Shown here piece after piece: positions 1-58,999 of a stretch of 58,999 nt of DNA. Source of the stretch: a virus; IMG/VR virus record IMGVR_UViG_3300010966_000080, positions 1 through 58,999 of that record; one strand, 5' to 3'. A program made the position numbers and the translations under genes. Position 1 is the stretch's first letter. Each line of letters begins with the position of its first letter. The notes under the pieces were generated by a model. That model saw nothing but the letters and a program-made list of their open reading frames with translations. It did no database searches and was not told the origin of the DNA.

Positions 1-188
1 CCCTCACTGATGATCTCGATGTTGGTGGTCGGCACGGCGTTCGCCCGGCGCTCCCAGATGGTCACCTCGGTGTGCCCGCGCTCGACGCAGTCCTTGGCGG
101 CGGTCACGGCGCTGGCGTAGGTGTCGCGGAAGGTAGTGGCGGTGTCGCCCCACTCGCTGACGCTGGTGACGAGGTAGTTGGCTTTCAT
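1..188 (-). CDS. Hypothetical protein, 3' end cut by window edge
   Basis: The frame opens at an ATG (complement of 186-188) and runs off the left edge after 62 codons without a stop. The visible protein starts MKANYLVTSVSEWGD and is rich in Thr and Ala; no domain is recognised. It lies just downstream of the hexapeptide-repeat gene on the same strand, so the two are probably co-transcribed. The function is unknown. Confidence 0.6.
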   Translation of the reverse strand, partial: MKANYLVTSVSEWGDTATTFRDTYASAVTAAKDCVERGHTEVTIWERRANAVPTTNIEIISE

Positions 189-192
189 GATT

Positions 193-702
193 TCAGTCCT
201 TTCCGTCGGGGTTGTAAGTCTTCAGGGCCTCGGCGGCCCGCAGTTCGATGAACTGGATCAGTAGCCGGTACTGGTGGCCGTGCGGGCTGTCGCCATGGGT
301 CTCGTCGACCGCCGCTCGGAACTCGTCCAGCGAGCCTGAAAAACAGCCGCGAGTGACGAAAATGGTCCGGTCTTTCTGGAGAGCCCACGTGAGGGTGCCG
401 TTCTCGCTGCCGACACGGTTGTGCCAGCCGAATTGCGCGTCGCCATAGACCCACGCGTCGCCAGAGACCTGCGCGTCGCCGTAGACCCGCGCGTCGCCAG
501 AGACCCGCGCGTTGTCAGAGACCCACGCGTTGTCAGAGACCCACGCGTTGCCATAGACCCGCGAAAGATTGGCCTCGCTTTCGATATAGCCGCCAAGGGC
601 ACCGGCGGTGACGGTGCCGAAGGTGGTTAGAGCCCGAATGCGGAACAGCGTGCGCCCGCAGGGGGTCACCACAGTGTCGTTTTTGATGAGTTCGTACTTC
701 AT
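193..702 (-). CDS. Hexapeptide-repeat (left-handed beta-helix-like) protein
   Basis: 169 aa. Residues about 45-92 are built of six-residue turns such as NAWVSD, NARVSG and DAQVSG, the spacing of left-handed parallel beta-helix proteins. The N-terminal MKYELIKNDT and the flanking segments are not repetitive. Similar WVYGNA/VSGNA-type repeats occur in small phage and enterobacterial proteins of unknown role, some annotated as transferase-like because acyltransferases share the fold; no catalytic His is evident here, so no activity is claimed. A strong Shine-Dalgarno sequence (GGAGGACTGAC) precedes the ATG. The gene sits in the left minus-strand early block. Confidence 0.7.
   Translation of the reverse strand: MKYELIKNDTVVTPCGRTLFRIRALTTFGTVTAGALGGYIESEANLSRVYGNAWVSDNAWVSDNARVSGDARVYGDAQVSGDAWVYGDAQFGWHNRVGSENGTLTWALQKDRTIFVTRGCFSGSLDEFRAAVDETHGDSPHGHQYRLLIQFIELRAAEALKTYNPDGKD
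436..561 (-). repeat. 18-bp tandem repeat encoding hexapeptides, 7 units
   Basis: Seven consecutive 18-bp units, of the form CGCGTCGCCATAGACCCA with variants at five or six positions, run through the coding region of the beta-helix protein. The period equals six codons, so the repeat expands or contracts in frame. Two adjacent units (508-543) are identical, which suggests recent duplication. Confidence 0.85.
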
Positions 703-703
703 G

Positions 704-970
704 TCAGTCCTCCAATTCGCGCCGCAGGCCGAGCGCCTCGTCCATCAGGGCGAGGGCCAGCACGCCGAGCGCGGCCACGCGGCGGTCGTGTTCGAGCAGG
801 TCGAGGGCGTGCCGGTCCGGGGCGTTGGGGTAGTCGCGGCCGTGCGGGCGCAGCTCGGACAGGCGGGCCACAACCTCATGCACGGCCCGCCTCGCGTCGA
901 GGCGGCGGTCGATGTGGTTCTGGCGGGTCTCCCCGTTCAGGTTGATGATCGGGCGGATGCGGTAGGCCAT
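704..970 (-). CDS. Hypothetical protein
   Basis: 88 aa, beginning MAYRIRPIINLNGETRQNH, Arg- and Leu-rich and predicted mainly helical. No family is recognised. It is separated from its neighbours by 1-2 bases, with a Shine-Dalgarno sequence upstream, so it belongs to the same small minus-strand operon led by the promoter cassette at 1322-1365. Confidence 0.6.
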   Translation of the reverse strand: MAYRIRPIINLNGETRQNHIDRRLDARRAVHEVVARLSELRPHGRDYPNAPDRHALDLLEHDRRVAALGVLALALMDEALGLRRELED

Positions 971-971
971 G

Positions 972-1310
972 TCAGTTCACCCCCGCGAGGCGGCTGCGCG
1001 GGTGCGCGTTGATGTACCGGGTGAAGGCGTCGTCGCCCGACGCCACGAGGTCGTTGAAGGCAGCCCACTGGGCCTCGCTGGGGCCGCTGTAGCCCGAGGC
1101 CTCGGGGACGGCCTCGTCGAGCACGACGGCCTTGCGGGTGTCGTTGAGGACGAAGAGGCCATTGTGCTCGGATCCGACAAGGCCAAAGGCGTCGTAGGCC
1201 CCGGCGATGCCGATGATGAAGTCAGTGCCGTCCACCGTGCGGTGGGCGAGGGCGCCATCCGCGTAGCGGTATTGGCCGATCTTGTTCTTGATGCCGGATG
1301 CGTAGGTCAT
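972..1310 (-). CDS. Hypothetical protein, first gene of left early operon
   Basis: 112 aa, starting MTYASGIKNKIGQYRYADG and ending in a charged tail. No domain is recognised. It is the first gene after the conserved early promoter/leader cassette: GGAGTACCTGAC sits directly before the ATG, the same wording as before the 45-aa gene that starts at 44106. Its position suggests early expression; its function is unknown. Confidence 0.65.
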   Translation of the reverse strand: MTYASGIKNKIGQYRYADGALAHRTVDGTDFIIGIAGAYDAFGLVGSEHNGLFVLNDTRKAVVLDEAVPEASGYSGPSEAQWAAFNDLVASGDDAFTRYINAHPRSRLAGVN

Positions 1311-1321
1311 GTCAGGTACTC

Positions 1322-1365
1322 CGTTGCTGATGAGCTACATATAAGCCCGTCGTCAGACATTGCAA
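1322..1365 (-). promoter_or_regulatory. Early promoter/leader cassette, copy A
   Basis: On the minus strand: -35 TTGCAA (1360-1365), 16-base spacer, -10 TATATG (1338-1343), then 4 bases later the element TCATCAGCAACG (1322-1333), followed by the Shine-Dalgarno sequence of the gene ending at 972. It is the copy with the best -10 box of six such cassettes (others near 43350, 44123, 50415, 53518 and 58723). The element lies where transcription should start, so it may be an operator or a conserved initial transcribed sequence. Confidence 0.75.
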
Positions 1366-1400
1366 CCCCTGATTTCAAAATAATTGGTGCAACGCGCGAC

Positions 1401-1450
1401 TTGTGCTGAATAGGTAAATGTTGCATATGTTGCCGTGCCGCACCGTGCGG
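1401..1450 (+). promoter_or_regulatory. Possible rightward promoter and dyad before the zinc-finger gene
   Basis: TTGTGC (1401-1406), a 17-base spacer and CATATG (1424-1429) could form a weak sigma-70-type promoter for the gene at 1467. Just downstream, CCGCAC-C-GTGCGG (1438-1450) is a perfect 13-bp dyad immediately before the Shine-Dalgarno sequence GGAGAT, so it could be an operator or an RNA hairpin. The region also holds several GTTGC/GCAAC words. Promoter strength is uncertain. Confidence 0.4.
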
Positions 1451-1466
1451 CGCAGGAGATACCAAC

Positions 1467-2054
1467 ATGTTCGACAAACAAGGGGATGCGTTGCGAGACG
1501 CGCTGGAGCGCAGGCCGAGGGGCTTGAAGAACGGGGACAACGTGGAGTACGCGGGTCGGAGGTTCACTGTGTTCGCCATCCAGCAGTGGATGGCGGGCGG
1601 AGCCCCACACGCCGTCGGCCTCGTCTGGGGATCGCGGTGCCCCGAGTGCAACAAGCGCTGGCACCAATGCACCAGCACGAGGCCGGGCAGCCTGAGCGAG
1701 GTGTGTCCGGCGTGCGACGTACTCGGCAGTCAGGAGCCGACGCTAGACGCCCGCGTGGCGAAGGAGTTGCTGACCGCCAGCAGGGAGGCGACCGCGTCGG
1801 TGTCCCCGGATCGTGGGGCCAAGCGGCGCGGTCGCGTCGAGGCCCACGTCATCGAGTGCGCGGGGCTGTTCAGTGGGCGAGACGCGATGAAGCTCGACGA
1901 GTTCATCACCACGGTCACCGAAAAGATGCCTGCGCCCGGAGAAGGCGAGCGTGATACCCGCCGCCAGAGGGTCACGAGGGCCGTCGAAACGCTTGGCAAG
2001 GAACAGGGTGGTCCGCTGTTCTTGAAGAACGGTTTAGTCACCTTTACGTTTTGA
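1467..2054 (+). CDS. Zinc-finger protein with a primase-helicase-type C-terminal domain
   Basis: 195 aa, the only plus-strand gene before the packaging genes. Residues about 52-92 contain two CxxC pairs (CPEC and CPAC), a likely zinc site. Residues about 118-195 are clearly homologous to the last 80 residues of the phage's own primase-helicase (gene ending at 50463): both have RGRVE-HV, then identical GERDTRRQRVTRA and ETLGKE. That region looks like a small winged-helix DNA-binding domain. I infer a DNA-binding regulator or replication accessory factor. It has its own Shine-Dalgarno sequence (CAGGAGATACCAAC) and lies beside a GTTGC-rich non-coding region that it might bind. Confidence 0.7.
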   Translation: MFDKQGDALRDALERRPRGLKNGDNVEYAGRRFTVFAIQQWMAGGAPHAVGLVWGSRCPECNKRWHQCTSTRPGSLSEVCPACDVLGSQEPTLDARVAKELLTASREATASVSPDRGAKRRGRVEAHVIECAGLFSGRDAMKLDEFITTVTEKMPAPGEGERDTRRQRVTRAVETLGKEQGGPLFLKNGLVTFTF

Positions 2055-2300
2055 ATGCAACGCTTGCAGAAAATTACACGCGTTGCGTAGGTTTCGAAAT
2101 GCAACTGAAATTCGGCGGATCGTGCAACGCGAGTAAAACACTGGTATTCAAGGCAAAAAGCCAGATTTACAACGCGCAACTTTTTGCAACCCGTTGCGCA
2201 ACGTTGCGCGGTGCAGGCAAATGCAACGGTGGGGTGGGGCTATAGACTATGTCTATGCCCCCCTAGACGTTGCGTTGCACGGGGTCCGTTGCGTTGTAAA
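2055..2300. promoter_or_regulatory. GTTGC/GCAAC-rich non-coding region, possible origin or control region
   Basis: There is no gene in 2055-2419. In about 250 bases there are at least ten GTTGC or GCAAC words in both orientations, for example GCAACGC, GCGTTGCG, CCGTTGCGCAACGTTGCG and GACGTTGCGTTGCA. The part up to about 2200 looks richer in A and T than flanking genes. A hairpin-like dyad lies at 2236-2261 (GGGGC-ATAGAC against GTCTAT-GCCCC, with a one-base bulge). The same words occur in the early promoter cassettes (TTGCAA, CAGCAACG). A replication origin or an operator cluster is inferred. Confidence 0.45.
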
Positions 2301-2347
2301 TCCGCCGGTTTTCTGTGTGCTGCTGGCCCCACCTCGGACACCCGGCC

Positions 2348-2388
2348 TTGTCGGTCCGCCAGTCCGGTGTTATATCGGTCGGGACTGG
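2348..2388 (+). promoter_or_regulatory. Probable late promoter with operator-like dyad
   Basis: TTGTCG (2348-2353), exactly 17 bases, then TATATC (2371-2376) forms a good sigma-70-type promoter 43 bases upstream of the small terminase ATG. CCAGTCC (2359-2365) and GGACTGG (2382-2388) form a perfect 7-bp dyad enclosing the -10 box, as expected of an operator at a regulated promoter. No phage RNA polymerase gene is seen, so late genes probably use the host enzyme. Confidence 0.55.
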
Positions 2389-2419
2389 AAGCACTGAGAC
2401 CTTCGGAGCAGGCAGAGCC

Positions 2420-2899
2420 ATGACCGCCAAGAGTACCCGCAAGCCGCGCGCGATGAAGTGCCGGACACCTGAGATCGCCACGCGCATCATCGAGGGGCTG
2501 TGTGACGGCGTGACCATGCGCGCGCTGTGTCGGCAGGAGGGCATGCCGAACTGGCGCACGGTGTACGATTGGCTCGAGCAAGACCCCGACTTCGCCGCAC
2601 AGGTCGCCCGCGCTCGGGATTTGGGCTACGAGGCCCTCGCCGAGGACATCTTCGACATCGCGGACAACACCAAGGCGATCAGCGAGCACGTGCAGGTCTC
2701 CAAGCTGCGCATCGACACGCGCCTCAAGCTGCTGGCCTGCTGGAGCCCCAAGCGCTACGGCCCGAAGCAGACGCTCGACGTCGGGAACAAGGACGGCGAG
2801 AAGCTGCAGGTAGAAAACAGCGCGGACAACATGGCCACCGCAGCGGCCTTCGCCGTGGCCGCCGCCACTGCGATGCGTGACGCCAAGCGCGGCGAGTGA
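2420..2899 (+). CDS. terS: Terminase small subunit
   Basis: 159 aa. The N-terminal half contains a helix-turn-helix of the terminase small-subunit type (IATRIIEGLCDG, then MPNWRTVYDWLEQDP), a charged linker follows, and the C-terminus is Ala-rich. It would recognise phage DNA and present it to the large subunit. The ATG at 2420 was chosen because GGAGCAGGCAGAGCC precedes it; the frame is open further upstream. Its TGA overlaps the GTG start of the large subunit, implying translational coupling. Confidence 0.85.
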   Translation: MTAKSTRKPRAMKCRTPEIATRIIEGLCDGVTMRALCRQEGMPNWRTVYDWLEQDPDFAAQVARARDLGYEALAEDIFDIADNTKAISEHVQVSKLRIDTRLKLLACWSPKRYGPKQTLDVGNKDGEKLQVENSADNMATAAAFAVAAATAMRDAKRGE

Positions 2900-5178
2900 A
2901 CCTCAGCGACCATGAAGCACTGAAGCGCCAGCTCGCGGCGCTGCCGCTGGAGGTGCTCGCCTACGTCGACTGGCAGCGCCGGTGGACTGAGACCGCACGC
3001 CCGCCGCAGATCCCGCCCAAGACGGACTGGAGCGAGTGCGGGTACCTCGCCGGGCGGGGGTTCGGGAAGACACGCGTCGGGGCTGAGTGGATCACCCGCG
3101 CGGGTTACGAAGACCCGTCCGGCTTCGACAGTTGCGTCATCGCGCCGACCTATCAGGACGTTAAGATCACGTGCTTTGAGGGCGAGAGCGGGATCCTGTC
3201 CGTCCTGCCGCCGGAGCTACTGGTAGAACACAACAAGACGGACATGGTCATCCGCCTGCGCAACATCGCGGGCGGGGTCAGCACGATCCGTGGCTTCACC
3301 GCCGAGAAGCCGGAGCGACTGCGCGGCCCGCAGCACACGCGAGCGTGGTGTTTTGTCGCCGGGACGCTGGTGGCCACACCGCAAGGCGACGTGCCGATTG
3401 AAACGCTGCGGCCCGGAGACGTTGTGCTCACCCGCAAAGGCGCGCGGCGCGTCTCCGCCAACTCTTGTCGCGAGGCAGAGGTCGGCAGCGTAAAGTTTTC
3501 CACTGGTGCCGTTCTGCTTGGCACGACGGACCATCCCGTGTACACACCGGCTGGGTGGACGGACTTGTCCCGTCTGCGTGTCGGAGACGAAGTATGTGCG
3601 ATAGCTGTGTGGAATGGGGTGGCAAACGGTGGCATCGCTACCGGAACGGGTATTACGAGCGAACTGACAAGTCCGTCACGCCGAAGCGGACTGTCAGGCT
3701 TCATCGAGTTATCTGGGAGAGCGCGAACGGCCATATCCCAGATGGTTGGCAAGTTCACCACCGTGACGAGGACGTTGGGCACAACGCTCTTGCCAACCTT
3801 GAGTGCATCCCGGCTGGCGAGCATCGCCGCATCCATCTGTCGAGCAAACCCATCCCTAAGCCTGACTGGGAGCGGAAGCCGCTTGTCGAGTGCAATTGCG
3901 CCGATTGCGGCACGGCGATCCAACGCAAGCGACCCGGCCCGCAGCCCGTTTGCTCCAAGTGCCAGTGCAAGCGTGCTGAAGCTAGGCGCAAGCGCACCAG
4001 TGTTTGCGCGAACTGCGGCGCGCACTTCCAATCCCGCGCCGGAAACTTCTGCAGCCAGCGTTGCGTCAACTTGGCAACCGCAGGGGCTACAACCCGTGTA
4101 TTGCCTCAAGGTCGAGGGCGAGCCTGAGTACTTCGCCAACGGCATTCTCGTACACAACTGCGACGAGCTGGCCGCGTGGCAGTACGATCAGGACACGTGG
4201 GACATGGCCATGATGGGCATGCGCCTCGGCGAGCGCCCGCAGGTGCTGTGGACGACGACGCCCAAGCCCAAGGAGATGATCCGCAAGCTGAGCGCGCCGA
4301 AGGCGGGGCGCGTCATCATTCGCGGCTCGACCTTCGACAACCGCGCCAACCTGCCGCAGAGCTTCTTCGACCAGCTCGAGCAGTACGAGGGCACCACCCT
4401 CGGTCGCCAAGAGATCTACGGCGAGCTCATCGACCCGGAAGAGAGCGGCATCGTCAAGCGCAGCCAATTCAGGCTGTGGCCCGCCGCGCACCCGCTGCCG
4501 AAGTTCGAGTTCATCGTCATGAGCCTCGACACCGCCTTCACCGAGAAGACCTACGACAAGAAGTCCGGCGACAGCGACAGCACGGCCTGCGTGGTCATGG
4601 GCGTCTTCTTCCACGAGAAGCGCTTCAATGCCATGGTGCTCGACTGCTGGGAGGACCAGCTCGGCATGCCCGCCCTGATCCGGCGCGTGCGTAAGGAAAT
4701 GAACACGCCCTACGGCGACGATGACGACGTGGCGTTGATCAAGCCGCTGTTCGGCTCGAGCAAGCCGCTGACCAGTGGCCACAAGCCTGACGTCCTGCTG
4801 ATCGAGGACAAGGGCAGCGGCATCAGCCTGCGCCAGATGCTCGAGGCCGAGGGCATCGACGCCTACGCGTACAATCCCGGCCGCGCCGACAAGCTGACCC
4901 GCCTGCACATGGTCACGCCCGCACTGTCGCGCAAGCTCGTGTGGCTGCCCGAGAGCGACAAACACCCCGGTCGACCGCGCAACTGGATCGAGCCGATGCT
5001 GGCGCAACTCTGCGCGTTCACCGGTCCGGGGAGCATCAAGCACGACGACTACGTCGACGCCTTTGCGCAGGCGCTCAGGCTCATGATGGACAAACGCTGG
5101 CTTGATCCTGTAAAAGCCAAAAAAGACGAACGCGACACCCCGCCACCCAAGGTGGTGGTCAACCCGTACACGCAGTAG
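2896..5178 (+). CDS. terL: Terminase large subunit interrupted by an intein
   Basis: 760 codons; about 490 aa after removing a 270-aa intein, normal for TerL. The N-extein has Walker A GRGFGKT at residues 53-59. The intein starts at Cys152, just after RAW, and ends at Asn421. The C-extein resumes with CDELAAW, so splicing rebuilds the Walker B region AWCDEL. The nuclease domain follows: MSLDTAFTEKTYD, then IEDKGSG and finally DDYVDAFAQALR, with the acidic residues typical of the RNase H-like fold. The start is GTG at 2896 (GTGA overlap with terS). Without splicing the ATPase core would be split, so activity should depend on the intein. Confidence 0.95.
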   Translation: MNLSDHEALKRQLAALPLEVLAYVDWQRRWTETARPPQIPPKTDWSECGYLAGRGFGKTRVGAEWITRAGYEDPSGFDSCVIAPTYQDVKITCFEGESGILSVLPPELLVEHNKTDMVIRLRNIAGGVSTIRGFTAEKPERLRGPQHTRAWCFVAGTLVATPQGDVPIETLRPGDVVLTRKGARRVSANSCREAEVGSVKFSTGAVLLGTTDHPVYTPAGWTDLSRLRVGDEVCAIAVWNGVANGGIATGTGITSELTSPSRRSGLSGFIELSGRARTAISQMVGKFTTVTRTLGTTLLPTLSASRLASIAASICRANPSLSLTGSGSRLSSAIAPIAARRSNASDPARSPFAPSASASVLKLGASAPVFARTAARTSNPAPETSAASVASTWQPQGLQPVYCLKVEGEPEYFANGILVHNCDELAAWQYDQDTWDMAMMGMRLGERPQVLWTTTPKPKEMIRKLSAPKAGRVIIRGSTFDNRANLPQSFFDQLEQYEGTTLGRQEIYGELIDPEESGIVKRSQFRLWPAAHPLPKFEFIVMSLDTAFTEKTYDKKSGDSDSTACVVMGVFFHEKRFNAMVLDCWEDQLGMPALIRRVRKEMNTPYGDDDDVALIKPLFGSSKPLTSGHKPDVLLIEDKGSGISLRQMLEAEGIDAYAYNPGRADKLTRLHMVTPALSRKLVWLPESDKHPGRPRNWIEPMLAQLCAFTGPGSIKHDDYVDAFAQALRLMMDKRWLDPVKAKKDERDTPPPKVVVNPYTQ
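3349..4158 (+). other. Intein in TerL (splicing domain, C1 to N270)
   Basis: Block A is CFVAGTLVATPQGD with Cys1. Block B is GTTDHPVYTPAGW with the T-x-x-H motif. Block F is VYCLKVEGEPEYFANG, and block G is ILVHN followed by Cys+1. All standard class 1 splicing residues are present. Between blocks B and F (about 3600-4080) the terminase frame encodes a featureless Ala/Ser/Arg-rich stretch, because another frame there encodes an HNH endonuclease. The stretch stays open, so splicing should still be possible. Confidence 0.9.
3594..4127 (+). CDS. HNH homing endonuclease nested out of frame in the intein
   Basis: 177 aa in a different frame from the terminase. ATG at 3594 has its own Shine-Dalgarno sequence (TCGGAGACGAAGT). 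The N-terminal part carries KRTVRLHRVIWE and then the HNH core: WQVHHRDEDVGHNALANLE and HRRIHL. The C-terminal part has zinc-binding Cys pairs (CADC, CSKC, CANC and FCSQRC). The stop falls at 4127, inside block F of the intein, so both frames are coding there. Homing endonucleases in inteins are normally fused in frame; here it appears to be made as a separate protein, presumably to spread the intein. Frameshift errors are the alternative, but both frames are uninterrupted and sensible at both ends. Confidence 0.85.
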   Translation: MCDSCVEWGGKRWHRYRNGYYERTDKSVTPKRTVRLHRVIWESANGHIPDGWQVHHRDEDVGHNALANLECIPAGEHRRIHLSSKPIPKPDWERKPLVECNCADCGTAIQRKRPGPQPVCSKCQCKRAEARRKRTSVCANCGAHFQSRAGNFCSQRCVNLATAGATTRVLPQGRGRA

Positions 5179-5189
5179 GACCACACGCC

Positions 5190-7742
5190 ATGGATGAAGA
5201 CGAATACGGCGAGATCGAGCAGCCCAACGGCGAGCGAGTGGACGACGAGTACGGCGAGATGATCGAGCTGGTGCCCGACGCCGAGCCGGACGTCGAGGAC
5301 ACCGAAGACGGTGGCGCCATCGTGCGCCTCGACGACGAGAGCGAGGCCCGCTCGGACGACTTCTACGCCAACCTCGCCGACGACATGTCCGACAGCGACC
5401 TGTCGACGCTGGCCTCACGCTACGTCGACCTGATCGGCAAGGACAAGGACGCGCGCAAGAAGCGAGACGAGCAGTACGAGGAGGGCATCCGCCGCACCGG
5501 TCTGGGCGAGGACGCGCCCGGCGGCGCGCAGTTCGAAGGCGCGAGCAAGGTCGTGCATCCGATGCTGACCGAGGCCTGTGTCGACTTCGCCAGCCGCGCG
5601 ATCAAGGAGCTCTTCCCGCCCGACGGGCCGGTCCGCGACAAGATCGTCGGCGACGTCACCGGCGAGAAGGTCAAGAAGGCCAAGCGCAAGACCGACTTCA
5701 TGAACTGGCAGCTCACCACCCAGAGCACCGAGTTCCGCGCGGAGCTCGAGCAGCTCCTGACGCAGGTGCCACTGGGCGGCGCGCAGTACCTCAAGGCCTC
5801 GTGGAACGAGCAGCGCAACCGGCCGAACTTCCTGTTCGTCGCCATCGACGACATGTTGCTGCCCTTCGCGGCCACCAACTTCTACAGCGCCCAGCGCAAG
5901 ACCCACGTGCAGTACCTGACGCAGCTCGACTACGAGAAGCGCGTCACCTCCGGCATGTACCGCGACGCCGACATCGGCCCGGCCAGCCAAGAGCCTGAGA
6001 CCAGCATCGTCGAGCGCGCCAACGACAAGATCGAGGGGCGCAGCGCGACCAGCTACAACGAGGACGGCCTGCGCACCGTCTACGAGATCTACACCTTCGA
6101 CGACATCGAGGGCGAGGGGCCGCTGCCCTACATCATCTCCATCGACAAGCCCTCCAACAAGGTGCTCGCGATCTACCGCAACTGGGACGAACTGGACGAG
6201 GCTCAAGAGGAGCTCCAGTGGTTCGTCGAGTTCCCCTTCGTCCCGTGGCGTGGCGCCTACCCCATAGGCCTGCCGCACATGGTCGGGGGACTGTCCGCCG
6301 CCGCGACCGGGGCACTGCGCGCGTTGCTTGATGCGGCTCACATCAGCAACAGCCAGACCATGGTCAAGCTGAAGGGCGGCAGCCGGGGCGGGCAGTCTCT
6401 TGAGATCCAGCCGACCCAGACCGTCGAGATCGAGGGCGGCCTCGCCTCCGACGACATCCGCAAGCTGATCATGCCGCTGCCGTACAATCCGCCGAATGCG
6501 GTACTGTTCAGCCTGCTCGGCTTCCTGATCGACGCGGGTAAGGGTGTCATCCGCACCACGATGGATGACGTCTCGAACTCCAACCCCAACGCCCCGGTCG
6601 GCACGACGCTGGCCAAGCTCGAGCAGGGCATGGTGGTCTACAGCGCCATCCACGCCCGCCTGCACAACTCCATGGCCAAGCTGCTGGGCATCCTGCACCG
6701 CCTGAACGCCATGTACCTCGACGACGAGGAGGAGCAGGAGGAAATCGGCGACGAGATCGCCACCCGCGCCGACTTCGAGGGGCCGCTCGACGTCGTGCCG
6801 GTCAGCGACCCCAACATCTTCAGCGAGGCGCAACGCTTCGCGCAGGTGCAGGCCATCGAGCAGCGCGCGCAGGCGATGCCGCAGATGTACAACCTGCGTA
6901 AGGTCGAGGAGCGCATCCTCGACACGCTGAAAATTCCCAATGCGAAGGAGCTGCTCGCCCCGGCCATCGAGCCGAAGGAGCAGAACGCCGTCAACGAGAA
7001 CGTGGCCGCGACACTGGGCCGGGCCGTGCTGGCCTTCCCCGATCAGGACCACATCGCGCACCTCAAGACGCACCTCGCGTACATGACGAACCCGATATTC
7101 GGCGGCAATCCGCTGATCGCCCCGTCCTACATCCCGCCGATGCTGAACCACATCAAGGAGCACATCGCCCTGTGGTACGCGTCGAGCGTCTTCGACGTGT
7201 CGAACGAGGCCACCGGCGGCGACATCGGCGAGGACATGAAGGCGATGAAGGACGACCCCGAGGGCCGCAAGTCGCTCGACCGCATGCTCGCCGAGGCCGC
7301 GTCGCTGGTCCTCGACCACGGCAACGAGATCTTCAAGGCGCTGCCGCCGGTGATCCAGCAGGCTCAGGCCATGATGCAGCAGCTCGCGCCGCCCCCGCCG
7401 ATGGATCCGACACAGGCCGCCATGCAGGCCGCCCAGCTCCAGAACCAGACGGCGCAGCAGCGGCTGCAGCTCGAGGGGCAGAAGGTCCAGCAGCAGGGCC
7501 AGATCAAGCAGGCCGAGATGCAGCAGGATCAGGCCGAGGCGCAGCAGGAGCTGCAGGCCCGCATGGCGCTGGAGATGCAGCGCCAGAATGCCGAGGACAA
7601 TCGCACCGCAGCCGAGCTGCAGGCGCGCATGGCCATGAACACCGAAGACAATCGGACGGCGCTCGAGTTGGCGTCGGCGGAGATTGCCAGCGGCGAACGA
7701 GTTGCGGTCTCGACAGGGACAGGCATCAACCCCGGAGTGTAA
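5190..7742 (+). CDS. Portal protein (head-tail connector)
   Basis: 850 aa, following terL by 11 bases. The N-terminus is acidic; a core around residues 60-560 includes GASKVVHPMLTEACVDFASR and SNPNAPVGTTLAKLEQGM, typical of large portal proteins of P22-like and marine podoviruses. Residues about 725-830 are Gln- and Ala-rich helix, like the C-terminal barrel of P22-type portals. The portal forms the dodecameric ring for DNA entry and exit at one capsid vertex. The position between terL and scaffold supports the call. Confidence 0.88.
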   Translation: MDEDEYGEIEQPNGERVDDEYGEMIELVPDAEPDVEDTEDGGAIVRLDDESEARSDDFYANLADDMSDSDLSTLASRYVDLIGKDKDARKKRDEQYEEGIRRTGLGEDAPGGAQFEGASKVVHPMLTEACVDFASRAIKELFPPDGPVRDKIVGDVTGEKVKKAKRKTDFMNWQLTTQSTEFRAELEQLLTQVPLGGAQYLKASWNEQRNRPNFLFVAIDDMLLPFAATNFYSAQRKTHVQYLTQLDYEKRVTSGMYRDADIGPASQEPETSIVERANDKIEGRSATSYNEDGLRTVYEIYTFDDIEGEGPLPYIISIDKPSNKVLAIYRNWDELDEAQEELQWFVEFPFVPWRGAYPIGLPHMVGGLSAAATGALRALLDAAHISNSQTMVKLKGGSRGGQSLEIQPTQTVEIEGGLASDDIRKLIMPLPYNPPNAVLFSLLGFLIDAGKGVIRTTMDDVSNSNPNAPVGTTLAKLEQGMVVYSAIHARLHNSMAKLLGILHRLNAMYLDDEEEQEEIGDEIATRADFEGPLDVVPVSDPNIFSEAQRFAQVQAIEQRAQAMPQMYNLRKVEERILDTLKIPNAKELLAPAIEPKEQNAVNENVAATLGRAVLAFPDQDHIAHLKTHLAYMTNPIFGGNPLIAPSYIPPMLNHIKEHIALWYASSVFDVSNEATGGDIGEDMKAMKDDPEGRKSLDRMLAEAASLVLDHGNEIFKALPPVIQQAQAMMQQLAPPPPMDPTQAAMQAAQLQNQTAQQRLQLEGQKVQQQGQIKQAEMQQDQAEAQQELQARMALEMQRQNAEDNRTAAELQARMAMNTEDNRTALELASAEIASGERVAVSTGTGINPGV

Positions 7743-7751
7743 GGAGCACAC

Positions 7752-8066
7752 ATGATGGAAGAAAGCGAAGGACTGAAGGCCTCAGAGGCCGAGAGCGCAG
7801 CCAAGGCGGTCGCACCGCGCGTCACACTGGAGGGCATGCAGGACAAGATCGTCGAGGTTGAATACCTCACCAAGGGTATCTTGACGATCTGCGTGCTGGA
7901 AATGGTTAACGGCTTCTTCGTCGTTGGCGAGAGCGCGCCCGCCAGCCCCGCGAACTTCGACAGCGAACTGGGTGAAAAGTTCGCGTACGAGAACGCAATC
8001 CGCCAGTTGTGGAAGCTGGAGGGTTACGCCCTGCGGGAACGGCTCTCTGCCGCTTCTGCCAACTAG
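7752..8066 (+). CDS. Gp49-like phage protein
   Basis: 104 aa. VTLEGMQDKIVEVEYL, LTICVLEMVNGFFVVGESA and ENAIRQLWKLEGYALRERL match the pattern of the small Gp49-type family common in phages of Gram-negative bacteria. Its role is not established. AAGGAGCACAC precedes the ATG. It sits between portal and scaffold genes, so it is probably expressed late. Confidence 0.75.
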   Translation: MMEESEGLKASEAESAAKAVAPRVTLEGMQDKIVEVEYLTKGILTICVLEMVNGFFVVGESAPASPANFDSELGEKFAYENAIRQLWKLEGYALRERLSAASAN

Positions 8067-8075
8067 GAGGCCGAC

Positions 8076-8201
8076 ATGGCAAAAGACGACAAGCCGAAGA
8101 CCAATGAAGTCGCCCAGAAGGGCGAGGCAATCAAGCAACACAAGCTCATGGCCATGGGCACCATGCCCAAGGTGCCGACGTCGCCTAAGACGCCAGCATG
8201 A
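8076..8201 (+). CDS. Small Lys-rich hypothetical protein
   Basis: 41 aa, MAKDDKPKTNEVAQKGEAIK and onward, basic and Pro/Met-rich at the C-terminus. The Shine-Dalgarno sequence CTAGGAGGCCGAC is strong, and its TGA overlaps the next ATG (ATGA at 8198-8201), which supports translation. No family is recognised. Confidence 0.6.
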   Translation: MAKDDKPKTNEVAQKGEAIKQHKLMAMGTMPKVPTSPKTPA

Positions 8202-8392
8202 GAATTGAGATCCTGCTTCAGCGTCTGGAGCAAGCGCAGGCCGATCTGGCCCGCGATGCGCTGAAGCAGCCTCAAGCCCGCGACACGTTCGAGTACGGGC
8301 GCGTCGTCGGCATATACGCCGGGCTGGAACTGGCCAAAAATGTCCTGTTGGACACTGTGGCCGAGAAGGAACGGAAAGACTTCGATCTCTAA
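8198..8392 (+). CDS. Hypothetical protein
   Basis: 64 aa, MRIEILLQRLEQAQADLARD and onward, mainly helical, with a possible amphipathic segment around GIYAGLELAKNVLL. It is translationally coupled to the upstream 41-aa gene by an ATGA overlap. No recognisable domain; found in the head-gene block. Confidence 0.6.
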   Translation: MRIEILLQRLEQAQADLARDALKQPQARDTFEYGRVVGIYAGLELAKNVLLDTVAEKERKDFDL

Positions 8393-8412
8393 CCCTTGCA
8401 GGAGGAGCACCC

Positions 8413-8844
8413 ATGCAGGACTACGTTTTGAATAAAGTGGAATACGCCTACGACGGCATCGACGACGCGTTCCCGCCCGTCGAACCGGGCGTGCAGCCGT
8501 TCGGCTCGCGCGTCGTGGTGCAGATCAGGTCGCCCAAGAAGAAGACCAAGGGCGGCATCATCCTGACCGAGGACGCCAAAGACACCGAGATGTGGAACAC
8601 TCAGGTGGCCAAGGTGATCGCGGTCGGCGAACTCGCGTTCAAGAACCGCAACACGCAAGAGGCGTGGCCGGAGGGCTCATGGTGCCAGCCCGGCGACTTC
8701 GTGCGTGTCCCCAAGTACGGCGGCGACAAGTGGTCTGTCCGTCTCGGCGAAGACGACGCCGAAGTCCTATTCGTCATTTTCAACGATCTCGACCTCATTG
8801 GCAAAGTCACCGGCGACCCGCTGGCGATGAAGGCCTTTGTCTAA
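8413..8844 (+). CDS. GroES-like co-chaperonin
   Basis: 143 aa. PFGSRVVVQIRSPKKKTKGG followed by IILTEDAKDTEMWNTQ, VAKVIAVGE and PGDFVRVPKYGGDKW resemble the beta-barrel core and mobile loop of Cpn10 proteins (core pattern P-L-x-D-R-V-V-V...GGI). Phage co-chaperonins such as T4 gp31 adapt host GroEL for folding capsid protein. Its place before scaffold and capsid genes fits that role. The first 25 residues are an extra extension. GCAGGAGGAGCACCC precedes the ATG. Confidence 0.75.
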   Translation: MQDYVLNKVEYAYDGIDDAFPPVEPGVQPFGSRVVVQIRSPKKKTKGGIILTEDAKDTEMWNTQVAKVIAVGELAFKNRNTQEAWPEGSWCQPGDFVRVPKYGGDKWSVRLGEDDAEVLFVIFNDLDLIGKVTGDPLAMKAFV

Positions 8845-8873
8845 GTCGATAAGGCTATAAAGGAGCTGATCAC

Positions 8874-9830
8874 ATGGCTGATGCACTTACCGAAGACGAC
8901 GGCGACGACCTCGTCATCATCGAGACCACCGACGAACAGATACCCACCGCCGAGGCGCTGGCGCAGCCCGAGGACGAGCCCGACGCATCGGACGATGACG
9001 ATGACGAGGAAGAACGCCTCGCGGTGTCCGAGGACGACAGTGACGACGAGATCACTGGCAAGCACAAGGACAACCGCGAAAAGCGCGCCAAGCGGCGCGA
9101 GCTGCAGAAGCGGGCCAAGGAGCGCGCGCAGACCGAGCTGACGCTCCTGCGCCAGCAGAACATGGCCATGGAGCAGCGCCTGCGGGCGATTGAGGGCAAC
9201 AACCTCAACCAGCAGGTGCAGGGCATTGACCAGCAGATCCAGCAGCGGCTCTACGAGGCGCAGCAGGCCGAGCAGATCATGGCCCGCGCCATCGAGGCAG
9301 GCAACGGCGACGACGCGGCGGCCGCGCTCCGCATCCGCGACGAGGCCCGCGCGCAGGCCAACCAGCTCGCGTCCCACAAGCAGCAGGCCGAGCAGGCGGT
9401 GCGTCAGGCGGCCCAGCCGCAGGTCGACCCGCGCGTCGCCAGCTACGCCCAGCAGTGGCTGGAGGCCAACTCGTGGTACAACCCACAGGGCCGCGACGAG
9501 GACAGCGCCATCACCAAGGCCATCGACAATGCGCTGGCCGCAGAGGGCTGGAACCCGGCGACGGAGGACTACTGGCAGGAGCTCACCCGCCGCGTCTCGG
9601 CGCGCATCGGCGACGACGCAAGCGCCGCGTCACGTCAGGCGGCGCCCAAGCGCAAGGCCCCGCCGACCGGAAATACCCGCGAACACGCCCCCGCAAACTC
9701 GCGGAATGGTGTGTACGTGACACCGGAAAGAAAACAGGCTATGATCGACGCAGGTGTTTGGGATGACCCGGTTCGCCGGACCCAGATGCTCAAGGCGTAT
9801 CAAGCCTACGACAAGAACTCGGCACGCTAA
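8874..9830 (+). CDS. Capsid scaffolding protein
   Basis: 318 aa. The first 65 residues are extremely acidic (DASDDDDDEEER and similar), followed by a long Gln/Arg/Ala-rich coiled-coil-like region (LRQQNMAMEQRLRAIEGN) and a basic C-terminal segment ending YQAYDKNSAR. This architecture and the position between portal and major capsid genes are typical of scaffolding proteins, which direct procapsid assembly and are later lost. The sequence itself is not diagnostic. Confidence 0.75.
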   Translation: MADALTEDDGDDLVIIETTDEQIPTAEALAQPEDEPDASDDDDDEEERLAVSEDDSDDEITGKHKDNREKRAKRRELQKRAKERAQTELTLLRQQNMAMEQRLRAIEGNNLNQQVQGIDQQIQQRLYEAQQAEQIMARAIEAGNGDDAAAALRIRDEARAQANQLASHKQQAEQAVRQAAQPQVDPRVASYAQQWLEANSWYNPQGRDEDSAITKAIDNALAAEGWNPATEDYWQELTRRVSARIGDDASAASRQAAPKRKAPPTGNTREHAPANSRNGVYVTPERKQAMIDAGVWDDPVRRTQMLKAYQAYDKNSAR

Positions 9831-9844
9831 CAGGAGTATGCCAA

Positions 9845-10390
9845 ATGACTGAAGAACGTACGGACGACCGCCTTAAGCGCGACACACTTGGCGTTAGCCG
9901 CCGCAGCCGGGGAGAGGAGGACCGTCAAGCGACGGAAAACCGCGAACTGAGTGATGACGAGCGGCTCGAAATGTTTCGCATGCAGCTGTACAACGACGCA
10001 TTGCCGAATATCCCCGATATTCCCAATTTTCACGTGTGCTGGCTCACGACGACCAACAAGAACGACACCATCCAACAGCGCCTCCGGCTGGGCTACACGC
10101 TCATCAAGGCCGAAGACGTACCGGGGATGGACTTGGTCACGCAAAAGACTGGCGAGTACGCCGGTTGCATTGCGGTCAACGAGATGATTGCGGCTAAGCT
10201 GCCCGAGAGCCTCTACCAGAGGTACATGAAGGAAGCTCACCACGACGCCCCGTTGCGTGAGGAAGACAAGCTCGCCGAGGTCGCAGAATTGATGCGACAG
10301 CAGGCAGAGCGGTCTGGTGGCAAACTGATCGAGGGCGACGGGATGGCGGAGATGCGTGAATATAACCCCCGGCCGACTGCGTTCAGCTAG
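9845..10390 (+). CDS. Head-associated hypothetical protein
   Basis: 181 aa, very charged at the N-terminus, then MQLYNDALPNIPDIPNFHVC, WLTTTNKNDTIQQRLRLGY and AEDVPGMDL. Proteins with this INFHVCWLTT/QRRLRLGY-like pattern appear between scaffold and capsid genes in podoviruses, probably as minor head components. No enzymatic motif is visible. It has a good Shine-Dalgarno sequence (ACAGGAGTATGCCAA). Confidence 0.6.
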   Translation: MTEERTDDRLKRDTLGVSRRSRGEEDRQATENRELSDDERLEMFRMQLYNDALPNIPDIPNFHVCWLTTTNKNDTIQQRLRLGYTLIKAEDVPGMDLVTQKTGEYAGCIAVNEMIAAKLPESLYQRYMKEAHHDAPLREEDKLAEVAELMRQQAERSGGKLIEGDGMAEMREYNPRPTAFS

Positions 10391-10426
10391 GGGTAACCGC
10401 AACCCTTTCCATAAGGAAACAGGCAA

Positions 10427-11002
10427 ATGTCTACCACGGTCAATGCACCGTTCGGACTTCGCCCGGCATACAGCCCGAGTGGTGTGATCCGTCCCACCGC
10501 TTTCAGTATCGCCAGTGGCTACGCTTCGAACATCTTCCAGAACCAGCCGGTTCGTATCGCCCCCACCACCGGTGGCGGTGAAACCGAAGGCACCATCGTC
10601 GCTGCGGCGGTCGGTGCGGCCTTCGTCGGCGCCTTTCAGGGCGTCGAGTTCACCGACAGCGACGGACGCCGCCGCGTCTCCAACAAGTGGACCGCGTCCG
10701 CGACTGCAACGGACATCGTGGCTTACGTCACGCTGGACCCGACCATCGTGTACGAGATCCAGTCGGATGCCGCCCTTGCGGTCGCTGACATTGGCAAGCA
10801 GTACGACCTGACTGCCATCAGCGGCAACACCACGACGGGTCTCTCGTCGCAGGCGTTGGGCGTCTCCACTGCGGCAGCCAATGCCTCGGTCCGCCTCATC
10901 GGGATCACTCCCGGTCCCGACAACAATTGGGGTGACACTTACGTCATCGCTCAGGTCCAGATCAGCGAACACCAGATGGTTGCTGATAAGGCCGCATTCT
11001 AA
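10427..11002 (+). CDS. Probable capsid decoration or stabilisation protein
   Basis: 191 aa, beginning MSTTVNAPFGLRPAYSPSG, with a beta-rich, Ala/Thr/Val-rich sequence and few charges. NAPFGLRP is a common opening of small proteins encoded directly upstream of phage major capsid genes and thought to decorate or cement the head. It is followed 13 bases later by the major capsid gene. Confidence 0.6.
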   Translation: MSTTVNAPFGLRPAYSPSGVIRPTAFSIASGYASNIFQNQPVRIAPTTGGGETEGTIVAAAVGAAFVGAFQGVEFTDSDGRRRVSNKWTASATATDIVAYVTLDPTIVYEIQSDAALAVADIGKQYDLTAISGNTTTGLSSQALGVSTAAANASVRLIGITPGPDNNWGDTYVIAQVQISEHQMVADKAAF

Positions 11003-11015
11003 GGAGGGCTGAGCT

Positions 11016-11930
11016 ATGGCTATGCCAATGCGGAGTACTGACTTCCGCTCCATCGTCGAACCGATCCTGAACGAAGAGTTCAACGGGATCTACGACCAGC
11101 GCGCAGATGAATTTGCTCAGGTCTTCAAGACCTTCAACGGCATCCCGCGCAACTACCACGAAGAGCCCGTCCTGTACGGTTTCGGCGCCGCGCCGGAGCT
11201 TCCGGACGGCATGCCGGTCACCTACCAGTCGGGTGGCGTGCTCTTCATCCAGCGCTACGTGTACAAGGTCTACGGCCTTGCATTCGCGCTGACGAAGGTG
11301 CTCGTCGAAGACGGCGACCACATTCGCATCGGTCAGACCTACGCGCGTCACCTCGCGCAGTCGCTGATCGAGACCAAGGAGACCCTTGGCGCGAACATCC
11401 TCAACCGCGCATTCAACGCCTCGTACGCGGGCGGCGACGGTAAGGAACTGGTGGCCACCGATCACCCGATTGTGAACGGTACCTTCTCGAACAAGCTGTC
11501 TGTCGCTGCGGCCCTGTCGCAGACCTCGCTGGAACAGCTCCTCATCCAGATCCGCAACGCTGTTGACAACAACGGCAAGCGCATCCGTCTCACGCCGAAG
11601 AAGATCGTCGCCGGTCCGTCGAACGTGTTTCAGGCTGAGGTTCTGCTCAAGTCGGTCCTGCGCACCGGTACGGCTGACAACGACATCAACCCCGTCAAGT
11701 CGATGGGTCTGCTGTCGGATGGTCAGGCCAACCTGTCGCGTGTCACCTCGTCCACCGCATGGTGGGTGCAGACCGACGCTCCGGAAGGCCTCAAGCTCGC
11801 GATGCGTCGCGGCCTTGAGAAGTCCATGGAAGGCGACTTCGAAACGGACAGCATGCGCTACAAGGCAACCGAGCGTTACGCGTTCGGTTGGACCGATCCG
11901 CGCGGCGTCTACGGAACGCCCGGCGTTTGA
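11016..11930 (+). CDS. Major capsid protein
   Basis: 304 aa. STDFRSIVEPILNEEFNGIY, RNYHEEPVLYGFGAAPE, GQTYARHLAQSLIETKE and a C-terminal FGWTDPRGVYGTPGV fit the HK97-fold major capsid proteins of podovirus-like phages. It directly follows scaffold and decoration genes and is followed by the strongest terminator in the window, as expected for the most abundant late product. TAAGGAGGGCTGAGCT provides a strong ribosome-binding site. Confidence 0.85.
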   Translation: MAMPMRSTDFRSIVEPILNEEFNGIYDQRADEFAQVFKTFNGIPRNYHEEPVLYGFGAAPELPDGMPVTYQSGGVLFIQRYVYKVYGLAFALTKVLVEDGDHIRIGQTYARHLAQSLIETKETLGANILNRAFNASYAGGDGKELVATDHPIVNGTFSNKLSVAAALSQTSLEQLLIQIRNAVDNNGKRIRLTPKKIVAGPSNVFQAEVLLKSVLRTGTADNDINPVKSMGLLSDGQANLSRVTSSTAWWVQTDAPEGLKLAMRRGLEKSMEGDFETDSMRYKATERYAFGWTDPRGVYGTPGV

Positions 11931-11961
11931 GCCAACTGGCTTAAAAGCGTCGCTTTTCGAG

Positions 11962-11998
11962 GTAACCCCCGCCTTAATCGGCGGGGGTTACTTTTTGT
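11962..11998 (+). terminator. Rho-independent terminator after the major capsid gene
   Basis: A perfect 12-bp stem: GTAACCCCCGCC (11962-11973), loop TTAATC, GGCGGGGGTTAC (11980-11991), followed by TTTTTGTTT. It ends the head-gene transcript and separates it from the homing endonuclease gene. Confidence 0.93.
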
Positions 11999-12008
11999 TT
12001 GCTCCCCT

Positions 12009-12041
12009 GTAACTGACGTTGTACAGTACAAATCCAGTTAC
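12009..12041 (+). promoter_or_regulatory. 33-bp nested perfect dyad upstream of homing endonuclease
   Basis: Outer arms GTAACTG (12009-12015) and CAGTTAC (12035-12041) and inner arms TTGTAC (12019-12024) and GTACAA (12026-12031) are symmetric about A12025, with 3-base mismatched spacers between the arms. It ends one base before the GAGGAG Shine-Dalgarno sequence of the next gene. It could be an operator or an mRNA hairpin limiting translation. Confidence 0.6.
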
Positions 12042-12053
12042 GAGGAGCATAAC

Positions 12054-13601
12054 GTGAAAGCTACGCTATCCGAGGTGGTCGGTAAGTTCCACCCAGACAT
12101 GCTGGCGCGCTACGACTTCAGCGGCGCCGCATACCACGGCGCGCTGGAGCGCGTGACAGGCATCCAGTGCCCGGATCACGGCGAGTTCAGCCAATACCCC
12201 GCGCAGCTACGCAAGAACGGCTCGGGCTGCCCGTCGTGCGGCGACCTCGTCCGCCGGGCCAAACGCCGCTCCCCTGTTGACGACGTACTGGCGCGGGCCT
12301 CAACCCGGCACGGCGGCTTCTACTCGTACGCAAAAACGGTGTACGTCAACAACACGACCAAGTTCACCGTGACATGCCCGCAGCACGGTGACTTCAGCAT
12401 CTCGCCGAACAACCACATGCGGGGGCAAGGGTGCCCGACTTGCGGCGCAACCAAGCGCGGACACCGTAAGGACGTGAGCGACGCAGCCCGCAAGACGGCT
12501 GACACCAAGCTCGCCGCGCACGCTGCCAGTTTCATATCAGAGGCGCGGGTGGTCCACGGCGACGCCTACGACTACAGCCTAGTCGAGTACGCGGGCCGCA
12601 AAGTCCCTGTGGCCATAGCGTGCCCGAAGCACGGCCTGTTTTATCAAGCCCCCGGCCATCACCTCTCCCGCGCCCACGGGTGCCCGGAGTGTTCGCACCA
12701 CCGCTCGAGGGGCGAGGCGGCGATCCTCGCCTTCGTGTCTATCTTCGCCACGGCGGAGACCCGCAACCGGCGCCTCATCGCACCGAAGGAGCTCGACATC
12801 TACGTGCCCGCCGCGTCGCTCGCCGTTGAGTACTGCGGGGAGTACTGGCACGGCGCGTCCTCCGTCGAAGAGGAGCGCACGGACCGGACGCGACACCTCG
12901 ACAAGCACAACGCCTGTGCGGTGGCGGGCGTCCGCCTGCTGACGGTGTACGAGAGCGAGTGGCTCTCACGCGCGCGGCCGATCAAGCGGCTGATCCGGGC
13001 CGCGCTGGGGAAGGCGCGGGGCAGGCTCATGGCCCGCAAGTGCGAGCTGCGGCGCGTCGGCGCCGCTGAGGCCTCAACGTTCTTCGACGCGTACCACCCG
13101 CAGGGTGGTGGGGGCTACGGCGACCACCACGGGCTGTACTGGGGCAGCAAGTTGGTGGCGTGCATGCGCTTCACCTTCGGCGGCAACGACCGGGGCGCGC
13201 ACGCCGACCGCGTGTGGACGCTGAGCCGGTACGCCACCCGCGTGTCGGTTGTGGGCGGCGCGTCGCGACTGTTCGCGGCCTTTGTGGCAGAGCGGACGCC
13301 GGATCTCGTAAAGTCGTTCTCCGACAACCGATACTTCACCGGCGGGATGTACGCGCGACTGGGTTTCACCCTCGAGGAGGAGAGTGAGCCGGACTATCAG
13401 GTGTACCACCCGAAGACAGGCCTGCTGCCGAAGACCTCGTGGCAGCGGCGCAAGATACCCGCCCGCATACGCGACATCGGCGTGCCTGAGATCTTCGATC
13501 CGACCACAGACCCGCGCAGCGAGCGCGACATGACCTACCTGCTCGGCGCGCAGCGCGTGTTCGATTGCGGCAAGAAGCGTTGGGTCTGGCGCGCGCCGTA
13601 G
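12054..13601 (+). CDS. Free-standing homing endonuclease (zinc-ribbon repeats plus PD-(D/E)XK-like nuclease)
   Basis: 515 aa, GTG start after CGAGGAGCATAAC. Three zinc-ribbon repeats carry the pattern CPxHGxF...GCPxC (CPDHGEF/GCPSC, CPQHGDF/GCPTC, CPKHGLF/GCPEC). Then comes a nuclease segment with ELDIYVPAASLAVEYCGEYW, a Vsr-like arrangement of acidic residues, and LLTVYESEW. The C-terminal half (RKCELRRV, VVGGASRLF, SFSDNRYFTGGMYARLGF) resembles a domain often fused to such enzymes. Similar proteins are inserted in structural and DNA-metabolism genes of many phages. The insertion right after the capsid terminator fits a mobile element. Confidence 0.82.
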   Translation: MKATLSEVVGKFHPDMLARYDFSGAAYHGALERVTGIQCPDHGEFSQYPAQLRKNGSGCPSCGDLVRRAKRRSPVDDVLARASTRHGGFYSYAKTVYVNNTTKFTVTCPQHGDFSISPNNHMRGQGCPTCGATKRGHRKDVSDAARKTADTKLAAHAASFISEARVVHGDAYDYSLVEYAGRKVPVAIACPKHGLFYQAPGHHLSRAHGCPECSHHRSRGEAAILAFVSIFATAETRNRRLIAPKELDIYVPAASLAVEYCGEYWHGASSVEEERTDRTRHLDKHNACAVAGVRLLTVYESEWLSRARPIKRLIRAALGKARGRLMARKCELRRVGAAEASTFFDAYHPQGGGGYGDHHGLYWGSKLVACMRFTFGGNDRGAHADRVWTLSRYATRVSVVGGASRLFAAFVAERTPDLVKSFSDNRYFTGGMYARLGFTLEEESEPDYQVYHPKTGLLPKTSWQRRKIPARIRDIGVPEIFDPTTDPRSERDMTYLLGAQRVFDCGKKRWVWRAP

Positions 13602-13704
13602 CGCTGTGCTACGGTGCGCGGCACTAGGATCATCCAGCCTGCTCGACCGGCCTAGCGGACGATGCACAGACGAGCGGGCCACTTGTGCATAAGGGACTGC
13701 TATT

Positions 13705-14079
13705 ATGGCCTCCACAACTTTCTCCGGCCCCGTGACTTCCACCAACGGCTTCATCGGCCTCACCGTCGGTCAGGAACAGGCCAGCGTCCAGAGCCTCTCG
13801 GGCGCGGGCGCGGCGAACGCCACCACGGGCGCGACTTTCTGCACCAGCACCGGCGCGGGCAACGTGGTCACCCTCGCCAGCCCGGCGGCATCCGCCGCAG
13901 GCCTGATGAAGAGCGTCGTCCATGTGGTTAAGGGCGCGAGCGGCACCATCGTCCTCACCCCGACTGCCGCCTCGGGCTTCACCACCGTGACCCTGACCGC
14001 CGTCGGCGCGTCGGTCCAGCTCATGTGGACCGGCACGGCGTGGGTCGTGCTCGGCACCAACGGCGGCACCGTCGCCTAA
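13705..14079 (+). CDS. Small Ala/Thr-rich structural protein
   Basis: 124 aa, MASTTFSGPVTSTNGFIGLT and onward, with low charge, many Thr/Ala/Gly/Val and a predicted beta-rich fold ending MWTGTAWVVLGTNGG. The TAWVVLG-type ending is common in small phage structural proteins near fibre genes. AAGGGA lies upstream of the ATG. Probably a minor virion or decoration protein. Confidence 0.6.
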   Translation: MASTTFSGPVTSTNGFIGLTVGQEQASVQSLSGAGAANATTGATFCTSTGAGNVVTLASPAASAAGLMKSVVHVVKGASGTIVLTPTAASGFTTVTLTAVGASVQLMWTGTAWVVLGTNGGTVA

Positions 14080-14133
14080 TTCGCGAATGGGGGGTAGGCT
14101 TTGGGTCTGCCCCCCACTTGAAAGGACACACGC

Positions 14134-14463
14134 ATGCGTCAGATTGTAGTCACGCTCAGCGATGCCAGCGGCGGCGCCAAGAACAGCGACCCGATCCCGC
14201 TCGACATCCACGGCCGCCCAGACGTGTCGCTGCAGGTCGCGGTGACCGGCACGGCCAACTGGACGCTGCAGCAGACCCTCGACAACCCGTTCACCACGGG
14301 GTCGATCACTTGGGTCAACCACCCGGATGCCAACATGGTCGCGCAGACCGTCACGCGGCAGGGCAACTACGCCTACATCCCGGCGGCCGTCCGGCTGCAG
14401 TTGTCCAGCGGCAGCGGCTCGGCCACGCTGACGATTGTCCAGTCCGGCGATAATCGAGCCTAA
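14134..14463 (+). CDS. Hypothetical structural protein
   Basis: 109 aa, MRQIVVTLSDASGGAKNSDP, then NWTLQQTLDNPF and YIPAAVRLQLSSGSGSATL. Beta-rich, no signal peptide. A possible hairpin (TGGGGGG at 14088, CCCCCCA at 14110) lies between it and the previous gene, and GAAAGGACACACGC precedes its ATG. Likely a minor tail or head-fibre component by context. Confidence 0.6.
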   Translation: MRQIVVTLSDASGGAKNSDPIPLDIHGRPDVSLQVAVTGTANWTLQQTLDNPFTTGSITWVNHPDANMVAQTVTRQGNYAYIPAAVRLQLSSGSGSATLTIVQSGDNRA

Positions 14464-14465
14464 GC

Positions 14466-16325
14466 GTGTCCTCGGGGCTCTACAGCGGCGTCTCTGGTCT
14501 GGCCCTCGGCTCGGGCCTCTACCGCAACGTCTCCGGCCTGTGGGGCGGGGCGAGCGGGCTGACGGCTGGCTTTGGGGGCGGCAGCCCCTACGGCGGTGCC
14601 TCGCTGTACCTCGACTTCCTGTCGATGACAGCCCCGACGTTCGACAACCGGATCACCTTCACGCGCGGCTCTAACGCCACGCTGACGGACAGCACCGGCA
14701 AGCTGACCTACGCCCCGGCGAACCTGTTGACCTATTCGGAGCAGTTCGACAACGCGGCTTGGACGAAGACAGCAACAGGGACTGGTGTTGTGCCGATTGT
14801 TACGGCGAACGCCGGAACCTCCCCAAACGGAACGCTTAATGCTGATCGTATACAGCTAGATAGTGGAGCCGCTGGGCAAAGTAGTGTTAACCAGACGGCG
14901 GCTGGTGCTCCTAGTGGAACTCCGGGGGTGTTCAGTATATGGCTGCGTTCTTTGGCGAGCGATGTGACGGTGACGCTTTTTTATGGCGCTTCCGTGCAAA
15001 ACGTAACCGTCACCGCAAGCTGGCAGCGTTTCACTTTTACGGTGGCCGCTCCCGCTTCAGGAGAGGTGCGGATTGCAAAACGTGATGCGTGGGCCAGTTC
15101 GGGCGCAGCCGATGTTCTTGCATGGGGCGCGCAGCTCGAACCCGTCACCTACCAGACGACCCCCGGCACCTATGTCGGCACCACGTCAACGGCCTACTAC
15201 GGCCCCCGCTTCGACTACGATCCGGTGACGCTGGCCGCGAAGGGGCTGCTGGTGGAGGAGGCCCGGACGAACTTGCTGACGTACTCGTCGGACTGGACGA
15301 ACGCGGCGTGGAGCAAGACCAATATCACGGTGACTGCGGCGGCAACCGCTTCACCAGACGGAACCGTTAATGCACAGAAACTGGCAGCTACGGCAACTGC
15401 CGTCGCTAACAACTTGAGCGGGTCAATCGTAGTAGCTGCTACTTCGGCTACCTATTCGATCTACGTAAAGCAGGGCACGAGCGCGACTATCGCGAACACT
15501 TTTGCTCTACGGAACATTACAACCGCCACCACCCTTATACTCGGCACGCTCAACTACGCTACTGGGGTCTGGACGTACAGCACCGGCAGCACTGGGGTCT
15601 CCGTGTCCAATGCTGGCAACGGGTGGTGGAGGCTACAGATCACCGCCACGACGGGCATCACTTCCGGCGATAGCCTTTCGGTTTACGTCGGTTTTGCGGG
15701 TGGCGCTGCTACCGCTGGTGACTTCCTCTACGCCTACGGCGCACAACTCGAAGCCGGTGCCTTCGCCACCTCCTACACCCCCACAGTGGCCTCGACCGTC
15801 ACTCGCTCGGCAGACGTCGCCACCATGACCGGGACGAACTTCTCAAGCTGGTATAACCAGAGCGAGGGGACGTTTGTGGTACAGGCCGATAGCCTCACTC
15901 TGTCATCGGTTGGGTGGCTGCTGACGGCAAGCGACGGCACGTCGAACAACCGGTTTGGCCACTACCGCTCCGGTGCGAACCTTGGCGGGTACGTTGTCAC
16001 TGCTACGGTGACGCAGATGGACCTTACACTTGCTTCGGTGGTCGCTAACACCCCCTTCAAGTCGTCTGTTGCTGCGACTTTCAACGACGGCAACACCGCC
16101 TTCAATGGTGCTATCGCGGCGGGTGATACCAGTATCACAATGCCGACGCTAAATAAGCTGGAGATTGGCGCGAATACGGGCGCGATCTACAACGGCCACA
16201 TCCGCGAGATCGCGTACTTCAACACCCGGCTCCCTAACGCCCAGCTACAGACGCTGACGGCCCCCGCGCTGACGGCGACACTGAGCCTCGACTTCACCTC
16301 CGGCGCATACACGGTAGGGTTCTGA
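14466..16325 (+). CDS. Fibre/spike protein with carbohydrate-binding-like modules (paralogue 1)
   Basis: 619 aa, GTG start. The Gly/Ser-rich N-terminus (about 50 residues) is followed by repeated modules beginning NLLTYSEQFDNAAWTK and NLLTYSSDWTNAAWSK, each about 150-170 residues and ending LAWGAQLEPVTY or AYGAQLEAGAFATSYTPTVA, a pattern of phage fibre/spike beta-sandwich (LamG-like) domains. The final domain ends NGHIREIAYFNTRLPNAQLQ. It shares linkers with the next gene while module interiors differ, indicating recombination. Receptor recognition is the likely role. Confidence 0.75.
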   Translation: MSSGLYSGVSGLALGSGLYRNVSGLWGGASGLTAGFGGGSPYGGASLYLDFLSMTAPTFDNRITFTRGSNATLTDSTGKLTYAPANLLTYSEQFDNAAWTKTATGTGVVPIVTANAGTSPNGTLNADRIQLDSGAAGQSSVNQTAAGAPSGTPGVFSIWLRSLASDVTVTLFYGASVQNVTVTASWQRFTFTVAAPASGEVRIAKRDAWASSGAADVLAWGAQLEPVTYQTTPGTYVGTTSTAYYGPRFDYDPVTLAAKGLLVEEARTNLLTYSSDWTNAAWSKTNITVTAAATASPDGTVNAQKLAATATAVANNLSGSIVVAATSATYSIYVKQGTSATIANTFALRNITTATTLILGTLNYATGVWTYSTGSTGVSVSNAGNGWWRLQITATTGITSGDSLSVYVGFAGGAATAGDFLYAYGAQLEAGAFATSYTPTVASTVTRSADVATMTGTNFSSWYNQSEGTFVVQADSLTLSSVGWLLTASDGTSNNRFGHYRSGANLGGYVVTATVTQMDLTLASVVANTPFKSSVAATFNDGNTAFNGAIAAGDTSITMPTLNKLEIGANTGAIYNGHIREIAYFNTRLPNAQLQTLTAPALTATLSLDFTSGAYTVGF

Positions 16326-16326
16326 T

Positions 16327-18546
16327 ATGGCCACGATGCTTTTCAACAACCTCATCACCTTCAGCCGGGGCACTAACGCCACCCTGACCGGCCCCACCGG
16401 CCTCATCCAGTGGGCACCAAGCAACCTGCTGACCTATTCGGAGCAGTTCGACAACGCGCCGTGGGCTAACACTGTACAAGGCACGGGCGTAGCGGCGACT
16501 GTAACCGCCAACGCTGGCACTGCACCTGATGGCACAGCCACGGCTGATCGGTTGCAATTTAGCCTCGCGGGCGGCACTACCACGAACGACATCACCCGCC
16601 GCCGCCAAGACTTTACGGCGCCCGCAACAACCTATGTTTTCAGCGTCTATTTGAAGACGTTTGATGGGTCTACGCAGACGGTTCACCTCGTCGGCCCGAC
16701 TGGCGCGACGACTAGCGTTGTAGTTACGGGCGACTGGCAACGGTTCTCTGTCAGCGGCGTCAGCACCGGTGGGGTTGTGTCTTACGCCATTGGCCTTCGT
16801 GGCGGATGGACCCCCATTAACTCTAACACTGCTGATGTGCTGGCTTGGGGCGCACAGCTCGAACTAGGCAGCACCGCGACCACGTACAACAGCACGACCG
16901 TCAAGAACCTGTTGGGCTACAGCGAGGCGTTCGACAACGCGGCTTGGACGAAGAGCAACGCGAGCATCGTGACGGGGGCTGCGGCCAACCCGGTCAATGG
17001 CCTGTTCAACGCGCAGAAGCTGATGGTGGATGCGGCTACGACCACACACCGCGCAAGCCAGATCGCCACCACTGCCAACGGCGTCAGCCACACTATGTCG
17101 CTGTATGTTAAAGCGGCTGAATACAGCCGTGTTGGGCTACGTGAAGGCAACTTTTCTGGCGCGTACGCCTCGTTCAATCTGGCTACGGGCGTTTTGATTG
17201 ACCAAGGATCGGGCGGCGTCGGTTCTATTGCTGACCTCGGCAACGGCTGGTTTCGCGTTTCAATGACAAGCGCGTCTGGCGGCGCTACTATGCGGCTTGA
17301 TATTTTTCCGCTACCCGCCAGCTACACAACTGGATCGCCCAGTATTGCCTACACAGGCGACGGCAACAGCGGCATCTACATCTGGGGCGCGCAGCTATCG
17401 GATAGTGGCAGCCTTGACCCCTACGTGCCCACCCCCGGTGCCGCACCGACCTCTGCCGCATACTACGGCCCCCGCTTCGACTACGATCCCGTCACACTAG
17501 CCCCCAAGGGGCTGCTGGTTGAGGAGGCGCGGACGAACTTGCTGACGTACTCGGAGGACATCACCAACGCGGCTTGGATTAAAACACTTTGCACCGTCGT
17601 TGCGAACGGCACTATTTCTCCGGACGGCGCTGCCGATGCTGACAAGGTAACGGACAACAGCGGCAGTGGCACCGAAGTCTCACAAACGGTAACGGTAACT
17701 TCCGGCGCAACGGTCGCAAACAGCCGCTACTTCAAATACATTGACTGCCGTTGGGTTAGGCTAACCATTGGTGATGCAACCAACTTTGTCCGTGGTTGGT
17801 TTGACATTCAAAACGGTGTTGTTGGCGGAACGAGTACCGGCGGCACCGGAACAGGTGCAGTGGTTTCTATCACCCCCTCTGGCAATGGATGGTATCGCTG
17901 CACTTTGATTGGCGCTCTTACCGGCGCTACTTCTTACCCCTGCCTTAGTATGACTGCGCTGGATAACAATACCGCTGCCCGCGTATCTGGCGGCTCTTAC
18001 TTCATCTGGGGCGCGCAGGCAGAAGCCGGAGCCTTCGCCACATCCTACATCCCCACAGTGGCCTCCACTGTCACCCGCTCGGCAGACGTCGCTACGCTGA
18101 CGGGGACGAATTTCGCCCCTTGGTACAACCAGAACGCTGGTACTTTAGTCGTCTCTGCAAGTCAGCCGACGATTTTTGGGCTGTCAAAAACCGCAGCGTC
18201 TGTCAACGATGTGGGTTCTAGTCGGTTCAATATATATCGACAAGCTCTGGGTGGAATTAATGGTTTCGTCACTCCGGGGTCGGGTGCAATCGCCAGCGGG
18301 GTTTCGGCAACTGCTAACACCCCGTGGAAGGCAGTTTTGGCATATACAACAACCGACGGGTATGTTTCGGCCAATGGCGCATCCGTCGTGTCCGGGGCGC
18401 ACACGATCCCGCTTGGAACTCTCAATAACCTGTGCATCGGTAACGCGGCTTCCATCGGAAGTGAGCATTTCAACGGCCACATCCGCTCCGTCACCTACTA
18501 CCCAGATCGGGCATCCAACACCCAGCTACAGAGCATCACGACATGA
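16327..18546 (+). CDS. Fibre/spike protein with carbohydrate-binding-like modules (paralogue 2)
   Basis: 739 aa, starting 1 base after the previous stop. It has three NLLTYSEQFDNAPWAN-type modules (starting near residues 35, 195 and 400), each closing with WGAQ. The last domain contains VTRSADVATLTGTNFAPWYN and NGHIRSVTYYPDR, as in paralogue 1. The linker around AYYGPRFDYDPVTLA and GLLVEEARTNLLTYS is nearly identical in both genes. Module interiors use more A/T-ending codons than the linkers. Probably a receptor-binding protein that exchanges modules. Confidence 0.75.
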   Translation: MATMLFNNLITFSRGTNATLTGPTGLIQWAPSNLLTYSEQFDNAPWANTVQGTGVAATVTANAGTAPDGTATADRLQFSLAGGTTTNDITRRRQDFTAPATTYVFSVYLKTFDGSTQTVHLVGPTGATTSVVVTGDWQRFSVSGVSTGGVVSYAIGLRGGWTPINSNTADVLAWGAQLELGSTATTYNSTTVKNLLGYSEAFDNAAWTKSNASIVTGAAANPVNGLFNAQKLMVDAATTTHRASQIATTANGVSHTMSLYVKAAEYSRVGLREGNFSGAYASFNLATGVLIDQGSGGVGSIADLGNGWFRVSMTSASGGATMRLDIFPLPASYTTGSPSIAYTGDGNSGIYIWGAQLSDSGSLDPYVPTPGAAPTSAAYYGPRFDYDPVTLAPKGLLVEEARTNLLTYSEDITNAAWIKTLCTVVANGTISPDGAADADKVTDNSGSGTEVSQTVTVTSGATVANSRYFKYIDCRWVRLTIGDATNFVRGWFDIQNGVVGGTSTGGTGTGAVVSITPSGNGWYRCTLIGALTGATSYPCLSMTALDNNTAARVSGGSYFIWGAQAEAGAFATSYIPTVASTVTRSADVATLTGTNFAPWYNQNAGTLVVSASQPTIFGLSKTAASVNDVGSSRFNIYRQALGGINGFVTPGSGAIASGVSATANTPWKAVLAYTTTDGYVSANGASVVSGAHTIPLGTLNNLCIGNAASIGSEHFNGHIRSVTYYPDRASNTQLQSITT

Positions 18547-18818
18547 CAGACTACTGCACGAAGAACGTAGACAAGGGCGAGTTTGACACGGTCATGCTGG
18601 CCACGGGCCTGTGCGTAGAGGATGAGGAGGGCAACGTGGTTCCGGCCTCCAGCGGCGTGCTGCTCGACCGCATCGGACCCATTACGATTGGGGAGGTGAC
18701 GTACCCCGAGTATTACGCTAATATCCGCCTGCTGTTTGAACCCAGCGAAGAACAAGTGGCGGTCATTACGCAGTATGCTATCGATCCGTCGCAGCCCCAG
18801 TACCGTAGCTGGCTGTAA
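18543..18818 (+). CDS. Hypothetical protein downstream of fibre gene
   Basis: 91 aa, MTDYCTKNVDKGEFDTVMLA and onward. Coupled to the fibre gene by an ATGA overlap. No domain is recognised. Small proteins directly after fibre genes sometimes act as fibre chaperones or accessory subunits; that role is only inferred from position. Confidence 0.6.
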   Translation: MTDYCTKNVDKGEFDTVMLATGLCVEDEEGNVVPASSGVLLDRIGPITIGEVTYPEYYANIRLLFEPSEEQVAVITQYAIDPSQPQYRSWL

Positions 18819-18830
18819 GGAGTACTCGCG

Positions 18831-19448
18831 TTGGCCGACGTCAAGATCACCGACTTCTCCCCCGCCACGACCCCGCTCGCCGGGACCGAGCTGCTTGAGG
18901 TCGTCCAAGGCGGATCCAGCAAGAAGGTCGCCGCCAGCGACATCGGCAACAGCGCCACCGCGCTGCCCTTCTCGTCCCTGTCTGGGCGCGCCTACATCTC
19001 GGCCTACAGCGCCATCGACCAGAGTGGCAGCACCGTCGCCGCCACCGCCGTCCTCATCGGCACGACGGACTTCAGCTCCGGCATCAGCGTAGCCAACAAC
19101 GGCAGCGGCAACCCCACGCGGATCACCTACGCCGTCGCCGGGACGTACATGCTCGCGCCGTCGATCCAGATCGCCAACTCCGCCGCCGCCGACCACGACG
19201 TCACCTTCTGGCTGCGCAAGAACGGCACCGACATCGCCGCCTCGGCGACCGTATTGACCGTCCCGAAGGTCGGAGACGGCGGCGCGGCCTTCTTCCAGTT
19301 CGTGACCTACGTGCAGGTCACGGCGGGCCAGTACATCGAGGTCATGTGGCTGCCGGAGAACGCGGCCGTCACTCTCGACTACATCGCCGCCGGTGCAATC
19401 GCCCCAGCCGCTCCGTCGATCATCATCGCCTCCGAAAGAATAGCGTAA
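18831..19448 (+). CDS. Structural protein with C1q/TNF-like beta-sandwich pattern
   Basis: 205 aa, TTG start supported by AAGGAGTACTCGCG. The N-terminal segment DVKITDFSPATTPLAGTELL is typical of virion-attachment regions of phage fibres. The rest, with FSSGISVANNGSGNPTRITY, AGTYMLAPSIQIAN and GQYIEVMWLPENAAVTLDYI, resembles C1q-like trimeric beta-sandwich heads. Probably a short fibre or decoration protein. Confidence 0.65.
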   Translation: MADVKITDFSPATTPLAGTELLEVVQGGSSKKVAASDIGNSATALPFSSLSGRAYISAYSAIDQSGSTVAATAVLIGTTDFSSGISVANNGSGNPTRITYAVAGTYMLAPSIQIANSAAADHDVTFWLRKNGTDIAASATVLTVPKVGDGGAAFFQFVTYVQVTAGQYIEVMWLPENAAVTLDYIAAGAIAPAAPSIIIASERIA

Positions 19449-19451
19449 GCC

Positions 19452-19922
19452 ATGTCCGGCTACGACTTCGACGCGCGGTCGCTGCGAGCCAAGCAGGACA
19501 TCGACGACGCCCTCGGCCAGCGCGTGCAACAGCCTGTGACGCAAATGCCACAAGCCATGCCGCAGATGCAGCGGCCCGTGCAGGCCAACCCGCAGATGCA
19601 GCAGCTCATGGCGCGCTACCAGCCGGGTACTCCCGCGACTGCCCCGGCCCGGCAGGCCTTCAGTGAGGGCGGCGGCGTGTGGACGCGCAAGGAGGGCCAG
19701 AACCCCGAGGGCGGCCTCAATGCCGCCGGGCGCGCGTCTCTGCGGGCTCAGGGCCACGACATCAAGCCGCCTGTCAGCGCGAAGCAGGCGGCGAAGTCAC
19801 CAAAGGCCGCAGGCCGCCGGAAGAGCTTCTGCGCTCGGATGGGCGGCATGGAGGGTCCGATGAAAGACGAAAATGGCAAACCAACCCGCAAGGCGCTCGC
19901 GCTGCGCAAGTGGGACTGTTGA
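19452..19922 (+). CDS. DUF6321-like small basic protein
   Basis: 156 aa. The N-terminal Gln/Pro/Met-rich segment is followed by GGGVWTRKEGQNPEGGLNAA and RKSFCARMGGMEGPMKDENG, ending TRKALALRKWDC. This Cys-ended, strongly conserved motif matches the DUF6321 pattern found across marine and freshwater phages, whose function is unknown. Encoded in the late region, perhaps a virion protein. Confidence 0.75.
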   Translation: MSGYDFDARSLRAKQDIDDALGQRVQQPVTQMPQAMPQMQRPVQANPQMQQLMARYQPGTPATAPARQAFSEGGGVWTRKEGQNPEGGLNAAGRASLRAQGHDIKPPVSAKQAAKSPKAAGRRKSFCARMGGMEGPMKDENGKPTRKALALRKWDC

Positions 19923-19935
19923 GAAGGTCACGACG

Positions 19936-20394
19936 ATGGACGGTTTCAAGGACAGCACCAAGACCCGGTACGCCAAGGGCGGATCCTGCTACGCCAAGGG
20001 CGGCAGCGTGATGAAGAAGGCCAACGGCGGCATGGTCGCACAGGACGCCAGCGCACGCCGCGTCCGCGCCGAAGAGGCAGGCGAGGACGCCATCATGGGC
20101 ATGCCGCGCGCCAAGGGCGACGACTTCCGCAAAAAGCGCGGTATCGAGGTGACCAAGACCACGGTCCGCGAGCTCGACCCGCGCAGCGCGGTCATGGCCG
20201 GGGACACCCTCGGCAAGCGGCTCTCGCGGCCTGTCTCGCGCGAGGAGATGGCGCAGGCCGCCCGCTCGAAGGGCTCGTTCCGCAACACCCCGCTGATCGG
20301 CGGCGCCCTCGGCACCGTGCGCGACGTCATCAAGGAGGCCACCGGCTTCAAGAAGGGCGGCCTCGCCGCCATGCCTCGCGGCAAGAAGGGCTGA
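19936..20394 (+). CDS. Hypothetical basic protein
   Basis: 152 aa, MDGFKDSTKTRYAKGGSCYA and onward, with repeated YAKGGS/KKGG motifs at both ends and many Lys and Arg. The ATG at 19936 was chosen over one at 19873 because GAGAAGGTCACGACG precedes it and the earlier start would overlap the upstream gene. No enzymatic motif; possibly a minor virion protein. Confidence 0.6.
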   Translation: MDGFKDSTKTRYAKGGSCYAKGGSVMKKANGGMVAQDASARRVRAEEAGEDAIMGMPRAKGDDFRKKRGIEVTKTTVRELDPRSAVMAGDTLGKRLSRPVSREEMAQAARSKGSFRNTPLIGGALGTVRDVIKEATGFKKGGLAAMPRGKKG

Positions 20395-20410
20395 CCCCTC
20401 GCCATTTACG

Positions 20411-20436
20411 CCACACCCCCGGTGTGGTAGTATTTT
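20411..20436 (+). terminator. Weak terminator-like hairpin
   Basis: CCACACC (20411-20417), loop CCC, GGTGTGG (20421-20427), followed by TAGTATTTT. The T-run is interrupted, so termination may be partial. It lies in the 69-base gap between late genes. Confidence 0.45.
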
Positions 20437-20463
20437 GAAAACCTACACGGGAACCTGATTGCC

Positions 20464-20868
20464 ATGGCCAATGCGCTGTACCCAACTTGGAAGGCTGCAC
20501 TTCTCCAGTTCAGCACGAACAACAACCTGTCGGCGGGCACCGTGAAGGTGGCTCTGGTCGACACCGGCGTGTACACGTACAATGCCGCCGATCAGTTCTA
20601 CACGTCGGTCTCGGCCGCCGTAGTCGGCACGCCACAGACCATCGGCACGAAGACCTTCACCGGCGGCGTGTTCGACGGCGCGGACGTCACGTTCACTGCC
20701 GTCACGGGCAACTCGGTCGAGGCCCTCGTGCTGTACGTCGACACCGGCACGGCTGGCACGTCGCCTCTGGTGGCCTACATCGACACGTCGGTGACCGGCC
20801 TGCCGGTGACACCGAATGGCGGCGACATCTCGATTACATGGAACGTTTCAGGTATATTTAGTTTGTAA
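20464..20868 (+). CDS. Virion structural protein
   Basis: 134 aa, MANALYPTWKAALLQFSTNN then VKVALVDTGVYTYNAADQFY and a C-terminus NGGDISITWNVSGIFSL. This layout (YPTWK, KVALVDT, ISITW) is seen in small phage structural proteins near tail genes. No catalytic residues are visible. Likely a tail-associated or decoration protein. Confidence 0.65.
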   Translation: MANALYPTWKAALLQFSTNNNLSAGTVKVALVDTGVYTYNAADQFYTSVSAAVVGTPQTIGTKTFTGGVFDGADVTFTAVTGNSVEALVLYVDTGTAGTSPLVAYIDTSVTGLPVTPNGGDISITWNVSGIFSL

Positions 20869-20888
20869 GCCCTCTGAGGGAGTAGCCG

Positions 20889-21866
20889 GTGGCGCTCAAG
20901 CACGCATTTGTCAGCGGTAAGACCGACGGGGCGGACGCCACACAAGTCCAGCCCTCCAACTGGAATGCGTCGCACACCATCGACACCGACGGCGTCACCA
21001 TCCCGGCCAACGCCACCGCCCCGGCGTCGCCCGCCGCCGACAACGTCACGCTCTTCTGCACCGAGATCGCCAACCGGGCGATGCCCGCATTTGTCGGCCC
21101 CTCCGGCCTTGACAGCGCCCTGCAGCCGCTACTCGCGCGCAATAAGGTGTCGTTCTGGAACCCGCCGGGCAATGCGACCACCGCCCCCGGCGTATTCGGC
21201 TTCGGCACGCTCACTATCGTGTCGAATGCGGGCACGACTTTCACCGCGCGCAACGTCGCCGCGACCAACGTGCTCACGCGCATGAAGCGCGTCGCCGTGG
21301 TCAGCACCGCGACGGCGGGCACGCTGGGCAGCCTGCGCGATCCTGCCGCGCAGTACACCGTCGGCACCGGCTCGGGTCTCGGCGGCTTCCACTTCGTCGC
21401 CCGCTTCGCCACCTCAGACGCCGCCACGGTGGCGGGCGCGCGGGCCTTCGTCGGCATGAGTTCGGCGACCACCGCGCCGACCAACGTCGAGCCGTCCACC
21501 CTCACCAACTCCATCGGCGTGGCGCAGCTCTCGACCGACGCCACCCAGTGGTACCTCGTCTACGGCGGCAGCGCGGCCCAGACCGCTATCGCCCTCGGCA
21601 CCGGGCTGGGCGCCCCGACACTGACCACCACCGCCTTCGAACTGGCGCTGTTCTGTGCCCCGTCGGCCAACGGCGTCGTCCACTACGAGGTGCTCAACAT
21701 CGGCACCGGCGTCACGGTAGTGGGCACGATCACCCCCGGCACGCCCGGCGTGCAGACGCCCGCGAACACGACCCTGCTCGCACCGCGCTTCTGGCGCACC
21801 AACAACGCCACCGGCGCGGTCATCGGCTTGGACATTTGCTCGCTCTACATCGAGACTGACCAGTGA
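20889..21866 (+). CDS. Fibre-like structural protein
   Basis: 325 aa, GTG start with GAGGGAGTAGCCG upstream. Opens MALKHAFVSGKTDGADATQV followed by QPSNWNASH, a common N-terminus of phage fibre proteins that join the virion. The body is Ala/Thr/Val-rich with the segments WNPPGNATTAPGVF and GGFHFVARFATSD, and ends VIGLDICSLYIETDQ. Probably a side-fibre or head-fibre subunit. Confidence 0.65.
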   Translation: MALKHAFVSGKTDGADATQVQPSNWNASHTIDTDGVTIPANATAPASPAADNVTLFCTEIANRAMPAFVGPSGLDSALQPLLARNKVSFWNPPGNATTAPGVFGFGTLTIVSNAGTTFTARNVAATNVLTRMKRVAVVSTATAGTLGSLRDPAAQYTVGTGSGLGGFHFVARFATSDAATVAGARAFVGMSSATTAPTNVEPSTLTNSIGVAQLSTDATQWYLVYGGSAAQTAIALGTGLGAPTLTTTAFELALFCAPSANGVVHYEVLNIGTGVTVVGTITPGTPGVQTPANTTLLAPRFWRTNNATGAVIGLDICSLYIETDQ

Positions 21867-22021
21867 CGTACACGATCATCCTCGACGAGGGCGTGGTCCT
21901 CCGCGACAGTGACGGGGCGCAGGTCGCTCCCTGTCAGTCGGACCACGATCCCGACTTCGTGGCGTACAATGCGTGGGTTGAGGCGGGCGGCGAGCCGACG
22001 ATCCTAGACACTAGGAGCTAG
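21863..22021 (+). CDS. Small acidic hypothetical protein
   Basis: 52 aa, GTG start overlapping the preceding TGA (GTGA). MTYTIILDEGVVLRDSDGAQ, then a His/Asp-rich turn and NAWVEAGGEPTIL. Proteins of this type (DGxxVAPCQS...YNAWV) commonly follow phage fibre genes; the function is unknown. Confidence 0.6.
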   Translation: MTYTIILDEGVVLRDSDGAQVAPCQSDHDPDFVAYNAWVEAGGEPTILDTRS

Positions 22022-22023
22022 TC

Positions 22024-23007
22024 GTGGCCGCGTTTGACGCAGGCGCATTTGACGCAGGCGCATTTGACGTCACCGCCGGGCCGTCCACCCAGACGCTCAC
22101 GCAGACGGCGCGCTTCAACAACTCGAACACCTTCTACACGCCGACGGTGACGCGCGGCGCGAGGGTGCTGACCCCGGCGCGCTACACCAACACGAACGCC
22201 TTCTACGCGCCGACGGTCACGCGCAGCACCACCCTGTCGCCCGCACGCTTCAACAACGCGAACACCTTCTACTCGGCGACGGTGGCGCGGGGCGTGAGGG
22301 TGCTCACGCCCGCACGCTTCAACAACGCGAATGCCTTCTACACACCGACGGTGACGCGCGGTGTGAGGGTGCTCACCCCGGCTCGGTACACCAACACCAA
22401 CACCTTCTACCCGGCGGCGATCACGCGCAGCACCACCCTGTCGCCCGCGCGCTACACCAACTCGAACACCTTCTACCCGGCGACCGTCCTGCGCGGCGCG
22501 AGGGTGTTGACCCCGGCGCGCTACACCAACGCGAGTGTCTTCTACTCGCCGACCGTGCTCAGGGGTGCCCGCGTGCTCACCCCGGCCCTCTACACCAACG
22601 CGAACACTTTCTACCCGGCGACCGTCCTGCGCGGATCTCGCGTGCTCACCCCGGCGCGCTACACCAACGCGAACACCTTCTACTCGGCGACGGTGACACA
22701 AGGCACGGCGACGGTGGTGCTCTCACCGGCGCGCTACGACAACACGAGCGTCTTCTACTCGCCGACGGTGGTCGACCCGCCGAGCTCCCGTGTCCTGCTT
22801 CCGGCGCGCTACGACAACGCGAGCGTCTTCTACTCACCGACGGTGCTGCTCTTCCCGTGGAACCCGAACACCAATCGGCAGCCGTACGGGCAGGTGTCAT
22901 ATGCGCCGCGCGCGGCGCTGTCCGTAGGCCCCGAGGCCGCTGCTCCGCCATTCCCGCCGAACCACACGCAGCCCCGGCAGCCGCTTCCACCCCCTCCGGT
23001 GGTGTAG
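22024..23007 (+). CDS. Tandem-repeat fibre-like protein
   Basis: 327 aa, GTG start after CTAGGAGCTAGTC. Residues 29-274 consist of eleven 22-23-residue repeats of the form PARYTNxNTFYxxTVxRG followed by xRVLT. The start (FDAGAFDAGAFD) is a shorter repeat and the tail is Pro-rich with RQPLPPPPVV. The regular Tyr/Asn/Thr repeat suggests a beta-structured fibre or shaft. The last two or three units differ (ARYDNxSVFYSPTV), as if added separately. Confidence 0.7.
   Translation: MAAFDAGAFDAGAFDVTAGPSTQTLTQTARFNNSNTFYTPTVTRGARVLTPARYTNTNAFYAPTVTRSTTLSPARFNNANTFYSATVARGVRVLTPARFNNANAFYTPTVTRGVRVLTPARYTNTNTFYPAAITRSTTLSPARYTNSNTFYPATVLRGARVLTPARYTNASVFYSPTVLRGARVLTPALYTNANTFYPATVLRGSRVLTPARYTNANTFYSATVTQGTATVVLSPARYDNTSVFYSPTVVDPPSSRVLLPARYDNASVFYSPTVLLFPWNPNTNRQPYGQVSYAPRAALSVGPEAAAPPFPPNHTQPRQPLPPPPVV
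22108..22845 (+). repeat. Eleven 66-69-bp coding repeats
   Basis: Each unit encodes A-R-(F/Y)-(N/T)-N-x-(N/S)-x-F-Y plus a TV-containing linker. Units differ mainly at third positions and in the linker, and the phase is kept throughout, so the protein can lengthen or shorten by whole repeats. Confidence 0.85.
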
Positions 23008-23102
23008 CAGGCGCGCGCCTTGCGTTTACATCGCGCGGCGCATTTGCTATCGTGAGGGTGTAATAGAGGCTTGCTGTCGTTTGCGAGCTGCTACTCCCCT
23101 AT

Positions 23103-24104
23103 GTGAGCAGCACCCCAGTGGCGTATTCTGGCACCATTTCGCAGACGAACTTTAACACCCGCAAGGTCATCGAGAATGCCGTGCGTCGGTGCAAGGTGCC
23201 TGCGCAAAGCCTCACCGCCGAACACGTCGACATCGCCAACGACCAGCTCTTCCTCCTCCTCAGCGATCTGGCCAACCAAGGCACGCCGCTCTGGTGCATC
23301 CAGAAAAGCATCTACCCGCTCTACGAGGGCAACTCCCAGATCGTCACCTACGAGGGCACGGTAGACATCCTGAACAGCAACCTGCGCTCGCTGCAGCAGG
23401 TCTCAGGCACCAATACCGACCTGCCCGCATCCCGCACCGTCGCCTTCGACAGCACCACGGCGGTCACCACCGTCGGCATCAAGTGGTCGGCCACGTCAGT
23501 GCCCGTGGCGCTGCAGCGCAGCGATGACGGCGTCACTTGGACAACCATCCAGACCGAGGTGCCCTCGGCCACCACAGGCCAGTGGACGTGGTTCGATCTG
23601 GCCACCAGCATCGCGTCGCTCTACTTCCGTGTGCTGGCCGCCACTGGCACGCTGTCCTTCGACCAGATCTACCTCGGCAACACGCCGACGGAGATCCCGC
23701 TGGCGCGCATGAACCGCGACGACTACACGAACCTGCCGAACAAATCCTTCCAGTCGAACCGCCCCCTGCAATACTGGCTCGACAGGCAAGTCCAGTCGCC
23801 GGTGATGAACCTGTGGCCGGTCCCCAATGCCGCCGCATCGGTCCAGCAGATCGTAGTCTGGGCGCAGCGCCACATCATGGACGTGGGCACCATGACCCAG
23901 CAGATCGAGGTGCCGCAGCGGTGGTACGAGGCCATCGTGTCCATGCTCGCCGCCAAGATGGCCATGGAGCTGGAGATGGTCGACCCGCAGCTCATACCGA
24001 TCCTCGACGCCAAGGCCGCGCAGGCGCTCTACGTCGCGCAGGCAGAAGAGCGCGACAACTCGCCGATGATGATCGCGCCCAACATTTCGATGTACACCCG
24101 CTAA
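23103..24104 (+). CDS. Head-tail adaptor/connector-like protein
   Basis: 333 aa. The N-terminal helical part (TRKVIENAVRRCKVPAQSLT, then DIANDQLFLLLSDLANQGTP) and the C-terminal part (NLPNKSFQSNRPLQYWLDRQ, then RWYEAIVSMLAAKMAMELEM) resemble neck adaptors of the P22 gp4 type. Between them lies an inserted beta-rich domain (residues about 100-195) with VALQRSDDGVTWTTIQTE, a discoidin-like pattern. The GTG start has no clear Shine-Dalgarno sequence. It likely joins the portal to the tail. Confidence 0.65.
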   Translation: MSSTPVAYSGTISQTNFNTRKVIENAVRRCKVPAQSLTAEHVDIANDQLFLLLSDLANQGTPLWCIQKSIYPLYEGNSQIVTYEGTVDILNSNLRSLQQVSGTNTDLPASRTVAFDSTTAVTTVGIKWSATSVPVALQRSDDGVTWTTIQTEVPSATTGQWTWFDLATSIASLYFRVLAATGTLSFDQIYLGNTPTEIPLARMNRDDYTNLPNKSFQSNRPLQYWLDRQVQSPVMNLWPVPNAAASVQQIVVWAQRHIMDVGTMTQQIEVPQRWYEAIVSMLAAKMAMELEMVDPQLIPILDAKAAQALYVAQAEERDNSPMMIAPNISMYTR

Positions 24105-24331
24105 TGCCTGTCTTCCTCGACACGCGCGGCAAGAGCACGCTGGCCATCGGCATCTGCGGCCGGTGCTCGCGCAAGTTCAGCCTCGACGACCTCTACAGCG
24201 ACCCGAATTACTCCGGGCTCAAAGTTTGCAAAGACGACCGCGACCAGTACGACCCCTACCGCCTACCGGCCCGGCAGCCGGAGCAGATCGCGCTGAAGTT
24301 CGCGCGGCCTGACACCCCGCTGGGGTCGTAA
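24104..24331 (+). CDS. Small zinc-binding-like protein
   Basis: 75 aa; the ATG overlaps the upstream TAA. GICGRCSRKFSLDDLYSDPN, then VCKDDRDQYDPYRLP, combines a CxxC pair with a later Cys-Asp cluster, as in small phage zinc proteins found near neck genes. The role is not known; a structural role is inferred. Confidence 0.65.
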   Translation: MPVFLDTRGKSTLAIGICGRCSRKFSLDDLYSDPNYSGLKVCKDDRDQYDPYRLPARQPEQIALKFARPDTPLGS

Positions 24332-24333
24332 CC

Positions 24334-24456
24334 GTGGCCGCCGTAACACTGCAGCCTGTGCCTTGCGCCCAAGGCTGCGTGGCGATGCCAGTCGCCTCGC
24401 GTGCTCCCGTGGCGCTGGCATCGTTCCCTTCCCGCAATACCAAGGACCGCCCATGA
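24334..24456 (+). CDS. Very small ORF, possibly translated
   Basis: 40 codons from GTG: MAAVTLQPVPCAQGCVAMPV, then a Pro/Ser-rich tail ending NTKDRP. Its TGA overlaps the next ATG (ATGA at 24453-24456) and it starts 2 bases after the previous stop. That close packing is the only evidence for translation. Confidence 0.4.
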   Translation: MAAVTLQPVPCAQGCVAMPVASRAPVALASFPSRNTKDRP

Positions 24457-24815
24457 TTGAGCAGCTCATCAGCCGGGTGTTCTACGCCCGCAACGTGGCC
24501 CACTTCGAACACTGGCGCGCCAAGGGCGACGGCAGCTTCGCCAAACACATGGCGCTGGGCGAGTTCTACGACGGCGTCATCGACGCGCTCGACGCGCTCG
24601 TCGAAGCCCATCAGGGCGCGTTCAGCCTCATCGGCAACATCCCGGCACCGGAGACGCCCAAGGGCGACGTGCTGAAGCTGCTCGAGGTGGACGCGGAGTG
24701 GATCGAGGAGAACCACGAGGCTGTCTGCCAAGGCAACCGCGCCGTGGCCAACCTGATCGACACCCTCACCGGGGTATACCTCAGCGCGATCTACAAACTG
24801 CGCAACCTCAAGTGA
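24453..24815 (+). CDS. DUF5856-like protein
   Basis: 120 aa. LISRVFYARNVAHFEHWRAK, then HMALGEFYDGVIDALDALVE and DTLTGVYLSAIYKLRNL match the DUF5856 pattern of short helical phage proteins with ferritin/Dps-like helices. Metal-ligand-like His and Glu residues (HFEHW, GEFYD) are kept, but the function is unproven. It lies between neck and lysis genes. Confidence 0.7.
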   Translation: MIEQLISRVFYARNVAHFEHWRAKGDGSFAKHMALGEFYDGVIDALDALVEAHQGAFSLIGNIPAPETPKGDVLKLLEVDAEWIEENHEAVCQGNRAVANLIDTLTGVYLSAIYKLRNLK

Positions 24816-24830
24816 AAAGGACCGGGGGGA

Positions 24831-25001
24831 ATGAATACTGTGGATAAGACCGAAGCGCGCCTCGCCACACACGAGGAAGTATGCGCGCTTCGCTATGAGA
24901 GCATATGTGCGCGGCTGAAGCGCCTCGAGGGCGTCGGCTTGGCCGTCGCCGGGGCGGTGATCGCGCTGCTCATCAAAATCGCTTTTCAGGTTGGAGGGTG
25001 A
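24831..25001 (+). CDS. Small membrane protein of lysis cassette (putative holin or XhlA-like)
   Basis: 56 aa. A charged, coiled-coil-like N-terminus (MNTVDKTEARLATHEEVCAL) is followed by one transmembrane segment, VGLAVAGAVIALLIKIAF. This shape resembles haemolysin XhlA-type proteins and accessory holins. It lies directly upstream of the amidase. Ribosome-binding site: ACCGGGGGGA. Confidence 0.6.
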   Translation: MNTVDKTEARLATHEEVCALRYESICARLKRLEGVGLAVAGAVIALLIKIAFQVGG

Positions 25002-25002
25002 C

Positions 25003-25428
25003 ATGCCCGCACTTGGCGCAGTGAAGTTCCTCACCGTGCATTGCGCGGCCACGCCCGAGGGGCGGCACGTCACGCACGCCCAGATCACGGAGTGGGACAA
25101 GGCGAAGTTCGGCCAGACGTCGTACCACTGGGTCGTCGAGCTCGACGGCACGATGCACCGCACGTTGCGGGACGACCAGAAGGGCGCGCACGTCGGCAAG
25201 AACAACAGCGGCAACATCGGCATCTGCTACATCGGCGGGGTGGACAAGAACCTCAACCCCAAGGACACGCGCACCGTGGCGCAAAAGAAGTCGCTCCTGA
25301 CGCTCATCCGGACGTACAAGGAGCGCTACCCCGGCATCCTCATTCGCGGCCACCGCGACTGGCCGGGGGTAAATAAGGCGTGCCCGAGCTTCGATGTCGA
25401 CGCTTGGCTCGCCGAAACAGGAGACTGA
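25003..25428 (+). CDS. Endolysin: N-acetylmuramoyl-L-alanine amidase (T7 lysozyme-like)
   Basis: 141 aa. FLTVHCAATPEGRHVTHAQI, YHWVVELDGTMHRTLRDDQK, GAHVGKNNSGNIGICYIGG and GHRDWPGVNKACPSFD match the Amidase_2/T7 lysozyme family. Likely zinc ligands are the His of VHCAA, the His of GHRDW and the Cys of KACPSF; the Lys of NKACP sits where T7 lysozyme has a catalytic Lys. It cuts the amide bond between muramic acid and L-Ala for host lysis. There is no signal peptide, so a holin is needed for access. Confidence 0.9.
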   Translation: MPALGAVKFLTVHCAATPEGRHVTHAQITEWDKAKFGQTSYHWVVELDGTMHRTLRDDQKGAHVGKNNSGNIGICYIGGVDKNLNPKDTRTVAQKKSLLTLIRTYKERYPGILIRGHRDWPGVNKACPSFDVDAWLAETGD

Positions 25429-25430
25429 GT

Positions 25431-25610
25431 ATGGCTAAGATCCTCAAGTGGCTCGGCAAGCGCGCCAAGGAACGCACGACCTACACCGGCGTCGCCGTCG
25501 TCGCGTCGGTCCTCGGCGCGCAGAAGCTCGGCGTGCAGATCGACCAGATTGGTCAGGCTGTCGCCCTGATCCTCGGCGGTGGCTTGATTGGCACACAATC
25601 CAGCGACTGA
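25431..25610 (+). CDS. Putative holin
   Basis: 59 aa. A basic N-terminus (MAKILKWLGKRAKERTTY) precedes two hydrophobic stretches, TGVAVVASVLGAQKLG and IGQAVALILGGGLIG. It starts 2 bases after the endolysin stop. Small proteins of this shape in lysis cassettes usually form the membrane lesion; which of the two membrane proteins is the main holin is unclear. Confidence 0.6.
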   Translation: MAKILKWLGKRAKERTTYTGVAVVASVLGAQKLGVQIDQIGQAVALILGGGLIGTQSSD

Positions 25611-25646
25611 TGTGCTGCGGCACGAAACGTGATATAGGGGCGCCCT

Positions 25647-26300
25647 ATGGCCACCACGATGACTTTCGAGACGCTGAAGCAAGACGTGCGGCGCTACCTA
25701 GAGCGCGGCGCGACCCTTGCCTCGGACGCCATTGTGTTCGAGCAGATCCCGCGCCTCATCAATCTGGCCGAGAGGCGGATTGCCCGCGAGCTGAAGGTGC
25801 AGGGCTTCATCGCCGCTGTCACCGACACGCTGGTCCCCGGGCAGTCTGTCTACCCCAAGCCGGACCGCTGGCGCGACACCGTGTCGATCAACATCGGCAC
25901 CGGTGTCGCGCTCGCCAACCGCACATTCTTGTGGACCCGCGACTACGAGTACCTGCGCTCGTATTGGCCGAACGAGAGCGAGACCGCGACGCCGGTCTTC
26001 TACGCGGACTACGATTACACGCACTGGCTGGTCGCGCCGACGCCCGATCAGGCCTACCCGTTTGAGGTGCTCTACTACGAGCTGCCGCCGCTGCTCGACG
26101 ACAGCATCCAGACCAACTGGCTGACGGAATACGCGCCCCAGCTCCTGCTGTACGGCACGCTGCTTGAGGCGACCCCGTTCCTCAAGAATGACGAACGCAT
26201 CGGGACATGGCAGCAGTTCTACGACCGCGCCGCCGCGATGCTCAACGGCGAAGATCTCGCCAAGATACTCGACCGCTCTGCGGTTCGTAAGGAGGCGTAA
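25647..26300 (+). CDS. Phage adaptor protein (P22 gp4-like head completion)
   Basis: 217 aa. MTFETLKQDVRRYLERGATL, then IPRLINLAERRIARELKVQG and PGQSVYPKPDRWRDTVSI are typical of adaptor proteins that sit under the portal. The C-terminal part has helices (APQLLLYGTLLEATPFLKND and RIGTWQQFYDRAAAML) as in this family. It acts with the gp10-like protein encoded downstream to close the packaged head and receive the tail. Confidence 0.75.
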   Translation: MATTMTFETLKQDVRRYLERGATLASDAIVFEQIPRLINLAERRIARELKVQGFIAAVTDTLVPGQSVYPKPDRWRDTVSINIGTGVALANRTFLWTRDYEYLRSYWPNESETATPVFYADYDYTHWLVAPTPDQAYPFEVLYYELPPLLDDSIQTNWLTEYAPQLLLYGTLLEATPFLKNDERIGTWQQFYDRAAAMLNGEDLAKILDRSAVRKEA

Positions 26301-26303
26301 GCC

Positions 26304-28406
26304 GTGGCATATACTTCAGTTTTTGGCGGCAACACCATTTACCCCTCGGACGTGTCGTACCTGCCGCTGGCACTGTCCGCCGACACGCCACTCGAGTGGC
26401 CGCTGGAGAGCTCCGGCACTGAGGCCCCGGCGGCGCGCATCATCGACGTGACGCCCAGCGCCTCGGGCTACAGCGTCGTCCTGCCTGACGCCACCTTGAC
26501 CGGCGCCGGGCAGACGCTGCTGTTCAACAACCTCAGCGGCTCGGAGAGCTTCTACGTCAAGGACTTCGCAGGCAACACCCTCGCGACCGTCACCTTCGGC
26601 ACGCAGTGGCAGCTCTATCTGGCGGTCACGACGACCGCCGCCGGGACGTGGCGCGTGTTCCGCTACGGCGCCTCTACCGCCACGGTGCAGCCCTCGGCGC
26701 TGGCGGGCTACGGCCTCACCGTCACCGGCTCGGCCCTGTCGCAGGCGGTGCCCGTCACCACGTTCTCCACCACCGGCCTGACCGCGTCCGTCGCGAACCG
26801 CGCGAGTGCCTTCGTGTGGACCGGCAGCGGCGCGGGCACGCTGAACTTGCTCCCCGCCGTCACGGCGGGCAACAACTACTTCGTCATCGTCCGCAACGAG
26901 GGTGGCGGCGATCTCACGCTGGATCCGTCCGGCACCGAGACGATCAACAACGCCTCCACCCTGATCATGCGCCCCGGCGATAGCTGCACGGTCATCACCG
27001 ACGGCCTCGAGTGGTACACCATCGGCCTCGGGCAGAACCCTGTCTTCGCATTCGACTACACGTCGATCTCCGTCACCGGCGGCACGTACACGCTCTCCGG
27101 CTCTGAGCTGAACCGCATCGCGTACAAGTTCGTCGGCGCCCTGACGAGCGACGTGTACGTCGTCGTCCCGTCCACGGTGCAGCAGTACTGGATCACGAAC
27201 GCGACCACCGGCGCGTTCAACTTCTACGTGCAGACCTTCGGCGGCACGCCGGTGCAGGTGAACCAGAACGCGAAGAACATCTACTACTGCGACGGCAGCG
27301 GCATCATCCTCGCCTCCGACCCGACCAGCTTCGCCCTGCCAGTGACTGTAGGCGACGGCGGCACCGGCGCGACGACCGCCTCCGCCGCGCGCCTCAACCT
27401 CGGCATCACTGCCTTCGCCGACGGCATCGTCACCGCCACGACGGGCGCCGGTGTACGCACCATCATCGGCGCGGCGGCCTCTGGCGCCAACAGCGACATC
27501 ACGTCGCTGAGCGGCCTCACCACGGCGCTCAGCGTCGCGCAGGGCGGCACGGGCACCACGTCCTCGACGGGCACCGGCTCTGTGGTGTTGTCGTCGTCGC
27601 CCACCCTCGTGACGCCGACGCTCGGCGCGGCCTCGGCCACCAGCATCACCAACGGGCTGGGCGCGGCCGCCACGCCGTCGTACACCTTCACGGGCGACCT
27701 CAATACCGGCGTGTGGTCGCCGGGGGTAGACATCATAGCGGTCAGCACTGGCGGCTCCGAGCGCCTTCGGGTGGGCAGCACAGGCAGTGTCAGCGTCGGC
27801 ACTACGTCGGCAGGCTTCGCTTTGCGTGTGGGCGGTGTTCTGGGCGATCTCAAGATCGGCCCCACGACGGGCACCCAAGACGGCTACCTCTACATCGACA
27901 ACACCAATTCGTTCGGCGCAGTGGTGTTCCAGAACGCGGGCGTCACATTCGGAACTCTCACTGCGATAAACAGCACGGGCTTGTTCCACAATTTCACCAA
28001 CCACGTCTTCCGCAGCTCGGCGAGCGTGGAGTACGGAAGGTTCAACAGTTCCGGAAGTTTCCTGATCACTGGCGCTGGCGGCATCGGCTACGGCACCGGC
28101 TCGGGCGGCGCGGTCACCCAGATCACCAGCCGAACCACTAGCGTCACGCTCAACAAGACCAATGGCGCGATCACGCTGGTGTCGGCGGCGGGGACCACTA
28201 CGTGGCAGTCGTTCACCGTCAACAACTCGACCGTTGCTGACACGGACGTTGTTTGCGTGAGCCAGAAGTCGGGCACTGACACCTACCAGTACGCCGTCAC
28301 CAACGTCTCGGCGGGCAGCTTTCAGCTTTCGTTTCGCACCGTGGTCGGCACCACCGTCGAGCAGCCGGTGTTCAACTTCGCCGTCATCAAGGCGGTCACG
28401 AGCTAA
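26304..28406 (+). CDS. Tail fibre protein
   Basis: 700 aa, GTG start with GGAGGCGTAAGCC upstream. The N-terminal 160 residues look like a virion-attachment domain. The rest is beta-rich and Gly/Thr/Ser-rich, with the fibre motif TVGDGGTGATTASAARLNLG and later SVAQGGTGTTSSTGTGSVVL (GGTG-type repeats found in many tail fibres). A putative C-terminal domain ends FNFAVIKAVTS. It lies between the two neck genes. Confidence 0.75.
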   Translation: MAYTSVFGGNTIYPSDVSYLPLALSADTPLEWPLESSGTEAPAARIIDVTPSASGYSVVLPDATLTGAGQTLLFNNLSGSESFYVKDFAGNTLATVTFGTQWQLYLAVTTTAAGTWRVFRYGASTATVQPSALAGYGLTVTGSALSQAVPVTTFSTTGLTASVANRASAFVWTGSGAGTLNLLPAVTAGNNYFVIVRNEGGGDLTLDPSGTETINNASTLIMRPGDSCTVITDGLEWYTIGLGQNPVFAFDYTSISVTGGTYTLSGSELNRIAYKFVGALTSDVYVVVPSTVQQYWITNATTGAFNFYVQTFGGTPVQVNQNAKNIYYCDGSGIILASDPTSFALPVTVGDGGTGATTASAARLNLGITAFADGIVTATTGAGVRTIIGAAASGANSDITSLSGLTTALSVAQGGTGTTSSTGTGSVVLSSSPTLVTPTLGAASATSITNGLGAAATPSYTFTGDLNTGVWSPGVDIIAVSTGGSERLRVGSTGSVSVGTTSAGFALRVGGVLGDLKIGPTTGTQDGYLYIDNTNSFGAVVFQNAGVTFGTLTAINSTGLFHNFTNHVFRSSASVEYGRFNSSGSFLITGAGGIGYGTGSGGAVTQITSRTTSVTLNKTNGAITLVSAAGTTTWQSFTVNNSTVADTDVVCVSQKSGTDTYQYAVTNVSAGSFQLSFRTVVGTTVEQPVFNFAVIKAVTS

Positions 28407-28417
28407 GGATCCACCCT

Positions 28418-30037
28418 GTGGCCGAAAACATTGTCCAGATACGGTCACTCCCCGGCATCAAGCGGGACGGCACCAAGTTCGAGGGCGACGCGTATGTCGA
28501 CGGCCAGTGGGTGCGCTGGCAGCGCGGCCTGCCGCGCAAGATCGGCGGCTACCGGGCGGTCAGCAAGTACCTGCGTGAGGTCAGCCGCGCGCTGCACGAG
28601 TACACCAGAAACCTGCTGACCTACATTCACAGCGGCTCGGCCAACTACGTCGAGCGCTTCTACATCGACACGTCGCTCAACACGAGCGTGATCACCAACC
28701 GCACGCCCAGCACCCTCGTGCAGGACGACCGTAACATGTGGCAGTTCGACGTGGACACGGCGGCTGGGTTGGGCGGCAGCCAGATCGTCGCGCAAGTCGC
28801 GCCGAACTTGGATTGCATTTGCAACAGCGAGGGCGGGCAGCTCTTCTATGGCGACCTGTTCGGTACCGCCCCGCTGCAGGAAATCACGAGCCTGCCGACC
28901 GGATACAGCGTCACCGGCGGCGTCGTCGTCCTGCACCCCTACACCCTCGCCTTCGGGGACAACGGCTACGTCATGTGGTCGGTGCCCGGCGACCCGACGG
29001 ACTTCCTCGGCATCGGATCCGGCGCGACCAACATCACCGGGCAGAAGATCGTCCGGGGCATGCCGCTGCGCGGCGGGCCGGGCAACTCCCCCTCGGGCCT
29101 CCTGTGGTCGGCGGACAGCCTCCTGCGCGCCACCTTCGTCGGCGGCGACGCAATCTTCCAGTTCGACACGATCAGCGCCCAGACGTCGATCCTCGGCGCG
29201 AATACCGTGATCGAATACGATGGCATTTTCTACTGGATCGGCACGGACCGCTTCCTGATGTTCAACGGCGTCGTGCGCGAGGTCGAGAACAACATGAACC
29301 AGAATTTCTTCTTCGACGGCCTCAACATGCAGCACCGCCAGAAGGTCTTCGTGTTCAAGGTTCCGCGCTACGGTGAAATCTGGTGGTGCTTCCCGCTCGG
29401 CGACGCCACTGAGCCGTCGCACGCGATCATCTACAACACGCGCGAGAACTCGTGGTACGACTGCGCGCTGCCCAACGGCGGCCGCTCCGCCGCCACCTTC
29501 GCGTCGGTATTCCCCAAGCCGCTTATGACGGGCGTACACCCGACGATAAGCGGCAACCAGACGCGCGTCGCTGAGAACGGCGACATCCGGATCAGCGAGA
29601 CCGGCGGCATCCGCGTCACGCAAGAGAGCGAGATCCCGCAATACCGCCTGTGGGTCCACGAGACTGGCACGGACGAGGTCGACGGCCTCACCGTCAACCC
29701 AATTCAGTCCTACTTCGAGACCGGCGACATATCCCTGCCGGTGCAGAGCGGCGTGAACAAGTCCCTCGAGATCGCCATAATCGAGCCGGATTTCGTGCAG
29801 TCCGGCGACATGACGGTGCAGGTGCGTGGCCGCGCCAACGCCCGCGCGCCCGAGGTCAACAGCGAGGTGAAGACCATCGTCGCGGAGGCCACGACGCCAG
29901 AGGAGCAGATTGCGTACTTCAAGACGCAGCGCCGCGAGCTGCGCTTCCGCTTCGAAAGCAACTGCGTCGGCGGCGACTACCAGACAGGCCTCATCCTCGC
30001 GCACGTCCAGCCCGGCGACGGCACGGTTCTTGGGTGA
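28418..30037 (+). CDS. Tail accessory/packaged-DNA stabilisation protein (P22 gp10-like)
   Basis: 539 aa, GTG start after TAAGGATCCACCCT. The opening VQIRSLPGIKRDGTKFEGDA followed by YVDGQWVRWQRGLPRKIGGY is the standard start of the P22 gp10-like family. The beta-propeller-like body includes LAFGDNGYVMWSVPGDPTDF. Such proteins form the hub between adaptor and tail needle or fibres and hold DNA in the capsid. This supports a podovirus-type particle. Confidence 0.8.
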   Translation: MAENIVQIRSLPGIKRDGTKFEGDAYVDGQWVRWQRGLPRKIGGYRAVSKYLREVSRALHEYTRNLLTYIHSGSANYVERFYIDTSLNTSVITNRTPSTLVQDDRNMWQFDVDTAAGLGGSQIVAQVAPNLDCICNSEGGQLFYGDLFGTAPLQEITSLPTGYSVTGGVVVLHPYTLAFGDNGYVMWSVPGDPTDFLGIGSGATNITGQKIVRGMPLRGGPGNSPSGLLWSADSLLRATFVGGDAIFQFDTISAQTSILGANTVIEYDGIFYWIGTDRFLMFNGVVREVENNMNQNFFFDGLNMQHRQKVFVFKVPRYGEIWWCFPLGDATEPSHAIIYNTRENSWYDCALPNGGRSAATFASVFPKPLMTGVHPTISGNQTRVAENGDIRISETGGIRVTQESEIPQYRLWVHETGTDEVDGLTVNPIQSYFETGDISLPVQSGVNKSLEIAIIEPDFVQSGDMTVQVRGRANARAPEVNSEVKTIVAEATTPEEQIAYFKTQRRELRFRFESNCVGGDYQTGLILAHVQPGDGTVLG

Positions 30038-30270
30038 TGATCGACCCGCGCGGCATGACATTGCTTCAGTGGGCGGATGCGGTTATACTCGCCGTCGGTG
30101 ACGCTTGGTCGTTCGGCCGCCTAGTTGACGAAAACGACTGGCAGGCGTGGGCTACAGCTTTCGTACGCGCGCAGCCTTTTGCGCAGCGCAACCCCCCGAA
30201 CCCGTACCAATTTACCGAGTGGCGCGACTGGGCCATGCGTGCATATCCAATGCTTGAGGGACAAGGCTGA
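30037..30270 (+). CDS. Hypothetical small protein
   Basis: 77 aa, MIDPRGMTLLQWADAVILAV, then LVDENDWQAWATAFVRAQPF and FTEWRDWAMRAYPML. Trp-rich and helical. The ATG overlaps the upstream TGA, and its own stop overlaps the next ATG, so it is embedded in a coupled operon. Family not recognised; similar Trp-rich proteins occur next to gp10-like genes. Confidence 0.65.
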   Translation: MIDPRGMTLLQWADAVILAVGDAWSFGRLVDENDWQAWATAFVRAQPFAQRNPPNPYQFTEWRDWAMRAYPMLEGQG

Positions 30271-32795
30271 TGCCCGACGAATACGGCTACGATCCTGCCA
30301 TGGACTACGGCGCGCTGCAGGCGGCCGCACAGCCGACGCCCCAGACCATCCCCACTGTCACGACTGCGCAGCCGACGCCCCAGACCATCCCCACTGTCAC
30401 GACTGCGCAGGTTCCAGTCGGGGGCTTGTCGTACACGGCATCCGGCATGCCTTACGCCAGCGACCCCAACATGACGGAAGCAGATTTCCTCGCCGGATTG
30501 GCCTCCGCGCCCCCTGTGGTCATGCCGTCGACGACCGCCACCCAGAACTACATGGCTGCGGCGCGCAATCCCGGCCTACCCGCGCACTTGCAGTACACCC
30601 CGATCACACAGACGCTGAACGCGGGGTACGACCCAAAGGCAACCTTCTCGCTCCCGGCGGGGTCCGAGTTCACCATGACGGATCAGGAGCGTAACGACGC
30701 CTACGTAAACTGGCTGCGGGAAGTTCAGCAGTACCAGAACAAAAACTGGGTGGTACAGACGGCTCCGACCGGTTACGGCGGCGTCAACATGGCGCTGCAG
30801 TCGGGCACGCCTTACGTCCTCCGCAACAACGAGACTGGCGAAACCGTCGCGCAAGGCAGCGACGACGCCACCCTAGAGCGGATCGCGGGCCTTATTTTGG
30901 GCGGCTCGCTCGGCGACAATTGGCAGCTCTTCGAGCCGGGCCAGAGTGCGTACGGCAACCTGACTGCGGGCGTGGATGGCGCTGCGTCAGCGGTTGGGGG
31001 GAACACCGGCTACGGCAACTCGGAATATGTTGAGGGCACGAATGGGCAGCCGGGGTACTGGCTGAACCCGGTAGCCGGGGCTCTGCCAACGCCGGGGTGG
31101 CTCGGAGAATTTTTAAAAACGGCCCTTACTGTGTGGGGTGCGCCGATAGGCGCAATGCACCTCGCCCCCTTGCTCGGTGGCGGCCTTCTGGGGGCTGCTG
31201 GCGCGGGCGCAGTGACCGGAGGCGCAACTAGCGCTATCAACGGCGGTGACATCCTCAAGGGCGCGCTGTTGGGTGGTGCTGGTGGGGCCGCGATGTACGG
31301 TCTGGGGTCGGCCGTCGGCCCGGCAACAAGTGGCCCGAGCGGCGGCTCGGGCAGCGGCTCGGGCAGCGGCTCGGGCAGCGCTCCAACCGGAGGCGACCCT
31401 GCGATTGTCGTCACTGGCGGTGGTGGGTCGCCTGTGTTCACCCCACCCACCCCTGTGCTGGCGTCGAACACCGCGCAACAACAGCAGCAGCAGCAAGGCC
31501 CACTGTCCGACCCCAATCTGGTGCCGGGCGAGACACCTATCACGGTGGTAGGTGGTGGATCGCCTGTGTTCACCGCGCCTCCGGGGGTTCTCGGGATGGG
31601 CGCGTCCGCTCTGGCGGGGCTGAACACGCAGATGGCCCTTGATATAGCAGCGCAGCAGCAGGCTGAGCAGCAGGCGGAGGAGCAGGCCGCCCTCAACGAG
31701 ATCGTCGTCACTGGCGCGCGGCCGAGCCCCAGCCCAATTCTAGCTCCCAGCGCGCCCGACGTGTATCGACCGATTACGGACGCGAACCCGGCGGTCACCG
31801 CGCTGCAGAACCAGTACGCAAACGACTTCCCCGACCCCAACGAGATCGTCGTGGCCGGGAAGCCCGGCGGTGACTTGGGTGCCCTGAGCTCGCTGGTCGC
31901 GCCGACGCTGATCAGCAGCCCCAGCCAACTGGCCAATTTGCAACAGCAGACGGTGGATCCGACCAACCCCGACGAGATCGTCGTGACGGCGAAACCCAAC
32001 CCGGTCGTAACGCCCACGATACCCGACCTGACGACCCCGATCACAAACGCAACGACCGAGACACCCGCGCCTGAGAAGTCGACACTCGACAAGATCGCCG
32101 ACTACCTGCAGCTCGGCAGTCTGGGCATCGGTCTCGGCAGCACCCTCCTCGGCGGGGGCGGCGGAGGCGGCGCGCTGGCCAAGATCCCCGGCGGCCTCGG
32201 CTCCGGCTCTGGTAGCGGTATCTACTCGGCCAAGCTCCCGACCCCCGGACAGGGCGGCGCGTTCACCGTCGGCGGCCTCGGCGGAGGCACAGGGGCTGGC
32301 GGAGCCACAGGCTCGGGCCGCGTTGGTGGCACCGCTCCGGCTGGCGGCTGGTCGCAGTACGGCGCAGGCTCCGGCGGTGCAGGCTCCGGCGGCGCCGGTG
32401 GTTCCTCTTTCGCCAGCCTCATACCGCAATACGGCGGCGTAAACCCGCCCGGCTTCGACACGGACACGTGGCGCTGGCTCGGGCCGCAATTGGCCAACGC
32501 GCCGATGCTCGACACCTCGCGGCTTCCCGTGCGGATGGCGCACGGCGGCTACGCCGTCGGCGGCCCCGGTGACGGGCGCAGTGACGAGATCCCGGCGATG
32601 TTGTCCGACGGCGAGTACGTCATCGACGCCGAGACTGTCGCCCTGCTCGGCAACGGCTCGAACAAGGCCGGAGCGCAGCAACTCGACCGCTTCCGCGCCA
32701 ATATCCGCAAACACAAGGGCCGTGAGTTGGCTCGAGGCGACTTTAGTGTTAACGCTAAGCGGCCTGAAACATACCTGTCAGGAGGACGTTCGTAA
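30270..32795 (+). CDS. Large Gly/Ala-rich internal virion-like protein
   Basis: 841 aa. The N-terminus bears a perfect tandem repeat (QPTPQTIPTVTTA twice). Middle regions contain hydrophobic Gly/Ala segments (LLGGGLLGAAGAGAVTGGAT) and several EIVV(T/A)G or EIVVTAKP motifs. The C-terminal 90 residues (HGGYAVGGPGDGRSDEIPAM followed by LSDGEYVIDAETVALLGNGS) form a module widely seen at the ends of virion proteins of aquatic podoviruses. Probably an internal or ejected virion protein; no enzymatic domain is seen. Confidence 0.65.
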   Translation: MPDEYGYDPAMDYGALQAAAQPTPQTIPTVTTAQPTPQTIPTVTTAQVPVGGLSYTASGMPYASDPNMTEADFLAGLASAPPVVMPSTTATQNYMAAARNPGLPAHLQYTPITQTLNAGYDPKATFSLPAGSEFTMTDQERNDAYVNWLREVQQYQNKNWVVQTAPTGYGGVNMALQSGTPYVLRNNETGETVAQGSDDATLERIAGLILGGSLGDNWQLFEPGQSAYGNLTAGVDGAASAVGGNTGYGNSEYVEGTNGQPGYWLNPVAGALPTPGWLGEFLKTALTVWGAPIGAMHLAPLLGGGLLGAAGAGAVTGGATSAINGGDILKGALLGGAGGAAMYGLGSAVGPATSGPSGGSGSGSGSGSGSAPTGGDPAIVVTGGGGSPVFTPPTPVLASNTAQQQQQQQGPLSDPNLVPGETPITVVGGGSPVFTAPPGVLGMGASALAGLNTQMALDIAAQQQAEQQAEEQAALNEIVVTGARPSPSPILAPSAPDVYRPITDANPAVTALQNQYANDFPDPNEIVVAGKPGGDLGALSSLVAPTLISSPSQLANLQQQTVDPTNPDEIVVTAKPNPVVTPTIPDLTTPITNATTETPAPEKSTLDKIADYLQLGSLGIGLGSTLLGGGGGGGALAKIPGGLGSGSGSGIYSAKLPTPGQGGAFTVGGLGGGTGAGGATGSGRVGGTAPAGGWSQYGAGSGGAGSGGAGGSSFASLIPQYGGVNPPGFDTDTWRWLGPQLANAPMLDTSRLPVRMAHGGYAVGGPGDGRSDEIPAMLSDGEYVIDAETVALLGNGSNKAGAQQLDRFRANIRKHKGRELARGDFSVNAKRPETYLSGGRS
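30330..30407 (+). repeat. Perfect 39-bp tandem duplication
   Basis: Two identical, adjacent 39-bp units (30330-30368 and 30369-30407) encode the 13-residue unit QPTPQTIPTVTTA. Zero differences, even at synonymous sites, imply a very recent duplication. Confidence 0.95.
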
Positions 32796-33826
32796 TGGCT
32801 CTCAGTGATTTCCTGACGGAGGGGGCGACCGTACCCGCTGGCTCCGCCGTCAAGGCGCTCAGCACGTCCACCGTCCTGCCCGACTGGTACACCAACTACG
32901 GCATGGACATCCTTGCCAACCAGAAGGCAGTGGCGGCGCAGCCGTTCCAGACGTACACCGACGCCAGCGGCCAGCCGATCCAGCGCTTCGCCGGGTTCTC
33001 GCCGGTGCAGCAGGCTGGCTTCAACCAGACGCAGCAGGGCGTGAACGTCTTCCGGCCCGAGCTGAACGTCGCCTCGCAGCAGACGCAGAACACCTTCGGG
33101 CGCTCTGGCGTGACCGCCGCGCAGCCGTACTTCAGCAACGCGGCGCAGACGGCGACGGCCAACATCGGCCAGTACACGAACCCGTACACCGAGCAGGTCG
33201 TCGACCGCATCGGAAAGATGGGCCTCCGCACGCTGAACGAGCAGCTCCTGCCCGGCATCAGCGACCGCATGATCGCCGCAGGCCAGTTCGGCGGCACGCG
33301 GCAGGCGGAGCTCATGGGCCGCGCCCTGCGCGACACCATGGAGGGCGTCTCGGCCCAGCAGGCGCAGGCGCTGCAGCAGGGCTACGGTCAGGCCCTCGGG
33401 GCCTCCCAGACCGACCTGTCGCGGCAGGCGCAGCTCGGCCAGCAGATGGGCGCACTGTACGGCGCAGACACGTCCGCGCAAGTGGGCGCCGCGCAGCAGA
33501 TGGGCGCACTGGCGCAGCAGCGCCAGCAGCAGGAGCTCGCCGGTGCGGGCGCCCTGCAGCAGGTCGGCGCGCAGCAGCAGGGCCTCGATCAGCAGAACCT
33601 CGACTTCCTGCGGGCCGAGTGGGAGCGCCAGCAGGCCTACCCGCAGCAGCAGATCACCGCCATGGGCGGTGCGCTGGGCACCGTGGCGAATGCCGTGCCG
33701 AAGACCGTCGAGGAGTTCGGCATCACGCCGAACGCCAACCCGACGACGTCCACCGGGCAGACCATCGCCGCAGGCCTCGCGGGCCTCGGCGGCGTCCTGT
33801 CCGCTATCGGAACGCTGGGAGGCTGA
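32795..33826 (+). CDS. Gln-rich internal virion/DNA-transfer-like protein
   Basis: 343 aa. LPDWYTNYGMDILANQKAVA, QRFAGFSPVQQAGFNQTQQG and ISDRMIAAGQFGGTRQAELM are followed by a long Gln/Ala-rich helical region and a hydrophobic Gly/Ala tail (AGLAGLGGVLSAIGTLGG). Proteins of this type occur in podovirus ejection gene clusters. Probably packaged in the head and delivered with DNA. The ATG overlaps the preceding TAA. Confidence 0.65.
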   Translation: MALSDFLTEGATVPAGSAVKALSTSTVLPDWYTNYGMDILANQKAVAAQPFQTYTDASGQPIQRFAGFSPVQQAGFNQTQQGVNVFRPELNVASQQTQNTFGRSGVTAAQPYFSNAAQTATANIGQYTNPYTEQVVDRIGKMGLRTLNEQLLPGISDRMIAAGQFGGTRQAELMGRALRDTMEGVSAQQAQALQQGYGQALGASQTDLSRQAQLGQQMGALYGADTSAQVGAAQQMGALAQQRQQQELAGAGALQQVGAQQQGLDQQNLDFLRAEWERQQAYPQQQITAMGGALGTVANAVPKTVEEFGITPNANPTTSTGQTIAAGLAGLGGVLSAIGTLGG

Positions 33827-33827
33827 G

Positions 33828-34730
33828 ATGGGCTCATCACCGGATAACGTACTGAACAGGGATGTGTGGGACGGCATCGTTCGGCTCAAGGGGCGCCCTT
33901 GGGCTGAGCAGTGGCGCGCGCAGAACAACCTCCAAGTCGAGGGGACACCCCAGTACCCGATACAGCCACTCGGCGGGGAATTGCCGCCTACCAATCCAGA
34001 CCAACCTCCGGTATATCCGAGCCAGCCACTCGATGCCGCCCAGCCGCAAGGAGTTCCGACCATGGACGAGACCGAAGACAGCGCAGACTTCGGCGGTCCT
34101 GACGGGGGTGCGCTGGACTACGCCAGCATGACGCCGCAGACGATCTTCCGGTCGATGGGCGACCTGCAGGGCAAAATCGCGAAGCTCTCCCCGGCCATGG
34201 GCCAGACGGATTACGAGGCCGCGCGCCAGAAGATCGCAGAGCGCCGGTACGGCCCGTCGCGCGCCGAGCAGCTCTTCGCGCTGTCCGCCGCCCTCGCCAA
34301 GCCGACGTACGCCGGTAACCGGTTCGGTCAGATCATAGGCAACGTGGCTCCCGCGCTGGCCGACACCGAGCGCGCCCGCCGCGAGGCTACGGAGGCGCGT
34401 GAGACCGCGCTGGAGCAGTTGAAGCAGCAGTACCTGACCGGGCAGAACGCCACCGAGCGGCAGAAGCTCGAGGCGCAGCTCGGTCTGGTCAAGACTGCCG
34501 CCCAGATGGTGAAGCCTGCCGCTGGGCTGAGCTACGACGCGCAGCGCGGTGTCTTCGTGGACAAGAACAACCCACGCCCCACCTCGAACGTATACTATGA
34601 CCCGAAGGCGGGGGTCCGCCTCGTGCAGTGGCAGGACGGCTACTGGCGCAAGGACAACCCGGACGGCACCGTGAGCGTGTTCGAAAGGTACGGCGACGAG
34701 TTCAGGCCTTTGACTGGGGGTGCGCGATGA
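33828..34730 (+). CDS. Internal virion-associated hypothetical protein
   Basis: 300 aa. The start MGSSPDNVLNRDVWDGIVRL was chosen 1 base after the upstream stop. The Pro/Gln-rich region (residues 40-80) is followed by a helical region (AEQLFALSAALAKPTYAGNR, then ARREATEARETALEQLKQQY) and a C-terminal WQDGYWRKDNPDGTVSVFER. No known domain. It lies between ejection proteins and is coupled to the next gene (ATGA). Confidence 0.6.
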   Translation: MGSSPDNVLNRDVWDGIVRLKGRPWAEQWRAQNNLQVEGTPQYPIQPLGGELPPTNPDQPPVYPSQPLDAAQPQGVPTMDETEDSADFGGPDGGALDYASMTPQTIFRSMGDLQGKIAKLSPAMGQTDYEAARQKIAERRYGPSRAEQLFALSAALAKPTYAGNRFGQIIGNVAPALADTERARREATEARETALEQLKQQYLTGQNATERQKLEAQLGLVKTAAQMVKPAAGLSYDAQRGVFVDKNNPRPTSNVYYDPKAGVRLVQWQDGYWRKDNPDGTVSVFERYGDEFRPLTGGAR

Positions 34731-37501
34731 CGCAGGCTATCAAGATCGACCCGAGCAACTTCAGGGGGCCGGACGCGGAAGAGCAGCGCAAGCAGGCGGG
34801 CCAGCAGGCCTCGACTGCCGCCAGCACAACGTCCTCCCAGACCAGCGCCGCGCGCGGACAGGCAGACCTGCCGTTCATCGCGCCCAAGGCCAAGACCGAC
34901 CTGACCGACGCGCAGCTCAAGGTGCTGCGCGACGTGCAGTCGAACGCCCGCGACGAGTTGAAGACCTTCGAGGCCTTGGAGCCTGTCAAGATTTACAACC
35001 AAGGCATGCGGTACTTCGCGTCGGCGTTGACGGTCCCGACGGGCAGCGCGGGCGACCAAGACCTCGTGACGATTGCGGCCAAGGTGCAAGACCCGATTGG
35101 CGCGGTCATGCCGGGCGACATCGAGCGGTACAACAACATTCAGGTGGCGCTCGAGCGGCTGCCGCAGGCGTTCCGCAACGAGTTCACCCAGAGCGGCAAG
35201 TTCACGCCCGAGACGCGCGCCAAGATCATCGCCATGCTGCGCAATCGCGTCGACACGTACCGCGTGCCTTACGAAGACATCCGCCAGTCCTTCGAGGCGC
35301 GGATCGGTGACTTCAACAAGCAACTGGCCCCGCTCGGCGTCAAGCCTATCGAGGCTGGCAGCATCATCGGCGCCGACCCGCTGCAGCTCTACTCGCCGAA
35401 GATCGAGGCCTACGACAAGAAGCTCGAGGCGGACGCCATCCGCGCCGAGCGCGAGGCTGCTGGGCCGAAGCGCGCGGACGTGTTTCAGGGTCTCCCCGAG
35501 GGCACACAGGTCACCGGGCGCGACGTGACGGGCTGGCGCTTTACGCCGGAGAGCGAAGCTGCGATCCGCTCGTACGCCAGAAGCAAAGAAGGCACCGCAG
35601 AGGGCTACGCGAAACTCATCGCGCAGAAGGCCGTCGAGGAGGGTCACGTGCCCCCCTCGCAGCAGGCCGACTACGAGCAGCGGACGCTGAACGACTCGCG
35701 GGCGTTCTTCGACGTCCCGGCGTCGACGCGCGCGGGCGCGACCGGTGTCGACTACAGCCAGATCGACAAGGCCGCGTCAGAGAATGCGGGCCTCTTCGAA
35801 GGTATCGCGCAGACCGTCGCCAACGTCCCAGAAAGCGCCGCGCAGCTCGCCGAGGGCGTCGTGGCCATCCCGAGGGACGTCCTCGGCAGCGCCCTGACAG
35901 GCGAGCGCCGGGGCGTCGTCAAGACGTTTACGGATCTGGCCATGGAGCTCGGCCAAGGCCAGCTCGAGGGTCCGACTGTGCAGGCGTTCGCCAACGCCAT
36001 GGCCGACCGCTACGGCAGCGTCGACGCCATGCAGCGCACCTTCATCAAAGACCCCTTGGGCGTGGCAGGCGACGTCTCAATGTTGGCCACGGCTGGCGGC
36101 TCGGCCGCCGCGCGTCTCCCCGGCAAGCTGGGCGCGGCGGGCGAGAGCGTCGCCAAGCTCGGCAGGGCGGTGGACCCGCTGTCTGGTGCAGTCGCCCTCA
36201 CCACCGAGGTGCCCGGCATCCTCTACGGTAAGGCCAAGGCGGCTAAGCCGGGCGCGGTCGAGGGCATCGAGAACATCCCCAGCGAGCTCGTCGGCCTCCC
36301 GTCGGGTATCGGCGGGCAGGCAGTGCGCGAGGCGACTGGCGCTGGCTTTGAGCGCGGCGCGACTGGCGCCCCCACCCCGCGCAGCGAGGCCTTCACTGAA
36401 GGTATGCGCCGCCCGGGTGAGAGCGCGGAGAGCATCGTCGACACCGCCCGCGCGGCGATTGCCAACCTGCGCGATCAGGCGGGCGCGCAGTACCGGCAGG
36501 CCATGCAGCAGTTCGGCCAGCAGCCGGTGCCGCTCGACATCAGCAACGTCCAGAAGCGCATCGCCGGTATCAAGCCGCGCAACTACGACGCCATGGTCGG
36601 CGCGTCTCGCCGCCCCAGCGACCACGTCGCGTGGGAGCAGATGAACGAGACCGTCCGGCACTACGCCGACCAAGCGGTCAAAGACCCGTCGCTGCTCGAG
36701 CCCATGGCCATGGACGCCTTCAAGCAGGACTTGTACGACATCGGTTCGAAGATCGGCGGCGCGTACGACCGCGACGCGGCACGCATCGCCAAGACGGCCT
36801 ACACCGCCGTCCGGCAGGAGTTGGTCAAGCACGACCCGGTCTACGCCGACATCATGAAGAACTACGAGAAGGCCGCCGTCGAGGCGCGCGAGCTCGAAGA
36901 CATGTTCAGCCTCGGGCAGGCGCGCGGCAAGCCGGTGAAGGTCGACACCGCCGCCCGCAAGCTGCAGTCGATCATGCGCAACAACGCCAACACCAACTAC
37001 GGCATGCGCGCCGAGCGGGGCGAGCGGCTGGCTGAGCTGGATCCGACTGGCACGCTGATGGCCGCGAATGCGGGCCAGATGGCGTCGGCGCCGACGGCGC
37101 GCGGCATCACGCGCGGCGTCGTGGCGGGCGGTGGCATCCCCGCAGCGGGCGCGGCTGCTCTCCTCAGCCCGGCGTCGTTGGTGGCCACGGCTCCCCTGCT
37201 CGCGGCCACGTCGCCGCGCCTCACCGGCGAGCTGGCGTATGGCGCTGGCCGACTTGCCGGGACCGGCAAGCGCGCCCTTGACGCCGCCACAGGGTCAGCC
37301 TTTGGCCAAGGGGTGTCGGGCACTGCGGCGGCCATGCGCGACCTGTACCAGAAATATCCGGGGGCCTTCCTCGCGGCGGAGCAGGCCTCCACCCGGCTCG
37401 AAGAGACCGAGGCAGAGAAGCGGCGCAAGCTGCTGGAGAAGTACCGCATGCCCCTGCCTGAGCTGCCGCCGGAGCTCTCGTCGTATCTCACTGGGGAGTG
37501 A
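34727..37501 (+). CDS. Large internal virion (ejection) protein
   Basis: 924 aa, ATG at 34727 overlapping the upstream TGA. Long helical regions alternate with hydrophobic segments near residues 385-420 (FEGIAQTVANVPESAAQLAE), 475-495 and 790-825 (GGIPAAGAAALLSPASLVA then TAPLLAAT), which could insert into the host envelope during DNA delivery. The 600-750 region (FKQDLYDIGSKIGGAYDRDA and so on) is a helical module common in such proteins. No catalytic motif is evident. The size and place in the cluster fit an ejection-tunnel protein. Confidence 0.65.
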   Translation: MTQAIKIDPSNFRGPDAEEQRKQAGQQASTAASTTSSQTSAARGQADLPFIAPKAKTDLTDAQLKVLRDVQSNARDELKTFEALEPVKIYNQGMRYFASALTVPTGSAGDQDLVTIAAKVQDPIGAVMPGDIERYNNIQVALERLPQAFRNEFTQSGKFTPETRAKIIAMLRNRVDTYRVPYEDIRQSFEARIGDFNKQLAPLGVKPIEAGSIIGADPLQLYSPKIEAYDKKLEADAIRAEREAAGPKRADVFQGLPEGTQVTGRDVTGWRFTPESEAAIRSYARSKEGTAEGYAKLIAQKAVEEGHVPPSQQADYEQRTLNDSRAFFDVPASTRAGATGVDYSQIDKAASENAGLFEGIAQTVANVPESAAQLAEGVVAIPRDVLGSALTGERRGVVKTFTDLAMELGQGQLEGPTVQAFANAMADRYGSVDAMQRTFIKDPLGVAGDVSMLATAGGSAAARLPGKLGAAGESVAKLGRAVDPLSGAVALTTEVPGILYGKAKAAKPGAVEGIENIPSELVGLPSGIGGQAVREATGAGFERGATGAPTPRSEAFTEGMRRPGESAESIVDTARAAIANLRDQAGAQYRQAMQQFGQQPVPLDISNVQKRIAGIKPRNYDAMVGASRRPSDHVAWEQMNETVRHYADQAVKDPSLLEPMAMDAFKQDLYDIGSKIGGAYDRDAARIAKTAYTAVRQELVKHDPVYADIMKNYEKAAVEARELEDMFSLGQARGKPVKVDTAARKLQSIMRNNANTNYGMRAERGERLAELDPTGTLMAANAGQMASAPTARGITRGVVAGGGIPAAGAAALLSPASLVATAPLLAATSPRLTGELAYGAGRLAGTGKRALDAATGSAFGQGVSGTAAAMRDLYQKYPGAFLAAEQASTRLEETEAEKRRKLLEKYRMPLPELPPELSSYLTGE

Positions 37502-37504
37502 CCC

Positions 37505-39634
37505 GTGGCCAAGAAGCGTAAGACAATTGCAGACTACGAGCGGGAGGCTGCGGCGGAGGACAAGCGCCGCGCCGCCCAGTTCGTGGTGCCGCGCCCTGCG
37601 CCGCGCTTCGACGCCAAACTGCCCAAGCCGCAGCAACAGATCGCTGATGCTGCGCGTCGGAGCCCGACCGGGCAGGTGGCGACGGCAAGCCGGGGGCCGG
37701 ACACGGCCGCCGGTGTCGTGTACGACAAATTCGGTCGCGGCATGGGCGGGCTGCGCCGCCTAGTGGGCGGCGACGAACGCGCTTCGACCGCCGCGCGCTT
37801 CGACGCGGAAGAGAAACTGCGCGGCATCGGCGAGTTTTTGCTCGGACCGGAAGAGATACAGCGCTCGGCGCGCGGCGTCAGCCTCGGAGAGGGGACCGGC
37901 GGAGACTACGCCACGCTCGGCCTCGCCGCCGTACCCTTCGCGCCTAAGCCACTGAAGAGCGCCGCGCGGTTGGCGGTGTCAAAAGCCGGGTCCACCCTCG
38001 CCAAGGCCGCCCCCGGAAAGTTCCGCGCGTTCATGCGCGACACGCGCCCGATTGTGGACGAGCTCGCGGCCCGCCCCGAGTACACCCGAGAGGCCGAGGG
38101 GCCTTTCACTACCGTCGCGCGTCGCGGTGTCGAGCGCGACATCCGCCTCGCCCCCGAGGCTGAACAGGCCCGCTCCATGACGGCGCTCCGCCGCATCGCG
38201 CAAGATCCTGAGCGCTCGAGCGCGGTGCCGTTGGCCGACGAGGCCTCGCGGCGTGCGCGCGGCGTCCCGTACGACACCTCGGCCGAGATGCCGGTGTCTT
38301 CGCTCGCCCGGCAGGGTGCTATAGGCCGCGCGTACGACGAGGCGGTGGCTGGCAGCCCCGCATACAAGCAGGCCGCCTTCGAGCGCTGGGGCGAGATGTA
38401 CCCAGAGATCGTCGAGAGGGCCAAAGCCCAGAACCTAGACCAGCTCACTGAGGCCTCGTACAACGCCCTCGGCCAAGACGTGGCCCGCCAGTTCGACACC
38501 CTGCCGCTGCGCCTCCGCTACCACGAGGGCGCCGGAGAGTACGGCTCGCCGAACGAGATGGTCCGCGACGTGCTCGCCAGAGGCAACCTAAACGTGTTCA
38601 GCGGCGGCGAGCCGCACGAATTTCTCAGCAAGATAGACCCGGCCACCGGCCTCTCGCAGAACGAGATGTTCCGCGCGGTGCATGACTACTACGGGCATGT
38701 CACGCCGGGCAGCATGTTCGGCGCGCCCGGCGAGGAGATCGCCTACGCGGCACACGCGCAGACGCTCGACCCCCTCGCACTGCCCGCGTTGCTGTCTGAG
38801 ACGCGCGGCCAGAACAGTTGGGTGAACTACTCGCCCGCGAATGCTGATGTCATAGACCAGATGAACCGCCTGAAAATGCAGGCGAGGGAGCGGAAGGTGG
38901 CCGAGGACTGGCTGGCCAAGTACCCTTCCGATACCGACCCCCGCTACGGCGGAGACGCCCGGCGGGCTCTCAGCGAGTTGCCTTCCGCTGGGGACATCCG
39001 CAGTCAGCTCCACGACCTCGGGCAGCAGTTCCAGTACGCGCCGCAGCGCGCCGTGACGCTACCCCCGGAGTTCCTCTCGGCGCTCACGCCCGGCGGCCAG
39101 CCGGATTGGATGCGGGCTATCATGCAGCCACGCGCCGCCAGCGACGACGTGCGCGGCGTACACTTCAGCCGCGAGGGCGACCTGCTCGCGACAGACCCGA
39201 GCTTCTACGGCACCGGCGCGTTCAGCGGCGAGCGCCAGATGGTCAAGCAGGCCGGTCTACCAGATCGCACGTATTTCTACACCGGGCCGGAGGGTACTGT
39301 GGTGCCCGAGGAGAGCGTCGGCAAGGTCGGCCAGAACGTCTACGAGGCGCGTCTCAGGGGCCTGTACGACATCGAGGCGGATCCCGAGGGCTTGCGGAAA
39401 CTGGCGCGCGCCTACAACCTGCCGGACTACGTGCCGACCCTCGGCGAGCCCCTCGCGTATCGCGGCGGTGTCGAGGGTAAGGGCGCCGTCACCGACATGG
39501 AGCGGCTGATCCGAGACTACGGCTACGAGGGCTTCCTGACGCCCAACGCGGCCGCCGTCTACTCCCCGGTGACCGGCTTGCGTAAGATCCAACGTAAAGC
39601 TGGCGGCTACAGCGAAGGCGGTCCGGTGGGATGA
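37505..39634 (+). CDS. Internal virion protein with enzyme-like domains
   Basis: 709 aa, GTG start (GGGGAGTGACCC). The middle domain (residues about 360-440) contains SGGEPHEFLSKIDP, EMFRAVHDYYGHVTPGSMFG and LLSETRGQNSWVNYSP, with conserved His, Tyr and Glu suggesting an active site. The last 170 residues (RGVHFSREGDLLATDPSFYG, then RTYFYTGPEGTVVPEESVGK and LIRDYGYEGFLTPNAAAVYS) resemble toxin or ADP-ribosyltransferase-like domains attached to phage polyvalent proteins. Both assignments are inferred from pattern only. A domain delivered with DNA could disarm host defence. Confidence 0.6.
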   Translation: MAKKRKTIADYEREAAAEDKRRAAQFVVPRPAPRFDAKLPKPQQQIADAARRSPTGQVATASRGPDTAAGVVYDKFGRGMGGLRRLVGGDERASTAARFDAEEKLRGIGEFLLGPEEIQRSARGVSLGEGTGGDYATLGLAAVPFAPKPLKSAARLAVSKAGSTLAKAAPGKFRAFMRDTRPIVDELAARPEYTREAEGPFTTVARRGVERDIRLAPEAEQARSMTALRRIAQDPERSSAVPLADEASRRARGVPYDTSAEMPVSSLARQGAIGRAYDEAVAGSPAYKQAAFERWGEMYPEIVERAKAQNLDQLTEASYNALGQDVARQFDTLPLRLRYHEGAGEYGSPNEMVRDVLARGNLNVFSGGEPHEFLSKIDPATGLSQNEMFRAVHDYYGHVTPGSMFGAPGEEIAYAAHAQTLDPLALPALLSETRGQNSWVNYSPANADVIDQMNRLKMQARERKVAEDWLAKYPSDTDPRYGGDARRALSELPSAGDIRSQLHDLGQQFQYAPQRAVTLPPEFLSALTPGGQPDWMRAIMQPRAASDDVRGVHFSREGDLLATDPSFYGTGAFSGERQMVKQAGLPDRTYFYTGPEGTVVPEESVGKVGQNVYEARLRGLYDIEADPEGLRKLARAYNLPDYVPTLGEPLAYRGGVEGKGAVTDMERLIRDYGYEGFLTPNAAAVYSPVTGLRKIQRKAGGYSEGGPVG

Positions 39635-39807
39635 ACGGGGTTAAGCGGGAAGCCGTTCTCCGCCGCATTGTACCCGGCCTCTATGGCGCCGTCGAACCAA
39701 AGGCTCACGGCCATCACGCGGTCGGCGACATCGGGAAACGCTTCGGCGAAAGCAAGCGCCCACTCCACAGGGGACGTGCTATTCGGGTTCGATGGTGTTA
39801 TGGACAT
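39607..39807 (-). CDS. Possible antisense small gene in late operon
   Basis: 66 aa on the minus strand: MSITPSNPNSTSPVEWALAF, then AEAFPDVADRVMAVSLWFDG and AIEAGYNAAENGFPLNP. It looks like a normal protein, has mostly G/C third positions, and CTAGGAACCCCGT lies before its ATG. It overlaps the end of the upstream plus-strand gene by 28 bases. An alternative plus-strand frame covers the same DNA (39631-39879). Without comparison I cannot decide; the minus frame looks more protein-like. Confidence 0.4.
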   Translation of the reverse strand: MSITPSNPNSTSPVEWALAFAEAFPDVADRVMAVSLWFDGAIEAGYNAAENGFPLNPVHPTGPPSL

Positions 39808-39879
39808 ACGGGGTTCCTAGTTGCTGAAGCGGCTCCAGTAGCCCCTGCAACCTTAGATAGCAATAGGTCTGGGCGATGA
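39631..39879 (+). CDS. Alternative plus-strand ORF between ejection genes
   Basis: 82 aa; its ATG overlaps the upstream TGA and its TGA overlaps the next ATG, as in coupled operons. The sequence (AHGHHAVGDIGKRFGESKRP and so on) is unlike a typical folded protein, and codon use in the second half is poor. It competes with the minus-strand frame at 39607-39807. Confidence 0.25.
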   Translation: MNGVKREAVLRRIVPGLYGAVEPKAHGHHAVGDIGKRFGESKRPLHRGRAIRVRWCYGHTGFLVAEAAPVAPATLDSNRSGR

Positions 39880-41243
39880 GCTGGAAGAAACAATTCGCGA
39901 AACTGGTCGGTGAGTTCGGTGAGGCGGCCGTCGCCCGCGTCAGCAAGACACTGCCGAGCAATGCGCCAGTGGCCGAGGCACGCGCCGCCGCCCGAGCGGC
40001 AGTCGCGGCCAAACCCAGTCTCGCTGTCAAGCCCGCCGCCGCCGCGCCGAGGCCCAAACCGGCCGCCGCCGCGAAGCCCAAACCAGCCGCGCTCAAAAAC
40101 GTGGCCGTCGCGCGCAAGCCCGCCGCGCCCGCTGTTATCAAGTCACGCTCGGGTACCCCGGCCGCCAACGCCGCCGACGTGCTGGCTGAGGCAGGCAACA
40201 AGGGCAAGAGGCAGTCCTACGCCGACTGGCGGGTCAAGAACCCCGAGAGCGGCACGATCATCGACATGTCGCGCCTGTCCGAGGTGCCGGGCGTCCCGCA
40301 GACGCAGATGGCACGCACGGTGCCGCCGCGAGGGCCGTCGGCCCGCATTGTCGAGGCGCTGGGGCGGCCCGAGGTGGCCAAGGGCATCAACGAGACGGTC
40401 GAGCGTGGCATCGAAGGTGGCGGCTTGCAGTGGTACAACACGGAGCCGCTGCGCGAGCGTGTGGCGGGCGCGCTCGGCGACGCCAATGTAGACGACAATT
40501 ACGCGCGGCTTATGGATCTCGTGGCCGCCACCAGCCCCCGCGCCCGAGTGCCTGACAACGTCCGCACCGCGTCCTACTACAACTACCTCATGTCGCAGGG
40601 CCTCCCCATCCCCGACAAGCCTGCGGCGGGTTACGGCTCTGTCGCGCAGGGCTTGCACACGCAGAACGTGCGCGGCATCGAAAGCGCGGGCGGGTGGGAC
40701 GTGTTCAAAAACCCGAAGCCTGCCAGCTTCTCCACGAACCTGCAGGGCAACCAGCAGAACGTGACTATCGACACCCACAACTTCCGTCTGCCGGGCATCC
40801 TCGCGCAGGATCCGCGCTTCCTCGCCACGTCCATCGTGCCTGAGAAGGGCGCGGCGCCCCTGCGCCCGCAGCAGTGGGTGAAGGAAGGCACGCTCGGCAT
40901 GGACGAGGCGCTGCAGCGCCCCGCGTACTGGGAAGCGAAGCCGAACCCCAACGAGTACGGGTATTACGAAAACTGGCAGCAGGAGCAGGCCAAAAAGATG
41001 GGCATCTCGCCCGCCCAGTACCAAGCCTCGATGTGGCTCGGTGGCGGCGAAGACACCGGCCTCGCGTCTGCGGCGGAGCCGTTTGTCGGCACCTTTGAAG
41101 CCCGCGTGCGTTACACAGCGGACCGCCTCGGCCTCGATCCTGACAAGGTCATGGAGCAGGTTTTGGCGGGGAAGATGCCGCTGCTCGCCCGTGGCGGTTC
41201 CGTCGAGGCGGACGAGTTGTCGGCGAAGTACGGGGCCGCGTGA
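39876..41243 (+). CDS. Internal virion protein with DNA-glycosylase-like (HhH) domain
   Basis: 455 aa. The basic Ala/Lys/Pro-rich N-terminal 90 residues look histone-like. Residues about 170-320 contain QWYNTEPLRERVAGALGDAN, LMDLVAATSPRARVPDNVRT and then NVTIDTHNFRLPG, resembling the VDTH segment of HhH-GPD glycosylases, where the Asp is catalytic. It may bind or repair phage DNA in the head or after ejection. It is the last gene of the plus-strand block; a convergent minus-strand gene ends 51 bases later. Confidence 0.6.
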   Translation: MSWKKQFAKLVGEFGEAAVARVSKTLPSNAPVAEARAAARAAVAAKPSLAVKPAAAAPRPKPAAAAKPKPAALKNVAVARKPAAPAVIKSRSGTPAANAADVLAEAGNKGKRQSYADWRVKNPESGTIIDMSRLSEVPGVPQTQMARTVPPRGPSARIVEALGRPEVAKGINETVERGIEGGGLQWYNTEPLRERVAGALGDANVDDNYARLMDLVAATSPRARVPDNVRTASYYNYLMSQGLPIPDKPAAGYGSVAQGLHTQNVRGIESAGGWDVFKNPKPASFSTNLQGNQQNVTIDTHNFRLPGILAQDPRFLATSIVPEKGAAPLRPQQWVKEGTLGMDEALQRPAYWEAKPNPNEYGYYENWQQEQAKKMGISPAQYQASMWLGGGEDTGLASAAEPFVGTFEARVRYTADRLGLDPDKVMEQVLAGKMPLLARGGSVEADELSAKYGAA

Positions 41244-41294
41244 CGATCTCAGGCACGGGCATTTGGCCCGCGTCCTCGAACGGCCCGCTGTACG

Positions 41295-41636
41295 TCACCG
41301 GCCCTCTCCCTTGGCCTCAGCCAGCAGCGCCGTGTAGGCGATAAGATCCTCGAAGCTGTCGGCGTGGTAGCCCCCTCGGGTGAAGCCGCGCACAGCCTTC
41401 AGTGTGGTCATGAACAGCCAGCCCTCGCTCTCGGTCAGGTCGCGGCCGGTGATGGCGTTGAACGCCGCCACGGTCTTGCCCATGGAGCGCTCGCCCTCCG
41501 GCGCGTCGTACGTCTTGCCGCGCTCGTGCATGTGCGCCGCCGCGCGGCCGAGCAGCTCCGGTGCCTTGACTGGCGGCTCCGGAACTACGGCCAGTGATAC
41601 GGCCTCTTCCAGCACGTGGTCTTCGGTATTGGTCAT
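41295..41636 (-). CDS. DUF6378 (MazG-like) protein
   Basis: 113 aa. HERGKTYDAPEGERSMGKTV, then AFNAITGRDLTESEGWLFM and YHADSFEDLIAYTALLAEAK fit DUF6378 proteins, short helical proteins near phage replication genes. The start was set at the ATG that overlaps the upstream helicase stop (ATGA at 41633-41636). A nucleotide-hydrolase-like (MazG) role is sometimes suggested for this fold; not shown here. Confidence 0.75.
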   Translation of the reverse strand: MTNTEDHVLEEAVSLAVVPEPPVKAPELLGRAAAHMHERGKTYDAPEGERSMGKTVAAFNAITGRDLTESEGWLFMTTLKAVRGFTRGGYHADSFEDLIAYTALLAEAKGEGR

Positions 41637-42997
41637 GTCTGTTTCCTTCGTTTCAACGCCTCGAGCAATACGTCTTGGACGCTGCGCTTCGAGGCCAGTC
41701 GCTCCAGCACCACCTCGTCGACCGTGTCGCGGGTGATGATCGGGTACACGAGGCAGGGCCGGTCGTGGCCTGCCTGCTTCTGGCGCATCGGCCCGATGCG
41801 CTCGATGATCTGCAGGTACTCCTCGAGGTTCCAGTTCACGCCGAAAAAGGCGAGGATGTTGCCCCCGTCGGCGAGGTTCAATCCGTGTCCCGCCGACGCA
41901 GGGTGAGCGAATAGTAGCGAGATTTTCCCGGCATTCCACTCCCTGATCGTATTAGGGTCAGCGTCCAACACCCGGCCTTTAGGGTAACGATCCCGTAGGC
42001 GTTGCAGATCATGTTTGAAGTGATAGGCCACGAGCACAGGCGCGCCATTCGCCTCTTCAATGACGCTGTCGAGCGCCGCCAGCTTGGCATCGTGTACGGC
42101 CTCCCAGTTGCCTTCGTCGTCGATGTACATCGCCCCGTTGGCGAGCTGCAAACACTTCTGCGTCTTGACCGCCGCATTGACCGCCTCGACGCCCGCCTCC
42201 TCGAGCTCCGCGTACATGTTGTCTTCCATGTCGCGGTAGAGCGCGCGGGCCTTGGGCGGCAGCTCGACCAGCAGCGGGTTGACCAGCGGCTGCTCGACGT
42301 CGAGGCCCTTGACGGTCAGGCAGACGTCGCGGAGCAGATCCTGCACCTCGCCCTGCGTGTGGGCGTACGGCTCCAAGCTGAAGCCGTCGTAGCCCTTGCG
42401 GAACCAGCGCTCAGTGAAGGCGCTGAATGTCCGGCCCAGCCGCTGCCCCTTGTCGATGAACCACGCCTGCCCCCACAAATCTTTCACGCCATTCGGCGCG
42501 GGCGTCCCTGTCAGGCCGATGAAGCGGCTGCCGGGCGCGTGGGCCACCTTGCCCAGCGCGGACGCCCTCGCGCCGCCCTGCCGGATCCGGAAGGACTTCA
42601 GGCGGGTGACCTCGTCGGCGATGATCGTCTTGAACGGCCACTCGCCGACGGCCGCGCACAGCCAACTGAGGTTGTCGTAATTGGTCGTGTAGATGTCGGC
42701 CTCTTGCGCCAGCGCCCGCTCTCGCTGCTTGGGCGTGCCGGTGATCACGGACACGCGCAGACCCTGCAGGTGCGCCCACTTGGTCACCTCCTCGGGCCAC
42801 GTCGAGCGCGCCACGCGCAGCGGCGCGAGCACCAGCACGGGGTAGATGTCCTCGACCACGCTCAGGCGCTCGAGGGCCGTCAGGGTCGAGACCGTCTTAC
42901 CGCCGCCCATGGGCGCCCAGACCATGCCGCGCCGGGTGGCGCAGATGAAGTCGATCACCTCTTCCTGATAGTCGTGGGGCGTGAAGGTGCGGGTCAC
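41633..42997 (-). CDS. DEAD/SNF2-like helicase
   Basis: 454 aa from a GTG that overlaps the preceding stop (GTGA); a longer start at 43024 lacks a Shine-Dalgarno sequence. Walker A is GMVWAPMGGGKTVSTLTAL and motif II is IIADEVTRLKS (DEVT). Further motifs are FIGLTGTPAPNGVKDLWGQA (III) and ERIGPMRQKQAGHDRPCLVY (VI-like, Q-R region). This arrangement fits phage SNF2/DEAD superfamily 2 helicases encoded next to VRR-NUC and DNA polymerase genes. It probably remodels DNA during replication or recombination. Confidence 0.88.
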   Translation of the reverse strand: MTRTFTPHDYQEEVIDFICATRRGMVWAPMGGGKTVSTLTALERLSVVEDIYPVLVLAPLRVARSTWPEEVTKWAHLQGLRVSVITGTPKQRERALAQEADIYTTNYDNLSWLCAAVGEWPFKTIIADEVTRLKSFRIRQGGARASALGKVAHAPGSRFIGLTGTPAPNGVKDLWGQAWFIDKGQRLGRTFSAFTERWFRKGYDGFSLEPYAHTQGEVQDLLRDVCLTVKGLDVEQPLVNPLLVELPPKARALYRDMEDNMYAELEEAGVEAVNAAVKTQKCLQLANGAMYIDDEGNWEAVHDAKLAALDSVIEEANGAPVLVAYHFKHDLQRLRDRYPKGRVLDADPNTIREWNAGKISLLFAHPASAGHGLNLADGGNILAFFGVNWNLEEYLQIIERIGPMRQKQAGHDRPCLVYPIITRDTVDEVVLERLASKRSVQDVLLEALKRRKQT

Positions 42998-43173
42998 TCG
43001 CAGCCCTCGCACATGTGCAGCCACTCGCCGCAGTCCAGCACGGCGCGACCGCCCTGCCGCTTGAAGTCGGCGAGGGCGTCGTGGAAGTCGTCGGTCTCGG
43101 CCTCATACTCCTCGCCGCACGCGTCACAGGTGAAGGTGATCGTCTCGTCTCGGTGGTTGCGTTTGTGGCTCAT
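42994..43173 (-). CDS. Small zinc-ribbon protein
   Basis: 59 aa, MSHKRNHRDETITFTCDACG, then EEYEAETDDFHDALADFKRQ, ending WLHMCEGCE. Two CxxC pairs 36 residues apart form a probable zinc ribbon. The ATG at 43173 was chosen for its Shine-Dalgarno sequence (GAAAGGATAGGC) despite the longer open frame. Similar small zinc proteins are common in phage early regions; function unknown. Confidence 0.65.
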   Translation of the reverse strand: MSHKRNHRDETITFTCDACGEEYEAETDDFHDALADFKRQGGRAVLDCGEWLHMCEGCE

Positions 43174-43175
43174 GC

Positions 43176-43337
43176 CTATCCTTTCACAATGACGAGGCTG
43201 CCGCTGGCCTCGGCGCAGGCGAGCGCGAGGGCCTTGTCGCGTGATAGGCCTGCGGAGATGAAGCGCTGGGCGCGGGTCTCGATCTCGTCGGCGATGGCGA
43301 AAGCGATGGCCTTGAGTTCCTGTGGGGTCTTGCTCAT
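43176..43337 (-). CDS. Small hypothetical protein after early promoter B
   Basis: 53 aa, MSKTPQELKAIAFAIADEIE, then TRAQRFISAGLSRDKALALA and a short tail. Helical, no domain. It follows the early cassette at 43350-43393 with GGAGTACCCCA before the ATG, and ends 2 bases before the next start. Confidence 0.65.
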   Translation of the reverse strand: MSKTPQELKAIAFAIADEIETRAQRFISAGLSRDKALALACAEASGSLVIVKG

Positions 43338-43349
43338 TGGGGTACTCCT

Positions 43350-43393
43350 CGTTGCTGATGAGCCTCCCTAGCCCATGCAATCGGGGGTTGCAA
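43350..43393 (-). promoter_or_regulatory. Early promoter/leader cassette, copy B
   Basis: -35 TTGCAA (43388-43393), 17-base spacer, -10-like TAGGGA (43365-43370), then 3 bases later TCATCAGCAACG (43350-43361). It drives the small genes, helicase and DUF6378 gene downstream. The -10 box is poor by host standards, unlike copies A and D. Confidence 0.65.
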
Positions 43394-43402
43394 GCATTTA
43401 AA

Positions 43403-43972
43403 TCAGCGCGACGCGATTTGTTTTTTCGCGCGTCGCGTGAGGCCTTTAGCGAAGCGGTGTTTTCCCGGCAGTTTCAATTGCACGAAGCCCAACGCTTCTA
43501 TTTCGGCTCTGCGCAGTGCTTTCTTGCCAGAATGAAACGCGCGGCGGGAGACAACAGCCCCGGAGGCGCTGCGGTACGCTCTATTCTCTTCGCACTGGCC
43601 TAAGTGCTTCCAACTCGCCGCGCGATAAACGCCCCCAAGGTGGCCGACATTAGGATCGGCGTATGAGACCAGCGCCTCCACTTCCGGGTGCATTGTTCGG
43701 AACAGGCGCGTGGTAGCGCAGAGTGCTTGGGTAAGCAGATTAGGGGCGTGGCTGTCCGGTGCCCACAAGCGGGAGAGTTCCCAGACCACGTTGTCGCGCC
43801 CAAGCAACCAACGGCTTATGTTCTTGTTTGCGGGTATCGAAAACACAACGATGACCGGCCCGTACAGTATGTAGACGGACTTCCCGCTGGGTACGCTCTT
43901 CGTGTAATGGTTGGCTTCTATCACAGCGCGAGCGGTGTCGCGCTCGACCCCGACTGCGTGCGCGGCGATCAT
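43403..43972 (-). CDS. mom: Mom-like DNA adenine modification protein (GNAT fold)
   Basis: 189 aa. ARAVIEANHYTKSVPSGKSV, then RDNVVWELSRLWAPDSHAPN, VEALVSYADPNVGHLGGVYR and ALGFVQLKLPGKHRFAKGL match the Mom family. In phage Mu, Mom converts adenine to N6-carbamoylmethyl-adenine, protecting DNA from many restriction enzymes. The NHY, WELSR and YADPNxGHxGGxYRAASW motifs are all present. It is coupled to the upstream 45-aa gene. A hairpin (CGCGACGCG at 43407, CGCGTCGCG at 43429) overlaps its 3' end and may end transcription. Confidence 0.82.
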   Translation of the reverse strand: MIAAHAVGVERDTARAVIEANHYTKSVPSGKSVYILYGPVIVVFSIPANKNISRWLLGRDNVVWELSRLWAPDSHAPNLLTQALCATTRLFRTMHPEVEALVSYADPNVGHLGGVYRAASWKHLGQCEENRAYRSASGAVVSRRAFHSGKKALRRAEIEALGFVQLKLPGKHRFAKGLTRRAKKQIASR

Positions 43973-44106
43973 CGCTGTGCCGCTATGACAGCAGCGCGGA
44001 GGGCAGAAGCCACGACAGCATCGGCGTGCGAGAGCGGCAACCTGTCCAACAACGCTGCGGCTTTTCTGGCGGCGTTTATGAGCTGTTCTTCTGCTTTAGG
44101 CGACAT
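43969..44106 (-). CDS. Small hypothetical protein before mom-like gene
   Basis: 45 aa, MSPKAEEQLINAARKAAALL, then DRLPLSHADAVVASALRAAV. Helical. The start follows the early cassette (GGAGTACCTGAC before ATG), and the stop overlaps the mom-like ATG (ATGA). It lacks the zinc ligands of Mu Com, so it is not an obvious Com-type activator. Function unknown. Confidence 0.6.
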   Translation of the reverse strand: MSPKAEEQLINAARKAAALLDRLPLSHADAVVASALRAAVIAAQR

Positions 44107-44122
44107 GTCAGGTACTCCAGTG

Positions 44123-44166
44123 CGTTGCTGATGACCCCTCCTAGCCAATGCAATCAGGGGTTGCAA
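44123..44166 (-). promoter_or_regulatory. Early promoter/leader cassette, copy C
   Basis: -35 TTGCAA (44161-44166), 17-base spacer, -10-like TAGGAG (44138-44143), 3 bases, then TCATCAGCAACG (44123-44134). The -35 box and spacer lie inside the last codons of the VRR-NUC gene, so promoter and coding sequence overlap. It drives the 45-aa and mom-like genes. Confidence 0.65.
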
Positions 44167-44449
44167 GCCCCTTTCTCACCAATTCGACGATTTCTTCGAT
44201 CTCTTCGACTGTCCGCACGATAAACACGGGGAACTGCGCCTCGCGCATGCGCTCGATCTCGCGCTGCTGGTGGCCGCTCAGCCGATCCCCGTCCGCCTTG
44301 ATCTCGACGAAGGCGGCGCGCGGCCACTCCCACCAAATGAAGCAGTCAGGGCAGCCCCGGCGGCCCTCCCAGCGGACCTTGCGGTATTGGCCACCACTGC
44401 CCTGCACGAGGCGCTTCAACCGGTCCTGTAGCTTGCCTGCGGGGGTCAT
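44141..44449 (-). CDS. VRR-NUC domain nuclease
   Basis: 102 aa. QYRKVRWEGRRGCPDCFIWW, then AAFVEIKADGDRLSGHQQRE and FPVFIVRTVEEIEEIV fit stand-alone VRR-NUC nucleases (G-x-PD...E-x-K...Q). The conserved Asp of CPDC, EIK and the Gln of HQQRE are present. Such proteins cut branched DNA and pair with helicases in phage replication modules. The start overlaps the upstream HNH gene stop. Confidence 0.88.
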   Translation of the reverse strand: MTPAGKLQDRLKRLVQGSGGQYRKVRWEGRRGCPDCFIWWEWPRAAFVEIKADGDRLSGHQQREIERMREAQFPVFIVRTVEEIEEIVELVRKGLATPDCIG

Positions 44450-44967
44450 AGCAGCCTCGCAAACTCTTTGGCGTACCGCCTCGCGCCCTCGGCGTAGGCT
44501 GCGGCGGCCTCCTCGGTGGTGTCGTAGTGGCCGAGAAAAACCCCTCTACGGTTGTGGCTTATCGTTGCTCGCCACCGGCGGGCGGCTTTATCCCAGCATA
44601 CGCCCTTGAAACCGGATTTATTTCTTCGGGAAAGCTTGGCGTTGTACTGATTTTGCTTATTCGTCGCCAATCTGAGATTCGCCCAAGCGTTGTTGTGGGC
44701 GTTACCATCTCGGTGGTCGACATCACCCTCGGGCCAACATCCGGTAACAAAGAGCCAAGCAAGCCGATGGAGCTTATAATGCCTCCCCCCGATTTTTACC
44801 GACCGGCACCTCGGCGAGTTGTTACCGGCCTCGGATCCCGCGTATACAGCGTTCCAAGTGCTGCAGGCACGGTCCGAGGAAAAATGGCTTCGGGGGCGAC
44901 GGTGCCAAGTAAACACACCTGTCTCCGCGTCATAGGTCAAGCAAGTGCTGGCATATTCTAAGTCCAC
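44446..44967 (-). CDS. HNH endonuclease with AP2 domain (homing endonuclease)
   Basis: 173 aa. HNH core: YKLHRLAWLFVTGCWPEGDV, then DHRDGNAHNNAWANLRLAT. A DNA-binding AP2-like C-terminus follows: SGFKGVCWDKAARRWRATIS, then FLGHYDTTEEAAAAYAEGAR. This is a typical free-standing homing endonuclease, inserted between DNA polymerase and VRR-NUC genes. Its stop overlaps the VRR-NUC start. Base composition looks lower in GC than its surroundings, consistent with transfer. Confidence 0.88.
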   Translation of the reverse strand: MDLEYASTCLTYDAETGVFTWHRRPRSHFSSDRACSTWNAVYAGSEAGNNSPRCRSVKIGGRHYKLHRLAWLFVTGCWPEGDVDHRDGNAHNNAWANLRLATNKQNQYNAKLSRRNKSGFKGVCWDKAARRWRATISHNRRGVFLGHYDTTEEAAAAYAEGARRYAKEFARLL

Positions 44968-44976
44968 AATAGACCT

Positions 44977-46962
44977 CTACTTCCTGTACCTGTCTGTTTC
45001 CATACCATCGGCGGCCAGCGGTATGCCCGGCGCCCACGGCACCTCGGTGGACATCATGGAGGCCAGCGCTTCGAAGGTGAAGTCGGGGCTGTCAGGAACC
45101 TCGCACACGAGCTCGTCGTGGACCCGCAAAACTACCGGGTACCCAGAGAGGCTCGCCCTTCGGAACCCCCGCATAAACACATCGCGGCTGGCCGCTTGGC
45201 AGGCCTGCTCAAAGAACTTGCCTCCGTAGGTGTCTACCCGCTGCCATTTACGCGTGTACTGATTTACACCCTCGTATGTAAGCGACCCGCTTTCGCTGAT
45301 AGCGGGGCGACAGTAGCTGATGAAGCGACCGCTAGGCAGCCGCATGCGCAGCCAGAAAATACCGCCAGCGTCCGTTATGGTATCAAACCGAAGGACACCC
45401 CTTACGTCGAAGCTCTCGCCCGGAGAGCGCAGCGCGGACCTAGCGGCACCCTCCAGATCGTACCACATAGATTTTATTGCAGGGTGCGCCTTGCGCCACG
45501 CCTGCACGATAGCTCCTATTTCCTCGTCAGACAGGGTGTCCGCAAGCGCCCCCGCCATAGCGCGGAAAGCACCGACGCCGCCCTGATACTGCAGGCTCAG
45601 CTCCTGCACCTTACCGATCTGACGCATGCTGCCATCGCCGTGCTTCTTGTTGTGGAGCACGTCCTCGATAGTCACGCCGAACGACCGGGCATATGCGACG
45701 ACGTACAGGTCGGCGCCCTCCCCCCTGTCAAAGGCGCGGAAAGCCTTCAACTTCCATTCCTCGCTAGCTAGCCATGCGGCCATGCGCCCCTCGATGTTAG
45801 ACAAGTCTGCCACGACAAACTTGCAGCCTTTGGTAGGAACAAGTACGCCTCGCACAGCGCTGGCGCAAAGTTGGCTCACGTTGTCAAACAGTAGGTCTTC
45901 GCAGTCCAGTTTCATGGCCTCGATGCCAAGAGCTATTTTCTCATAAGGCATTGAACTTCTTGGCAAGTTTTGCGGCTGGAAGATTTTTCCGCTATCGCGA
46001 CCTGTACGCCCCGCCCCGCAGAACTGGATGATGCCTCGCAACCGACCATCACTCGAAACCGCATCTAAGAGCGTCTTGTACTTAGCCGGGGAGGTTGCGG
46101 CGGCCTGCTGCCGTATCTCCAAAAGCTCTCTCGCTTCGGGCGTGAGATTTTGCGATGTGAGCATCTTGCTTACTGTGGCCCCCCGAAGATCCGATACGTC
46201 TACACCCAAATCGGCCTGAAGGTGGCCGAGCAGGGCTCCTCGCTGCGTGGCCGAGCCAACCGCTCCCGAGGTCAGAACGTTCGCACGAGCGGCCAGAGAT
46301 CGCGTAGCTCGTTCAAAAGCTCGGAGAGCGGATCGTGCGAGTTCAGTATCGACGGCGATACCACTGTCTGCAGCTCCTTGGTCAAGTCGCCAGAGTTGGC
46401 GCTCACCGTCAGTATAATTCCATCGTGGGAGACGTCCGCGTACGCCTCGCATAGCGTCCACATCGAGCCGGGCGTATTCGATGAAGCGCTGCCACTCATC
46501 CGGGTGTGTCTCTCTCGTCGCGCGCCGCAGCTTCATCTTCGCAGGGCGGGGCTTGCTGAAGATGTTTATCAGCTTCTTGCCGTCTTTGTCTTTAGCCTTG
46601 TCCACCGGCACGCCCAACACGTCGCACAACACACCCAGAGAGCCGGGCAGGCTGTGCTGCAGCGCGATCACCATGGTGTCAGTGATTTTATCCACAGGAA
46701 TAATTACGCCACGGTGGCGCAGCACCGTGCGGTCGAATGCGGAGTTGTGGATAACTACTTCGTCGGCACTGTCGATCATGTGCTGCAACGAGGCCAACTG
46801 GCTTCCGCGCGTTTCGGGGTCCGAGGTGTCCCAGACCACCACTGGCTCGTCATCGACGGCCAGCGCGACGAGCAACACCTCGGCGTTCTCGGCGTAGCGG
46901 TGCGCGCCGTTCTTGATCGGCGTCTCGCAAAAGGTTTCAAGGTCGAGATAAAGTGTAAGCAC
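44977..46962 (-). CDS. Family A DNA polymerase with 3'-5' exonuclease
   Basis: 661 aa from a GTG whose Shine-Dalgarno sequence (AACGGAGGAGCGACC) is strong; a longer frame starts at 47037. Exonuclease motifs: YLDLETFCETP, VIHNSAFDRTVL and EYARLDVDAM. Polymerase motif A is VVADLSNIEGRMAAW, motif B is RQIGKVQELSLQYQGG and motif C is RVHDELVCEV. Motif B has the QYQGG variant common in phage enzymes. This is the replicative polymerase, working with the primase-helicase encoded upstream. Its leader can form the hairpins at 46963-47037, which may control translation. Codons use more A/T than in structural genes. Confidence 0.92.
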   Translation of the reverse strand: MLTLYLDLETFCETPIKNGAHRYAENAEVLLVALAVDDEPVVVWDTSDPETRGSQLASLQHMIDSADEVVIHNSAFDRTVLRHRGVIIPVDKITDTMVIALQHSLPGSLGVLCDVLGVPVDKAKDKDGKKLINIFSKPRPAKMKLRRATRETHPDEWQRFIEYARLDVDAMRGVRGRLPRWNYTDGERQLWRLDQGAADSGIAVDTELARSALRAFERATRSLAARANVLTSGAVGSATQRGALLGHLQADLGVDVSDLRGATVSKMLTSQNLTPEARELLEIRQQAAATSPAKYKTLLDAVSSDGRLRGIIQFCGAGRTGRDSGKIFQPQNLPRSSMPYEKIALGIEAMKLDCEDLLFDNVSQLCASAVRGVLVPTKGCKFVVADLSNIEGRMAAWLASEEWKLKAFRAFDRGEGADLYVVAYARSFGVTIEDVLHNKKHGDGSMRQIGKVQELSLQYQGGVGAFRAMAGALADTLSDEEIGAIVQAWRKAHPAIKSMWYDLEGAARSALRSPGESFDVRGVLRFDTITDAGGIFWLRMRLPSGRFISYCRPAISESGSLTYEGVNQYTRKWQRVDTYGGKFFEQACQAASRDVFMRGFRRASLSGYPVVLRVHDELVCEVPDSPDFTFEALASMMSTEVPWAPGIPLAADGMETDRYRK

Positions 46963-47037
46963 GGTCGCTCCTCCGTTCAGGAAGAGTGCGCGAGAGTTAT
47001 CAGCAACGGAGGAGCGAACCCACGTTCTCTCGCGCAC
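46963..47037 (-). promoter_or_regulatory. DNA polymerase leader with SD-sequestering and interleaved stems
   Basis: In the mRNA, GGTTCGCTCCTCCGTT (complement of 47005-47020) can pair with the polymerase ribosome-binding site AACGGAGGAGCGACC (46963-46977): 15 pairs with a one-base bulge, ending right at the GTG. A second perfect 11-bp stem, GTGCGCGAGAG (47027-47037) with CTCTCGCGCAC (46986-46996), has one arm between the arms of the first. The order is that of a pseudoknot or of two alternative folds. The 5' arm lies in the same sequence as an inverted copy of the CAGCAACG element. Confidence 0.65.
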
Positions 47038-47055
47038 CCTACCTGAAAGGAGGGA

Positions 47056-47101
47056 CGCACCAGCCTAGCAAACATCGCCGGAAGGGCAAAGTGCTGGTGC
47101 G
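47056..47101 (-). terminator. Inverted repeat upstream of polymerase leader
   Basis: CGCACCAGC (47056-47064) and GCTGGTGCG (47093-47101) can form a 9-bp stem with a 28-base loop, 19 bases downstream (in transcription) of the GapR-like gene. There is no T-run, so it may be an attenuator, processing site or part of the leader structure rather than a terminator. Confidence 0.35.
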
Positions 47102-47119
47102 CCCCAAATAGACCGCCTG

Positions 47120-47374
47120 TTACAGCAAGTCCATACCCAATTCGCTGGCATAGATCTGCAGGAGAGCATTGCGCTCCTTGAGATCGTCCGGCTTCATCTT
47201 GCGGAGGCGGATCACCTCACGCATGATCTTGGCGTCGAAACCGACCGCCTTGGCCTCCGCGAAGACATCCTTGATGTCGTCCGCCACGCCCTTCTTCTCT
47301 TCATTCAAACGCTCAACGCGCTCGACGAGGAGGCGGAGGCGGTCGTTGACCCCCTCCTCCGGTTCGCGCGCCAT
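47120..47374 (-). CDS. GapR-like (DUF2312) nucleoid protein
   Basis: 84 aa. LRLLVERVERLNEEKKGVAD, DIKDVFAEAKAVGFDAKIM and REVIRLRKMKPDD match DUF2312/GapR. In Caulobacter, GapR binds overtwisted AT-rich DNA and supports replication; the family is mostly alphaproteobacterial. It is encoded between DNA polymerase and ssDNA-binding genes, so it may help relieve torsion at phage replication forks. The ATG at 47374 was chosen by matching the family length of about 80-90 aa. Confidence 0.85.
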   Translation of the reverse strand: MAREPEEGVNDRLRLLVERVERLNEEKKGVADDIKDVFAEAKAVGFDAKIMREVIRLRKMKPDDLKERNALLQIYASELGMDLL

Positions 47375-47376
47375 CG

Positions 47377-47961
47377 TCACAGGACGTCGTCCGCGTCGGC
47401 CTTGGCCTTCGCCATGCCAGCGAACTCGTCGGCCGAGGCTGGGCTCGATCCGCCGCCGAAGTTTTCGCCCTCGCCGGTCAGCATGACGCCGCGCAGCGAG
47501 CAGTTGACGCGGCGGCCCCACTTGTTGTCCTGCGCCCAGATCTCCACCGAGGCGTTGACACGCGCGCCGGAGAACGCTTGACGCTCGATGTCGGCCTTGC
47601 CAGACAGCTCCTCGCCGTACTGGTTGAAGACCGTCGGCTGGGACTTGGCATTGCGCGCCGACAGGACGTGTGTGCCCTCGAAGCCCTGATAGGGTTCGCC
47701 GGTCTTTTTCGAGCGGTAGACCTTCTTGACGAAGGCGACCTTGCCGTCTTCGACGAGCATGGCGAGGACGCTGTCCGCCTTGTCTTTCCACGCCTCCTTG
47801 GCCTCCGCCATCATGGCGGCCTCGATAGCCTTCTGGTGGTCGCCGTTGATGGTGATGGGGAACTTGGCACCGTAGGCCGGTTCGCCTTCGCCGAAAGCCT
47901 GCGGCTCGGCGAGTGCGGGGAATGCCATGGTGACGCCCTTGAGCATGATGCGAGTAGCCAT
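47377..47961 (-). CDS. DUF2815, ssDNA-binding-like protein
   Basis: 194 aa from the ATG (a TTG lies two codons upstream). IMLKGVTMAFPALAEPQAFG, GAKFPITINGDHQKAIEAAM and KWGRRVNCSLRGVMLTGEGE are characteristic of DUF2815, an OB-fold protein thought to coat ssDNA in phage replication. It sits next to a DUF2800 protein and DNA polymerase, its usual partners. The C-terminus is acidic (ADADDVL), like other ssDNA-binding proteins. Confidence 0.85.
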   Translation of the reverse strand: MATRIMLKGVTMAFPALAEPQAFGEGEPAYGAKFPITINGDHQKAIEAAMMAEAKEAWKDKADSVLAMLVEDGKVAFVKKVYRSKKTGEPYQGFEGTHVLSARNAKSQPTVFNQYGEELSGKADIERQAFSGARVNASVEIWAQDNKWGRRVNCSLRGVMLTGEGENFGGGSSPASADEFAGMAKAKADADDVL

Positions 47962-47989
47962 TGTCAATTATCCACTTCTCAGTTTGCAG

Positions 47990-49201
47990 TTACACGAGGT
48001 CGCGAAAGTCATCCGCGACCGATTGAACGTCCAGTGCTGGACGCTTGTCAGTGGCCGGGGCCACAGACGGCTTGCCCGTGCTCTGGGTGATGTGCTCCTG
48101 CACCTTCGCCCACCGCTTGGGGTTTTCCTTGAAGACCTTCTCCGCCGTTGTCGGGCTGATCAGGCTCAAGTCATACGCCTCGTCCTGCCGCAGACGAAAC
48201 GATTTGAAGAGGCTTTCCACAGCCTTTGCGTCGACCCACTTCCGGTGGCCGCGCTTGCCCTCGACGAGCTTGAAGCCGTCGACCTGCTTGCCCGCCAGAA
48301 GGCGGCGCTCGACCTCGGCGCGGATCGCCTTGCACCAGTCCTCGACCAGCCCGACCTTCGACATGGCGATGGACAGGTAGTTGTCGCCGGTCTGCATGTC
48401 GGGCGTGTGCGGCAACAGGTCAGCGAAGTCGTCCAGCGTCGCGGTGTCGTGGACGATGTCCCCGACTTCGGCCTTGAGCGCCGGGCACGTGGCCTTGGCG
48501 CGGCAGAAGCGGCACTGCTTCTCGCCGGGGTTGAGGTAGGTGCCGTTCCACGTCTCGTGGCCTTCGTCAACGCGGGCGTGCGCGGCCGTGGTTGCGGCGT
48601 CGGCCACCTGCGTGCCGAAGGCCAGCAGGTGCTGCACGGGGACCGACCACTCGCTCACGTGGTTGAGGCGCGGCATGTGGATGACCATGGTGACGATCTC
48701 GAAGTCGCCGAGGATCCCGAACTCCTCCAGTGCGCCGAGGGCGTACATCTGGAGCTGCGGGTTGTTGTCGGCGTCGACGCGGACGCCCATGCCGTACTTG
48801 AGGTCGACGACGATCAGCTCGTTGCCCTTGACGATGACCGCGTCGGACGTGCCGGTGGCGCCGTCCTCAGCCGTCAGGTGACCGATGGGCACCCGCTGCT
48901 CGACCATGAGTGTGCCGCCAGCCGCGTACTCGCGGACCAACTTGGCGTAGTCCTGCACGTAGGCCGCCATGTCGTCGGTGACGGTGAAGGCCCGCTCGCC
49001 GACCTTGATCTCCCCGCCGATGTACGTGTCGACGGGGAGGCCGTCCTCGAGCACCCACGAGGCGAGGGTGTGCGCTGCCGTGCCCTCGTCGGCGTAGACG
49101 CTGCTGCTGTCAGGGTAGGCCGCCTCCAGCACGTTGCTGCCGGGGCAGGGCATCCAGCGGTGGGCACCGCTGGGGCTCAGTCTGGCGTGGAGGCCCGCCA
49201 T
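47990..49201 (-). CDS. DUF2800, Cas4/RecB-like nuclease
   Basis: 403 aa. HARLSPSGAHRWMPCPGSNV, GTAAHTLASWVLEDG, ATGTSDAVIVKGNELIVVDL (D...E-x-DxK-like) with KYGMGVRVDADNNPQLQMYA, and CRFCRAKATCPALKAEVGD form the standard DUF2800 layout: a PD-(D/E)XK nuclease core and a four-Cys cluster. It probably resects DNA for recombination. The neighbouring DUF2815 gene supports the call. Confidence 0.87.
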   Translation of the reverse strand: MAGLHARLSPSGAHRWMPCPGSNVLEAAYPDSSSVYADEGTAAHTLASWVLEDGLPVDTYIGGEIKVGERAFTVTDDMAAYVQDYAKLVREYAAGGTLMVEQRVPIGHLTAEDGATGTSDAVIVKGNELIVVDLKYGMGVRVDADNNPQLQMYALGALEEFGILGDFEIVTMVIHMPRLNHVSEWSVPVQHLLAFGTQVADAATTAAHARVDEGHETWNGTYLNPGEKQCRFCRAKATCPALKAEVGDIVHDTATLDDFADLLPHTPDMQTGDNYLSIAMSKVGLVEDWCKAIRAEVERRLLAGKQVDGFKLVEGKRGHRKWVDAKAVESLFKSFRLRQDEAYDLSLISPTTAEKVFKENPKRWAKVQEHITQSTGKPSVAPATDKRPALDVQSVADDFRDLV

Positions 49202-49701
49202 CAGGCCGCGACCTCGGCCAGTGCGGCGACCAGCTCAGGGAGCTGCTCGGAGGCCACTTGCGAGGCACGCTCGACGCCGAACTGGGCGAGGACTTCCTGT
49301 ACCCACGGCTTGCCCTTGACCTTGACGGCGTTCAGGACGACCGGCGCGACGTCCTTGTCGAAATCGAGCGCGGGGCCGTCAGAAGCCGAGGCGGAGTTTT
49401 CGGCGGAGGCGTCGGTGCTCGTCGAGGTCTCGGCGCTCTCGCTCGCCTCCTGCGGGGCAGTCGCAGTATCGCTCTCGAACGATGCCGTCTCCGCCGCATC
49501 GGCTGCAGGCTCCCCCACAGGCTTCTCCGCGACCTCTTCGCCGGTGATCTCCGCCTTCGCCTTGCGCGGCTTCGTCGCCGCCTTGACCTCGGCCATGACC
49601 GGGTCGACGACAGCAGTGGTCTGCATCGTCGCGGCCAGCGCCAGCACCTTGCCCGCCAGCTCAGTCAAGCTCGCTGCGGTGATCTCTACTTTGTAACTCA
49701 T
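49201..49701 (-). CDS. Hypothetical protein with acidic Ala/Ser-rich linker
   Basis: 166 aa. A short N-terminal domain (MSYKVEITAASLTELAGKVL) and a C-terminal domain (VKGKPWVQEVLAQFGVERAS followed by QVASEQLPELVAALAEVAA) are joined by about 75 residues rich in Ala, Glu, Ser and Thr. The C-terminal pattern resembles a helical motif in phage recombination-associated proteins. Start chosen for CAGGAGCATGGC; its stop overlaps the DUF2800 start. Confidence 0.65.
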   Translation of the reverse strand: MSYKVEITAASLTELAGKVLALAATMQTTAVVDPVMAEVKAATKPRKAKAEITGEEVAEKPVGEPAADAAETASFESDTATAPQEASESAETSTSTDASAENSASASDGPALDFDKDVAPVVLNAVKVKGKPWVQEVLAQFGVERASQVASEQLPELVAALAEVAA

Positions 49702-49886
49702 GCCATGCTCCTGTGGTTGAAAATGTAGCGCCCGCCAACGGTGTTGGTGCCGCTGTTGAGCCAAACGTTAGTTTGCTCCAGTCGCTCCGCCATGGCGACG
49801 GCCATGTCGGGGTCGATGCCCTCCTCGCTGGCGACAGTGAGCAGCTCGCGCGTGTCCATGCTGCGGTAGCGGTCTAAGTCTCGCAT
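49698..49886 (-). CDS. Hypothetical protein
   Basis: 62 aa, MRDLDRYRSMDTRELLTVAS, then EEGIDPDMAVAMAERLEQTN. Helical. The ATG at 49886 was chosen over one at 49910 because GAGGAGCACACCA precedes it. Stop and next start overlap (ATGA). No known domain. Confidence 0.6.
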   Translation of the reverse strand: MRDLDRYRSMDTRELLTVASEEGIDPDMAVAMAERLEQTNVWLNSGTNTVGGRYIFNHRSMA

Positions 49887-49897
49887 TGGTGTGCTCC

Positions 49898-50077
49898 TCA
49901 AAAATTCCACGGCGTCGCGCCGTAGCGCTTGGCCAGCTCGCGGGCTTCCTTCTTGGTCGCGACGTTGAAGCCGAAGACCTTGCTGCGGTGCCCGTTGGTG
50001 ATGCGGTTCAGGTCCAGCACCGGGGAGCGCGTCTTGCTCCCCGGATAGAACTCGGCGGCGAGAATACCGTGTGACAT
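49898..50077 (-). CDS. Hypothetical protein
   Basis: 59 aa, MSHGILAAEFYPGSKTRSPV, then LDLNRITNGHRSKVFGFNVA and KEARELAKRYGATPWNF. Compact alpha/beta pattern with a basic patch. It has a G-rich ribosome-binding site (AAGGGGGCGCGA). Family not recognised; early operon downstream of promoter D. Confidence 0.6.
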   Translation of the reverse strand: MSHGILAAEFYPGSKTRSPVLDLNRITNGHRSKVFGFNVATKKEARELAKRYGATPWNF

Positions 50078-50087
50078 TCGCGCCCCC

Positions 50088-50396
50088 TTACGACTTGCGG
50101 GCCACGACCTTGACGGTCGTGTAGCCCTTGGCGGTCTTCTGGTTCTTGCTGAACCAGCGGCCGTCGACGCCCAACTCGCGCAGCTTGGCCTCGGCGGCCT
50201 TGGCGTCGAGCGAGCGGCGCTCGGCGACCGCGCTGACAGTCGCACGAAAGAAGCGACCGTCGATGGCGTCCGCGCCGCTCTGGGTGATGCGAGCGACCAG
50301 TTCGGCCTCGACTTCCTTGAGCTGCGCGATCTGCGCCTTGATGTCGCCGAGGCGGTCTACGACGGCAGAGGTGAAATCAATCGGCTGGGTAGCCAT
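50088..50396 (-). CDS. Coiled-coil early phage protein
   Basis: 102 aa, MATQPIDFTSAVVDRLGDIK followed by AQIAQLKEVEAELVARITQS, a predicted coiled coil, then RFFRATVSAVAERRSLDAKA, ending KGYTTVKVVARKS. The RATVS...LD...KV-ARK layout is common in small early phage proteins of unknown role. It is the first gene after promoter D. Confidence 0.65.
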   Translation of the reverse strand: MATQPIDFTSAVVDRLGDIKAQIAQLKEVEAELVARITQSGADAIDGRFFRATVSAVAERRSLDAKAAEAKLRELGVDGRWFSKNQKTAKGYTTVKVVARKS

Positions 50397-50414
50397 GTCA
50401 GTTGCTCCTGTATG

Positions 50415-50458
50415 CGTTGCTGATGAACTGTAGATAGCACCGCAACGCGGGATTGCAA
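50415..50458 (-). promoter_or_regulatory. Early promoter/leader cassette, copy D
   Basis: -35 TTGCAA (50453-50458), 16-base spacer, -10 TATCTA (50431-50436), 4 bases, then TCATCAGCAACG (50415-50426). The spacer contains an extra GCGTTGC word. Downstream lie the DUF2800, DUF2815, GapR-like and polymerase genes, so this cassette probably opens the main replication operon. Confidence 0.7.
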
Positions 50459-50462
50459 CCCC

Positions 50463-52499
50463 CTACTCGTAAAAAACAACCACACCCCCCTTAATTTGCA
50501 GCGGGCCGTCCTTTTCCTTGCCCAGCGTCTCAATCGCCCGCGTCACGCGCTGGCGGCGGGTGTCGCGCTCGCCGGTCTCCGGCGGCGGCAGCATCTCCGT
50601 AGACTTATCCACAAGTTCTTGCATCTTCACTGCGTCGCGTGCGCCGAAGAGCGCCATCACCTCGAGGACGTGTGTCTCGACGCGCCCGCGCCGCTTGACC
50701 TGCTTGCCGACGCCGACCTCGGCCTTGGGCGCCTCGGCCTCAATGATGACGCAGGACGTAATCGGGTCTCCGTCTCCGTCGAAGCCCAGCTCCAGCGTCT
50801 CCAGCTCGAACGCCCAGCGCAGGCCGTCCTCGCCATCCTTGAGCTTCTCAAGGTAGATCTCACGGACGCCGTTCTCGTGGCGGATCACCTCGAGCTGTAC
50901 GTCGGCGGCGGCCTTGATGCCTGACCAGCCGCGCGAGCCCTTGCTGGCGTCCTTGCCCGAGTGGTGGACGAGCAGGATCATAGCCCCGCTGGCCTCACAC
51001 AGTGCGCGGGCGTTGGCCAGCGCACGGCCCATGTCCTCGGCGGAGTTTTCGTTGGCGCCCGGCGTGACCTGCGCGAAGGTGTCGATGATGATCAGGTCGA
51101 AGCCACCGGCGGCGACAATCGCGCGCTGGATGTCGGCGATGTCCTCGCGGTCCATGAAGTTCGGCGCCGCGTACATGACGCTCAGGTCGGTCTCGGACGG
51201 ATCGATCTTGTGCTTGCGGTAGTACGCCTTGAGGCGCCTGCTGAGACCGCCGCCGCCCTCCGCGCCGACGTACAGGACGCGCGCTCGCTTCACGCGGTGG
51301 CCGCGCCACGGCACGCCGCGCGCTATCGCCATGGCGAGGTCGAGGGCGACGAAGGTCTTGCCGCTGCCGGATGCGCCGAAGAGCACGCCCAGATCGCCGC
51401 GCGGCAGCACACGCTTGACGAACCAATCGACGGGCTCGCGCTCGCTGGCCTGCGAGGCGTGGACGATGGGGAAGCGCCCCTCGAAGTCGTCAGGCGTCGC
51501 GCCGCCGGTGCCCCTCTCGGTCTCCGCCACCGCCGACTTGAGCTGCTCGGCGGTGGCGAGGCTAGGGCGCGGGGCACCTGCCTCTCTCGCCATCCTGATG
51601 ACGCTGGCCATGGTGACCTGCCTGCGGCCTGCGCCCTTGCGGCGCTCGAAGCTGTCCCACTGCTGCCGCAGGGCCTCCTCGGACGGGTACTTGCCACCCA
51701 TCTCGCTCCAGTCGTGCCACAGGTCGAAGCCGGTATCGTCACCCTCACACTCGTGGTGCAGGGCCATGCCGACGCGGATCCAGTCCTCGCGGCCCATGTC
51801 GGGATCGAGCGCGTCCAGCAGCTCGCTCATCTGCTCGATGGTCAGGCCGAGCCTTGGCTCGTGTCCGGCCATGAAGTCGTCGGGGTCGAAGCTGGCGGCG
51901 GCGCCAGAGCTGCCGAAGCGCGTCTGGCACAGGTCGACGAGGGTCGACGGCGTGGGAGCCACGCGGTCCTCGTAGCCGAGGATGTCGACGTGCGGCAGCG
52001 GGTTGGCGGTGAAGGTCACGAAGCCGGACGAGGCGAAGGTCTCCAACCCGTAGTGGTCGGCGTCTGTCGGGCTCTTGTGGTTGCCGAGGTTGCCGGTGAA
52101 GAAGGCCCGTATGCCTTTGCCGCTGGGGCTGTACTCGGCGTAGGTGTGCTGGACGATCTCTTGGATGTCGGCGGGGATGTTGCCGTCGGCGTCGACGCAG
52201 TGATCCACGTCCAGCGCGGTCACCTGCCAGTCGGGCAGCATGGCGAGGCCGACGCCGCTGAAGCCGCCACGGATCGCCGCATCGCGCGCCGCCGCGAAGG
52301 TCGTCAGGTTGGCGCGGTCCTGCGGGCTGCCCTGCTGGCCAAAGCGACGCGCGCCGCTGGCGTAGTAGGGCACCTTGCGGGGCTTCGGGTCGTCCTTGTA
52401 GGTCTCCAGCCGCCACAGCAGCCACCCCGGCAGTGCGCGCAGCGGCTCAGGGGCCTCGAGCGAGCGCAGGTGCGGCGCGATAGAGCGCACTTGTCCCAT
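50463..52499 (-). CDS. Primase-helicase (prim-pol-like, PriCT-2, RecA-like ATPase)
   Basis: 678 aa. The N-terminal domain (LPGWLLWRLETYKDDPKPRK, DVDHCVDADGNIPAD, then EYSPSGKGIRAFF) fits the primase-polymerase-like fold. A PriCT-2 region follows (LLDALDPDMGREDWIRVGMA, then WDSFERRKGAGRRQVTMASV). The RecA-like helicase domain has Walker A GASGSGKTF and Walker B DLIIIDTFAQV, with LVHHSGKDASKGSRGWSGIK. The last 80 residues (GERDTRRQRVTRAIETLGKE) are duplicated in the gene at 1467-2054. The ATG at 52499 was chosen for AAGGGGATAAAGACACC; GTG 52520 is possible. Confidence 0.88.
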   Translation of the reverse strand: MGQVRSIAPHLRSLEAPEPLRALPGWLLWRLETYKDDPKPRKVPYYASGARRFGQQGSPQDRANLTTFAAARDAAIRGGFSGVGLAMLPDWQVTALDVDHCVDADGNIPADIQEIVQHTYAEYSPSGKGIRAFFTGNLGNHKSPTDADHYGLETFASSGFVTFTANPLPHVDILGYEDRVAPTPSTLVDLCQTRFGSSGAAASFDPDDFMAGHEPRLGLTIEQMSELLDALDPDMGREDWIRVGMALHHECEGDDTGFDLWHDWSEMGGKYPSEEALRQQWDSFERRKGAGRRQVTMASVIRMAREAGAPRPSLATAEQLKSAVAETERGTGGATPDDFEGRFPIVHASQASEREPVDWFVKRVLPRGDLGVLFGASGSGKTFVALDLAMAIARGVPWRGHRVKRARVLYVGAEGGGGLSRRLKAYYRKHKIDPSETDLSVMYAAPNFMDREDIADIQRAIVAAGGFDLIIIDTFAQVTPGANENSAEDMGRALANARALCEASGAMILLVHHSGKDASKGSRGWSGIKAAADVQLEVIRHENGVREIYLEKLKDGEDGLRWAFELETLELGFDGDGDPITSCVIIEAEAPKAEVGVGKQVKRRGRVETHVLEVMALFGARDAVKMQELVDKSTEMLPPPETGERDTRRQRVTRAIETLGKEKDGPLQIKGGVVVFYE

Positions 52500-52529
52500 G
52501 GTGTCTTTATCCCCTTCCACGGGCTTCGC

Positions 52530-52787
52530 TTAGAGCAGGTCGGCTGCGGTTGATGGCGGTGTCGCGACGAGGGCCGCGAGGCGCGGCTCCATGGTGCGGG
52601 CGCGGGGCACGTCGAAGACAGCCTCCATGACCAGCGCCTTATCGGCCGGAGCCCAGCCGCGCCGCTTCCACGCGTATACCGCCTGATGCGTCACGCCCAC
52701 CGCCTTGCTGAAGGCGACGATGCCGCCCGCGCGGGTGATGGCGAGGTCTATAGATGCGACACGTTCGACCTTGTCGGTTTCAATCAC
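52530..52787 (-). CDS. Cro/YdaS-like HTH protein
   Basis: 85 aa. ITRAGGIVAFSKAVGVTHQA followed by VYAWKRRGWAPADKALVME is a helix-turn-helix of the YdaS/Cro type. The HTH turn (FSKAVGVTHQAVYAWKRRG) is well formed. It lies just upstream of the primase-helicase, so it is a candidate regulator of the early operons. The acidic-Pro tail ends in AADLL. Confidence 0.8.
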   Translation of the reverse strand: MIETDKVERVASIDLAITRAGGIVAFSKAVGVTHQAVYAWKRRGWAPADKALVMEAVFDVPRARTMEPRLAALVATPPSTAADLL

Positions 52788-52966
52788 GCTGTTTTCCTTG
52801 TCTCGACTGCCCGGCGAAACGCCGCCGGGTGCAGTCCGTATGTGCTGGTCTCGGCCATGTACTGGCTGCGCAGCTTGGCGAGCTGCGCGTCGATCTCCGC
52901 GAGCTCGCGCTCGAGTTTGTCGCGCTTGGTGTACAGGCGATTGGCCTGCCGTTCCAGAGTGGGCAT
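52784..52966 (-). CDS. Small coiled-coil protein
   Basis: 60 aa, MPTLERQANRLYTKRDKLER followed by ELAEIDAQLAKLRSQYMAET, a strong heptad coiled coil, with a Pro/Arg tail. Its stop overlaps the HTH gene start (ATGA). Function unknown. Confidence 0.6.
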   Translation of the reverse strand: MPTLERQANRLYTKRDKLERELAEIDAQLAKLRSQYMAETSTYGLHPAAFRRAVETRKTA

Positions 52967-52967
52967 G

Positions 52968-53216
52968 CTACTTCCCCCTCGGCAGGAGGCGGCCCGTCTT
53001 AGGGTCGCGGCGGTGCATGGACTTCATGCGAATGAGGACGGTGTCGCGCTCGAGGCTCGCGACGCGCAGGCGTACCTCAAGGTCGCGGGCCTCGCGCTGG
53101 AGGGCCGCGATCACGGCATCCTTCTGCGCGCCCCGCCGGATGTTGTCCTTCTCGAGGTGCTCCAGCCGGGCGCGCAGGCGACGGGCCTCAGCCCACGGAT
53201 TGAAAATGGACATCAA
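52968..53216 (-). CDS. Coiled-coil basic protein
   Basis: 82 aa, MMSIFNPWAEARRLRARLEH, then LEKDNIRRGAQKDAVIAALQ and a basic tail ending HRRDPKTGRLLPRGK. Helical, with DNA-binding-like basic residues; no known domain. The start codon overlaps the DnaA-like gene stop by 4 bases. Confidence 0.6.
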   Translation of the reverse strand: MMSIFNPWAEARRLRARLEHLEKDNIRRGAQKDAVIAALQREARDLEVRLRVASLERDTVLIRMKSMHRRDPKTGRLLPRGK

Positions 53217-53506
53217 ACTGCCTCCACTGAAAGGAACTCATCGCGCAGCAGCTCGGCCAGCTTGTCGAAGGTGCGGGCGTCGCCGACCGGGCGGTAGCCG
53301 CCGTCGCTGCAGTAGCGGGTGACGTCGAAGCTGCGCCCGAGATCTTTGATGAAGACGTTGGTCCCGTCGTCGCGGAGGTAGGCCTCGAACACGGGCGGCT
53401 CCTCCTCGCTGCAGATGTCGCCATCCCAGTAGACCTCAATGTCTTTGATGCCCGCGCGGGCGAGGGCGGCGTTGATGCGCTCTTCGGTGTATTTGGGGTT
53501 GTCCAC
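53213..53506 (-). CDS. Possible separate product from internal start in DnaA-like gene
   Basis: 97 aa from GTG 53506, MDNPKYTEERINAALARAGI, then KDIEVYWDGDICSEEEPPVF and RSFDVTRYCSDGGYRPVGDA. AGGAGCGAACC precedes it, wording nearly identical to the polymerase ribosome-binding site. It follows early cassette E, which supports independent expression. It is in frame with the upstream gene, so the full-length fusion may also exist. Function unknown. Confidence 0.5.
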   Translation of the reverse strand: MDNPKYTEERINAALARAGIKDIEVYWDGDICSEEEPPVFEAYLRDDGTNVFIKDLGRSFDVTRYCSDGGYRPVGDARTFDKLAELLRDEFLSVEAV

Positions 53507-53947
53507 GGTTCGCTCCTGTTGCTGATCCATCCCACCTACACCATGCAATTCGACATTGCAAGAGGGTGTTGGAAGATCATTCACCGTCGCGAGGGCGATC
53601 CGGCACACAACTTCGATGAAGTCCGCGTCGCGTTCCATGATGGTCTGCGCGCGGCGCGATCCGTGGATGACCGTGCTGTGGTCGCGCCGCATGACGCGCC
53701 CGATGCCCGAGTATGAGGGCTTCTTTCCGCTGAGCTCGGCGCGCAGCCACAAGCCCGCGTAGAGCGCCAGTCGGGCGCGGTGAACGCGCGCGAAGCGGAT
53801 GTCTTCGAAGATCTCCGCAGGCTTGATGCAGAATATGTGCGCGGCGAAGGCCACGACCTCGAGCCTCGTCATCAGCGCCTCTGGTGCCGAAACGGGATTT
53901 CCCGTTTCGGGGGCCTCAGCCAGCGCGATCAGTTCTTCGTCGGTCAT
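53213..53947 (-). CDS. DnaA domain IV-like protein fused in frame to a second module
   Basis: 244 aa from the ATG that overlaps the upstream membrane-protein stop (ATGA). Residues about 25-125 resemble DnaA domain IV: TRLEVVAFAAHIFCIKPAEI, then PSYSGIGRVMRRDHSTVIHG; RDHSTV corresponds to the DnaA signature (DHTTV). No AAA+ ATPase is present. After residue 147 the frame runs through an early promoter cassette (53518-53561) and continues as an unrelated module beginning DNPKYTEERINAALARAG. The module also has its own GTG start at 53506 with AGGAGCGAACC, so two products are possible. Confidence 0.75.
   Translation of the reverse strand: MTDEELIALAEAPETGNPVSAPEALMTRLEVVAFAAHIFCIKPAEIFEDIRFARVHRARLALYAGLWLRAELSGKKPSYSGIGRVMRRDHSTVIHGSRRAQTIMERDADFIEVVCRIALATVNDLPTPSCNVELHGVGGMDQQQERTVDNPKYTEERINAALARAGIKDIEVYWDGDICSEEEPPVFEAYLRDDGTNVFIKDLGRSFDVTRYCSDGGYRPVGDARTFDKLAELLRDEFLSVEAV
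53518..53561 (-). promoter_or_regulatory. Early promoter/leader cassette, copy E (inside a coding frame)
   Basis: -35 TTGCAA (53556-53561), 17-base spacer, -10-like TAGGTG (53533-53538), 5 bases, then GATCAGCAAC (53518-53527), a variant of the element. It lies in frame inside the DnaA-like open frame, upstream of the internal GTG at 53506. Confidence 0.6.
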
Positions 53948-54099
53948 GGGCGGCATCCATAAAGAGGCAGGGCGAGATATTGCCATGCCGACTTGGTGAA
54001 CATTACAAGCATCACCAAAAGGACATAGGCGGTTATAATCCCGCAAACCCAAAGTGTGATTTTGGCGCGCGCCACACGGCCCCGCCCCTCCCTAGTCAT
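53944..54099 (-). CDS. Small membrane protein
   Basis: 51 aa, MTREGRGRVARAKITLWVCG, then a transmembrane segment (IITAYVLLVMLVMF) and a short C-terminal end. Basic N-terminus suggests N-in topology. AATAGGAGACACACACG precedes the ATG, and the stop overlaps the next start. Role unknown; small early membrane proteins may alter host transport or division, which is speculation here. Confidence 0.6.
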   Translation of the reverse strand: MTREGRGRVARAKITLWVCGIITAYVLLVMLVMFTKSAWQYLALPLYGCRP

Positions 54100-54289
54100 C
54101 GTGTGTGTCTCCTATTGAGCGAAGGGCGGCGGCGGGTTCTTGATGCATGATCGTGCGATAACGGACCCGCGCCAGCCAGAGCTTCCGTTCAAGGCGCGCG
54201 AGGGCATAGTCAGCGAGGGCCAGTCGCAGCCGCCACCATGAATGCCTTGTGCGCGGAAATGCCCCCTCGATCCGTTCAATGAGTGTCAT
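54092..54289 (-). CDS. Small basic hypothetical protein
   Basis: 65 aa, MTLIERIEGAFPRTRHSWWR followed by LRLALADYALARLERKLWLA, a helix-rich, Arg-rich and Trp-containing sequence. Overlaps both neighbours by a few bases. No domain recognised. Confidence 0.6.
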   Translation of the reverse strand: MTLIERIEGAFPRTRHSWWRLRLALADYALARLERKLWLARVRYRTIMHQEPAAALRSIGDTHDD

Positions 54290-54795
54290 GGCTTAGGCTC
54301 CCGGATGGCTTTCAATGCGGTATTGGCATTTTCAAAGTCACGCCATGAAAGGTGCGATCCAGCAACAGACCTGCCGGCGTCGATGTAGGCGGTCGAATAT
54401 GTTGACAGGCTCGGGTCCACTTTGAGCGCGGCCTTCACTGCCCGATACACAGACCGGCCTTTGACGGCAGCGGTGGCAAATGGCTCCAGCGCATACTCAA
54501 GCATTTTCACCCGTTCGCGCAACCGCTCCACCTCACCAGCCGGTGACATTGCGGACAGAGCTGCGGTGGCGAGGTGCATATACCAACGGCGGGCCTGCTC
54601 GGCATCGTGCTCTTCCCAGTGCGCGGCGACACAGGTTCCGCTGTCGCAATAGCCATCGTCTGGATCGGCATCCACGCCGCATACTTCGTCGAAGTCCAGC
54701 CCGTCCGCCTTTGCCAGTGCTTTCGCAATACGCTCCACCTCCCCCAGCGCATCGGCACTTGCGGGCGTATCGATTAATCCAGTTGTCGTCACCAT
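54286..54795 (-). CDS. Early hypothetical protein
   Basis: 169 aa, MVTTTGLIDTPASADALGEV then CGVDADPDDGYCDSGTCVAA and SPAGEVERLRERVKMLEYAL. Contains four Cys in the N-terminal half and a coiled coil (ERVKMLEYALEPF). Similar proteins with a LRERV-LEYALEPFA coiled coil occur in many phages of alphaproteobacteria. Function unknown. Confidence 0.6.
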   Translation of the reverse strand: MVTTTGLIDTPASADALGEVERIAKALAKADGLDFDEVCGVDADPDDGYCDSGTCVAAHWEEHDAEQARRWYMHLATAALSAMSPAGEVERLRERVKMLEYALEPFATAAVKGRSVYRAVKAALKVDPSLSTYSTAYIDAGRSVAGSHLSWRDFENANTALKAIREPKP

Positions 54796-55205
54796 GATGA
54801 ATGATCCCCTCGGATGTTGGCCAACTTTGACCTAGCCTCGCGCATGGCATTGCCGAAAATGCGGGCAAGTTGGTTGTTGCTCTTTGCGAGACTGTGGAGT
54901 CGATCGATCTCGGTCAGGGCGTCACGCAAGAGGTCGCGCAGTGGACGGGCGTCGAATTCTTCCGCCCCCGGCTTCACGGTGTATGTCGCCAGCAGGTCAA
55001 CGTAACCGCGCAGTTCTTCTCTGATCTTTGCTGCGGCATCGGCTGGCGCATCGGCACTTGCGGGCGGGGGTGTTGCGAGGTGCTTAAACTCACTCTCGGC
55101 TGCGATAATCTTTGCCAGCGTATCTGCTATCGCTTTGTCGCGAACAAACTCAGGCTCTGGTAACTCCACGGGGTCAATCGGCATGTCATCCATATCTGCG
55201 CTCAT
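54789..55205 (-). CDS. Early hypothetical protein
   Basis: 138 aa; ATG at 55205 chosen for GGAGGATAGTGAT and overlap with the upstream stop. The N-terminus is acidic (MSADMDDMPIDPVELPEPEF) and the body mainly helical (RDLLRDALTEIDRLHSLAKS), ending SKLANIRGDHSSW. The Ala-Asp-rich spacer is like those in neighbouring genes. No known family. Confidence 0.6.
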   Translation of the reverse strand: MSADMDDMPIDPVELPEPEFVRDKAIADTLAKIIAAESEFKHLATPPPASADAPADAAAKIREELRGYVDLLATYTVKPGAEEFDARPLRDLLRDALTEIDRLHSLAKSNNQLARIFGNAMREARSKLANIRGDHSSW

Positions 55206-55423
55206 ATCACTATCCTCCAAAACGTGGGCAGAAGGCCGCATATCAGACCGAACAGCCACCAGCGGAACCGTGAAGGCGACTTATCCCGCGCCTCGTAAAA
55301 GCCTTTCATGTAGGCTTCATCGTGGTCAATCGCGCGCCCTTCCGCGGCCATGTATTTGGCGTCGTCCTTGCCTTCCTGATACCCCTCAGCACGGGCCTGA
55401 GCGAGAATGCTATCCGTTGCCAT
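55202..55423 (-). CDS. Small protein with C-terminal membrane segment
   Basis: 73 aa, MATDSILAQARAEGYQEGKD, a charged helical part, then a C-terminal hydrophobic stretch (WWLFGLICGLLPTFWRIVI). Tail-anchored topology is predicted. Its start lies inside a 47-bp direct repeat shared with the gene that starts at 55826. Confidence 0.6.
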   Translation of the reverse strand: MATDSILAQARAEGYQEGKDDAKYMAAEGRAIDHDEAYMKGFYEARDKSPSRFRWWLFGLICGLLPTFWRIVI

Positions 55424-55826
55424 CTTCGGGCTTCCTTTCGATTTGGGCGAGGGCTTGGCGGGCTTCGTCCCACCGGTTTATCGCAAGCTGTAATTCCACA
55501 TCGGGACCGACAGTTCCGCCTGTGATTTGGGCACAGAAAGAGAGGTTGTTACCGGCGCGAAGTAGACGGCTGGCCATCAACGCCTCCACCCTGTCGGATT
55601 GCAGGTCAGCCACGACATCGCGAATAATATCGACCAGTGGTCGCTCTTCGTGTTCGTCGGACTGATACCAATCTAAGACTGGTTGCAGAGCCCTCACCAG
55701 CCCATCGACGGCGGCGGGCGGGGTGGCAGACATATCCCCCTCGGTCTGCCAGCGAGGTTCAACAACAGCGGATTGCGCGGGAACAGGATCGCGCTCGCTG
55801 GACGGGATTTCGTTATCCGTTGCCAT
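55410..55826 (-). CDS. Early hypothetical protein
   Basis: 138 aa, MATDNEIPSSERDPVPAQSA, then VVADLQSDRVEALMASRLLR and a C-terminus QALAQIERKPEDGNG. The last 15 residues are identical to those of the gene ending at 55813, and its start resembles that of the gene at 55423 (MATD). This points to unequal duplication at gene junctions. Confidence 0.6.
   Translation of the reverse strand: MATDNEIPSSERDPVPAQSAVVEPRWQTEGDMSATPPAAVDGLVRALQPVLDWYQSDEHEERPLVDIIRDVVADLQSDRVEALMASRLLRAGNNLSFCAQITGGTVGPDVELQLAINRWDEARQALAQIERKPEDGNG
55411..55457. repeat. 47-bp direct repeat, copy 1
   Basis: A nearly identical 47-bp segment occurs here and at 55814-55860 (one visible difference, a G/T). It covers a gene junction, coding for ERKPEDGNG-stop and MATD on the minus strand. 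Recombination between copies would delete or duplicate the gene between them. Confidence 0.85.
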
Positions 55827-56364
55827 CTTCGGGCTTCCTTTCGATTTGGGCGAGTGCTTGGGTGATGTCGCCAGCCAAATGAACGGCCACCATTACGCAG
55901 CGGTCCTCATTCCAATCAAAACCACCGGCTTGGTTGGCGAATTTCGCTGCCCGCTGTAGGAGTTCCACCAGCCCATCGACGGCGGCGGGCTGCGGGTTGG
56001 CGTTGCTGATTATAGCAGCGGCTTCGACCATGAAGTCAGTGCGGCTGCTCGGCAGATATTCGGCGGGTAAGTCCAGCGCCTTCCTCTTGCGATGCCACAA
56101 GCCTTCCGCGACAAGTTCACGCATCCAAGCAACCGGATCACTGGCGCGGTATGGGGCTGCGATGGCGGCGACTTCAAACAGTGACCCCATGTCGTTCTGG
56201 CCCCACTGGCCAGCAACCGCAATCCGGTCAATCTCCGCCAGCGCCTTACCCTTCTCCTCGTCGTTGGCTAGGGTCTGGGCGATGGTTAGAATACGGTCAT
56301 AGGATTTGTTTAGCAGCCGCTCCGCCTCATCCTTGTGCCGGGGTTCTATGGGGGCTTGGGTCAT
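55813..56364 (-). CDS. Early hypothetical protein
   Basis: 183 aa, MTQAPIEPRHKDEAERLLNK, DRIAVAGQWGQNDMGSLFEV, and the ending DITQALAQIERKPEDGNG. Helical, no catalytic motif. The ATG overlaps the upstream stop (ATGA at 56361-56364). The C-terminal 15 residues are shared with the adjacent gene. Confidence 0.6.
   Translation of the reverse strand: MTQAPIEPRHKDEAERLLNKSYDRILTIAQTLANDEEKGKALAEIDRIAVAGQWGQNDMGSLFEVAAIAAPYRASDPVAWMRELVAEGLWHRKRKALDLPAEYLPSSRTDFMVEAAAIISNANPQPAAVDGLVELLQRAAKFANQAGGFDWNEDRCVMVAVHLAGDITQALAQIERKPEDGNG
55814..55860. repeat. 47-bp direct repeat, copy 2
   Basis: Second copy of the repeat at 55411-55457, 403 bases away in the same orientation, again at a gene junction. 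Confidence 0.85.
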
Positions 56365-56759
56365 GGGCGCTCTCCGAAAGCATGGGGCTGAGCCTTGAAC
56401 GGCGGAGCGCAATGCGTGTGGCCTTTGCCCAGCGCGTTGGCCATGTCGTAACCGCAGTGGGAGCAACGGCGCGGCTGATCATTCTGTTCGTGCTGCTCAC
56501 CCGGCGTGTAGTCATAGCGGCCCATGCTCATCAAAAAGCGGACAGCCATTGCGCCAGTCTGGATAGCTTCCATCTCGACTTCGGCGGGGCCGGATTTGTG
56601 CTTTTCGTAGGTTGCCTCCAGAACCGCTTTTGCCAATTCGCCCGCTTCCTCGGACACAACATTTCCAGCGTCGATCACGCGCGTTGGCCAAGTGGGAAAC
56701 TTGACCGTGGCCTTGGTGACTTCGGCGCGGATCAGTTCGATTGCTTCGTCAGCTGTCAC
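56361..56759 (-). CDS. MazG-like nucleotide pyrophosphohydrolase-family protein
   Basis: 132 aa from GTG 56759 (GTGA overlap with the upstream stop; GGAGAGGGAAA before it). FPTWPTRVIDAGNVVSEEAG, then ELAKAVLEATYEKHKSGPAE, EVEMEAIQTGAMAVRFL fits the EExxE...E helical core of MazG-like pyrophosphohydrolases. The C-terminal zinc pair (CSHCGYDMANALGKGHTHCA) is extra. Possibly cleans noncanonical nucleotides or acts in signalling. Confidence 0.65.
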   Translation of the reverse strand: MTADEAIELIRAEVTKATVKFPTWPTRVIDAGNVVSEEAGELAKAVLEATYEKHKSGPAEVEMEAIQTGAMAVRFLMSMGRYDYTPGEQHEQNDQPRRCSHCGYDMANALGKGHTHCAPPFKAQPHAFGERP

Positions 56760-57049
56760 TTTCCCTCTCCTTCCTGGTGCTTGGCGAGTGTGGCGCGGAA
56801 GTCTGCTACAGCGCTCGGCATGGTCGGATGGTAGCCGGGGCTTTCCTTGCCAATGGTCCATTCGAGATACGGCAATATGTAGCGCATCCCTTTGACCAGT
56901 TCCGCCTTCTCCGCTTCAAGTGCGGTGATGCGGGTGGCGGCAACATCGATGATGTTCACAGCGTTGTCTGCAAATGCGCCAGTGAAGCGCAGTTCCAATT
57001 CGCGCCGAAGCCGGTTCAACCGCTCAACCGGCGTGTGCTTATCGGCCAT
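56756..57049 (-). CDS. Early hypothetical protein
   Basis: 97 aa, MADKHTPVERLNRLRRELEL then ATRITALEAEKAELVKGMRY, ending LAKHQEGEGK. A central coiled coil is the main feature. The ATG overlaps the end of the upstream 43-aa gene by 11 bases. No known domain. Confidence 0.6.
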   Translation of the reverse strand: MADKHTPVERLNRLRRELELRFTGAFADNAVNIIDVAATRITALEAEKAELVKGMRYILPYLEWTIGKESPGYHPTMPSAVADFRATLAKHQEGEGK

Positions 57050-57170
57050 TGCTCTTCTCCTGCTCGGGGCGCGGCCCCTCGAACTTGGCCTTGAGATCCG
57101 CGAGGCGGCTGGCGATGCTGTCCTCGGTCCACTGGCGCTGGGCCTGTGGGTCGGTGGGGTAGTCTCTCAC
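57039..57170 (-). CDS. Very small early protein
   Basis: 43 aa, GTG start: MRDYPTDPQAQRQWTEDSIA followed by SRLADLKAKFEGPRPEQEKS. Charged, helical. The start overlaps the upstream membrane-protein stop (GTGA). Close packing supports translation; no homology is recognised. Confidence 0.5.
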   Translation of the reverse strand: MRDYPTDPQAQRQWTEDSIASRLADLKAKFEGPRPEQEKSNGR

Positions 57171-57277
57171 GGCAGCACCAGCGCCAGCGCGAGGATGAAC
57201 AGGGGCACTGCGATCACGAGGATCACTGCGTAGCGGTCATTGGCCCAGCCCCAGCGGGCAGCGTCGCGCGGCCTCAT
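57167..57277 (-). CDS. Very small membrane protein
   Basis: 36 aa, MRPRDAARWGWANDRYAVIL followed by VIAVPLFILALALVLP, one transmembrane segment with a basic N-terminus. ATGA overlap with the upstream gene and GTGA with the downstream gene. Confidence 0.55.
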   Translation of the reverse strand: MRPRDAARWGWANDRYAVILVIAVPLFILALALVLP

Positions 57278-57456
57278 TTGACCCTCCACACGAGCAGGTT
57301 GCGGCCCTCGCGCAGGGTGCGCCACCGCCAGCCGTGGACGTGGTTCTTGTTGAGCGCGTAGACGCGGCTGCGGAGCACCTTGATCTCGTGGTTGGTCAGC
57401 TCGTACTCGCCGGAGCGGGCCAGCGGGATGGACAGGATGGTGTCTTCGGTTGGCAT
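57274..57456 (-). CDS. Early hypothetical protein
   Basis: 60 aa, MPTEDTILSIPLARSGEYEL, then TNHEIKVLRSRVYALNKNHV, ending NLLVWRVK. Basic, alpha/beta mix; no domain. Stop overlaps the next start. Confidence 0.6.
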   Translation of the reverse strand: MPTEDTILSIPLARSGEYELTNHEIKVLRSRVYALNKNHVHGWRWRTLREGRNLLVWRVK

Positions 57457-57469
57457 GGCTCAGGCCTCC

Positions 57470-57796
57470 TCAGATGAATGACGGCGACACGGGGGTCGGA
57501 TTGCGGGGGATGTAAGTGACGCCGGTGGCACCGTCGTACTCCGAGACGAGCGCCACCCAACTGCGCGACCACGCGTAGAACGGGTAGCAGTCAGCGCCAC
57601 CGTAGCCATCGTTGTACTCCTCATCGAGCTTGGCGAGGCCGGTGTCGCGGTCGAGGACGATGTTCTCGTCCGCGCGCGGCTTTTCGCTGCCGTCACACTG
57701 CCACTCGCGGTTGTAGTGGATGCCGACAACAATCGCCTCGATCACTTCGCCGGTCTCGGCCTCGAACGCCAGCAGGCGGGTCTTGTGGTTTGCCAT
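57470..57796 (-). CDS. Early hypothetical protein
   Basis: 108 aa, MANHKTRLLAFEAETGEVIE, then GIHYNREWQCDGSEKPRADE and GGADCYPFYAWSRSWVALVS. Acidic and aromatic-rich. No domain; 3 bases separate it from the upstream gene stop. Confidence 0.6.
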   Translation of the reverse strand: MANHKTRLLAFEAETGEVIEAIVVGIHYNREWQCDGSEKPRADENIVLDRDTGLAKLDEEYNDGYGGADCYPFYAWSRSWVALVSEYDGATGVTYIPRNPTPVSPSFI

Positions 57797-57799
57797 GGC

Positions 57800-58255
57800 T
57801 CAGGCCTCCTGCGCGGTGCGGATGGTGTCGGGGGTGGTCGGGATGAAGGGCTTGTTCTCCAGCGCCTCGCCGATCTCTTGGAACGACCAGTGCTTGTTCC
57901 AGTACAGGTGGACGTACTCACACCACGACTGCCCGGCGACCTCGATCAGCTCGCGCAGCGTCGGCTTGGTCACCGGCGCGGTGTGCGCCCACTCCTCGCC
58001 ACGGTCGCGGTGGTAGGCGACCGTCGTGCCCTTCTCGGCGTTGTCGAAGGTGTGCGCGGTCGGGTCAACCGGCTCGAGGCGCTCGCCGAGCGAGGACAGG
58101 TTGCCCAGACGGATGAGGGCGCGCGCCTGCGAGGGCTTGGCGTAGTGCTCGGAGAGGAGGCGGCCGACGTGCGCCGGGTAGCCGTCCCAGTGGCAGTAGA
58201 TGCCGGTGTAGTCGCCCTTGGGGTTGGGGATAATGATGAATGAACGGGTTGCCAT
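57800..58255 (-). CDS. Conserved phage protein with CHWDGYP motif
   Basis: 151 aa, ATG with AAGGAGCACACTACC upstream. FIIIPNPKGDYTGIYCHWDG, then YPAHVGRLLSEHYAKPSQAR and LIRLGNLSSLGERLEP are typical of a small family seen in many phages and some plasmids; its function is unknown. The CHWDGYPxxVG motif defines it. Early-expressed by position. Confidence 0.75.
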   Translation of the reverse strand: MATRSFIIIPNPKGDYTGIYCHWDGYPAHVGRLLSEHYAKPSQARALIRLGNLSSLGERLEPVDPTAHTFDNAEKGTTVAYHRDRGEEWAHTAPVTKPTLRELIEVAGQSWCEYVHLYWNKHWSFQEIGEALENKPFIPTTPDTIRTAQEA

Positions 58256-58275
58256 GGTAGTGTGCTCCTTGCTGA

Positions 58276-58449
58276 TTATTCGCTGATCACGCCGTGGGCG
58301 ATCAGGTCTTGGGCGGTCCGGCCGAACCAGCCCTGAAGGCGGTAGGCGGTGCCGGTGTCGTGGAGGGTCTGCCACGCCTCGATGACCTGCTCGTCATCGT
58401 CGGCCTCGATGAAACCCTCGGCGATGCCAGTGGCGGTGTAGATGTCCAT
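58276..58449 (-). CDS. Small acidic early protein
   Basis: 57 aa, MDIYTATGIAEGFIEADDDE, then QVIEAWQTLHDTGTAYRLQG, ending LIAHGVISE. Helical and acidic. A fragment of the leader element (TTGCTGAT) lies just downstream of it at 58269-58276. No domain known. Confidence 0.6.
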   Translation of the reverse strand: MDIYTATGIAEGFIEADDDEQVIEAWQTLHDTGTAYRLQGWFGRTAQDLIAHGVISE

Positions 58450-58452
58450 GGC

Positions 58453-58704
58453 TCAAGCCTCCCCGTTCGGTGCGAGCTGGGCGACGGTGCCGCACTCGAA
58501 CAGGCCGGTGTCGAAGTTGTAGAGGGACTTGCGGCTGGCCGAGATGCCCGCCGCGATCAGGCGGAAGCCCTCGAGGTCGGTGTTGGCCACGGACGCGTTG
58601 ACCGCGCTGTGCGTGGCGACCACGACGAAGGTGGCGAGGTTGCGGTAGCAGACGTAGTCTGCGCCCTTGTCGCGGGCTTCGTGGGTTGCTTCGATGAAAG
58701 ACAT
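58453..58704 (-). CDS. Early hypothetical protein after promoter F
   Basis: 83 aa, MSFIEATHEARDKGADYVCY, then RNLATFVVVATHSAVNASVA and TDLEGFRLIAAGISASRKS. The ATG at 58704 was chosen for CGGAGTACCCCCTA, the same leader wording as other first genes of early operons. No domain known. Confidence 0.6.
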   Translation of the reverse strand: MSFIEATHEARDKGADYVCYRNLATFVVVATHSAVNASVANTDLEGFRLIAAGISASRKSLYNFDTGLFECGTVAQLAPNGEA

Positions 58705-58722
58705 TAGGGGGTACTCCGTCTG

Positions 58723-58767
58723 CGTTGCTGATGGGCAGTATATGGCATGTGCAATTGCAGGTTGCAA
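58723..58767 (-). promoter_or_regulatory. Early promoter/leader cassette, copy F
   Basis: -35 TTGCAA (58762-58767), 17-base spacer, -10 CATATA (58739-58744; or ATATAC one base lower), then CCATCAGCAACG (58723-58734). It is the first cassette of the right arm. An extra GCAATTGC word lies in the spacer. The upstream neighbour is an XRE-type regulator gene. Confidence 0.65.
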
Positions 58768-58781
58768 TACCCCCTGTGGAA

Positions 58782-58999
58782 TTATTTTCCGAGGAGCCAG
58801 AGGGGGTCGACCCCCATCGCCCCGGCGATGGCCCAGATGGCGCCGATGGTCGGGTTGAAGTTGCGGCGCTTGCGGCGGCCGGTCAGGCTGCCGACGTAGT
58901 TGGGGTCGTAGCCAGCCCGCCGCGAGATGGCGGCGAGGGTGTCCGGGTGGGCTGCCAGCGCCTCGTTGAGACGCTGGCGCAGGGTGGCGTGGATGTCGG
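58782..58999 (-). CDS. XRE-family HTH regulator, 5' end cut by window edge
   Basis: The last 72 codons are visible. LRQRLNEALAAHPDTLAAIS, RRAGYDPNYVGSLTGRRKRR and a C-terminal IWAIAGAMGVDPLWLLG form a typical XRE/Cro HTH. It lies just upstream of early cassette F and could regulate the cassettes. The start codon lies outside the window. Confidence 0.7.
   Translation of the reverse strand, partial: DIHATLRQRLNEALAAHPDTLAAISRRAGYDPNYVGSLTGRRKRRNFNPTIGAIWAIAGAMGVDPLWLLGK

Follow-up and report, generated by a model that had tools for sequence, protein, structure and literature searches.

The endonucleases of inteins are described as domains nested in frame within the intein, and the life cycle of inteins is usually argued from that arrangement. 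The large terminase subunit (TerL) gene of IMG/VR virus record IMGVR_UViG_3300010966_000080 raises the question of whether an intein can carry its homing endonuclease as a separate gene that overlaps it in another reading frame. The window, which is the whole stretch of DNA analysed here (58,999 nucleotides), contained TerL between the genes for TerS (phrog_1482, E 2e-35) and portal (phrog_1216, E 1e-17), in the order TerS, TerL, portal. Elsewhere in the window, a 169-aa protein with repeated GDA-V-VSGDARVYG-like units is encoded at 193-702 on the minus strand; its matches are to PHROGs without an assigned function (phrog_7964, E 1e-48), and it is probably a beta-helix. The TerL gene itself is divided as follows.

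2896-5178, plus strand: TerL open reading frame, 760 aa, 760 codons without an internal stop.
2896-3348, plus strand: TerL N-extein, 151 aa, with Pfam Terminase_6N and PHROG TerL matches.
3349-4158, plus strand: intein, 270 aa, from Cys1 to a penultimate His and a terminal Asn, with Cys as the +1 residue (Hint_2, E 1e-11; intein_Cterm, E 5e-6).
3349-3591, plus strand: N-terminal half of Hint with blocks A and B; its TTDH motif lies at about 3523-3534 (alignment A2; HMM E 7e-37; pLDDT about 95).
3595-4080, plus strand: intein-frame reading of the overlap, an open low-complexity linker (pLDDT about 30; pN/pS 1.08; stop avoidance).
4081-4161, plus strand: Hint C-terminal half, block F at about 4093-4137, block G GILVHN, then the +1 Cys (HMM E 4e-19; alignment A2).
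4159-5178, plus strand: TerL C-extein, beginning with CDELAAW of Walker B (Terminase_6C match; alignment to phage GB2A).

The N-extein ends in QHTRAW, directly before the acidic residues of Walker B, and the joined TerL flanks align around Walker B with the intein-free TerL of Caulobacter phage GB2A, which represents the empty site. The insertion point is a conserved catalytic motif for which an intein-free allele exists, and TerL without the intein has a computed length of 490 aa. Splicing blocks A, B, F, and G are all present (Cys1, TxxH, penultimate His, Asn, and +1 Cys), and the intein residues are conserved across 22 relatives (alignment A2). The sequence-only reading had placed a complete set of these blocks in the TerL frame at 3349-4158, with which both the coordinates and the Hint_2 and intein_Cterm matches agree. 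In the AlphaFold model, both Hint halves form the Hint horseshoe fold at a pLDDT of about 95, and Foldseek matched this model to the solved structures of the Mtu RecA, Ssp DnaB, and Mxe GyrA inteins (E 5e-7). The same reading had described the terminase frame across the overlap as open and of low complexity; this holds, and the stretch is in addition predicted to be a disordered linker within the confident Hint fold (pLDDT about 30 vs about 95). In a canonical large intein, the endonuclease is a domain read in the intein frame and located between blocks B and F; the HNH endonuclease of the window is encoded in the -1 frame.

3594-4127, plus strand: gene resembling those of HNH homing endonucleases, in the -1 frame with respect to TerL and the intein; it encodes 177 aa, from an ATG to a TGA (HNH_3, E 2e-12; phrog_15471, E 7e-20).
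3583-3586, plus strand: Shine-Dalgarno-like GGAG, 7 nt before the HNH ATG, within the conserved Hint GD motif.
3699-3836, plus strand: HNH catalytic core, invariant H37, H55-H56, and H77 (alignment A1).
3897-4064, plus strand: two Cys4 zinc-ribbon-like motifs, C102/C105/C120/C123 and C138/C141/C153/C157 (alignment A1).

The overlap of the HNH gene with the intein on the same strand is about 530 nt long, and its stop codon (TGA, 4125-4127) falls within block F. A full HNH gene in another frame, with zinc fingers, its own ATG and Shine-Dalgarno sequence, and a stop inside block F, had been claimed from the letters of the window, and every one of these elements was found. Both Cys4 motifs are kept in most family members (alignment A1). 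The AlphaFold model of the HNH protein reached a pLDDT of 88.5, and its top Foldseek match was I-HmuI, with a probability of 1.00 yet a weak E-value (4e-3). I-HmuI is an intron endonuclease. GC3 was 0.68 in the HNH frame (3594-4124), 0.61 in the intein frame of the same stretch, and 0.90 in the TerL exteins, a drop that is consistent with a foreign origin or with a double coding constraint. A second, free-standing HNH-like ORF of 173 aa lies at 44446-44967 on the minus strand (family HMM E 2e-6) and apparently bears a C-terminal AP2-like stretch.

Phage group I introns often carry HNH genes. The insert could in principle be such an intron, removed as RNA and bearing the HNH gene, as the fold of I-HmuI might lead one to expect. 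We consider this highly improbable: no Rfam intron match and no group I ribozyme core were found in 2800-4700, the Hint splicing residues and fold are complete, and the frame of the insert is open throughout the relatives.

As the window is a metagenomic viral contig, sequencing or assembly indels could have shifted what is in truth an in-frame HNH domain. Relatives were drawn from IMG/VR, GTDB genomes, and named phages with HNH and intein queries; the HNH alignment (A1) was too diverse to serve as a query for the collection scans. In IMG/VR, these queries yielded TerL inteins bearing the same HNH, in the -1 register in each case. An alignment scan gave at least 551 relatives; with the best 80 of these retained, 107 of the 110 Hint pairs at that stage matched HNH, all in the -1 frame. 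Hint-only queries and a GTDB genome scan were added to lessen the bias of the queries. The resulting 205 unique related inteins comprised 158 with HNH in the -1 frame and four that match HNH in the +1 frame, the remainder being mini-inteins or carriers of other nucleases. Relatives both with and without the HNH frame, which the sequence-only reading had proposed to look for, are at hand; HNH in the intein frame, which it had named as evidence against itself, occurred in none of the 205 unique related inteins from IMG/VR, GTDB genomes, and named phages. The scans did pick up in-frame LAGLIDADG controls (L127); they were seeded on the Hint clade of the window, and the lack of in-frame nucleases is a statement on that clade.

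The -1 HNH intein was also present in contigs of cultured bacteria (Beijerinckia mobilis, Frankia sp. AgB32, and Bacteroides mediterraneensis in GTDB), in the isolate phages Tetrasphaera TJE1 and Acinetobacter Highwayman, where terL is annotated as one long gene, and in a further phage record, Rhodobacteraceae phage MD07. Across many assemblies, cultured genomes, and isolate phages, more than 150 unique inteins share this register, which leads us to reject sequencing error, an artefact that the earlier reading had itself set out to exclude. The flanking Hint halves are moreover in frame with each other, which leaves indels a practically negligible chance.

An open intein frame could also have arisen by chance. 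For the HNH protein, the number of chance stops is 3 to 4 times lower in the -1 register (4.5 vs 14.4 with uniform codons). For the window sequence alone, 1.1 to 2.1 intein-frame stops were expected, with a probability of none of 0.21 or 0.06; this is not significant, and the argument against chance thus rests on the family. Over 141 divergent copies, no intein-frame stop was seen, against 271 expected from shuffled synonymous HNH codons or 469 from extein codon usage, while the third frame had 1854 stops against 1956 or 1669 expected; the copies are related by ancestry, and the summed probabilities count them as separate. Of the 156 Hint-HNH-Hint triples collected without any open-frame filter, 155 were free of stops in the intein frame. 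The sole triple with a stop, from a Methanimicrococcus MAG (L110:3001-3960), is possibly a decayed copy or an error.

Substitutions in 16 independent pairs fell mostly on HNH third positions (827, vs 481 and 351 at the other two). For these pairs, pN/pS came to 0.33 when the HNH frame was read and to 1.08 when the same bases were read in the intein frame; the part of Hint outside the overlap gave 0.35. Counting in overlapping frames is biased, because synonymous changes in HNH are mostly replacements in the intein frame, though the contrast is large. It indicates that HNH is selected as a protein and that the intein frame within the overlap is selected mainly to stay open; the linker shows no amino-acid constraint beyond that. 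These values bear on two further explanations. HNH could be a decayed remnant, with only the intein of importance; four relatives (L017, L022, L041, and L053) have lost HNH and keep a mini-intein. However, the HNH of the window is full-length with invariant catalytic and zinc residues, and together with its low pN/pS this makes decay highly improbable as well. Alternatively, the product of the intein frame may simply be tolerated within TerL without splicing, as in the ShiLan insertions, which share the theme of an out-of-frame HNH (PMC11855218). ShiLan has no splicing domain, whereas the one in the window is complete and under selection, and an unspliced insert would interrupt the Walker B catalytic motif; we regard this explanation as very unlikely. 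The models and the sequence comparisons support the reading of the element as a putatively splicing-competent mini-intein around a separately encoded, out-of-frame HNH endonuclease.

How the HNH protein is started is the next question. Programmed -1 ribosomal frameshifting could produce it fused to the N-extein of TerL and the N-terminal half of Hint, in agreement with the -1 register throughout the family and with an HNH frame that in the window is open upstream of the ATG back to 3402. In 49 of 141 copies, however, a stop in the HNH frame lies within five codons before the start, leaving no room for a fusion (within 15 codons in 79 of 141), and in L010 it lies one codon ahead of the ATG. Such stops near the start favor independent initiation over a frameshift fusion. 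Within the clade of the window, both the start codon and its Shine-Dalgarno sequence are kept: the HNH start is at one Hint position, preceded by a purine-rich core of GGAG, GGGG, or GAGG. The Gly codon of the Hint GD motif in the window is GGA, which is used in 0 of 34 cases in the TerL exteins, and every Gly-bearing member of the clade has GGA or GGG at this codon, vs 34% for GGA and GGG together in the exteins. Starts are less clear outside this clade: in 16 of 141 copies, a start codon is missing around the expected position, and of the 125 starts that were chosen, 61 have no recognisable Shine-Dalgarno sequence. The 64 of 125 that have one in this wider set (vs about 17% at control start codons) are an inflated count, because starts with such a sequence were preferred when choosing. 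Given also that other inteins use the +1 register, frameshifting is unlikely, and internal initiation is the preferred reading.

The -1 inteins occupy several sites in TerL, namely Walker B (xxW|CDEL), positions that precede it by a few codons, and sites toward the C-terminus, among them SPDR|CDAxxW, presumed from the sequence to be the nuclease active site. Another host of the -1 HNH intein is the portal gene. Three contigs (L009:6580-7341, L010:2557-3351, and L011:2127-2921) carry two -1-HNH inteins each, one in TerL and one further downstream. The degenerate mini-inteins L017, L022, and L041 retain only the tail of HNH, still in the -1 register, which is what a homing cycle of gain and loss predicts. 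The distances of Hint and HNH are correlated (Mantel rho 0.27; 0 of 300 permutations), and thus Hint and HNH have for the most part moved jointly, though some exchange has occurred. The distribution is patchy and homing-like. The sequence-only reading had proposed that an HNH gene invaded a mini-intein out of frame. Its layout is borne out by conservation, frame-specific selection, and structure models, but the invasion was not an event of this phage; it is ancestral to a widespread family that spans several TerL sites and other genes.

The -1 register is not universal, as groups of DUF559 and HNH nucleases in the +1 frame show. A +1-frame ORF of 236-250 codons is present in eighteen related inteins (L220:2501-3370 and 17 loci like it); those whose host was tested lie in an SNF2-type helicase. 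The tested +1 ORFs match DUF559 (E 9e-7 to 1e-11), the intein frame matches Hint only, and pN/pS in this group was 0.42 in the nuclease frame and 0.69 in the intein frame. DUF559-like +1 loci were also observed at L241 and in named phages (L283, L284, L285, and L288). The +1 layout occurs in the helicases of Corynebacterium phi673, Vibrio CP-T1, Vibrio 1.088.O, and Pseudomonas MR14; the annotation of CP-T1 and phi673 shows one long helicase only. Four other inteins (L210, L253, L279, and L205) have a longer HNH (PF01844) with zinc ribbons in the +1 frame, a layout also found in the TerL of Gordonia Clown (L282), where it is unannotated, and of Synechococcus S-EIVl (L286). Since these other nucleases use the +1 frame, the out-of-frame layout appears to have arisen more than once, that is, at least twice. 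We suggest tentatively, with a little less than even confidence, that TerL, portal, and helicase genes of phages host a large undescribed intein class, in which the nuclease is translated separately from within the overlap and which has at least two independent origins (-1 HNH, and +1 DUF559 or other HNH).

Inteins of the Synechocystis GyrB type, reportedly described by Dalgaard et al. (1997) and Gorbalenya (1998), combine HNH with Hint as does the intein of the window, but have HNH as an in-frame domain. Dassa et al. (2009) reportedly described fractured genes in which split inteins occur together with a Vsr-like endonuclease that stands free; the endonuclease there is a separate protein alongside the intein, as here, but intein and host gene are split, whereas in the window the frames overlap and the host gene is continuous.

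The closest published case is the ShiLan domain of phage methylases (Arsenault, Gosselin and Gogarten 2025, PMC11855218), in which HNH is inserted out of frame without a splicing domain; an out-of-frame HNH is also found in the Applejack methylase (PMC12613952). Both ShiLan and the intein of the window are insertions in a phage gene that are open in the host frame, encode a zinc-finger HNH endonuclease in another frame, and have a patchy, homing-like distribution. ShiLan differs in its DNA methylase host, GTG start, and lack of a Hint domain and of a recognisable Shine-Dalgarno sequence; in the window, a complete intein encloses HNH and the start has a Shine-Dalgarno sequence. Mycobacteriophage TerL inteins in the ATPase domain, including Walker B (TerL1-e), were shown to splice, and two of their endonucleases cleave intein-free alleles in vitro (Kelley et al. 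2016, PMC5050341). They resemble the intein of the window in their location, but their endonucleases, in the two cases tested, are LAGLIDADG domains that lie in frame between block B and block F. PMC11855218 cites Gosselin, Arsenault and Gogarten (bioRxiv 10.1101/2025.01.02.630785) on the point that actinobacteriophages often have overlapping frames, and that preprint on non-canonical actinobacteriophage inteins may include the same layout, e.g., in the TerL of Gordonia phage Clown. In the literature searched, which was that outside this preprint, no account of an intein with an out-of-frame endonuclease was found.

Taken together, the locus very probably represents a mobile mini-intein of the class-1 type in Walker B of TerL, predicted to splice around an overprinted, separately initiated HNH homing gene in the -1 frame, with HNH translation, cleavage, and homing as predicted activities. 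The HNH gene occupies the usual position of endonuclease insertion in the Hint fold. Ribosomes translating TerL would traverse it in the intein frame and produce an unstructured linker, around which Hint would fold before splicing itself out to give the 490-aa TerL. Other ribosomes would initiate at the internal ATG at 3594, using the Shine-Dalgarno sequence embedded in the conserved Hint motif, and would release a free 177-aa HNH protein with zinc ribbons that may cut intein-free TerL genes and thereby lead to homing. Selection preserves both the HNH protein sequence and a stop-free intein frame. It is plausible that endonuclease dosage is in this way uncoupled from TerL dosage.

These results indicate that a homing nuclease can join an intein and yet stay outside the polypeptide that is spliced, such that the DNA is shared and the protein is not. 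Genome annotation would probably overlook such nucleases, since the reading frame of the host gene continues uninterrupted across them; the family explains long low-complexity inteins in annotated phages and adds many unannotated endonucleases. It also provides a well-sampled case of long same-strand overlapping genes, and raises the testable question of whether the endonuclease is expressed and regulated separately from the host protein.
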